Shown: piece after piece, positions 1 to 36,272 of the stretch
Position numbering within the stretch: position 1 is the stretch's first letter
How the letters are laid out: each line of letters starts with the position of its first letter
Source: Clostridia bacterium
GTDB lineage: Bacteria; Bacillota; Clostridia; Oscillospirales; CAG-272
Length of the DNA: 36,272 bases
NCBI GenBank assembly: GCA_017518975.1
Contig: JAFWTH010000101.1
Coordinates: 1-36,272, forward strand
Direction: 5' to 3'
Notes under the pieces: generated by a model
The model's database searches: none
What the model was told of the DNA's origin: nothing
Seen by the model: only the letters and a program-made list of their open reading frames with translations
Program-made: the position numbers and the translations under genes

Positions 1-212
1 ATACTCTTCAGAACAAGATGTTCAAGAACAGTATGCGTACGACGATCAAAAAGTTCAACGCCGCGGTTGAATCGGGCAACAAGGAAGAAGCGGCGGCGGC
101 TTACCGCGCTGCCGTCAAGATCCTTGACCAGGCGGCCGCTCGCGGAACTATCCACAAGAACAACGCCGCGCACAAGAAGAGCCAGTTCACTCTCAAGCTC
201 AACCGTATGTAA
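1..212 (+). CDS. rpsT: 30S ribosomal protein S20 (5' end cut by window)
   Basis: This is the C-terminal part of ribosomal protein S20, which binds 16S rRNA early in small-subunit assembly. The frame is open from the window edge and reads T-L-Q-N-K before the Met at base 18. That matches the S20 region TLRNKMFKS, so the Met at 18 is internal and roughly the first 17-20 residues lie outside the window. The rest is lysine- and alanine-rich with the S20 pattern RTxIKKFxAAV near the front and GxIHKNxAARKKS-like residues near the end. It stops with TAA at 210-212 and is followed after 10 bases by a strong terminator, so it is probably monocistronic. Identification is from family pattern and is confident. 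Confidence 0.95.
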   Translation, partial: TLQNKMFKNSMRTTIKKFNAAVESGNKEEAAAAYRAAVKILDQAAARGTIHKNNAAHKKSQFTLKLNRM

Positions 213-222
213 TCAAAAAGAG

Positions 223-255
223 AATACCGGGATCGCACGGTCCCGGTATTTTTTT
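223..255 (+). terminator. Rho-independent terminator of rpsT
   Basis: A 10-bp perfect stem (223-232 with 241-250, AATACCGGGA/TCCCGGTATT) with an 8-base loop runs into a T tract ending at 255. It starts 10 bases after the rpsT stop codon. Confidence 0.93.
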
Positions 256-315
256 CACGGGCCGCCGCCTTCAGCGCAGAACGAAAAAGCATGGATTAAC
301 AATTTATCAAGAAAC

Positions 316-367
316 AAAAAATCCGTAGTTTTCATCTTCTTCAAGGTGAAAATCCTACGGATTTTTT
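316..367. terminator. Bidirectional terminator between rpsT and comEC
   Basis: A-tract, then ATCCGTAG (321-328), an inner TTTTCA/TGAAAA stem, CTACGGAT (355-362) and a T tract to 367. A-tract on one side and T-tract on the other let it work in both directions. It most likely ends comEC transcription on the minus strand and backs up the rpsT terminator. Confidence 0.8.
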
Positions 368-386
368 CATTTATATGCTTTTTCTA

Positions 387-441
387 TCGCCGTTTTGCCC
401 CTCGACGTACGCCAGTACGCCTCACGGGGCAAGAACGGCGA
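387..441. repeat. Long imperfect inverted repeat
   Basis: TCGCCGTTTTGCCCC (387-401) pairs with GGGGCAAGAACGGCGA (426-441) with one bulged base. The enclosed segment has its own CGTAC/GTACG pair (406-410, 415-419). It lies just past the comEC stop codon. No T tract follows on either side, so it does not look like a terminator. It may be another member of the intergenic palindromes seen elsewhere in the window. Confidence 0.7.
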
Positions 442-468
442 TTCTGCATCTGAATCCGACAGCCCCGG

Positions 469-2721
469 CTATTTCGAGTTATTATTCCCAAACGGTATCC
501 TGTAAGTCCCGTATCCGTCCTTGTCGCGCGTGAGGAACGTGACACCCGTGAGCTTCCCGTCGTCCGCCTCCGGCGCGGAGACAGCGACGGCGTCTTCGGG
601 GACTTCGTCCGGCGTCCTCGCTCTCGGATGAGTGCCGAATATCACGACGTCCGCCGAACGGACGGCGTCAAGTTCTTTCTCCGAACGCCCGGCAGAGGTC
701 GGCGAGAGATATACGACCGACGCGGAATCCGTCGATACGGAGAACGACGTGACGATATGAGAAGTCTTCTTCGGGGCGTAACCTCCGAGCGGCGTGAAGA
801 CTGCGCCGCCGAGCGCTGCCGTCTCTCCCTCCGGGGCGGAGTATTCGACGAGTTCCACTCCCCGCTCCGCGCACACCGCCTTTACGGATTCAAGAGCGTC
901 GCGCTCCTCGTCGCTCTGCGGCTCGGGAGCGAGAACGCGCCTGACCGTCGAGATCCCCGTTATCTTCCTTACCGCCGAGGCGTGCCTTGCGTGCGTATGC
1001 GTCAGGATATAGGTCTCGATCTCGCACGCCCCCTCCCCGCGCGCTACGTGAAGAAGACGTCTCGCGAAGGATACGGAGCCGGACGAATCGTCGATCAAGG
1101 AACAGTCGATCCCGCTTCTCAGAACGATCCCGTCGGAACTCTTGCCGAGAACGTACACGGCGTCCGCGGTCCCCGACCGCAGAAACGCCGTCGCCGCGAC
1201 GAACGAGACGAGGACGAGAACGGCCGCGGGCAGAGCGAACCGGATCTTCCTCGCTTTTCCGGACAGGAACGGCAGGGCGAGCGCAAGGATGAATATGACG
1301 AAAACGACGATCTCGGACGCCGCGCCCCCGGAGGACCACACGATGCCCCTCGCGCCGGAGAACAGTCCCCCCGCACGTGAGATCAGATCCTCAAACGAGT
1401 TGATGAACCACGCGAGCGGAGCCGCGGGGATCCCCGCCGACGCGGCGAGAGCGAAAATGAGCGACGCCCATAGATATACGGTTATCGCCGGGATGAATAC
1501 GAGATTTGAAAGAGGAGACACGACCGACACCTCGCCGAACACGAGCCACGTGACGGGAAGCGTGCATACGGTGATATATGCGGTCAGCTTCATCGAGGAG
1601 AGGATCTTTCCCCCGATCCTTGCGGGGAGCTTTCTTCTTTTCTCCGGGACGGCGGGCTTTTTTTCTCTCACGGTTCCCGAAACGCACGCGTATGCGGAGA
1701 GCAGGGAGAGCCACAGAGCGATATCCAGAACTGAGAAAGGATTGAGCGCGACGATCGCCGCGCCCGCGACGCCGAGCGCGGTCAGGTGATCGCTCCTCTT
1801 GCCGAAAAGACCCGCGACGATCGCGATCACGTGCATGAGAGAAGCTCTCAGCACCGATACCGAGAACCCGGTAAGAGCCGCGAAAAAGACGATAAAGACG
1901 ACCGAGACGATCCCCTTCGGGACTCTGCCTACCCCGAGCGAGTCGAGGAACGTCCCGAGAACAAATATAAGTACGGACAGATGAAGACCGCTGATCGCGA
2001 GAAGGTGGGACACGCCGAGCCGCGAAAAATCGCGCTTCAGGGTATCGGAAACGCCGCTTCTGTCGCCCGTCAGAAGAGCGGACGAAAGACCGGCGGCGGA
2101 TCTGGTGAGCGAACCGGAGAACCGTGAGTTGATAGTGCGCCTGATCGAATGAAGGAGTTTTGAGACGGAAAAAGAATCGTCGTGATAAGAATACACCGCC
2201 TCCGTCAGCTCGCCCGCCATCAGAACGCCGTCGGGCAGATACGAGGAGCGTTCGTTATACGCGCCCCCGTCGTCGAGCTTTGAAAAAGCGACCGATCCCG
2301 TGAGAACGTCGCCCGGAACGAATCCGCCGTCGTACGACGTGAGCGCGACGTCGAACCGGTCGTTCTCACCCTCGAACGACGCTCTGTATACGCCGAAGGT
2401 CTCGGATGAATAACGGGTCTCGTTTATCGTGATCCTGCCCTCCTCGGTCACCCCGTCGTATTTTTCGGCTCCTCCGAGCTTCACCCCGAACGCGAGGAAC
2501 GAAAGCAGAAACGCAAAAGCCGCCGCGAAGGCCGGGATCGCGGCGTTGCGAAAAACCGTTTTCTTCGTTGCGATCGCCGCGACTGCGGCGCCCGCGGCGA
2601 GGGTGCCGAGGACGGCTGCGGCTGCGGCGGATGCGGTCGGCGAAACGACCGACGCGGTCGCAGATATCAGAAGAAAAACGGCGCAGAACAAGAAAAGCGG
2701 ACGGCTCAATATGGCTTTCAT
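469..2721 (-). CDS. comEC: ComEC/Rec2 competence DNA channel
   Basis: A 750-residue polytopic membrane protein of the ComEC/Rec2 family, which carries single-stranded DNA across the membrane during natural transformation. The order is typical: N-terminal hydrophobic segments, a soluble beta-rich stretch (about 90-170), the competence domain with the hallmark HLLAISGLHLS (about 240-250) and many transmembrane helices, then a C-terminal metallo-beta-lactamase-like domain from about 530. In that last domain the usual metal motif HxHxDH reads H575-T-H577-A-R-H580, so the Asp is Arg. Start ATG at 2721, with a weak AGGG-type ribosome site and its own promoter upstream. Terminated by the hairpin at 316-367. 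Other competence genes are not in the window, so a working transformation system cannot be claimed. Confidence 0.93.
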   Translation of the reverse strand: MKAILSRPLFLFCAVFLLISATASVVSPTASAAAAAVLGTLAAGAAVAAIATKKTVFRNAAIPAFAAAFAFLLSFLAFGVKLGGAEKYDGVTEEGRITINETRYSSETFGVYRASFEGENDRFDVALTSYDGGFVPGDVLTGSVAFSKLDDGGAYNERSSYLPDGVLMAGELTEAVYSYHDDSFSVSKLLHSIRRTINSRFSGSLTRSAAGLSSALLTGDRSGVSDTLKRDFSRLGVSHLLAISGLHLSVLIFVLGTFLDSLGVGRVPKGIVSVVFIVFFAALTGFSVSVLRASLMHVIAIVAGLFGKRSDHLTALGVAGAAIVALNPFSVLDIALWLSLLSAYACVSGTVREKKPAVPEKRRKLPARIGGKILSSMKLTAYITVCTLPVTWLVFGEVSVVSPLSNLVFIPAITVYLWASLIFALAASAGIPAAPLAWFINSFEDLISRAGGLFSGARGIVWSSGGAASEIVVFVIFILALALPFLSGKARKIRFALPAAVLVLVSFVAATAFLRSGTADAVYVLGKSSDGIVLRSGIDCSLIDDSSGSVSFARRLLHVARGEGACEIETYILTHTHARHASAVRKITGISTVRRVLAPEPQSDEERDALESVKAVCAERGVELVEYSAPEGETAALGGAVFTPLGGYAPKKTSHIVTSFSVSTDSASVVYLSPTSAGRSEKELDAVRSADVVIFGTHPRARTPDEVPEDAVAVSAPEADDGKLTGVTFLTRDKDGYGTYRIPFGNNNSK

Positions 2722-2760
2722 AGTACGGTCCCTGTCGGATTGATTTGAGTTACCGCTATG

Positions 2761-2790
2761 ATTTTACCATTTGATGACCGTCCGGGTCAA
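2761..2790 (-). promoter_or_regulatory. Sigma-70-type promoter of comEC
   Basis: On the minus strand, TTGACC (2790-2785), an 18-base spacer and TAAAAT (2766-2761) lie 40 bases before the comEC ATG. The -35 misses consensus by one base, the -10 by one. Confidence 0.6.
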
Positions 2791-2799
2791 GGATATCCG

Positions 2800-3108
2800 C
2801 TACGTTTTATCGGGATCCGACAAAATATCGGATACGATCCCGGAGAGGGAGACCGGCGTGACCCCGCCTTCCGTCACGAGAGAGAAGACGCGCTCTGCGA
2901 AGCGTCTGTCGCGCGTCACGTCGAGGATTGATCCGCTGTCCGTTTCTCCGGTCCGAAGATCCGTAACGGAGGCGTGAACGGAGTACGCCGTCCCGAGTCC
3001 GTCCGCGCCGGGGTCTCCGCGAGCCGAGAGCGTGTACTCCGCGTCGAGGAATCCGCCAACGTTCCTGCTCGCTTTCCTGATGATCTTTTCTTCCGCACAC
3101 TTGTCCAT
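2800..3108 (-). CDS. DUF6514-like small protein
   Basis: A 102-residue protein resembling the clostridial family of unknown function DUF6514. Recalled family features are an N-terminal Y-T-L beta strand, a Y-x-V-x-A-x-V second strand, the phrase I-x-D-V/I-T-R-D-R-x-F in the middle, and a P-V-x-L-xx-I-V-x-D-x-L end. All have counterparts here. The start is set at ATG 3108: GGAG (3122-3119) stands 10 bases before it, and a TATAAT box lies further upstream at 3157-3152, which would leave the earlier ATG at 3150 outside the transcript. No signal peptide or membrane segment is seen. It sits upstream of comEC on the same strand, but comEC has its own promoter within the 78-base gap. The role is unknown. 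Confidence 0.7.
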   Translation of the reverse strand: MDKCAEEKIIRKASRNVGGFLDAEYTLSARGDPGADGLGTAYSVHASVTDLRTGETDSGSILDVTRDRRFAERVFSLVTEGGVTPVSLSGIVSDILSDPDKT

Positions 3109-3151
3109 ATCAGAATGACTCCGTATACGTCGTTCAAGGGAAACAGCCATT

Positions 3152-3157
3152 ATTATA
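3152..3157 (-). promoter_or_regulatory. Possible -10 box for the DUF6514-like gene
   Basis: A perfect TATAAT on the minus strand, 44 bases before the chosen start codon. No convincing -35 hexamer is visible at 16-18 bases, so this is tentative. Confidence 0.35.
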
Positions 3158-3341
3158 CACACGCCGCCTCGCGGAATTTGCCGTATCAGGAAATTCACGT
3201 CCGTTCGACCGCGTTTTATGAGATCCGACGCAGTTTCCAATATGCGTCAAATCGGGAAAAAGCAGGAAAAAGAGGGACTTTTTAAACTTTCGCGGACGGA
3301 ACTTTAATAAGTCCCGCGCAGCCGTTTCCGAAAGCGGCGCG

Positions 3342-3370
3342 TTGACAACGCGCCGCCGTCCGTATATAAT
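3342..3370 (+). promoter_or_regulatory. Perfect-consensus sigma-70 promoter
   Basis: TTGACA (3342-3347), exactly 17 bases, TATAAT (3365-3370). Both hexamers and the spacer match consensus. It precedes the CBM9-like gene by 37 bases. Confidence 0.93.
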
Positions 3371-3407
3371 TATTTGCAGAAAAAAAGCGTTTGAAACGGA
3401 GAGAAAA

Positions 3408-4010
3408 ATGAAAAGATATACCGTAAAGCTGGCGGATGATTTCGAACAAGCCGAGGTCGGACGGATCGAAGAGTCCCCGTGGGACTACGTAAAACCGCCG
3501 AGGACCGAATTCCGCGCGATCCGCGGGGAAGATGCGCTCTTCATTCAGCTGAAATGTTATGAAGAGGACCCGGTGGCGCGGGTCGGTTGCCGCCACGGCC
3601 ACGTCTGCAACGACTCGTGCATGGAATTTTTCTTCTCGCCGTGCGCCGACTGCTCGCTCGGGTATTTCAACTTCGAGGTCAACTCGAACCCGACTTATCT
3701 CTTCGATTACGGACCCGATTCCGGCGACGGACGGTTCCATATCGACGCCGACGAAGAGTTGAACGTGAAAGCGGAGCGCGGAGAGGACGAAACGGGGAAA
3801 TACTGGCAGATCACCGCTTCTTTCCCGTTTGAATTCATAAAAAGATACGCGCCGGGAGCGGACTTCTCACACGGCGCGGTGATCCGCGCCAACGTGTACA
3901 AGTGCGGGAAGACCGAACAGCCGGAGCACTACGCTTCCTGGTCGCCCGTCGGCACCCCGGGCCCGAATTTCCATATGCCTGAGTTCTTCGGGGAATTCGT
4001 GCTTGAATAA
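3408..4010 (+). CDS. CBM9-like carbohydrate-binding protein, cytoplasmic
   Basis: A 200-residue protein matching the stand-alone carbohydrate-binding family 9-like group. Visible marks are the D-S-C-M-E-F-F-F-S-P strand (about 65-75), F-N-F-E-V-N-x-N-P-T (about 87-97), a W-Q-I-T-A-S-F-P-F segment (about 131-139), and the C-terminal N-V-Y-K-C-G, H-Y-x-S-W-S-P and P-E-F-F-G motifs. Start ATG 3408 follows GGAGAG with good spacing; an in-frame TTG at 3342 falls inside the -35 box and is rejected. There is no signal peptide, so it should stay in the cytoplasm. No sugar-metabolism gene is next to it. The fold supports sugar or glycan binding, but the ligand and role are unknown. Confidence 0.82.
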   Translation: MKRYTVKLADDFEQAEVGRIEESPWDYVKPPRTEFRAIRGEDALFIQLKCYEEDPVARVGCRHGHVCNDSCMEFFFSPCADCSLGYFNFEVNSNPTYLFDYGPDSGDGRFHIDADEELNVKAERGEDETGKYWQITASFPFEFIKRYAPGADFSHGAVIRANVYKCGKTEQPEHYASWSPVGTPGPNFHMPEFFGEFVLE

Positions 4011-4034
4011 AGACGTATCTTCATTTTGACGTCC

Positions 4035-4130
4035 GTAGGGACGGCACTCTGCCGTCCGTACCTCAGAATTGATTTATGTGCGCCTGCGGGCGCGGATTTC
4101 AAGGTTCGGACCGCTGCGAGCGGTCCCTAC
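4035..4130. repeat. Composite inverted repeat, GTAGGGA family
   Basis: The left arm (4035-4061) reads GTAGGGACGGCA, 3 bases, then TGCCGTCCGTAC, a hairpin. The right arm (4104-4130), in opposite orientation, has the same flanks (ending TCCCTAC) with a different stem, GGACCGCT/AGCGGTCC. Between them is a third GC-rich hairpin (about 4080-4094). The whole is bounded by GTAGGGA and TCCCTAC, like a small non-coding element with terminal inverted repeats. The left arm recurs exactly, inverted, at the right edge of the window. Confidence 0.8.
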
Positions 4131-4157
4131 GGGCGATATCGATGAAGAGCCTTACCC

Positions 4158-4186
4158 GTAGGGAGCGATGCCCTCATCGCTCCGTC
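4158..4186 (+). repeat. Single GTAGGGA-family hairpin
   Basis: Same GTAGGGA...TCCGT flanks as the neighbouring composite, but with stem AGCGATG/CATCGCT. It is a third stem sequence within 150 bases on the same frame of flanks. Confidence 0.75.
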
Positions 4187-4212
4187 ATCAAAAACCGCAT
4201 TTCATTATTTCT

Positions 4213-4245
4213 TGAAACCGAAAGGGGCCGTCTTCCGACGACCCC
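4213..4245 (-). terminator. Terminator of the metF-metH operon
   Basis: On the minus strand, GGGGTCGTC (4245-4237), loop GGAA, GACGGCCCC (4232-4224) with one G-U pair, then a moderately T-rich tail. It begins 7 bases after the metH stop codon. Confidence 0.75.
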
Positions 4246-4251
4246 TCGTTC

Positions 4252-6639
4252 TTATTTTCCGTATATCTCTTTCGCGTACCCGACCGTTTCCATCGCGTCA
4301 CGACAGTACTTGTCCGCGCCGATCGCGTCCGCGTACTCGGCGGTCAGCACCGCGCCTCCCACGACGACTTTTACGCCCGGCGCCTTTTCGTGGACGAGCT
4401 TTATCGTCTCCTCCATAGCGGGGACCGTCGTCGTCATAAGAGCGCTCAGCCCGACGATGGCGACCCCGTGGCGGAGCGCCGCTTCAAGCACCCGTTCCGG
4501 CGGTACGTCGCGCCCGAGGTCGTAGACCGTGAACCCGAAATTTTCGAGCAGCGTCCTGACGATGTTCTTTCCTATATCGTGTATGTCGCCCTTGACCGTC
4601 GCCAGAACGATCCCGCCCTTTGACGCGCCCGCGCCGCGGGGCATTTTCTTTTTCACCTCGTCGAACGACGCGCCAGCCGCCTCCGCGCTCATCAGCAGCT
4701 GCGGAAGATACAGTTTCTTCTCCTCGAATGCTTTTCCCACGCGGTCGAGCGCGGGGATGATATACCCCTCGATGACTTCGAGCGGCGGCACGGTTTCGAG
4801 CAACGCGGCGGTCAGCTCCGCCGCGCGGGAGGAAAGGCCCGTCTCTATCGCCGCCGAAAGCGTGATATCGCCCGCCCGGACGGCGCTTTTTTCTTCTTTT
4901 CCGTCCTCCGCCGCGATATACCGCGCGAAGCCCGGGTCCGCGCCGGTCAGCGCGGCGTGAGAGGTGAAGACTCCCATCATCATATCCGAGAGCGGATTTG
5001 CGATAGCGGCGTCGAGGCCGCGCGAGAGCGCCTCCGCGAGGAAGACCGAATTGAGTCTGTCGCGTCCCGGCAGACCGAACGACACGTTCGACACTCCGAG
5101 CGAGACGGCGACGCCGAGCTCCCGTTTGATCAGCGAGACCGAATCGAGCGTCCTTTTCGCGGCGAGCGGATCCGCGCTCACAGTCAGAACGAGCGGGTCG
5201 ATCACGATATCGCGCTTCCCGATCCCGTATTCCGCGGCGCGGGATACGATCTTTTCGGCGATTTTGAGTCTTCCCTCCGGCTCGTCGGGGATCCCGTCTT
5301 CGTCGAGCGTCAGACCGATAACGACTCCGCCGTATTTCGCGGCGAGCGGAAGGACGGCGTCGAGGACCTCGTCCTTTCCGTTCACGGAATTGATGAGCGC
5401 TTTGCCGCTGTAGACCCTCAGCGCGCGCTCCATCGCGGCGGGGTCGGAGGTGTCGATGCAGAGCGGCAGGGAAGTGATCCCCTGCAGTCCCGTCACGAGC
5501 GTTTCGAGGACTGCGGGCTCGTCGATCTCCGGCAGACCCGCGTTCACGTCGAGGATATCCGCGCCGCGCTCCTCCTGTCTTACCGCCTCGTCGAAGATCT
5601 CGCCGTAATTCTCGGCGCGAAGCGCCTCTTTTATCTTCTTCTTTCCGGTCGGGTTGATCCTCTCGCCGATGACGGCGGGGCGCGGCCCGATGATGAACGA
5701 CCGCACGCCCGAGCAGACCGCGGCGTATTCTTTTTTCTCCGGTTCGGGGGGAACGGTCCCGGCGACCGCTTTCCCGAGTTTTAAAATATATTCCGGCGTC
5801 GTGCCGCAGCATCCGCCGACGGCGCGCGCGCCTTTTTTCACCATATCCGAGAGAAGGCCCGCGAACGTGTCGGCGGGGACGTCATATTCCGTTTTTCCGT
5901 CCTTGACGACGGGAAGACCCGCGTTCGGCTTGACGATCACCGGGACCGACGCGTATGTGAGCAGATCATCGACCACGCCGCCGAGCTTGTCCGGCCCGAA
6001 CCCGCAGTTGACGCCGAGCGCGTCGACTCCGAGTCCTTCGAGTATCGCGACGACGGTGAGCGGATCGGCGCCCGTGAGGAGTCGCCCCGTCTCGTCGAAA
6101 ACGCACGTTGCGAAGACGGGAAGAGAAGTCGATTCCTTCGCGGCGAGGACCGCCGCTTTCAGCTCGTAGCTGTCGTTCATCGTCTCGATCAGGATGCAGT
6201 CGGCGCCGTATTTCTCGCCGAGCTTCGCGACCTCGGAGAAGACGGAGACCGCTTCCTCGAAATCGAGGTCTCCGAGCGGCTTGAGGAGCCGTCCGGTCGG
6301 CCCCATATCGAGCGCGACGTACGGTTTTTTGCCTGTTCTTGCTGAAAACGCGTCCGCTTCCTCGCGGGCGAGCGTCACCGCGGCGCGAACGATCCCGTCG
6401 AGCGGGAATTCTCCGCCCTCGGGGAATTTCAGCCTGTTCGCACCGAAAGTGTCCGCCGCGATCAGATCGGACCCCGCTTCGAGGTACGAGCGGTGGACTT
6501 CGCGTATCGCGTCGGGATGAGTCAGCGCCCACGTTTCGGGCAGCTCGCCGGGAAGCAGACCCGCCGCCTGAAGGAGCGTGCCCGTCGCACCGTCGAGTAT
6601 TATCGCTCTGTCTTTAATTTCGGAAAACGGATTTCTCAT
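4252..6639 (-). CDS. metH: Cobalamin-dependent methionine synthase lacking the reactivation domain
   Basis: A 795-residue B12 methionine synthase that moves a methyl group from methyl-tetrahydrofolate to homocysteine. Domain order: homocysteine methyltransferase (1-295) with zinc cysteines C212 (GVNCG) and C277-C278 (GGCCGTTP); pterin-binding barrel (about 310-570, INPTGKKK); B12 cap (about 600-670); B12-binding Rossmann domain (about 675-795) with the DxHxxG motif GDIHDIGKN, H687 being the cobalt ligand. It ends there, so the AdoMet-dependent reactivation domain of the about 1200-residue E. coli type is absent and is encoded by the gene just upstream. Start: GAGG lies 7 bases before ATG 6639. 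An ATG at 6645 overlaps the upstream stop codon as ATGA but sits too close to GAGG. Either gives nearly the same protein. Confidence 0.95.
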   Translation of the reverse strand: MRNPFSEIKDRAIILDGATGTLLQAAGLLPGELPETWALTHPDAIREVHRSYLEAGSDLIAADTFGANRLKFPEGGEFPLDGIVRAAVTLAREEADAFSARTGKKPYVALDMGPTGRLLKPLGDLDFEEAVSVFSEVAKLGEKYGADCILIETMNDSYELKAAVLAAKESTSLPVFATCVFDETGRLLTGADPLTVVAILEGLGVDALGVNCGFGPDKLGGVVDDLLTYASVPVIVKPNAGLPVVKDGKTEYDVPADTFAGLLSDMVKKGARAVGGCCGTTPEYILKLGKAVAGTVPPEPEKKEYAAVCSGVRSFIIGPRPAVIGERINPTGKKKIKEALRAENYGEIFDEAVRQEERGADILDVNAGLPEIDEPAVLETLVTGLQGITSLPLCIDTSDPAAMERALRVYSGKALINSVNGKDEVLDAVLPLAAKYGGVVIGLTLDEDGIPDEPEGRLKIAEKIVSRAAEYGIGKRDIVIDPLVLTVSADPLAAKRTLDSVSLIKRELGVAVSLGVSNVSFGLPGRDRLNSVFLAEALSRGLDAAIANPLSDMMMGVFTSHAALTGADPGFARYIAAEDGKEEKSAVRAGDITLSAAIETGLSSRAAELTAALLETVPPLEVIEGYIIPALDRVGKAFEEKKLYLPQLLMSAEAAGASFDEVKKKMPRGAGASKGGIVLATVKGDIHDIGKNIVRTLLENFGFTVYDLGRDVPPERVLEAALRHGVAIVGLSALMTTTVPAMEETIKLVHEKAPGVKVVVGGAVLTAEYADAIGADKYCRDAMETVGYAKEIYGK

Positions 6640-6641
6640 TT

Positions 6642-7247
6642 TCATTCCTCGCAAATCCCGATTATCGCCGTGGTCGATTTCATCGGCGTCAGCATCATCG
6701 TCGCCGTAAGAAGGACGCCCGCGCGTCTGCCCGCGTCGGTGAAAGAGAGCAGATCGCGCTGGAAATCGAGCGGAAGATCCCCGAATCCCGGGGAAAATCT
6801 CGGTTTCGTCTTACCGTACCGCTCTTTTACCGCCGCGTTCAGCTTGTTCGCCGCGCCCTCGACTGCGGCGGAGGCGATCGCGTCGATCACCAGCGCGCGG
6901 GAGGGCGAAACGGCGGAATATTTCGATATCAGCCGGTCGATCCCCGCTCCCGCCGTTATCGCGAAAAGGACGGCGGAGGAGCACCCCGAGAGGTTTTTTG
7001 AAAGCGACCCGCTTTCGATCCCGCAAAACGAAAAACGGACCGTCGGCGCGTCGATCGCGACGTCCGACGTCCTCATCACGCCCCGTATGCGAAGGGCGTT
7101 TTTTACTTCTTTTAGACAATCGTCTATCAACGTCGTCAGAGTCCCGTCGGACTCCGCCCCCGCGCCCATGTAGCGCAGATACTCCCGAGGGGAGATCACG
7201 ATCTCGTCAGCGCCGTATGAGAACGGCTCGTACACGCCCGCCTTCAT
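6642..7247 (-). CDS. B12-dependent methionine synthase activation-domain protein
   Basis: A 201-residue stand-alone version of the MetH reactivation domain, which binds AdoMet and re-methylates oxidised cob(II)alamin. The family signature R-F-S-P-G-F-G-D-L-P-L (about 150-160) is clear, followed by R-x-A-G-V-L-L-T-x-x-M-M and P-M-K-S-T-T-A-I-I-G at the C terminus. The start ATG 7247 overlaps the metF stop as ATGA, and its own TGA lies at the metH start, so three proteins are translationally coupled in the order metF, activator, metH. The sequence can be read in frame further upstream, but that would run through metF and has no support. No electron donor (flavodoxin or reductase) gene is adjacent. 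Confidence 0.9.
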   Translation of the reverse strand: MKAGVYEPFSYGADEIVISPREYLRYMGAGAESDGTLTTLIDDCLKEVKNALRIRGVMRTSDVAIDAPTVRFSFCGIESGSLSKNLSGCSSAVLFAITAGAGIDRLISKYSAVSPSRALVIDAIASAAVEGAANKLNAAVKERYGKTKPRFSPGFGDLPLDFQRDLLSFTDAGRRAGVLLTATMMLTPMKSTTAIIGICEE

Positions 7248-8116
7248 TCCGGTCTGCCTATTATCGCGCCGATATTCCGGACGATCGCCTCCGCGGTCTC
7301 CGGCTTGTTCATCGAATAGACGTGAACGGCGCCGATCCCGTTTGCGTAAAGGTCGACGATCTGCTCCGTGGCGTACGCGATGCCCGCCTGCGCCATCGCC
7401 CGCGGATCGGACGAATATCTGTCGACGATCTGACGGAATCTCTGGGGCAGAGCGGTGCCCGAGAGCTGGCAGATACGCTTTATCTGCGAACCGTTCGTCA
7501 CGGGCATGATCCCCGCGATCACGGGGACTTTTATCCCCGCTTCCCTTATTTTGTAAAGGAAATTGTACAGAATATTGTTGTCGAAGAACATCTGCGTCGT
7601 GAAAAACTCGCAGCCGGCCTCCGCTTTTATTCTGAGGTTTTCGATGTCCTCTTTCTGCGAGGGCGACTCCGGGTGTCCCTCCGGATAACACGCTCCGCCG
7701 ACGCAGAATCCGCCGTACGACACGATATCGCGCGCGAGATCGGAAGCGTGGGCGTAATCCCCGCGGTGCGGCTCCGCCCCGGCGGGAACGTCGCCGCGAA
7801 GGGCGAGCACGTTCTCGATCCCCTTTTCGCGCAGGGAGGAAAGATGTTCTTTTATAACGTTTTTGTCGGAAGAAAGACAGGTCATATGGGCGAGCGCGGT
7901 CACGCCGAATCCGTTCTGGACCGCGTCGGCGACCTCGAGCGTCAGTCCCGCCGTCGTGCCTCCCGCTCCGTACGTCACGCTCATGAACGACGGCGAAAGA
8001 GCGGCGATCTTCCGCGCCGCTTCCTTTACGTCCGCAAGAGCCGTGTCGACCTTCGGAGGGAAGATCTCGAACGAGAGGGAGGGGACCCCGCTTGAGATGA
8101 TCTTTGATATTTTCAT
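7244..8116 (-). CDS. metF: Methylenetetrahydrofolate reductase
   Basis: A 290-residue cytoplasmic flavoprotein reducing 5,10-methylene-THF to 5-methyl-THF, the methyl donor for MetH downstream. MetF landmarks in order: S-F-E-I-F-P-P-K near the N terminus with the catalytic Glu, S-V-T-Y-G-A-G-G, H-M-T-C, A-L-R-G-D-x-P, E-A-G-C-E-F-F-T-T-Q-M-F-F, and P-V-I-A-G-I-M-P. Start ATG 8116 gives the typical length; an in-frame upstream TTG would add 15 unrelated residues. The ribosome site (AAAGG) is weak and about 12 bases away. It is the first gene of the operon, with a promoter at 8190-8162, and its stop overlaps the next start codon. No SAM or cobalamin riboswitch is seen in its short leader. Confidence 0.95.
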   Translation of the reverse strand: MKISKIISSGVPSLSFEIFPPKVDTALADVKEAARKIAALSPSFMSVTYGAGGTTAGLTLEVADAVQNGFGVTALAHMTCLSSDKNVIKEHLSSLREKGIENVLALRGDVPAGAEPHRGDYAHASDLARDIVSYGGFCVGGACYPEGHPESPSQKEDIENLRIKAEAGCEFFTTQMFFDNNILYNFLYKIREAGIKVPVIAGIMPVTNGSQIKRICQLSGTALPQRFRQIVDRYSSDPRAMAQAGIAYATEQIVDLYANGIGAVHVYSMNKPETAEAIVRNIGAIIGRPE

Positions 8117-8161
8117 GGCGTTTGTCTGCCTTTCATGGTTACACTTGACCCGATACCACAT

Positions 8162-8190
8162 ATTTTATCATCCTTCTTCGTGTAAATCAA
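8162..8190 (-). promoter_or_regulatory. Promoter of the metF operon
   Basis: On the minus strand, TTGATT (8190-8185), 17 bases, TAAAAT (8167-8162), with a TG one base before the -10. It is 45 bases upstream of metF, so the leader is short. Confidence 0.7.
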
Positions 8191-8229
8191 CGAATTTGTT
8201 TTAATTTTTATCGGCGGGGGAAAACGAGG

Positions 8230-8258
8230 TTGATTTGAACGGTAAAAAATGATAAAAT
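8230..8258 (+). promoter_or_regulatory. Promoter of the DegV gene
   Basis: TTGATT (8230-8235), 17 bases, TAAAAT (8253-8258), with a TG one base before the -10. Its two hexamers and spacing are identical to the divergent metF promoter. Confidence 0.75.
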
Positions 8259-8292
8259 AATATGAAAACGACTTTTTGAAGGAGTAATTGAA

Positions 8293-9159
8293 ATGAGCGA
8301 ATATTTGATCTATTCGGATTCGGCGTGCGACATAAAGCCGGAGATACTGAAGGAGTGGGGAGTTGATTTCCTTCCCCTGACGTTCAGATTTTCCGATTCA
8401 GATACAGAATACAGGGACGGTGAGATCGACCCGCGCGAGTTTTACGCCAAGATGCGAGCGGGCGCCGTTGCGAAAACGGCGGCGGTCAACGTCGAACGCT
8501 TCACCGAGGAGTTCGATAAGATCCTCGCGTCCGGGAAAGATCTTCTTTACATCGGTTTTTCGAGCGGTCTTTCGACCACATACAACTCCGGTCGTCTCGC
8601 CGCGGAACAGCTCCGCGAAAAATATCCGGACAGAAAGATCTTCACGGTCGACTCTCTCTCCGCGTCCGCGGGATTCGGTCTTCTTCTCTACCTGACCGTG
8701 AAAAAGAAGAACGAAGGAGCGACCATCGAGGAGGCGGCGGCGTACGCGGAGGATCTTAAATTCCGTCTCTGCCACTGGTTCACCGTCGACGACCTCGTTT
8801 ATCTCAAACGAGGCGGCAGGATCAGCCCGACGCTCGCGTTCGTCGGCAACGCGCTCGGGATCAAGCCGGTGCTCCATATGGACGACGAGGGTCACCTCAT
8901 CAATATGTTCAAGGTGAGAGGAAGACGTTCATCCGTCACCGCTCTCGCCGATAAATACGGCGAACTCGCGCTCGACAAGAAGGGCGGAACCGTCTTCATC
9001 TGCCACGGCGACTGCGACGGCGACGTCGAGACTCTCAAAAAAGTCCTCGCCGAAAAATACGGCGCCGAGGTCATGCTCGTAACGTACACAGGCACCGTCA
9101 TCGGCGCGCACAGCGGACCCGGAACGCTCGCTCTGTTCTTTGAAGGGGAGCACAGATAA
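8293..9159 (+). CDS. DegV family fatty-acid-binding protein (FakB-like)
   Basis: A 288-residue DegV/EDD-fold protein. Members bind one fatty acid and present it to the kinase FakA, giving acyl phosphate for phospholipid synthesis. Visible marks: S-D-S-A-C-D at the N terminus, the loop F-S-S-G-L-S-T-T-Y-N-S (about 94-104), D-S-L-S-A-S-A-G, L-V-Y-L-K-R-G-G-R-I-S (about 171-181), G-I-K-P-V-L, and G-A-H-S-G-P-G-T near the end, whose His is the conserved head-group contact in FakB. AGGAG is 9 bases before the ATG. It is followed after 64 bases by a FakA-like gene, which supports the FakB role. The exact fatty acid cannot be told. Confidence 0.92.
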   Translation: MSEYLIYSDSACDIKPEILKEWGVDFLPLTFRFSDSDTEYRDGEIDPREFYAKMRAGAVAKTAAVNVERFTEEFDKILASGKDLLYIGFSSGLSTTYNSGRLAAEQLREKYPDRKIFTVDSLSASAGFGLLLYLTVKKKNEGATIEEAAAYAEDLKFRLCHWFTVDDLVYLKRGGRISPTLAFVGNALGIKPVLHMDDEGHLINMFKVRGRRSSVTALADKYGELALDKKGGTVFICHGDCDGDVETLKKVLAEKYGAEVMLVTYTGTVIGAHSGPGTLALFFEGEHR

Positions 9160-9223
9160 CAGCAACGGCGCCTATACGGCATATTTCCGTTTCTCATCAT
9201 TTCAGGAAGAAGGAGGCGGCCTT

Positions 9224-11020
9224 ATGTTCAAACCGGGAAAAGGGGAACCTCAGAGCCCCAGGACGAAAATAACGCTGAAACCCGTGAACGCGGATAAGAA
9301 ACCGGCGGAAAAGAAGAGCAAACCCCGCAAGACCCAGGGGAAGAAAAAGGACTCCCGTGACATCAAGTACCTCACCGGCTGGCTCATGAGCAAAATGGCG
9401 AAGGGCGGCGCGAAGCTCCTTCGCTCCAACGCTGAAAAAGTCAATAAACTCAACGTTTTTCCCGTGCCCGACGGCGACACCGGCGACAACATGAGGATGA
9501 CGATAGAGAGCGGCATCGCCGCCATCGAAAACCTCGACACGGACGACCTCGCCGAGGTCATGCGCGTATTCTCGCACGGTATGCTGCTCGGCGCGAGGGG
9601 CAATTCGGGGGTCATTCTCTCGCAGTTCTTCGCCGGGACGGCTAAGGGCTTCGAGGGAGCCGTCGAGGCCGATCCGTACACGCTCGGCAGGGCGCTGCAG
9701 ATGGGCGTCAAGCAGGCGTACGCTTCCGTCATGACTCCGACGGAGGGGACGATCCTCACCGTCGCGAGGGAGGCGGTCGACTACGCGACTTCAAAGATAA
9801 CTCCGTCCTCGACGATACGCACGTTCTTCGCCGATTTCGTCGGCGAGATGCACGAATCGCTCGAACGCACGCCGGAGGCGCTCGCCGTCCTCAAGGAGGC
9901 GGGGGTCGTCGACAGCGGCGGCGCGGGACTGCTCTACATTATGGAAGGGTTCAACCGCGTCCTCAACGGAGAGGAAGACGGGGACGACGAGGCGGACACC
10001 GCTCCCGCGGAGAAGCCGAAAACGCCCGCGGTGAACTCCTCTTTCGGTCCGGACAGCAAGATGGAATACGGCTACTGCACCGAGCTGTTGATCCAGCTGA
10101 TGCGCGACAAGACCGATATCGACGCGTTCGACGTCGAACCGCTGAAAGAGTTCCTGTCCGGTATCGGCAACTCGATCGTCGCGTTCAAGACGGACTCCAT
10201 CGTCAAGATCCACGTTCACACGTTCGAGCCCGAGAAAGTTCTCGCCCACTGCCGCGAATTCGGCGAATTCCTCGCGGTCAAGATAGAGAATATGTCGGTC
10301 CAGCACACCGAGACGGAAGGCGTGGAGCCCGCGCCCGAGATCCCGGTCGAAAAGAAGAAATACGGCGTCGTCGCCGTTACGAACGGCCCGGGCATCAGGG
10401 ATATGTTCATCGAGATGGGCGCAGATCAGACGATCGAAGGCGGCCAGACGAACAACCCGTCGACGAACGACTTTCTGGAGGCGTTCGGGAAAATTCACGC
10501 CGAGTGCATTTTCGTGTTCCCCAACAACGGCAATATATTCATGGCGGCTCAGCAGGCGGCTAAGTTCTACACCGACGCGAAAGTCGTCGTGATCCCGAGC
10601 AAGGACGTCGGGACCGGCTACGTCGCTCTCACGGCGGCGGACCTCTCCGGCGACGATCCCGACGCAATCGCCGAGGAGATGAAAGCCGCGATGCAGAACG
10701 TCACCTCCGGATATATTTCTCCCGCCGTCCGCGACGCCGAAATGGACGGCGTCAGGATCAGCAAGGGCGACACGATCGGCATCATGGGCAAGAAGATCGT
10801 TCTCTCCGACCCCGATATGAGATGCGCCGCGTACCGTCTCGCCGTCAAACTCCTCGAGGAACCGGACAAATTCATGCTCACCGTCTTCAGAGGAGCCGGC
10901 ACGACCGAGGAGGATCAGGAAGACCTCCGCCGCTGCCTTGAAGAGAACTGCCCGTCCGCCGAGGTCTATTTCGTCGACGGCGGTCAGGAGATATATCCTT
11001 ACATTTTCACCGCCGAGTAA
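9224..11020 (+). CDS. fakA: FakA-like fatty acid kinase (DAK2 domain protein)
   Basis: A 598-residue protein of the YloV/FakA family, which phosphorylates FakB-bound fatty acids. Order: basic leader (1-45), DAK2 kinase domain with N-V-F-P-V-P-D-G-D-T-G-D-N-M (Mg-ATP aspartates, about 76-89) and L-L-G-A-R-G-N-S-G-V, the V-D-S-G-G-A-G-L-L segment closing that domain, a middle domain with a Y-C-T-E-L Cys and an H-V-H pair matching the zinc ligands of FakA, and a C-terminal DegV-like domain (from about 380) with G-G-Q-T-N-N-P-S-T. Start ATG 9224 follows AAGGAGG at good spacing. The lysine-rich leader of some 45 residues is longer than I expect for the family. It follows the DegV gene, so the two probably work together. 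Confidence 0.92.
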   Translation: MFKPGKGEPQSPRTKITLKPVNADKKPAEKKSKPRKTQGKKKDSRDIKYLTGWLMSKMAKGGAKLLRSNAEKVNKLNVFPVPDGDTGDNMRMTIESGIAAIENLDTDDLAEVMRVFSHGMLLGARGNSGVILSQFFAGTAKGFEGAVEADPYTLGRALQMGVKQAYASVMTPTEGTILTVAREAVDYATSKITPSSTIRTFFADFVGEMHESLERTPEALAVLKEAGVVDSGGAGLLYIMEGFNRVLNGEEDGDDEADTAPAEKPKTPAVNSSFGPDSKMEYGYCTELLIQLMRDKTDIDAFDVEPLKEFLSGIGNSIVAFKTDSIVKIHVHTFEPEKVLAHCREFGEFLAVKIENMSVQHTETEGVEPAPEIPVEKKKYGVVAVTNGPGIRDMFIEMGADQTIEGGQTNNPSTNDFLEAFGKIHAECIFVFPNNGNIFMAAQQAAKFYTDAKVVVIPSKDVGTGYVALTAADLSGDDPDAIAEEMKAAMQNVTSGYISPAVRDAEMDGVRISKGDTIGIMGKKIVLSDPDMRCAAYRLAVKLLEEPDKFMLTVFRGAGTTEEDQEDLRRCLEENCPSAEVYFVDGGQEIYPYIFTAE

Positions 11021-11032
11021 AGGACGTTTGAA

Positions 11033-11905
11033 ATGAAGAAATTCCTCCTCTACGTCAGACAGTATTTTCTCATAATCCTCGGCGCGGCGGCTTACGGCAT
11101 CGGAACGACGTGCTTCATCCAGGCGGCGAAGATCGCCACCGGCGGCGTCGTCGGCGTTTTCAACGTCGTCAACCTCATTCACGAGATACCCGTCGGTCTG
11201 TGCGTCCTCATCGTAAATATCCCGCTGATCATCATCTCGTTCTTCAAGTTCAAGCCGAGATTCGCGATCAATTCAATGATCGGCATCGTCCTCACGTCGG
11301 CGGCGATCGACCTGTCCGCCATGCTGCTCGGCAGGTTCCTTCCGTTCACCGAGGATATGCTTCTCTCGGCTCTCGCCGGCGCGCTCTTCAACGGAGCGGG
11401 TACGGGTCTCATCATGAGGAACGGCTCGTCGACGGGCGGCTCGGATATCATAACCAAACTCATCCACAGAAAACTGAGGCACCTGAAGGGCGGCGTCATC
11501 GCCGCCGCGCTCGGCCTCGTCGTATGCGTCTTCTATTTCGTCGTCACGCGCGACGTTCAGGGCACGCTCTACTCCGCTCTGACGATCGTCGTCAGCAACA
11601 AGGTCTTCGACCTCGTACTGTACGGCGGAAGCGACTCGAAGACGGTATATATCATCACGGATAACTCGGAGAAGATGGCGGAGGCGATCCTCACGGAAAC
11701 GCACGCGGGCGCGACGATCCTCGACGGGACCGGCGCTTACACCAAATCGGACCGGAAAATCATCCTCTGCGTGATCAGGAACAGCGTATTCCCGACGCTC
11801 AAACAGCTCGTGAAGAGCGTGGACGAAAACGCCTTCATGATCGTCACGACGTCCTCGGAGGTCTTCGGCAAGGGCTACGAGGATTTCAATACCGAAAGAC
11901 TTTGA
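11033..11905 (+). CDS. YitT family membrane protein
   Basis: A 290-residue membrane protein with about five hydrophobic helices in the first 190 residues (G-A-A-A-Y-G-I-G-T near the start, the G-S-S-T-G-G-S-D-I loop at about 131-139) and a cytoplasmic C-terminal DUF2179 domain (about 195-285) with T-x-x-x-G-A-T-x-L-D-G-T-G-A-Y. This arrangement defines the YitT/DUF2179 family, common in Firmicutes; its substrate is not established. AGGA lies 9 bases before the ATG, and the gene starts 12 bases after fakA, so it is co-transcribed. A transporter role is often assumed but not shown by the sequence. Confidence 0.9.
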   Translation: MKKFLLYVRQYFLIILGAAAYGIGTTCFIQAAKIATGGVVGVFNVVNLIHEIPVGLCVLIVNIPLIIISFFKFKPRFAINSMIGIVLTSAAIDLSAMLLGRFLPFTEDMLLSALAGALFNGAGTGLIMRNGSSTGGSDIITKLIHRKLRHLKGGVIAAALGLVVCVFYFVVTRDVQGTLYSALTIVVSNKVFDLVLYGGSDSKTVYIITDNSEKMAEAILTETHAGATILDGTGAYTKSDRKIILCVIRNSVFPTLKQLVKSVDENAFMIVTTSSEVFGKGYEDFNTERL

Positions 11906-11966
11906 ACCCCGCGGGGAAATATATAAATCAAAACAAAAACGACACGAAAGGCGGCGTTTTTCAAAA

Positions 11967-13268
11967 ATGCTTGACATCAAATTCTTAAGAGAGAATCCGG
12001 AAGCGGTAAAGGAAAACATCAAAAAGAAGTTCCAGGACGACAAGCTTCCGCTCGTCGACGAGGTCATCACGCTGGACGAGGCGAACCGCGCCGTAATGAA
12101 GGAAGCTGACGAACTGCGCGCGAACCGCAACAAGATCTCGAAGATGATCGGCGGCCTGATGGCGCAGGGCAAGCGCGAGGAGGCCGAGGAGGCGAAGCGC
12201 AAGGTCAGCGAGGAGTCCGCCGCTCTCGCCGCTCTCGAGCAGAAGGAAGAGCAGTTCGCGGAGCGCATCAGAAAGATAATGATGACGATCCCGAACATAA
12301 TCGACCCGTCCGTTCCGATAGGGAAGGACGACAGCGAAAACGTCGAAGTCGAACGCTTCGGCGAGCCGGTCGTTCCCGACTTCGAGATTCCGTACCACAC
12401 GGAGATCATGGAGGGCTTCGGCGGCATCGACCTCGACGGCGCGCGCCGCGTCGCGGGCAACGGCTTTTACTATCTGATCGGCGATATCGCAAGACTCCAC
12501 TCCGCCGTCATATCCTACGCGCGCGACTTCATGATCGGCCGCGGCTTCACCTACGTCGTCCCGCCTTTCATGATCCGCTCGGGCGTCGTCACCGGCGTCA
12601 TGAGCTTTGCCGAGATGGACGCGATGATGTACAAGATAGAGGACGAGGACCTCTACCTCATCGGCACGAGCGAACACTCGATGATCGGACGGTTCATCGA
12701 CCAGATAATCCCCGAGGACAAGCTCCCCTACACCCTCACGTCGTATTCCCCCTGCTTCCGCAAGGAAAAGGGCGCGCACGGCATCGAGGAGAGGGGCGTC
12801 TACCGCATCCACCAGTTCGAGAAGCAGGAGATGATCGTCGTCTGCCGTCCGGAGGAGAGCCCCGTGTGGTTCGACCGCCTGTGGCAGCACACCGTCGACC
12901 TGTTCAGGTCGCTCGATATCCCGGTCCGCACGCTCGAGTGCTGCTCCGGAGACCTCGCGGACCTCAAGGTCAAATCGGTCGACGTCGAGGCGTGGTCCCC
13001 GCGTCAGAAGAAGTATTTCGAGGTCGGCAGCTGCTCGAACCTCGGCGACGCGCAGGCGAGACGCCTCAAAATGAGAGTCGCGGACAAGAACGGAAAGAAG
13101 TACCTGCCGCACACGCTCAACAACACCGTCGTCGCTCCGCCGCGCATGCTGATCGCGTTCCTCGAGAACAACCTCTGCCCCGATATGTCGGTCAGGGTCC
13201 CGCAGCCGCTCCGCCCCTACATGGGCGGCAAGGAGATCCTCACTCCCAACCGCGGCCCGAGGGAATAA
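11967..13268 (+). CDS. serS: Serine-tRNA ligase
   Basis: A 433-residue class II aminoacyl-tRNA synthetase that charges tRNA-Ser. The N-terminal M-L-D-I-K-F-L-R-E-N-P start and the charged coiled coil (about 30-105) that grips the tRNA long arm are typical. The catalytic core shows G-T-S-E-H-S (about 228-233), motif 2 C-F-R-K-E-K-G-A-H-G (about 269-278), and motif 3 ending E-N-N. The core uses L-N-N-T-V-V-A-P-P-R where many bacterial enzymes have L-N-G-S-G-L-A-V-G-R, a recognised variant in my recollection. A GGCGG-type ribosome site is about 13 bases before ATG 11967, rather far. It begins 61 bases after the YitT gene with no clear promoter and no T-box leader, so it is likely the last gene of that operon. 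Confidence 0.96.
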   Translation: MLDIKFLRENPEAVKENIKKKFQDDKLPLVDEVITLDEANRAVMKEADELRANRNKISKMIGGLMAQGKREEAEEAKRKVSEESAALAALEQKEEQFAERIRKIMMTIPNIIDPSVPIGKDDSENVEVERFGEPVVPDFEIPYHTEIMEGFGGIDLDGARRVAGNGFYYLIGDIARLHSAVISYARDFMIGRGFTYVVPPFMIRSGVVTGVMSFAEMDAMMYKIEDEDLYLIGTSEHSMIGRFIDQIIPEDKLPYTLTSYSPCFRKEKGAHGIEERGVYRIHQFEKQEMIVVCRPEESPVWFDRLWQHTVDLFRSLDIPVRTLECCSGDLADLKVKSVDVEAWSPRQKKYFEVGSCSNLGDAQARRLKMRVADKNGKKYLPHTLNNTVVAPPRMLIAFLENNLCPDMSVRVPQPLRPYMGGKEILTPNRGPRE

Positions 13269-13306
13269 AAGAGCCGGGTAACCGACTGTTCTGAAGGATA
13301 TCGGCA

Positions 13307-13476
13307 GTTATGAGTTCTGGCTTTTTCGCAGAGCGAAAAAGCGCGTAACGTTATGAGCGCTGACGCGCGTTATGATCGGCGACGCCGAGTTATGAGTGCC
13401 TGCGGCACGTCCCCGGAACTCATATCATAACTTTGCGGTTCTGCCGCAAATCATAACTTGCACGCGAAGCGTGCAA
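13307..13476. repeat. Hairpin array punctuated by GTTATGA / TCATAAC
   Basis: Four GTTATGA words on the plus strand (13308, 13350, 13369, 13389) separate short hairpins with different stems. Then the word flips to TCATAAC (13425, 13451), again flanking hairpins (TTGCGG/CCGCAA; GCACGC/GCGTGC at 13460-13474). The hairpin near 13319-13342 has stem GCTTTTTCGC/GCGAAAAAGC. The array forms one large imperfect palindrome of small palindromes directly downstream of serS. It holds no credible gene. Confidence 0.7.
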
Positions 13477-13498
13477 TCTAAACTCTAAACTTTTTTGA

Positions 13499-13600
13499 GG
13501 ATTGACACACAAGCGTCCTGCTTGAGGCGGCTTAAGACAGAGATGCCGGCTGAAATAAGGATTCAGGTTCTTTATTTCAGCCGGTTTTCATTATCAATCC
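13499..13600 (+). other. Possible structured RNA region (speculative)
   Basis: GGATTGA (13499-13505) can pair with TCAATCC (13594-13600), enclosing about 88 bases that contain the 13-bp hairpin described separately. No promoter or known RNA motif is recognised, so this is only a structural remark. Confidence 0.2.
13546..13587 (+). terminator. Strong hairpin, likely terminator
   Basis: CCGGCTGAAATAA (13546-13558) and TTATTTCAGCCGG (13571-13583) form a perfect 13-bp stem with a 12-base loop, followed by TTTT. It is the first terminator-like structure after serS, about 280 bases downstream. Confidence 0.65.
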
Positions 13601-13674
13601 TTGAGAGTACCCTGCGTTCGCATTCCTGTTACCCTATTTGACCGGGGAACTGAACAAGCATTCCGCTACGTCAT

Positions 13675-13719
13675 TTTTTTCGGCAGATCTTATCCGAGAA
13701 TGATAATCTGCCGAAAAAA
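13675..13719. repeat. 14-bp inverted repeat with T tract first
   Basis: TTTTTTCGGCAGAT (13675-13688) pairs with ATCTGCCGAAAAAA (13706-13719) around a 17-base loop. The T run comes before the stem and the A run after it on both strands, the reverse of an intrinsic terminator. It marks the left side of the tandem-repeat region. Confidence 0.7.
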
Positions 13720-13730
13720 GTAACTAAAAA

Positions 13731-13831
13731 CTAAAGTTCACTTTAGAAAGTTTGCGTTTTTACGAAGTTTGTAAAGTGGACTTTAGAAAGTTTGAGTTTT
13801 CACGTATTATCCAAAGTTGACTTTAGAAAGT
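13731..13831. repeat. Three 40-bp tandem repeats with AAAGT/ACTTT operators
   Basis: Units begin at 13731, 13771 and 13811 (the last is partial). Each contains AAAGT, 2 bases, ACTTTAGAAAGTT, so the pentamer AAAGT and its complement alternate every 7 bases; CTTTAGAAAG is identical in all three. Units 1 and 2 also share GTTTT-N-ACG further on. They lie 35 bases upstream of the toxin-antitoxin promoter region and resemble regulator binding sites or iterons. Confidence 0.85.
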
Positions 13832-13865
13832 TCAAGCTGGAGAACTCGTTTTTTGATGTTAATAA

Positions 13866-13924
13866 TTGACAAAACTCACCTTTTGTGTTCAAATAGTTGA
13901 CAAAACGCACCGAATGAGTATAAT
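13866..13924 (+). promoter_or_regulatory. Toxin-antitoxin promoter with duplicated -35 block
   Basis: TTGACA (13897-13902), 16 bases, TATAAT (13919-13924). The block TTGACAAAACGCACC at 13897-13911 is repeated with one change at 13866-13880, 31 bases earlier. The earlier copy has only a poor -10 (TCAAAT), so it may be an operator or second promoter. Confidence 0.8.
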
Positions 13925-13946
13925 ATATAACAAGGAGGTGTTAAAA

Positions 13947-14246
13947 ATGGCACAGGCAACTTTCAGCGTCCGTATGGATGAAACGTTAAAGAAACAGTTT
14001 GACGGATTATGTCAGGAGTTCGGAATGAACGCATCCGTAGCGATCAACGTGTTTGCACGAGCAGTTGTCAGAGAACGCAGGATCCCGTTTGAAATAACCT
14101 CGTCCGACACGGAGATTACAAGAGACGGCGCGCTGCAGGCATTCAAAGCATTAAGAGCACAGGCGTCCGCAAACGGCGTAAGCGGTATGACTCTTGACGA
14201 GATAAACGATGAGATCAACCGTTCGCGAGAGGGTGTCGACGAATGA
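13947..14246 (+). CDS. RelB/DinJ family antitoxin
   Basis: A 99-residue antitoxin. The N terminus has the ribbon-helix-helix pattern of RelB/DinJ (A-T-F-S-V-R-M-D-E-T-L-K-K-Q-F, then G-M-N-A-S-V-A-I-N-V-F-A-R-A-V-V), which binds operator DNA as a dimer. The C-terminal part (about 50-99) is acidic and would wrap the toxin. AAGGAGGTG lies 6 bases before ATG 13947, an exceptionally good ribosome site. The in-frame TTG at 13866 falls in the promoter and is rejected. It overlaps the PIN toxin gene by four bases (ATGA), the normal antitoxin-first order. Likely autoregulated through the repeats upstream, though which element it binds is unknown. Confidence 0.9.
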   Translation: MAQATFSVRMDETLKKQFDGLCQEFGMNASVAINVFARAVVRERRIPFEITSSDTEITRDGALQAFKALRAQASANGVSGMTLDEINDEINRSREGVDE

Positions 14247-14659
14247 TCTGTTATGCGGTGATCGACACGAACGTTTTGGTATCCGCTTTGCTGTCTGCAA
14301 ACGACGAAGCGGCGACAGTCAAGGTGATCGAGAAACTGTTTCTGGGCGAGATCGTCCCGATCTACAGCAACGAGATCACAAAAGAGTACAGAGAAGTCCT
14401 CAACCGCAGGAAATTCAATTTTTCTCCGGAACTCGTCGATTATTCGCTCTCGGCGATTGAAAAGTTCGGTATTCTCGTTGATCCGACTCCGTCGGGCGTC
14501 ATCCTGCCGGATATGAAAGACGTTCCGTTCTATGAGGTCGTTCTCGAAAAGAAGGACGATAACGCTTATCTCGTCACCGGAAATATCAAGCATTTCCCGA
14601 AAGAACCTTTTGTCGTGACCCCGAGAGAATTGCTCGATATACTTGACAAAAAGAATTAG
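14243..14659 (+). CDS. PIN-domain toxin (COG1569 type)
   Basis: A 138-residue PIN-domain protein of the putative toxin group that pairs with RelB-like antitoxins; PIN toxins are Mg-dependent RNases. The first catalytic Asp is in V-I-D-T-N-V-L-V-S-A-L-L (D8); further acidic positions are S-N-E-I-T-K-E-Y and the segment P-D-M-K-D-V-P-F-Y-E-V-V-L, then Y-L-V-T-G-N-x-K-H-F-P, all typical of this group. All expected acidic residues appear present, so it looks intact. It is translationally coupled to the antitoxin and followed by a terminator. The RNA target is unknown. Confidence 0.9.
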   Translation: MICYAVIDTNVLVSALLSANDEAATVKVIEKLFLGEIVPIYSNEITKEYREVLNRRKFNFSPELVDYSLSAIEKFGILVDPTPSGVILPDMKDVPFYEVVLEKKDDNAYLVTGNIKHFPKEPFVVTPRELLDILDKKN

Positions 14660-14686
14660 TAACGCATTTTCTCAAATAAATAACAG

Positions 14687-14724
14687 GATCCCCGGCAAAA
14701 ATGCCGGGGATCTTCGCAATTTTT
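14687..14724. terminator. Convergent terminator, PIN toxin and DUF5677-like gene
   Basis: GATCCCCGGCA (14687-14697), a 4-base A-rich loop, TGCCGGGGATC (14702-14712), an 11-bp stem, then a T-rich tail to 14724. It lies between two convergent genes and probably stops transcription from both sides. Confidence 0.8.
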
Positions 14725-14729
14725 CGCCC

Positions 14730-15680
14730 TTAGTTAGTACTTCCATCTGTAAGTGTATTGAAAACACGGTAATAATCATTAACGGTTTTTTCCACCAAAT
14801 CGTATATTAAAAAACTTGATGAAGCAGAATCTGCGTTTGCCGATAATGAAAGGAATATCGTTGAAATAATTCCAAGCATATAAGCCGCTTGAGTAGCCGG
14901 AAGTGTAATTCCGTCTTCTACAGGTCCAATTGGAATTGGTTTGTTCATTTCAAGCCCTATTCTTCGTATTGTTCCGTTTACGCCTACATGTATAGGTAAA
15001 CAGGCGAGGTCTTTAACATCGCTCCATCCGCTTTTTGAAAAATCACACTGATCTTCTATATTTTTTGTAGATACAAAATCTTTACCGGTAAAACATTTTG
15101 CTTTATTTGCCCACTTATTATTGTTACTGTTGTTATCATACTCTAAAAAAGCCTTTGCAACATGTTCTCCGTTGTTATTTATGAACTCTGCATAACAAGT
15201 TATTTCATAAAGCGTTCGCCATCGGGCTAACGCGGCGTCAGGGAAACCATTTTCCACCAAACACATTATTTCTGCATAGACTTGAATTGCCCTTCCGACA
15301 AGGTGCTTTAAGCAAGAGAATGTGTATAACTTTTCAGTGTTTTCGTTTTTCAAAATATCATTTTCAATACGCTTTAAGTGTTTATTTGTCAAAACTGATA
15401 CTGAGACACGCAAGATAGTTGATAGTTCGAAACAGCGACCCCATTTTTCATTTATTCTGTTTTTAATCAAATAATTATCTTTTCTATCTGCTTCTATGAA
15501 TTCGTTTTGGGAATCAATTGTTGCGAGTTTTAATAATTCTGTTTTTTTAATCACAAAAGCACAAAAAGATGAAAACTCATCAGTTGAATTCGAGTTATTG
15601 AATAGGTGCATTATAGATTCTGGGTTAACTCTTTTTTCATGCTCAAATGCTTTAACCATTATTTCCTTCAAACTATTCAC
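14730..15680 (-). CDS. DUF5677-like protein, function unknown
   Basis: A 316-residue protein with a resemblance to the DUF5677 family: the central helical stretch A-x-x-V-Y-A-E-I-M-C-L-V-E-N-G-F-P-D-A-A-L-A-R-W-R-T-L-Y-E (about 155-185, shown with gaps) followed by a sequence with F-L-E-Y-D. No signal peptide; a hydrophobic stretch near the C terminus (about 275-290) could be a buried helix. Start GTG 15680 has AGGA 9 bases upstream; ATG 15659 is an alternative with closer spacing. The gene is very AT-rich (19 of 60 GC on the line at 15361) compared with flanking core genes, which points to transfer. It is divergent from mod and convergent with the toxin gene. A defence-related role is only a guess from its position. 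Confidence 0.6.
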   Translation of the reverse strand: MNSLKEIMVKAFEHEKRVNPESIMHLFNNSNSTDEFSSFCAFVIKKTELLKLATIDSQNEFIEADRKDNYLIKNRINEKWGRCFELSTILRVSVSVLTNKHLKRIENDILKNENTEKLYTFSCLKHLVGRAIQVYAEIMCLVENGFPDAALARWRTLYEITCYAEFINNNGEHVAKAFLEYDNNSNNNKWANKAKCFTGKDFVSTKNIEDQCDFSKSGWSDVKDLACLPIHVGVNGTIRRIGLEMNKPIPIGPVEDGITLPATQAAYMLGIISTIFLSLSANADSASSSFLIYDLVEKTVNDYYRVFNTLTDGSTN

Positions 15681-15744
15681 TATTAGATTTCCTTTCGTTA
15701 TGAAAAACTCATAGCGTTTTTCAGGAAGCAACTTGTTTTAGCAT

Positions 15745-15773
15745 AGTATATCATACTTGAAATTATCTGTCTA
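15745..15773 (-). promoter_or_regulatory. Promoter of the DUF5677-like gene
   Basis: On the minus strand, TAGACA (15773-15768), 17 bases, TATACT (15750-15745), with TG one base before the -10. Confidence 0.6.
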
Positions 15774-15846
15774 TTCGCTTTCTGCTTCGTTTAGTTCATC
15801 CGATTTGTAGAGAAAAACACTTTTTTTACCCTTTTCCGGCAAAAAG

Positions 15847-15855
15847 TGATATAAT
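15847..15855 (+). promoter_or_regulatory. Extended -10 promoter of mod-res
   Basis: TG-A-TATAAT (15847-15855) is a perfect extended -10. The -35 is weak (TTTACC near 15825). It lies 75 bases before mod. Confidence 0.6.
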
Positions 15856-15930
15856 GAATTTGATAGATTATTAGTTTTCTTGAGTTTTTTACACTGCGCG
15901 CTTTAATTCATAGATTGTGGGGAAATAAAG

Positions 15931-18036
15931 ATGGCGTCAATTCATAATCTTATAGATAAGATCGATAATCCGGAACTTCGAGAACAGATTGCTGCCGAAG
16001 TGGCTAAACTTGAAAAACAGAAAAAGTTCGGTCTCGTTTTCGAGGAACATTTGCCGGAGTGTACTGCACTGTATGATATCCCTGTCAAAAAAGGCGCGAA
16101 GGTGGCGCTGAAAAGCGGAAAAGTCAGCGATTGCTATACCGTTCTCAAAATTGAAGACGGAAAAGCGCTTTGCCTGAATCTGGACAAAAACGAAACGACG
16201 GAATTCAAAGTGGACGATCTCGTTTGTGTTGCGGAATTCGGGGATCCGATTTATCCGTATCTTGAACCTCTCGATACTGTTTGCAACGCTCCGGACAGCG
16301 ATCTGTGGCATACGTTGATTGAGGCGGACAACTACCACGCTCTGCAACTACTTGAATACCTGTATGCAGGGAAAGTGGATTGTATCTATATCGATCCTCC
16401 ATATAATACTCGAGCAAAAGATTGGAAATACAACAATGATTATGTAGATCCAAATGATTCATATCGTCATAGTAAATGGCTTGCTATGATGAAAAAACGT
16501 TTAATACTCGCCAAACGATTGTTGAATCCGTTTTGCTCCGTTCTAATAGTCACTATTGATGAAAAAGAATACTTGCATCTTGAATGTCTTTTGGAGGAGA
16601 TGTTTCCAGATTCAGGTATTCAGATGGTAAGTAGTGTTATAAATCCAAGCGGCGTCGCTCGCGGATCAGATTTTGGTAGGACAGATGAGTATATTTTCTT
16701 TGTAAAAATTGGAAAAGCAAAACCTGCTTTACTTCAGTTGTCAGATGAATGGAAAACAAGTAGTACTAAATCATCAGTGAAGCCAACATGGAGGACAGTT
16801 AGACGCCGTGGAGCTGGTGATTTGCGAAAAGACAGTCCGAATTTGTTTTATCCAATTGTAATTGATGATGAGACTGGTAGAATAATAAAAGCGGGTGAGT
16901 CATTACCGTTAAATGTTGAAAGATCTTCTGTCTGCTGTGATTGTAAAGGTGCATCTCTTATCTGGCCAATGAAACCTAACAATGTTGAGGGCCGATGGCA
17001 GTTAAGTCAAAAAGAACTTATGGAACGCCTTCAGAATGGTTATGTTCGGGTGGTCGCTAAAAACGAATATGGATGGGTGCCTACTTATCTCGCAAAAGGT
17101 GAGATCCAGAAGGTCAAAAATGGAACATACGAAATTCTTGGAAGAGGTGGGGCAAATAACGAATTGCATCTTTCAGGAGAAGAAGGGGATCAGCGCTTTA
17201 TTCCGGGCAGTCAATGGAGGATTAAGGCTCATAATGCGAGAGAGTGTGGGAGCGTATATTTAAACAATATTATTGGAACCGATAAATTCGACTTTCCCAA
17301 ATCGCTATATGCCGAACATGATGCTATTCGCTTCTTTGTTGCAAACAATCCCAACGCCCTTATCGTGGATTTTTTCGCCGGTTCTGGTACAACACTTCAC
17401 GCTGTAAATCTACTGAATGCAGAAGATGACGGACATCGGCGCTGTATTCTTGTAACAAACAACGAAGTATCTGATTCAGAAGCAAAGGAAATGAGGGCAA
17501 GAGGTCTTAATCCCGGAGACGATGAGTGGGAAAAACTCGGTATCGCCCGCTATGTAACATGGCCGCGCACGGTTTGCTCTATTGAAGGGCATGATGTCAA
17601 TGGCAATCCGTTGAAAGGGAATTATATCGGTAGCGACATTCCGATGGCGGACGGTTTCAAAGCGAACGCTGCTTTCTTCAAACTTGGTTTCCTCGATAAA
17701 ACAAAAGTATCCCTCGGCAGACAGTTCAAAGAAATGCTTCCGACTTTATGGATGAAAGCGGGGGCGCACGGTCCTTGTCCCTCCGTCGAAGAAGGCGTGC
17801 CTTCAATGTTGATTTTGCCTGAGAATAAGATGGCGATTCTGAACGATGAAAACTGTTTCGGTGAGTTTGTCGGCCGGCTTGCAGATTATTCGGGAATTGA
17901 CGTTGTTTATCTCGTAACCGATTATGAAGCCGGTTATGCTTCTATGTCAGCGGCGCTTCCGGGCAAAAAAACATATCAGTTGTACCGGGACTATCTCGAT
18001 AACTTCCGTATCAATGCGGGGAGGAACGTAAGATGA
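15931..18036 (+). CDS. Type III-like DNA methyltransferase (Mod)
   Basis: A 701-residue site-specific methyltransferase, most likely adenine-N6, partner of the helicase-nuclease downstream. The catalytic motif IV D-P-P-Y (155-158) comes before the AdoMet-binding motif F-F-A-G-S-G-T-T (about 481-488), the beta-class order used by type III Mod proteins. Between them lie a W-R-T-V-R-R-R-G segment and Y-P-I typical of Mod, and the likely target-recognition part. An N-terminal extension of 150 residues and a 200-residue C-terminal tail complete it. Start ATG 15931 follows GGGGAAA. The stop overlaps the res start as ATGA. Base use is uneven: the centre (about 16385-17370) is much more AT-rich than the ends. 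All motifs are intact. Confidence 0.88.
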   Translation: MASIHNLIDKIDNPELREQIAAEVAKLEKQKKFGLVFEEHLPECTALYDIPVKKGAKVALKSGKVSDCYTVLKIEDGKALCLNLDKNETTEFKVDDLVCVAEFGDPIYPYLEPLDTVCNAPDSDLWHTLIEADNYHALQLLEYLYAGKVDCIYIDPPYNTRAKDWKYNNDYVDPNDSYRHSKWLAMMKKRLILAKRLLNPFCSVLIVTIDEKEYLHLECLLEEMFPDSGIQMVSSVINPSGVARGSDFGRTDEYIFFVKIGKAKPALLQLSDEWKTSSTKSSVKPTWRTVRRRGAGDLRKDSPNLFYPIVIDDETGRIIKAGESLPLNVERSSVCCDCKGASLIWPMKPNNVEGRWQLSQKELMERLQNGYVRVVAKNEYGWVPTYLAKGEIQKVKNGTYEILGRGGANNELHLSGEEGDQRFIPGSQWRIKAHNARECGSVYLNNIIGTDKFDFPKSLYAEHDAIRFFVANNPNALIVDFFAGSGTTLHAVNLLNAEDDGHRRCILVTNNEVSDSEAKEMRARGLNPGDDEWEKLGIARYVTWPRTVCSIEGHDVNGNPLKGNYIGSDIPMADGFKANAAFFKLGFLDKTKVSLGRQFKEMLPTLWMKAGAHGPCPSVEEGVPSMLILPENKMAILNDENCFGEFVGRLADYSGIDVVYLVTDYEAGYASMSAALPGKKTYQLYRDYLDNFRINAGRNVR

Positions 18037-20864
18037 ACGTAAATCTCATATCCTTCCAAGATAAAGCCGTAAAAGAGCTGCGCGTGGATATTGCCGACGC
18101 GCTCGATACTTATCGCCGCAGGCAGAAAACGCAGGTAGTCTCGCTTCAGGCGCCCACCGGAGCGGGCAAAACAATAATCGCCGCCGCTTTGATCGAGAGT
18201 ATTTATTTCGGTATGACTCTTCCCGACGGAACAGCGTTCAATGAGCAGCCGGAAGCGATTTTCGTCTGGCTCTCTGACTCACCTGAACTTAACGAACAGT
18301 CTAAGCAGAAAATTGAACTGAAAACGGACAAATTGCGTTTCGGTCAGTGCGTTACCATTTCAGAAGACTCTTTTGATATGGAAATGCTTGAAGACGGTAA
18401 AATCTATTTTCTTAACACCCAGAAAATCAGCAGAAACGGAAAGCTGACCCAGCACGCAGACATGCGGTTACATACGATATGGGAAACTCTTGAAAATACG
18501 ATTCAGAACAAATCCGACAGATTATATTTCATCATAGACGAAGCGCACCGCGGAGCGAAATCCCGGCGCGAAGCTGGAACTGATACCACGATCATGCAGC
18601 GTTTCATCAAAGGATATGAACATATTGAGGACGGCGTAAAATACAAAATGCATTCAATGCCTGTCGTCCTCGGCATAAGCGCCACCGCGGAACGGTTCAA
18701 TACTCTGATCGGTAATACCGCAAACGTCGGTTTGCAGAAATATGTTGTTACAGCGGACGAAGTTCGCGGCTCGGGCTTGTTGAAAGACCGTATCGTTATT
18801 ACTTATCCGGATGATCCGAAAAGGAATAATGATATTATTCTTTTGGAAGCGGCTGTTGAAGAGTGGATGAAAAAGTGCAAAAGATGGAAACAATATACCA
18901 CTGAACAGCATTACAGCAATGTCGATCCCGTTCTTGTCGTTCAGGTCTGTCAGGGAAGCGGCGGAGCGATTTCCGACACAAATCTTGAGGACGCTCTTGC
19001 AAAGATCGAGGAAAAAGTCGGGTCTCATTTCAGAGAAGGAGAAGTTGTACACTGCTTTGGAGAAGGAACGACTTTAGAACTGCATGGGCTTAAAATACCG
19101 CATGCAAAAGCTTCCGAGATTGCGGACGATCACAGGATCAAAGTGGTTTTCTTCAAGGAGGCGTTGTCTACCGGATGGGACTGTCCCAGAGCTGAAACGA
19201 TGATGTCTTATGCGGTTCGAAACGATCCCACGTATATTGCGCAGCTTCTTGGCAGAATGGTGAGAACTCCTCTTCAGATGCGCGTTTCGCGCGATGAATT
19301 TCTGAATGACGTCAAGCTTTACCTTCCTCATTTTGACAAGGATACTGTAAAAAGAGTTGTTGACGATCTTCAATCAAACGAGGGCGGGGAGATACCAACC
19401 GAAATCAATGGGGAATCGCTGGAAGAGCCGTCTTTCGTTACTTGGACTGTACATACGAAGAGTAGAACTCGTCCACCTGAAACGCCCACAGATCAAATTG
19501 AGCTGCCTGCTGATAACAATGACGAATCGAAAGACCCCGTCAATACAAATGATTCTCCCGATACCACGGTAACTGTCAACGGCGAACCGAAAATGCCGAA
19601 AGATGAACCGTCGCATACTGTTCAGATTCCTGTTGTATCCATAAAGCAACAGATGCCGGAGCCTGTTGTTCCGCTGGGCAAACAACTTACCTTTGCGCCG
19701 GATTTTGACCGCGTGGAAATTATTGACTTTATCAATGGTAAGGGCTTTTTGAATTATTTTGTCCGTCAGGACAGGATCAACGATTATCTGAAATCGCTTC
19801 TTGACCTCGCAACGATGCTGACGCACAATATGATCTATCAAAATGCACGAGAAGAGGTTATTGATGATGTTGTCGGGTTGATCCGAGCTTACGTGGACGG
19901 TCTGCATCATACCGGACGTTATAGCGGTTTGGCTGATCAAGTACTGCAGTTCAAGCTGTCCGTTCAGGTATTTGATCCTTTTGGGCAGACTATAAAAGAG
20001 GTTTATTCAAAAGACTATACTTTAATGTCTGAAACCGATCTTGACAGACAAGTACGCAATGCGGATGCAAAACTCGGCCGGTACGGTTTTCCGAACATTT
20101 ACGGAAGCAGGTATTACAACGAGGACGATCCGAATGCGCATAAAATCGATTGCGTTCTTTATGCTGCCGACGATGCGAGCAGAGCAAAGCTCGGAGAATA
20201 CGCGAAAGAGAAGTTGAGAGATTTTTCACGTAAATATCGGGTCGCGATCGCTAACAAATCTGACTCGTGCAAGAGGGAATACCGTCGTATTATGGCGGAC
20301 AGTGCCGTTGTCAGCGAACAGCTTTTCGCGATTCCGGAAAATATAGTCGTACGCGAAGATCCCGACGGCAAGGAGTATGAAAATCATCTCCTCGCGTCGC
20401 AGGAGACCGGAATTGCAAAAATCAAACTTAACGGTTGGGAAGCGGATCTGATAGAGGAAGAATCTCGTCGAAACGATTTCATCTGTTGGTTAAGGAATCC
20501 GTCAAAGGCATCATGGGGGCTGTGTTTGCCGTATGATATGAACGGCGAAAAGAAATCGTTTTACCCCGATTTCTTGATCGTGCGCAGCGATCCGATAGTT
20601 GATTATGTCGTTGACGTATTAGAGCCTCATGGGAACCAGTATGCCGACAATCTTCCGAAAGCCAAAGCGCTTGCCAAATATGCACAGGAGGAAACGAGTC
20701 TAGGTAGGATTCAACTGATTCACAAAACAACCGATGCGGGCGGAAATCGCTTCATTCGTTTGGATTTAACCGATATTGCCGTAAGAGATAAAGTTCTTCA
20801 CGCAAATACTGACGATGAATTGAACAATATCTTTTCAAACTACGGTTTTTCGGGAGAGGAATGA
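18033..20864 (+). CDS. Type III-like restriction helicase-nuclease (Res)
   Basis: A 943-residue superfamily 2 helicase with a C-terminal nuclease-like domain. Walker A is A-P-T-G-A-G-K-T (40-47), the DEAH box is at about 168-172, S-A-T-A-E-R-F at about 214-220, then S-T-G-W-D-C-P-R-A-E and Q-L-L-G-R-M-V-R-T-P (about 375-412). A proline- and acid-rich low-complexity linker (about 475-540) separates the helicase from the C-terminal half. Near the end, Y-P-D-F-L-I-V (about 843) and V-V-D-V-L-E-P-H-G (about 860-868) sit where type III enzymes have PD...(D/E)xK, with the usual Lys replaced by His. It is coupled to mod by ATGA overlap and followed by a strong terminator, so mod-res form a complete two-gene unit. 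Confidence 0.87.
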   Translation: MNVNLISFQDKAVKELRVDIADALDTYRRRQKTQVVSLQAPTGAGKTIIAAALIESIYFGMTLPDGTAFNEQPEAIFVWLSDSPELNEQSKQKIELKTDKLRFGQCVTISEDSFDMEMLEDGKIYFLNTQKISRNGKLTQHADMRLHTIWETLENTIQNKSDRLYFIIDEAHRGAKSRREAGTDTTIMQRFIKGYEHIEDGVKYKMHSMPVVLGISATAERFNTLIGNTANVGLQKYVVTADEVRGSGLLKDRIVITYPDDPKRNNDIILLEAAVEEWMKKCKRWKQYTTEQHYSNVDPVLVVQVCQGSGGAISDTNLEDALAKIEEKVGSHFREGEVVHCFGEGTTLELHGLKIPHAKASEIADDHRIKVVFFKEALSTGWDCPRAETMMSYAVRNDPTYIAQLLGRMVRTPLQMRVSRDEFLNDVKLYLPHFDKDTVKRVVDDLQSNEGGEIPTEINGESLEEPSFVTWTVHTKSRTRPPETPTDQIELPADNNDESKDPVNTNDSPDTTVTVNGEPKMPKDEPSHTVQIPVVSIKQQMPEPVVPLGKQLTFAPDFDRVEIIDFINGKGFLNYFVRQDRINDYLKSLLDLATMLTHNMIYQNAREEVIDDVVGLIRAYVDGLHHTGRYSGLADQVLQFKLSVQVFDPFGQTIKEVYSKDYTLMSETDLDRQVRNADAKLGRYGFPNIYGSRYYNEDDPNAHKIDCVLYAADDASRAKLGEYAKEKLRDFSRKYRVAIANKSDSCKREYRRIMADSAVVSEQLFAIPENIVVREDPDGKEYENHLLASQETGIAKIKLNGWEADLIEEESRRNDFICWLRNPSKASWGLCLPYDMNGEKKSFYPDFLIVRSDPIVDYVVDVLEPHGNQYADNLPKAKALAKYAQEETSLGRIQLIHKTTDAGGNRFIRLDLTDIAVRDKVLHANTDDELNNIFSNYGFSGEE

Positions 20865-20890
20865 TTCGTTTTTCTCGGGTAAAAAGATAC

Positions 20891-20922
20891 AAAAACGGGC
20901 GGGAAATCGCCCGTTTTTTTTT
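20891..20922. terminator. Terminator of mod-res
   Basis: ACGGGCG (20895-20901), 6-base loop, CGCCCGT (20908-20914), followed by a T run to 20922 and preceded by an A run. It closes the accessory island. Confidence 0.93.
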
Positions 20923-20955
20923 CGTTCCGCGGGGCGAAATCGGCGTCGAAAACCG

Positions 20956-20985
20956 TTGACATATTGTATATTTATATGGTACAAT
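20956..20985 (+). promoter_or_regulatory. Promoter of the pyr-pur cluster
   Basis: TTGACA (20956-20961), 18 bases, TACAAT (20980-20985), 32 bases before pyrC. The leader is too short for a PyrR-type attenuator. Confidence 0.82.
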
Positions 20986-21017
20986 TTTTACGTAATTAAA
21001 CATACGGAGGGAAAGCG

Positions 21018-22265
21018 ATGGCATGCCTTGAGAGATTCGCCGAAATTGCCTGCTCGCTCCCCCCGCTGTCCTCTGTCAGGGAGGAGTTCACTTCTGCCGA
21101 AGTGCCCTCTGCCCCGAAAAACGGAATAACTGTACTCCCCGGCTTGGTCGACGTGCACGTGCACCTTCGAGAGCCGGGATTTTTGTATAAAGAAACGGTC
21201 GCGTCGGGGACTCTCGCCGCGGCGGCGGGCGGCTACGTCGCCGTCTGCCCGATGCCGAACGTCTCGCCGGTCCCGGACTCTCTTTCGGCGCTTGGACCGA
21301 CGCTCGCGGCGATCGAAAAGGACGCCGTCGTTCGCGTTTATCCCTACGGCTCGATCACCCGCGGCGAGCGCGGCGAGGAGGTCTCGGATCTGTCCGGGAT
21401 CGCCCCGTACGTGGTCGGATTCTCCGACGACGGAGTCGGCCTCGAAGACGCCGCCATCATGAAAGAAGCTATGACCCGGGCAGCCGCTCTCGGCAAACCC
21501 GTCGCCGCGCACTGCGAAGACCTCACCCTTCGGGCGGGCGGGTATATCAACGACGGGCAGTACGCCCGCCTTCACGGTCACCGCGGCATTTCCGCCGAAA
21601 GCGAATGGCGGCAGATCGAGCGCGACCTCGCGCTCGCCCGCGAAACGGGCGTTTCCTATCACGTCTGCCACGTCTCGACGAAAGAGAGCGTCGTGCTCAT
21701 CCGCGCCGCGAAGGCGGAGGGCGTCGACGTCACGTGCGAGACCGCGCCTCACTACCTTGTTCTTTCCGACGCCGACCTTCGCGAGGACGGCGACTTTAAG
21801 ATGAACCCGCCGCTCCGCTCGGAGTCCGACCGCCTCGCGCTGATCGAAGGGCTGCTCGACGGAACCGTCGACATGATCGCCACCGACCACGCTCCGCACT
21901 CTGTGGCGGAGAAATCGCGGGGGCTTCGCGACTCCCTGATGGGTGTCGTCGGGCTCGAGACCGCTTTCCCGGTCCTGTACACGAAACTCGTCCTCGGCGG
22001 CGTCCTGCCGCTCTCCCGCCTCGTCGAGCTGATGAGCGGCGCGCCCGCGCGCCGTTTCCGGATCCCGCGCGATCCCGAAAACGACTGGGCGGTGTGGGAC
22101 CTCTCCGAGGAATACACGGTTGACCCCGACGCCTTCAAGTCGAAGGGCAGAAGCACCCCGTTCAAGGGCATGAGCGTTTTCGGCAAATGTAAAATGACGG
22201 TCTGCGGAGGCCGCGCCGTCTGGCGCGAGCCGGGCTTCGACCCTTCATTCCTCTTCAAAGCGTAG
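21018..22265 (+). CDS. pyrC: Dihydroorotase
   Basis: A 415-residue zinc amidohydrolase closing carbamoyl aspartate to dihydroorotate, third step of pyrimidine synthesis. The metal-binding D-V-H-V-H-L-R-E-P-G (about 45-54), H-C-E-D (about 160), H-V-C-H-V-S-T (about 216), and T-D-H-A-P-H (about 293) are all present. The segment G-F-S-D-D-G with two Asp stands where some amidohydrolases have a carbamylated Lys; class I dihydroorotases vary here. GGAGG lies 7 bases before ATG 21018. It opens the long nucleotide cluster behind its own promoter and is separated from pyrK by a 276-base stretch of palindromic repeats. Confidence 0.95.
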   Translation: MACLERFAEIACSLPPLSSVREEFTSAEVPSAPKNGITVLPGLVDVHVHLREPGFLYKETVASGTLAAAAGGYVAVCPMPNVSPVPDSLSALGPTLAAIEKDAVVRVYPYGSITRGERGEEVSDLSGIAPYVVGFSDDGVGLEDAAIMKEAMTRAAALGKPVAAHCEDLTLRAGGYINDGQYARLHGHRGISAESEWRQIERDLALARETGVSYHVCHVSTKESVVLIRAAKAEGVDVTCETAPHYLVLSDADLREDGDFKMNPPLRSESDRLALIEGLLDGTVDMIATDHAPHSVAEKSRGLRDSLMGVVGLETAFPVLYTKLVLGGVLPLSRLVELMSGAPARRFRIPRDPENDWAVWDLSEEYTVDPDAFKSKGRSTPFKGMSVFGKCKMTVCGGRAVWREPGFDPSFLFKA

Positions 22266-22287
22266 TTCATAGTATTGCGGTTACTGC

Positions 22288-22339
22288 GTCACCTCATCCG
22301 TCGCGGCAAGCCGCGACACCTTCCCCTCAAGGGGAAGGC
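22288..22339 (+). repeat. Single arm of the CACCTCATC palindromic family
   Basis: GTCACCTCATCC leads into hairpin GTCGCGGC/GCCGCGAC (22300-22317) and hairpin CCTTCCCC/GGGGAAGG (22319-22338). The same two-hairpin layout with a different first stem recurs at 25553 and 27629. The next repeat element begins immediately after it. Confidence 0.85.
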
Positions 22340-22340
22340 T

Positions 22341-22506
22341 CGAGATTCTTCGGCTCCATTCGCTGCGCTCATTCCGCTCAGAATGACACGGAAATGAAGA
22401 ACGGAGGATAATGAAGAAGAACGGGAACGAAGTAAGGAATCACTTCAGGCGGCCGCGCACGAAATTGAGTGTCATCCTGAGAGAGCGAAGCGAACCGAAG
22501 GATCTC
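22341..22506. repeat. Inverted pair of the GTCATYCTGAG family
   Basis: The left arm reads GAGATTCTTCGG...AGAATGAC (22342-22387). The right arm, inverted, reads GTCATCCTGAG...CCGAAGGATCTC (22471-22506). The core GTCATYCTGAG...GAAGRATCTC is a widespread bacterial intergenic repeat in my recollection. About 80 bases lie between the arms; with the right arm they form a possible small reading frame discussed in the findings. Confidence 0.8.
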
Positions 22507-22541
22507 CTTACCGGCACACAGATATAAAAGACGAGGACAAA

Positions 22542-23270
22542 ATGAAACAAGTTTATCTTACAATAGAAAAAAACGAAAAACTGACGCGGGACGTGCTTCG
22601 TTTGACGCTGACCGGCGACGCGTCCGGCGTCACGAACCCGGGCCAGTTCGTGAATATCGCGATCGACGGCTTTTATCTGCGCCGCCCGATCTCCGTTTGC
22701 GACAAAGAGGACGGCAAAATCACCCTGATTTACAAAGTCGTCGGCGACGGCACCCGCGCGATGAGCGAGATGAAAGAGGGGACGGTCCTCGATACGCTGA
22801 CCGGCCTCGGCAACGGTTACTCGACGGAAAAGGCGGGTTCCTCGCCGCTCCTGATCGGCGGCGGAGTCGGGATACCCCCGCTGTTCTGGCTCTGCAAAGA
22901 GCTGGCGGGAAACGGCGTCACGCCGTCCGTAATACTCGGCTTCAACACCGCCGATGAGATCTTCCTCGAGGACGAGTTCCGCGCGCTCGGTGTTCCCGTC
23001 ACGGTCACGACCGCCGACGGCTCCCGCGGCGTCCGCGGCTTCGTAACGGACGCGATCGGCGGCGATCACTCATACTTCTATGCCTGCGGTCCGCTCCCGA
23101 TGCTGAGAGCGGTCGCCGAGGCGACTTCCTTCCCGGGCGAGATGAGCTTCGAGGAAAGGATGGGATGCGGCTTCGGCGCGTGCATGGGCTGCTCCGTCTT
23201 GACAAAGTCCGGTCCGGTGCGCGTCTGCCGCGACGGTCCGGTGATCTCAAAGGAGGACGTGATATGGTAA
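22542..23270 (+). CDS. pyrK: Dihydroorotate dehydrogenase B, electron transfer subunit
   Basis: A 242-residue FAD and [2Fe-2S] protein passing electrons from PyrD to NAD. The ferredoxin-reductase fold is shown by R-R-P-I-S-V-C-D (FAD site, about 47-54) and G-G-G-V-G-I-P-P (NAD site, about 106-113). The iron-sulfur cysteines are in [10 protein letters not shown] (about 207-216) plus C at R-V-C-R-D. GAGGA is 4-5 bases before ATG 22542. It overlaps pyrD by 7 bases, as expected for two subunits of one complex. This NAD-linked type 1B enzyme fits an anaerobe. Confidence 0.95.
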
Positions 23271-24175
23271 AAACAGAAGTCGTCCTCTGCGGGACCCCGA
23301 TAAAAAACCCCGTCATTCCGGCGAGCGGCACGTTCGGCTTCGGCGTCGAATTCGCCGAGCTCTACGATATTAACTGCCTCGGCTCGATCTCGATAAAGGG
23401 CACGACGGCGGAAGAACGCTTCGGCAACCCGACCCCGCGCATCGCGGAGACGCCCGCGGGTATGCTCAACGCCGTGGGGCTCCAGAATCCCGGAGCCGAC
23501 CGCGTGGCGAACGAAGAGCTTCCGCGCCTCGCCCGCCTCTTCGACGGCCCCGTCATGGCGAACGTCAGCGGATTCTCCGTTTCCGATTTCATCATTGCCG
23601 TCGAAAAGCTCGATCCCGTCCCGAACGTCGGGTGGTTCGAGATCAATATAAGCTGCCCGAACGTTCACGGCGGCGGTATGGCGTTCGGCACCGACCCCGA
23701 AGCCGCCGCGGAGGTGACGGCGGCGGTCAGAGGCGTCACGAAAAAACCGGTGATCGTCAAACTCTCCCCCAACGTCACGGATATCGTAAAGATCGCAAAA
23801 GCGGTCGAGGCGGCGGGAGCGGACGGCGTAAGCCTTATCAACACTCTGCTCGGTATGCGGATCGACCTGAAGACTAAAAGGCCGGTCCTCAGAAACCGCA
23901 CGGGCGGCCTTTCGGGACCGGCGGTCCTGCCCGTCGCTCTTCGGATGGTCTGGGACGTATACGAAGCGGTCCGGATCCCCGTCGTCGGAATGGGCGGCGT
24001 CAGCCGCGCGGAGGACGTCATCGAGATGATGCTCGCGGGCGCGACGGCGGTCGAAGTCGGCGCGGCGAATCTGCGCGACCCGTTCGCGTGCCGGAATATC
24101 GTCCGCGATCTGCCCGAAACGATGGAAAAATACGGGATCGACGATCTATCCTCAATAATCGGAGGCGCTCACTGA
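23264..24175 (+). CDS. pyrD: Dihydroorotate dehydrogenase B, catalytic subunit
   Basis: A 303-residue FMN barrel enzyme oxidising dihydroorotate to orotate, working with PyrK. Typical class 1B marks: [11 protein letters not shown] near the start, G-S-I-S-I-K-G-T-T, the catalytic loop I-S-C-P-N with C131, V-K-L-S-P-N, and G-M-G-G-V near the FMN phosphate. A perfect AAGGAGG lies 7 bases before ATG 23264; the in-frame region upstream runs through pyrK and is rejected. Its TGA shares a base with the pyrF ATG (TGATG). Confidence 0.96.
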
Positions 24176-24876
24176 TGGCAAAAGACGTGATAATCGCGTG
24201 CGATTTCCCGGACGCGGAAACGACGTACGATTTTTTGAAACGATTCAAAGACAGAAAGCCGTTCGTCAAGATCGGCATGGAGCTCTTCTATTCCGAGGGT
24301 CCCGATATCGTCAGAAAGATAAAGGCTCTCGGCCATAAGGTCTTCGTCGACCTCAAGCTCCACGACATCCCGAACACGGTCAGAGGCGGTATGAGATCGC
24401 TCTCGTCCCTCGGCGCGGACATGGTCAACGTGCACGCGTCCGGCGGTTCCGCGATGATGGAGGCGGCGGTCGAGGGACTGACGGCGGGCTGCGGTCACGA
24501 AAGACCGATCCTCATCGCAGTGACCGTTCTGACTTCGACGGACGCCGCGCGCCTCCGCGACGAGATCCTCGTCGGCGAAACGCTCGAGAAGACGGTCGAC
24601 AGCTACGCCGCGCTCGCCGCGCGCTCGGGGCTCGACGGAGTCGTCTGCTCGCCGCTCGAGGCGAAAAGAGTCAAATCGGTCTGCGGCGAGAGTTTCCTCA
24701 CCGTGACTCCCGGCATCAGATTCGCCGACGGGAACAGCGACGATCAGAAAAGGATCGCGACGCCGGAATTCGCCCGTGAGAACGGCTCCGACTATATCGT
24801 CGTCGGCAGGGCGGTGACGGGAGCCGCCGATCCGGTCGCGGCTTACGAAAGATGTATCGCCGGTTTTATCGGCTGA
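24175..24876 (+). CDS. pyrF: Orotidine 5'-phosphate decarboxylase
   Basis: A 233-residue decarboxylase making UMP from OMP. The catalytic D-x-K-x-x-D set is D59, K61 and D64 in D-L-K-L-H-D-I-P-N-T; further marks are V-N-V-H-A-S-G-G and the phosphate loop T-P-G-I-R. The ATG at 24175 overlaps the pyrD stop by one base, with GGAGG about 9 bases upstream inside pyrD. The short, single-domain form belongs to the usual bacterial type. Confidence 0.95.
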   Translation: MAKDVIIACDFPDAETTYDFLKRFKDRKPFVKIGMELFYSEGPDIVRKIKALGHKVFVDLKLHDIPNTVRGGMRSLSSLGADMVNVHASGGSAMMEAAVEGLTAGCGHERPILIAVTVLTSTDAARLRDEILVGETLEKTVDSYAALAARSGLDGVVCSPLEAKRVKSVCGESFLTVTPGIRFADGNSDDQKRIATPEFARENGSDYIVVGRAVTGAADPVAAYERCIAGFIG

Positions 24877-24887
24877 AAGGACAGGAA

Positions 24888-25517
24888 ATGGAAAAAAAGA
24901 TAGCGAAGGATCTGCTCTCGATCGGCGCGGTCTTCTTCAGACCGGACGAGCCGTTCACGTGGGCGTCTGGGCTGAAGAGCCCCGTCTACTGCGACAACCG
25001 GCTGACGCTCAGCGACGTCGCCGTCAGACGCGACGTTGAGGAAGGGCTCGCCGGGATAATCAAGGCGAATTACCCGGACGCGGAGGCGCTCATGGGAACG
25101 TCGACCGCCGGGATCGCCCACGCGGCGATAACCGCGCATCTTCTCTCGCTCCCGATGGGGTACGTGAGGGGCAGCGCGAAGGACCACGGCAGACAGAACC
25201 GGATCGAGGGACGGCTCGAGGCGGGCGAAAAGGTCGTCGTCGTCGAGGATCTGATCTCGACGGGCGGCAGCGTCCTCGAGGTCGTCGACGCGCTCCGCGA
25301 AGCGGGAGCGGACGTCCTCGGCGTCGCGAGCATCTTCACCTACGGGATGAAGAAGGGGCTCGAGCGGCTCGCCGCGGCGAACGTCAGGAACGTATCGCTC
25401 ACGAACTTCGACGCCGTCGTCCGCGTCGCGGTCGAAGAGGGATATATAAAGGACACCGACGAAGCGCGTCTTTTGAAGTTCCGCGATGACCCGTCCGACG
25501 AAAGCTGGATAGGGTAG
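24888..25517 (+). CDS. pyrE: Orotate phosphoribosyltransferase
   Basis: A 209-residue enzyme joining orotate and PRPP to give OMP, which PyrF decarboxylates. The PRPP-binding motif V-V-V-V-E-D-L-I-S-T-G-G-S (about 115-127) is clear, and T-S-T-A-G-I-A-H and the flexible loop K-D-H-G-R-Q-N-R precede it. AGGA is 7-8 bases before ATG 24888, which lies 11 bases after pyrF. A palindromic repeat of about 135 bases separates it from pyrB. Confidence 0.95.
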   Translation: MEKKIAKDLLSIGAVFFRPDEPFTWASGLKSPVYCDNRLTLSDVAVRRDVEEGLAGIIKANYPDAEALMGTSTAGIAHAAITAHLLSLPMGYVRGSAKDHGRQNRIEGRLEAGEKVVVVEDLISTGGSVLEVVDALREAGADVLGVASIFTYGMKKGLERLAAANVRNVSLTNFDAVVRVAVEEGYIKDTDEARLLKFRDDPSDESWIG

Positions 25518-25552
25518 TTCCTGGTCCGTGTCAGGTTTCAGTATGCGCTTTT

Positions 25553-25687
25553 CTCACCTCATCCGTCTTTTCGGGTCTTACGACCCTCAACTCCACCTTC
25601 CCCTCAAGGGGAAGGCTAATGGATGCGTTTGCTTTGAGGCTTCCCCTTGAGGGGAAGCTGTCACCGAAAGGTGACTGATGAGGTGAC
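25553..25687. repeat. Inverted pair of the CACCTCATC family
   Basis: Left arm: TCACCTCATCCGTC, hairpin GGGTC/GACCC (25573-25586), hairpin CCTTCCCC/GGGGAAGG. Right arm, inverted: CTTCCCCT/AGGGGAAG (25640-25657), hairpin GTCACC/GGTGAC (25660-25675), GATGAGGTGA. Together they form a MITE-like palindrome between pyrE and pyrB with no coding content. Confidence 0.88.
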
Positions 25688-25738
25688 ACAGCCAACTAAA
25701 AATCATTTAATTCGCAATATAGAACAGTGAGGTCGAAA

Positions 25739-26653
25739 ATGAGAAGTCTCATCGATATTTCCGAACTCTCCGTAGGCGAGATCGAGGCGCTTATCGACAA
25801 GGCGGAGGCGATAATGGAGTCTCCCGCCGATTACGCCGACAAGTGCAGAGGCCGAAAACTCGCCACGCTCTTCTTTGAACCGTCGACGCGTACGCGCCTG
25901 TCGTTCGAGGCGGCGATGTACGAGCTCGGCGGGAACGTGCTCGGCTTTTCCGAGTCGCAAAGCTCGTCCGCCGCGAAAGGCGAGAGCGTCGCGGACACCG
26001 CGCGGACGGTCTCCTGCTACGCCGACATCATCGCGATGCGCCACCCGAAGGAGGGCGCGCCGCTCGTCGCTTCGGTCAACGCGTCCGTTCCGGTCATCAA
26101 CGCAGGAGACGGCGGCCACAACCACCCGACGCAGACGCTCACCGACCTGCTCACAATCAAGCGCGAGAAGGGAAGACTCACCGACCTGACCGTCGGCATC
26201 TGCGGAGACTTGAAATTCGGCAGGACAGTCCACTCGCTGATCTCCGCTCTGTCCCGTTACGAGGGCGTCAGGTTCATCCTCATCTCTCCCGCGGAGCTCA
26301 GAATACCGGGCTACGTCAGGGACGGCGTCTTAAAGAAAAACTCCGTTCCGTTCGAGGAGACGACGGATCTCGACGGGTCGATCCCATCGCTCGACGTGCT
26401 CTACATGACGAGAGTGCAGAGAGAGCGCTTCTTCAACGAGGAGGATTACCTCCGCCTCCGCGACAGCTACATCCTAACGGCGGCGAAGATGGGGGCGGCG
26501 AAATCCGACATGACGGTCATGCACCCGCTGCCGCGCGTCAACGAGATCGCCTACGAGATCGACTCAGACCCGCGCGCCGCGTATTTCAGACAGGTGATGT
26601 ACGGCAAGTTCATAAGGATGGCGCTCATCCTCAAACTGCTTGAGATAGAGTAA
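25739..26653 (+). CDS. pyrB: Aspartate carbamoyltransferase, catalytic subunit
   Basis: A 304-residue enzyme condensing carbamoyl phosphate with aspartate, the committed pyrimidine step. The carbamoyl phosphate motif F-E-P-S-T-R-T-R (about 49-56), D-G-G-H-N-H-P-T-Q (about 124-132) and H-P-L-P-R (about 262-266) are all present. GAGG is 6 bases before ATG 25739; a GTG at 25727 lies upstream of that site and is rejected. It is followed after 13 bases by pyrI, so the holoenzyme is the allosteric E. coli-like class. Confidence 0.96.
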
Positions 26654-26666
26654 GGGGGAATCGGCG

Positions 26667-27101
26667 ATGAAAATAGACGCGATAAAAGACGGCATCGTCA
26701 TCGACCACATCACCGCGGGGCGCGGTATGACGCTTTACAACTACCTCGGGCTCGACGCGCTCGACTGCACGGTCGCCCTGATCAAGAACGTATCGAGCAG
26801 CAAAATGGGCAAAAAGGACATAATCAAGATCGACGCGGATTTCGGCGTCGATACCGACGTTCTCGGCTACGTCGACCCGGGCGTCACGGTCAACGTGATC
26901 AAAAACGGCGAGATAGTCGAGAAAAAGAAGATAGAACTCCCCGAGATCCTGAACGGGGTGATCAGATGCAAGAATCCGAGGTGCATAACCTCGACGGAGC
27001 ACTCCCTGCCTCAGCGTTTCCGCCTGACGGACCCGTCGGGGCCCGTTTACCGGTGCGTCTGGTGCGAGGCGCGCGCCAAAACCGATTTCGATAACAAGTG
27101 A
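26667..27101 (+). CDS. pyrI: Aspartate carbamoyltransferase, regulatory subunit
   Basis: A 144-residue nucleotide-binding subunit that makes PyrB sensitive to CTP and ATP. The N-terminal allosteric domain begins with D-x-I-x-x-G-I-V-I-D-H-I. The C-terminal zinc domain has C-K-N-P-R-C and C-V-W-C, the four zinc ligands that contact PyrB. AGGGGG precedes ATG 26667. The purE gene begins only 10 bases after its stop, linking the pyrimidine block to the purine block. Confidence 0.95.
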   Translation: MKIDAIKDGIVIDHITAGRGMTLYNYLGLDALDCTVALIKNVSSSKMGKKDIIKIDADFGVDTDVLGYVDPGVTVNVIKNGEIVEKKKIELPEILNGVIRCKNPRCITSTEHSLPQRFRLTDPSGPVYRCVWCEARAKTDFDNK

Positions 27102-27111
27102 GGTACGGAAT

Positions 27112-27603
27112 ATGAAAAAAGTTGCCGTTATCATGGGAAGCGACAGCGACCTTCCGGTCGTTGAGGGAGCTTTCGGTATCTTTGAGAAATTCGGCGTTTC
27201 CTACGACGTCTTTATACTGAGCGCGCACCGCACGCCGGACGAGGTCAGGGCTCTCGCGTCTTCTGCGCGGGAGGGCGGATACGGCGTGCTGATCGCCGCG
27301 GCGGGCATGGCGGCGCACCTTGCGGGGGCCGTCGCCGCGGTCACGACGCTTCCCGTTATCGGGATCCCGGTGAAGTCGGGACCGTTCGAGGGGCTCGACG
27401 CGCTTCTCTCGACCGTGCAGATGCCGAGCGGCATCCCCGTCGCGACCGTCGCCGTGAACGGAGCGAAGAACGCGGCGATCCTCGCTACCGAAATCCTTTC
27501 CGTCACGGACGAGGGGCTCGCGAGGGGGCTCGAGGAGTACAGACGCGAAGGCGCGGAGGCCGTGCTGAAAAAGAACGAAGAGATCGGCGGCAAATACCGC
27601 TAG
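27112..27603 (+). CDS. purE: N5-CAIR mutase, class I
   Basis: A 163-residue PurE that moves the carboxyl group of N5-CAIR to form CAIR. G-S-D-S-D (about 9-13), S-A-H-R-T-P (about 38-43, with the catalytic His) and A-A-A-G-M-A-A-H-L (about 63-71) are diagnostic for class I. No purK is in the window, so the carboxylase step must be encoded elsewhere, or PurE acts directly with CO2. It starts 10 bases after pyrI and is separated from purC by a 280-base repeat region. Confidence 0.95.
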
Positions 27604-27628
27604 TGATTTCTTTTGGTTCTCTCATTTC

Positions 27629-27842
27629 TCACCTCATCCGTCTTCTCGGGTCTGTCGACCCTCGAATCCACCTTCCCCTCGGAGGGGAAGGCTATAGATT
27701 GCGCTCGTCTTGAGGCTTCCCCTTGAGGGTAGCGAAGCGCATGGCGCGGGAGTGAATGACAACCCTGTGGGTTGTCAGAGCCGCGCCTGACCGAACCCCG
27801 CAGGGTAGACAAGCTGTCACCGAAAGGTGACTGATGAGGTGA
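27629..27842. repeat. Inverted pair of the CACCTCATC family with nested insert
   Basis: The same outline as the element at 25553: TCACCTCATCC left arm with hairpins GGGTC/GACCC and CCTTCCCC/GGGGAAGG, and right arm GTCACC/GGTGAC then GATGAGGTGA. The right arm's CTTCCCCTTGAGGGG stem is broken by the insert at 27730-27810. It lies between purE and purC. Confidence 0.88.
27730..27810. mobile_element. 81-bp hairpin insert inside the CACCTCATC repeat
   Basis: Compared with the copy at 25553, 81 extra bases separate CCTTGAGGG from AAGCTGTC. They fold into a two-step hairpin, GGCGCGG (27743-27749) with CCGCGCC (27781-27787) and GACAACCC/GGGTTGTC (27758-27776) inside. AGGGTAG occurs at 27726-27732 and 27802-27808, like a target-site duplication. 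No coding capacity. The boundaries depend on comparison with a single copy. Confidence 0.55.
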
Positions 27843-27883
27843 TAAGACAGAAAACAATAAACCGATAAAGGAGATAAATAAAA

Positions 27884-28594
27884 GTGAAAAAACTGCAGCA
27901 GATCTACGAGGGCAAGGCAAAGAAAGTATACGCGACCGACGACGCGGATCTCGTGCTCGTCGAGTACAAGGACGACGCGACCGCGTTCAACGGGCTGAAA
28001 AAAGGCACGATCGCGGGCAAGGGCGTCATCAATAACAAGGTCACCAACCACATGATGCGGATGCTCGAAAAGGAGGGCGTCCCCACTCATTACGTCGAGG
28101 AGCTTTCCGACCGCGAAACGCTGGTAAGGAAAGTCTCGATCGTACCGCTCGAGGTCATCATCCGCAATATCTCCGCAGGATCGTTCGCGAAGAGATACGG
28201 CGTCGTCGAGGGCATCACGTTCGCCGAGCCGACGATCGAATTCTCCTACAAGAACGACGATCTCGGCGATCCGCTGATCAACGCTTATCACGCCGTCGCT
28301 CTCGGTCTCGCGACGTGGGACGAGATAGAGACGATCAAAAAATACGCCTTCCGTGTCAACGATTTCATGAAGAAGTATCTCATCGAACTCGGTATAAGGC
28401 TCGTCGACTTCAAACTCGAGTTCGGCAAGACTTCGGACGGCACGATCGTCCTTGCCGACGAGATCTCCCCCGACACCTGCAGGTTCTGGGACAAGGATAC
28501 GAACGAAAAACTCGACAAGGACCGCTTCAGAAGAGATCTCGGAGGCGTCGAAGACGCGTATCAGGAGATCATGAGAAGGCTGATGGGCAACTGA
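27884..28594 (+). CDS. purC: SAICAR synthetase
   Basis: A 236-residue ATP-dependent ligase joining CAIR and aspartate. Recognisable by Y-E-G-K-A-K-K-V-Y near the N terminus, the S-A-G-S-F-A-K-R segment, and [16 protein letters not shown] (about 190-197). The start is GTG at 27884: AAAGGAG ends 10 bases before it. It follows directly after the repeat region downstream of purE. Confidence 0.95.
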
Positions 28595-28616
28595 ACTTAA
28601 AATAACGGAGGAATAA

Positions 28617-30065
28617 ATGGCATCGATTCACGAGGAATGCGGAGTGTTCGGTATCTTCGCACAGGAGAAGGCAAAACTCGCGGAGACGGTCTACTACGGC
28701 CTCTTCTCGCTCCAGCACAGGGGGCAGGAGAGCTGCGGCATCGTCGTCAACGACGACGGCGTTTTCAACACCTATAAGGACAACGGTCTCGTCGGCGACG
28801 TGTTCACGCGCGACGTTATCGAAAAACTCGGCGAGGGAAACATGGCGATAGGCCACGTCCGCTACGGAACGACGGGCAGCACGGGCAGAGTGAACGCCCA
28901 GCCGATCGTCGTCAACCACGTAAAGGGGCGCATGGCGCTTTGCCACAACGGTAACCTCATCAATTCATACGACCTTCGCACGCAGCTCGAGCTCGAGGGA
29001 TCGATCTTCCACATGACGAGCGACACCGAGGTCATCTCGTATATCATCACCAAAGAACGTCTGAGCTCCACGTCGATCGAGGAGGCGGTCAACCGCGCGA
29101 TGAACAAACTCAAGGGGGCGTATTCTCTCGTCATCATGTCCCCGGCGAAGATGATCGCCGTCCGTGACCCCGGCGGGTTCCGCCCGCTCTGCATCGGCAA
29201 AAGGGCGAACGGAGACTGGGTCGTCGCGTCCGAATCGTGCGCTCTCGATTCCGTCGGAGCGACGTTCGAGCGTGACGTGGAGCCCGGCGAGATCATCGTC
29301 TTCGATTCGGAGGGAGTCCGCTCGATCAGAGACCACTGCGGAACGGCGGATCATTCCCTCTGCGTTTTCGAATACATCTATTTCGCACGCCCCGACTCGG
29401 TGATAGACGGCGTTTCCGTCCACGAGGCGCGCGTGCGCGCGGGGACGTTCCTCGCGATCGAGCATCCGGTCATGGCGGACGTCGTCATCGGCGTTCCGGA
29501 CTCGGGACTCGACGCTGCGATCGGCTACGCCCGTCAGTCGGGCATCCCGTACGGCATCGGGCTCATCAAGAACAAATACATAGGGCGGACGTTCATCGCT
29601 CCCGGTCAGAAGACGAGGGAGGACAAGGTCAGGATCAAGCTGAACCCCGTTCCGTCCGTCGTCAAGGGCAAACGCGTTGTGATGGTCGACGACTCGATCG
29701 TCCGCGGCACGACCTGCGGGCGGATCGTCAAACTCCTGCGCGACGCCGGAGCGACCGAGGTCCACATGAGATCGTCCGCGCCGCAGTTCCTCAACCCCTG
29801 CTATTACGGAACGGACATCGACTCGCGGGAGAACCTGATCGCCTGCCACTACTCCGTTGAGGAGATGGCGAAGATCATCGGAGTCGACTCGCTCGGCTTC
29901 CTCTCCGTCGACAACGTGAAAAAGATCGCGTCGGACAGAACGGTCAAGGGGCTCTGCTCCGCGTGCTTCAACGGCGAATACCCGACGCCCGTCCCCGAAA
30001 AGACGGCGAAAAACAGATTTGAGCAGAAGATAAGCGAGGGAAAAAAGGATGAAAAGCTACAGTGA
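28617..30065 (+). CDS. purF: Amidophosphoribosyltransferase
   Basis: A 482-residue enzyme making phosphoribosylamine from PRPP and glutamine, first step of purine synthesis. N-terminal glutaminase domain: the nucleophile is C8 in E-E-C-G-V-F-G after a short propeptide, with H-V-R-Y-G-T-T-G and C-H-N-G-N. C-terminal transferase domain: PRPP motif [12 protein letters not shown]. Cysteines in H-S-L-C, N-P-C-Y-Y-G and G-L-C-S-A-C match the [4Fe-4S] ligands of the Bacillus enzyme, so it is the oxygen-sensitive type. GGAGG precedes the ATG; its last 17 bases overlap purM. Confidence 0.96.
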
Positions 30066-31083
30066 GGCGTACCGCGAAGCGGGAGTCGACATAACGGCGG
30101 GCTACCGCGCCGTCGAGCTTATGAAAGCTCATATCGCGCGGACTCTCACCCCCGCCTGCTCCGCGATAGGCGGGTTCGGCGGCACGTTCGAGCTCGACGT
30201 CGCGGGGATCCCTCATCCCGTTCTCGTCAGCGGGACGGACGGAGTAGGCACGAAGCTGAAGCTCGCGTTCCTGACGGGACGGCACGATACTGTCGGTATC
30301 GACTGCGTCGCGATGTGCGTCAACGATATAATCTGCTGCGGCGCGAAGCCGCTCTTCTTCCTCGACTATATCGCGTGCGGGAAGAATATCCCCGAGCGGA
30401 TCGCCGCGATCGTCTCCGGCGTCGCGGAGGGATGCGTCGGGGCCGGCGCTTCGCTGATCGGCGGCGAGACCGCCGAGATGCCGGGCTTCTATCCCGAGGA
30501 TGAATACGACCTCGCGGGCTTTGCCGTCGGCGTCGTGGACCGCGACGCGGTCATAGATAAAGAAACCACAAGAGCGGGCGATATTCTGATCGCTCTTCCG
30601 TCGTCGGGCGTCCACTCGAACGGCTTCTCTCTCGTCAGACGCGTGTTCCGCGTCGGCGAGGATCCCGCCGTGCTCGGGTATTCCGAAAAACTCGGCGCGT
30701 CGGTCGCCGAAACGCTCCTCACCCCGACGAAAATTTACGTAAAACCGATGCTCGCGCTCTTTGAGAAGATAAGGCCGCACGGCGTCTCGCACGTCACGGG
30801 CGGCGGCTTTTACGAGAACATCCCGCGCAGTATCCCGGACGGCCTGTCGGCAGTCATTGAAAAATCGTCCCTCCGTATCCTCCCGATCTTCGATCTTATT
30901 AAAGAGCGGGGCGGGATCTCCGAGCGCGATATGTTCAACACGTTCAACATGGGCGTCGGAATGACGGTCACCGTCGCGGAGTCAGACGCCGACGAAGCGC
31001 TCCGCATCCTCCGCAAAGCGGGCGAGGACGCCTATGTCGTCGGCAGGATCGAAAAAGGCGAAGAAAAGGTAGTCATATGCTGA
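30049..31083 (+). CDS. purM: AIR synthetase (FGAM cyclo-ligase)
   Basis: A 344-residue ATP-dependent cyclo-ligase closing the imidazole ring of AIR. Key marks are [11 protein letters not shown] (about 64-74), G-G-E-T-A-E-M-P (about 143-150), and H-V-T-G-G-G-F near residue 250. It begins within purF (17-base overlap, GAGGG upstream) and overlaps purN by 7 bases, so it is translationally coupled on both sides. PurL, which makes its substrate, is not in the window. Confidence 0.96.
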
Positions 31084-31694
31084 GGGACAAAGTGAGGATC
31101 GCCGTCCTCGTGTCGGGCGGCGGAACGAACCTTCAGGCGCTGATCGACGCGCAGAAATCGGGGATCATAAAAAGCGGCGAGATCGTCGCCGTGATCTCGA
31201 GCAGCAAGGACGCCTACGCTCTCGAGAGGGCGAAAAACGCGGGCATCCCGACGGCGGTCGTGGCGAGAAAGACGCATCACGGCAAAGAGGATTTCGAGGC
31301 CGATCTGATCCGCGCGATCGACTCGGCGGGAGCCGAGGTCATCGTCCTCGCGGGATTCATGTGCATCCTCAGCGCGAAGTTCACGAAAAAATACGAAAAC
31401 CGCATACTCAACGTCCATCCGTCGCTCATCCCGTCGTTCTGCGGCGAGGGATTCTACGGCCTTCGCGTCCACGAGGCGGCGCTCGCCTACGGAGTCAAGG
31501 TCACCGGGGCGACCGTCCATCTCGTCAACGAGATACCGGACGGAGGAAAGATAATAATGCAGAAGGCGGTCGAGATCGCGGACGGCGACACGCCCGAAAC
31601 GCTTCAAAAGAAAGTCATGAGGGAGGCGGAATGGATCATCCTTCCGCGCTCCGTCGAACTGATATGCGAAAAGATCAAGGAGGAAGAAAAATGA
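31077..31694 (+). CDS. purN: GAR transformylase, folate dependent
   Basis: A 205-residue formyltransferase using 10-formyl-THF to make FGAR. The N-terminal [11 protein letters not shown] loop binds GAR, and the catalytic set is visible as [10 protein letters not shown] and D-G-G-K-I-I-M-Q. Residues F-C-G-E-G in the active-site loop differ slightly from the usual F-x-G-x-x-A. It overlaps purM by 7 bases and the next gene by 4 (ATGA). Confidence 0.95.
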
Positions 31695-32407
31695 GTGACG
31701 TTTACGCCGTGAGGACGGTAAAAGAGACGCTCGCGGGCAACCCCTACGTCGGGCGCGGGATCATAACGGGGCTCGCCGCCGACGGCGAACGCTCCGTCTT
31801 CGCGTACTTCATAATGGGCAGGAGCGAGAACAGCCGCAACAGGGTTTTCATCGAAGAGGGCGACGATCTGCGAACCGCGCCTTACGACGAGTCGAAGGTA
31901 AAGGACCCGTCCCTCATTATTTACTACCCCGTGAGAACGCTCGAGTCCGGCGTCGTCGTAACGAACGGCGACCAGACCGACACCGCCGCGGAGTTCATAG
32001 GGGCCGGAAAATCGTTCTCCGAGGCGATGGCGACGCGCGAGTTCGAGCCGGACGCTCCGAACTTCACCCCGCGCATCAGCGCGTACCTCAAAAACGATCC
32101 GTTCTCTTACGAAATGAGCATTCTGAAGAGCGCGGACGCGAAGGGCACCGGCTGCAACAGATTCACGTTCTCTTACTCGCCGACTCCGGGCGTCGGTCAC
32201 TTCCTCCACACCTACGAGACCGACGGGAACCCGCTCCCGACCTTCCGCGGAGAGCCCGAGCGCGTCTTCCTGCGCGACTCCGTGAGAGAGCTCGCGTACG
32301 ACATCTGGGAAAATCTTGACGAAGAGAACAAAATATCCCTGTATGTCCGCTTCACCGACCTCAAAACGGGGCGGTACGACAGGGAACTGATAAACAAAAA
32401 CGTGTGA
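31691..32407 (+). CDS. purO: IMP cyclohydrolase, PurO type
   Basis: A 238-residue protein resembling the PurO-type IMP cyclohydrolase family first known from archaea, which closes FAICAR to IMP. Matching features: a Y-V-G-R-G-I strand near the N terminus, M-G-R-S-E-N-S-R-N-R (PurO has S-S-R-S-x-x-N-R), the middle V-V-T-N-G-D-Q-T-D-T (PurO N-G-S-H-T-D), and no similarity to the PurH N-terminal cyclohydrolase. Start ATG 31691 follows AAGGAGG and overlaps the purN stop as ATGA. The next gene encodes the formyltransferase that makes its substrate. The assignment rests on pattern recall and on position. Confidence 0.85.
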   Translation: MSDVYAVRTVKETLAGNPYVGRGIITGLAADGERSVFAYFIMGRSENSRNRVFIEEGDDLRTAPYDESKVKDPSLIIYYPVRTLESGVVVTNGDQTDTAAEFIGAGKSFSEAMATREFEPDAPNFTPRISAYLKNDPFSYEMSILKSADAKGTGCNRFTFSYSPTPGVGHFLHTYETDGNPLPTFRGEPERVFLRDSVRELAYDIWENLDEENKISLYVRFTDLKTGRYDRELINKNV

Positions 32408-32419
32408 GGTGACGGGAAG

Positions 32420-33604
32420 ATGAAAGAATTCGAACTCAAATACGGAATGAACCCGAATCAGAAACCGGCTAAGATCTTCATGGAGGACGGAGGCGATCTC
32501 CCGATCGAGATTTTGTCCGGCCGCCCCGGTTTCATCAATTTCCTCGACGCATTCAACTCGTGGCAGCTCGTAAAAGAGATAAAAGATGTGACGGGACAGG
32601 TCGCCGCGGCGTCTTTCAAGCACGTATCCCCGACGTCCGCGTCGGTCGGCACGCCGCTTGACGACGATCTCAAAAAGATGTGCTTCGTCGACGATATCGA
32701 GGGGCTCGACTCCTCGCCGCTCGCCTGCGCTTACGCCAGAGCGCGCGGAACGGACAGAATGTGCTCGTTCGGCGATTTCATCGCCCTGTCCGACGTCTGC
32801 GACGAGGTCACCGCGTCGATCATAAAGAGAGAAGTCTCCGACGGCGTCATCGCCCCCGGCTATACCCCCGAGGCGCTCGAGATCTTAAAGACGAAGAGAA
32901 AAGGGAACTACAACATAATCGCGATAGATGAGAACTACGTTCCCGCCGAGCGCGAGAGAAAACAGGTCTTCGGCATAACGTTCGAGCAGGGAAGGAATAA
33001 TTTTAAGATCAACGCGGAACTGCTCTCCAATATCGTAACGAAGAATAAAGAATTGCCCGAGTCGGCGAAGCGCGACCTGGTCGTCGCTCTTCTGACTTTG
33101 AAATACACGCAGTCCAACTCGGTCTGCTACGCGGTCGACGGCCAGGCGATCGGCGTCGGCGCGGGACAGCAGTCGCGCATCCACTGCACGCGCCTCGCGG
33201 GAACGAAGGCGGACACGTGGCAGCTTCGCCGTCACGAGAAAGTCCTCTCCCTGCCGTTCATCCCGACGCTTGCGAGAGCGGAGCGCGACAACGTGATCGA
33301 CGGATACATCAACAAGAACGAGCTCGACGTCTGCGCCGACGGCGTATGGCAGAACTTCTTCACCGTGCGCCCCGACCCGCTCACCGTCGAGGAGATGAGA
33401 GAATATCTCGACGATATCCGCGGCGTATCGCTCGCGTCCGACGCGTTCTTCCCGTTCGACGACAATATCGAGAGGGCGAGGGCAAGCGGCGTGGACTTTA
33501 TCGCCGAGCCCGGCGGCTCGATCCGCGACGATCTCGTGATCGACTGCTGCGACAAATACGGTATCGTCATGGCGTTCACCGGAATGCGTCTGTTCCACCA
33601 CTGA
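32420..33604 (+). CDS. purH: Free-standing AICAR formyltransferase
   Basis: A 394-residue protein equal to the C-terminal half of PurH, which formylates AICAR with 10-formyl-THF. The domain start [10 protein letters not shown], the catalytic Lys-His pair in F-K-H-V-S-P (about 56-61), S-F-G-D-F-I-A, and [10 protein letters not shown] all fit this domain. The N-terminal IMP cyclohydrolase half is missing; a PurO-type gene 12 bases upstream supplies that activity. The K-H-V-S-P-T motif differs from the usual K-H-A-N-P-C, so it belongs to the diverged group (called PurV in some archaeal literature, as I recall). The symbol purH is therefore approximate. Confidence 0.88.
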
Positions 33605-33624
33605 TAAATACGGAGGGTCCTGAA

Positions 33625-34863
33625 ATGAACTTTTTTGAAAAACTGTCGGCATTTGATCCCGAAGTCGCGTCTGCCTGCGACGCCGAGCTGAAAAGGCAGA
33701 GAGGGAACATTGAACTCATCGCTTCGGAGAACATAGTCTCCGAGGCGGTCCTGCTCGCCGCGGGCACGCCCCTCACGAACAAATACGCAGAGGGCTTTCC
33801 GGGCAAGAGATACTGCGGCGGATGCGAATGCGTCGACGTCGTCGAGAATATCGCTCGCGACCGCGCGAAAGCGCTCTTCGGAGCGGAGCACGCGAACGTT
33901 CAGCCGCACTGCGGCGCGTCCGCGAATCTCGCCGTCTTTTTCGCGCTTCTTCAGCCGGGGGACACGGTGATGGGAATGGACCTCGCCAACGGCGGCCACC
34001 TCTCGCACGGTTCTCCCGTCAACATCTCCGGCAAATACTTCAATGTCGTGCCGTATACGCTCAATCCCGAGACGGAGACGATCGACTACGACCGAGTACG
34101 ACAGACGGCTCTCTCGTGCCGTCCGAAGATGATAATCGCGGGCGCGAGCGCGTACCCGCGCGTCATTGACTTCAAGAGATTCCGGCAGATCGCGGACGAG
34201 GTTGGCGCGTATCTTATGGTCGACATGGCTCACATCGCGGGACTCGTCGCGGCGGGACTTCACCCGTCGCCCGTTCCGTACGCCCACGTCGTCACGACGA
34301 CGACTCACAAGACGCTCCGCGGTCCGCGCGGCGGTATGATCCTCTGCCGAGAGGAGCTCGCGAAACAGATCGACAAGGCGATCTTCCCGGGAACGCAGGG
34401 CGGCCCGCTCATGCACATCATCGCCGCCAAGGCCGTCGCTCTCGGCGAGGCGCTGACGGACGAATTCAAAAATTATCAGAGACGGATCGTCGAGAACGCG
34501 AAGGTCCTCGCCGACTCGATGATAAGCGAGGGCTTCCGCCTCGTCTCCGGCGGCACGGACAATCATCTGATGCTCGTCGACCTCCGTCCGTTCGGCATCA
34601 CCGGCAAGGATATGGAGAAGCGGCTCGACGAGGTCCGCATCACCGTCAACAAGAACACTATCCCGAACGATCCGCAGAGCCCGTTCGTAACGAGCGGTAT
34701 CAGAGTCGGCACTCCCGCCGTCACCTCGCGCGGCTTCGGCACGGAGGAGATGAAGACCGTCGCCCGTCTTATCGGCGACGTTGCGAGAGATTTTGAGGGG
34801 ACTCGCGAGCGAGTGACCCGTGAGGTCGCCGCGCTTTGCGAAAAATTCCCGATCTATTCCTGA
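33625..34863 (+). CDS. glyA: Serine hydroxymethyltransferase
   Basis: A 412-residue PLP enzyme splitting serine into glycine and 5,10-methylene-THF. The PLP lysine is K229 in [13 protein letters not shown]; other marks are E-L-I-A-S-E-N near the start, [12 protein letters not shown]-like residues (here R-Y-C-G-G), and [16 protein letters not shown] is 8 bases before ATG 33625; the in-frame region upstream overlaps the previous gene and is rejected. Lying between the two final purine enzymes and purD, it fits a supply role: glycine goes to PurD, one-carbon units to PurN and the AICAR formyltransferase. Confidence 0.96.
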
Positions 34864-34876
34864 AAGGGTGAATAAA

Positions 34877-36145
34877 GTGAAGATACTCGTAGTCGGCGGA
34901 GGCGGCAGAGAGCACGCCATCATCAAAAAACTCAGGGAGAGCCCGAGGGCGGAGAAGATATACGCCGCTCCCGGCAACGGAGGCATATCGCGCGACGCGG
35001 AGTGCGTCCCGATATCTGCGTCCGAGGTCGACGGGATCGTCTCGTTCGCCGTCAGAGAGGGTATTGATTTCGCCGTGATAGCTCCGGAGGACCCGCTCGT
35101 CCGCGGAGCGGTCGACAAGCTCGCCGCCGCGGGCATCCCCGCGTTCGGCCCGACGGCAGACGCCGCGATACTCGAGGGGAGCAAGATCTTCGCGAAGAAT
35201 TTCATGAAGCGGCACGGGATACCGACCGCTTCGTTCGCCGAATTCGAGGATCCGGACTGCGCGATCGCTTATCTCGAAAGATCGTCTTTTCCCGCCGTCA
35301 TAAAGGCGGACGGCCTCGCCGCCGGCAAGGGCGTCGTCATCGCGGAGGATCTTGACGAGGCGAAAGACGCCGTCAGATCGATGATGGAGGACGGCGCGTT
35401 CGGCGACAGCGGTCTGCGCGTCGTCATCGAGGAATATCTGACGGGGCCCGAGGTCTCCGTCCTCGCGTTCTGCGACGGAGAACACGTTTTCCCGATGGTT
35501 TCGTCGATGGACCACAAGAGGGCGCACGACGGAGACGAGGGACCGAACACAGGCGGCATGGGAACCGTCGCGCCGAATCCGTTCTACACGGAATCCGTCG
35601 CCGCGGAGTGCATGGAAAAGATATTCAGACCGACGGTCCTCGGAATGAAGGAGGAGGGCAGACCGTTCAGAGGGTGCCTGTACTTCGGCCTGATGATAAC
35701 CGAAAACGGCCCGTACGTGATAGAGTACAACTGCCGTTTCGGCGATCCGGAGACTCAGGTCGTCCTGCCGCTCCTCGACTGCGACCTGCTCGACGTCATG
35801 GAAAAGGCGGCGACGGGAACGCTCACCGAGGGCGACGTGAAGATAAAGGACGGGTGCGCCTGCTGCGTCATTATGGCGCACGTCGGGTATCCCGGAAAAT
35901 ACGAATCCGGGTTTGAGATCGAAATACCCGGGGATATCGAAAGGGACGTCTACGTCGCGGGCGGGAAGCTCGTCGACGGCAAACTGATATCGGGCGGCGG
36001 CAGAGTACTCGGCGTCACGGCGGCGGGCGATACGCTCGCGGAGGCCGTGAGCGGCGCGTACGAAAAAGTGAGCCGTATCGGGTTCCCGAATTCGTTCTAC
36101 CGCCGCGACATAGGGAAACGCGCCCTTTCGGCGGAGAAAGAATGA
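34877..36145 (+). CDS. purD: GAR synthetase
   Basis: A 422-residue ATP-grasp ligase joining phosphoribosylamine and glycine. N-terminal V-V-G-G-G-G-R-E-H-A-I, G-N-G-G-I, K-A-D-G-L-A-A-G-K-G-V, N-T-G-G-M-G and the metal-binding F-G-D-P-E are diagnostic. The start is GTG at 34877, 8 bases after AAAGGG; an in-frame GTG three codons earlier lies in the ribosome site itself. The coding sequence is complete. It begins 13 bases after glyA and is the last gene in the window. Confidence 0.96.
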   Translation: MKILVVGGGGREHAIIKKLRESPRAEKIYAAPGNGGISRDAECVPISASEVDGIVSFAVREGIDFAVIAPEDPLVRGAVDKLAAAGIPAFGPTADAAILEGSKIFAKNFMKRHGIPTASFAEFEDPDCAIAYLERSSFPAVIKADGLAAGKGVVIAEDLDEAKDAVRSMMEDGAFGDSGLRVVIEEYLTGPEVSVLAFCDGEHVFPMVSSMDHKRAHDGDEGPNTGGMGTVAPNPFYTESVAAECMEKIFRPTVLGMKEEGRPFRGCLYFGLMITENGPYVIEYNCRFGDPETQVVLPLLDCDLLDVMEKAATGTLTEGDVKIKDGCACCVIMAHVGYPGKYESGFEIEIPGDIERDVYVAGGKLVDGKLISGGGRVLGVTAAGDTLAEAVSGAYEKVSRIGFPNSFYRRDIGKRALSAEKE

Positions 36146-36167
36146 TCCGGTGAAGAAGCTGCTGACT

Positions 36168-36272
36168 GTAGGGACGCCTCTCAGGCGTCCGTACCGCAGA
36201 TCCTTCGCCCGAGGCGCATTTTAATCAAATCGCGGCGAAGCCGCGTAATATTGTACGGACGGCAGAGTGCCG
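36168..36272. repeat. GTAGGGA-family composite, cut by window edge
   Basis: Left arm GTAGGGACGCCT, 3 bases, AGGCGTCCGTAC (36168-36194); a middle hairpin CGCGGC/GCCGCG (36231-36245); then the inverted arm starting GTACGGACGGCA (36253), which is the exact reverse complement of 4035-4061 up to the window end. The layout copies the composite at 4035-4130. Confidence 0.78.

Follow-up and report, generated by a model that had tools for sequence, protein, structure and literature searches.

The mod-res operon

The window, meaning the whole stretch of 36,272 nucleotides from a Clostridia bacterium (contig JAFWTH010000101.1), contains a type III restriction-modification operon in which the gene at 15931-18036 is a type III mod, followed by res. 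The features considered in this work are listed below.

13273-20867, no strand assigned: AT-rich island between serS and pyrC, where homology to same-genus genomes breaks off and returns (353-bp gap in genome G173)
15931-18036, forward strand: mod, type III DNA methyltransferase, 701 aa
16381-16605, forward strand: motif IV-VIII block, aa 151-225, the most conserved part of the protein, with unusually AT-rich codons here
16393-16404, forward strand: DPPY, aa 155-158, where the 5' edge of the GC3 drop fits best
16606-17250, forward strand: target recognition domain (TRD), aa 226-440, divergent and AT-rich
17374-17394, forward strand: FAGSGTT, motif I, aa 482-488
18033-20864, forward strand: res, type III restriction subunit, 943 aa, overlapping mod by 4 bp

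Mod matches the PADLOC profile MTase_III PDLC03645 with an E-value of 1.5e-169, and its motifs run from DPPY (motif IV, aa 155) through the TRD to FAGSGTT (motif I, aa 482), as in beta-group amino methyltransferases. The best PDB matches of its AlphaFold model (mean pLDDT 84), obtained with Foldseek, are 6k0w, Mbo45V (7dsu) and EcoP15I (4zcf). Res has a Pfam ResIII match and carries the SF2 helicase motifs GAGKT (aa 43) and DEAH (aa 169). At 20562-20630 (aa 844-866) it also presents the arrangement PD-x17-E-x-H, in which H replaces the K of the usual PD-x17-(D/E)xK endonuclease motif. The EPH of this endonuclease-like motif is invariant across about 45 Res relatives, with a conserved DNL.KAK downstream, and the model of the Res C-terminal part weakly resembles PD-(D/E)XK folds such as Cas4, TnsA and Holliday-junction nucleases (best E-value 8.5e-3).

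No further copies of mod were detected in its own genome, and no tandem repeats were found inside the gene; the four present in 13000-21100 all lie at 13349-13911. Simple sequence repeats for on/off switching, by which a phasevarion is recognized, are therefore not a feature of this mod.

Genomic context of the operon

Comparison with same-genus genomes places the end of homology at about 13272 and its return at about 20868, and in G173 the distance between serS and pyrC is 353 bp, which leaves the site empty. In the sister genome G210, whose SerS and PyrC are 98% identical to those of the window, this position is occupied by the same RelB-PIN pair and a DUF5677 gene, with genes for a trypsin-like protease and for a zinc-ribbon/TPR protein in place of mod-res; the cargo in the window consists of RelB-PIN, DUF5677 and mod-res. 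The gap between serS and pyrC (13273-20867; L175) thus looks like a cargo hotspot. A search of the genus's 11 other genomes revealed no relative of the window's Mod. Immediately ahead of the RelB-PIN pair on the upstream side, a 40-bp unit is repeated in tandem in 2.5 copies (13731-13832), and a similar sequence occupies the same place in G210.

The original prediction described the ends of mod as resident-like. Their GC3 is about 0.47, equivalent to that of res (0.48) and far below the values of serS (0.87) and pyrC (0.80); therefore, the ends do not resemble the resident genes, and the whole mod-res operon is foreign and was horizontally acquired.

Regional divergence among Mod relatives

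The comparison set comprised 80 loci from genomes, 42-62% identical, 17 loci from viral contigs and further ones taken from whole genomes. Loci were picked by peptide patterns, two of which fall within the TRD, and the sample may be biased for this reason. The Mod relatives encoded by the 17 viral-contig loci (L128-L144) are 39-60% identical; such systems may therefore travel with phages or prophages.

Identity to the nearest relatives varies strongly along the protein: 59-83% in the N-terminal part, 79-92% in the motif IV-VIII block, 27-41% in the TRD, 60-82% in the motif X-I region and 59-80% in the C-terminal part. Equal divergence along the full gene, named beforehand as an outcome that would count against a swap, was looked for and is absent. 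In several pairs, identity falls at about codons 217-265 and returns at about codons 457-490. These regional values identify the catalytic block as the least foreign part of Mod and the TRD as the divergent one, and the description of the catalytic core as foreign has to be abandoned at the protein level.

Composition profile of the window's mod

A recount of GC per 60-nucleotide line gave exactly the values reported earlier (31 at 16081, 19 at 16441 and 29 at 17941). GC3 amounts to 0.47 in the N-terminal end of mod, 0.31 across 16387-17370 and 0.46 in the C-terminal end. A three-part fit to GC3 reached 13.7 and exceeded all 60 codon shuffles (maximum 11.4). The corresponding fit to total GC reached 7.1 and did not (maximum 10.1 in 60 shuffles); the total-GC step was consequently rejected as stand-alone evidence. 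The 5' edge of the GC3 drop falls best at codon 155 (interval 134-161, nucleotides 16330-16413), which encodes the D of DPPY, as had been proposed. The proposed end of the AT-rich block at FAGSGTT is permitted, within a loose 3' edge whose best position is codon 527 and whose interval extends from 361 to 555.

One reading of this profile is a recent event: recombination within motifs IV and I would have brought in the complete catalytic and recognition core from an AT-rich donor. Besides the step at DPPY, this reading draws on the motif IV-VIII block, which has the fourth lowest adjusted GC3 among 81 genes. The low-GC3 block of the window's mod begins about 75 codons ahead of the usual TRD edge. 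The commonest 5' edges in relatives lie at codons 200-240, and about one fifth lie upstream of codon 160. In a nearest-relative scan, the closest partner changes along the window's mod and is L008 at codons 121-220; within this segment, 17 of 18 synonymous codons at 164-182 are common to both genes (scan-corrected p = 0.08).

Against it, most relatives also have AT-rich cores, strongly so in 61 of 79 genes, which is an outcome that the original prediction had itself set in advance as contradicting a swap in this gene. Therefore, composition alone cannot demonstrate a recent swap here; an AT-rich TRD is typical of these modules throughout the family and does not mark anything exceptional in this genome. 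Moreover, the protein sequence of the motif IV-VIII block is highly conserved everywhere, and a recombination-tract test against all relatives yielded no significant result, either for the longest exact run (p = 0.55) or, with mismatches allowed, for the L008 tract (p = 0.08). The 3' edge is spread over almost 200 codons, and no donor of the window's TRD was found: the best match is about 42% identical among 391 class-level genomes searched by DNA, 398 phylum-level genomes searched by protein, and plasmid and phage collections. A recent import of the core is thus conceivable, at somewhat worse than even odds.

Evidence for exchange of recognition domains

Direct comparisons of pairs reveal both signatures of domain exchange. 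L019 and its relatives L024 and L025 have ends that are 90-94% identical and TRDs that are only 29-32% identical; conversely, the TRDs of L042 and L043 are 76% identical to that of L070, with ends at 43-50%. Between L008 and L020 the TRDs are 89% identical, and between L002 and L005 86%. Phylogenies of the two parts disagree as well. In the tree of the ends, the window falls in a 10-member clade with an SH-aLRT value of 99, and in eight of the other members of this clade the Res proteins are 72-79% identical. On TRD data, AU tests rejected this clade (p = 8.5e-5) and the grouping of the window with L112 and L008 (p = 3.8e-69), and on ends data they rejected the grouping of L042, L043 and L070 (p = 6e-49); these p values are optimistic, as the groups were chosen after the trees and pair tables had been inspected. 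For L019, L024 and L025, the AU test did not reach significance with TRD data (p = 0.07), despite the low TRD identity of L019. Recombination hotspots would produce peaks of synonymous conservation at motifs IV and I; across distant pairs neither motif showed one, and the small excesses fell within the TRD and within aa 451-470.

The conflict between trees supports a TRD history in the window that differs from that of its ends. Since the best TRD match is so distant, the window's own event is deduced from this conflict and was not seen directly. For the Mod family, the proposal that recognition domains are swapped while the ends and Res are retained holds on these comparisons: pair identities and conflicting trees agree with it, and Res tracks the ends.

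A history free of exchange would attribute the pattern to faster TRD evolution under diversifying selection, with AT-rich codons arising from relaxed codon selection, and the TRD is indeed both poorly conserved and AT-rich throughout the family. However, poorly conserved bins outside the TRD have no AT shift (+0.005), and the AU tests reject a single shared history. If the TRD diverged rapidly with no recombination, its identity would fall as well, but the similar TRDs of distant Mods would stay unexplained. We consider this explanation very improbable.

Composition of the TRD across the family

When genes are divided into bins of 25 codons, GC3 in the family deviates by -0.14 to -0.20 over approximately aa 226-475 and by little elsewhere. 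Among 69 closer genes, TRD GC3 is 0.28 (SD 0.06), compared with 0.45 (SD 0.13) for the ends, and a lower TRD GC3 also occurs in 16 of 18 other Mods, mostly from other subfamilies. Regression on the GC3 of the ends, without phylogenetic correction, gave a slope of 0.24 for the TRD and 0.90 for the motif IV-VIII block; the TRD slope becomes 0.56, likewise uncorrected, once distant high-GC members join.

The narrow range of TRD GC3 across hosts might suggest that amino-acid make-up or a fold constraint forces AT-rich codons, but this is very improbable, as the bias persists in 78 of 81 genes once amino-acid make-up is corrected for and a shared TRD type is encoded at GC3 0.70 in L070 and at only 0.34 in L042 and 0.27 in L043. 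The latter comparison is a natural case of TRD amelioration, from which it follows that TRDs can ameliorate and that AT-rich codons are not imposed by the fold.

A broader and unlikely interpretation is that type III TRDs circulate as a pool of modules and that their codon composition is largely decoupled from that of their genes and hosts, either because replacement outpaces amelioration in most lineages or because TRDs seldom meet a homologous partner and so forgo the GC gain linked to recombination. If it were true, the composition dip would mark specificity exchange in general. The weak coupling between the composition of the TRD and that of the remaining gene can be measured, and the same pattern could be tested in type I and type II systems.

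Proposed history of the locus

The explanation that best accommodates these observations, to which we assign a probability of roughly 0.87, is that a type III restriction-modification operon arrived on a mobile AT-rich island and that its TRD has been replaced over time by homologous recombination in conserved flanks. According to this model, Mod would methylate one strand of a short asymmetric site chosen by the TRD lying between motifs IV and I, and Res would restrict using that same Mod. Homologous recombination in the conserved flanking sequence would replace the TRD over time, conferring a new specificity while leaving the Mod frame and the Res partner unchanged. We infer that the route of exchange was recombination in the flanking motifs and that TRD replacement changed the specificity. 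It is plausible that the window's last exchange took motif IV along, which would place its 5' edge at DPPY.

Comparison with known type III systems

Our results extend type III specificity exchange, known mainly in pathogens whose mod genes are phase-variable, to a Mod-Res family found in gut Clostridia and in other phyla. They also indicate that an AT-rich recognition core is the rule in this family, and that a GC dip alone is no proof of recent transfer.

A close precedent is modA of Neisseria and Haemophilus, which likewise encodes a type III Mod whose ends are conserved (DPPY, FxGxG) and whose variable recognition domain is exchanged en bloc. Such exchange of the modA recognition domain occurs also between species, and the modA12 recognition domain has a lower GC content than the 5' and 3' parts of the gene (Gawthorne 2012, PMC3311624). 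Unlike modA, which is phase-variable through simple repeats, the window's mod has no tandem repeat, and the hosts of its family are mainly gut Clostridia. Both TRD swapping and the GC dip are thus already published for modA, and the broad decoupling of TRD composition adds modestly to what they describe.

Recombination at the sequences that encode conserved methyltransferase motifs lets type III TRDs move (Furuta 2014, PMC3983042), and the same paper summarises, for the type III Mods of Helicobacter pylori, movement between Mods at conserved motifs and across species, similar to what we propose here. The window differs from the Helicobacter pylori case in lacking both an identified donor gene and a detected second copy of mod in its genome. 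Finally, the EcoP15I and Mbo45V Mods (4zcf, 7dsu) are only distantly similar in sequence, at 15-20% in structure alignments, but share with the window's Mod the same methyltransferase fold and the motif order IV-TRD-I.
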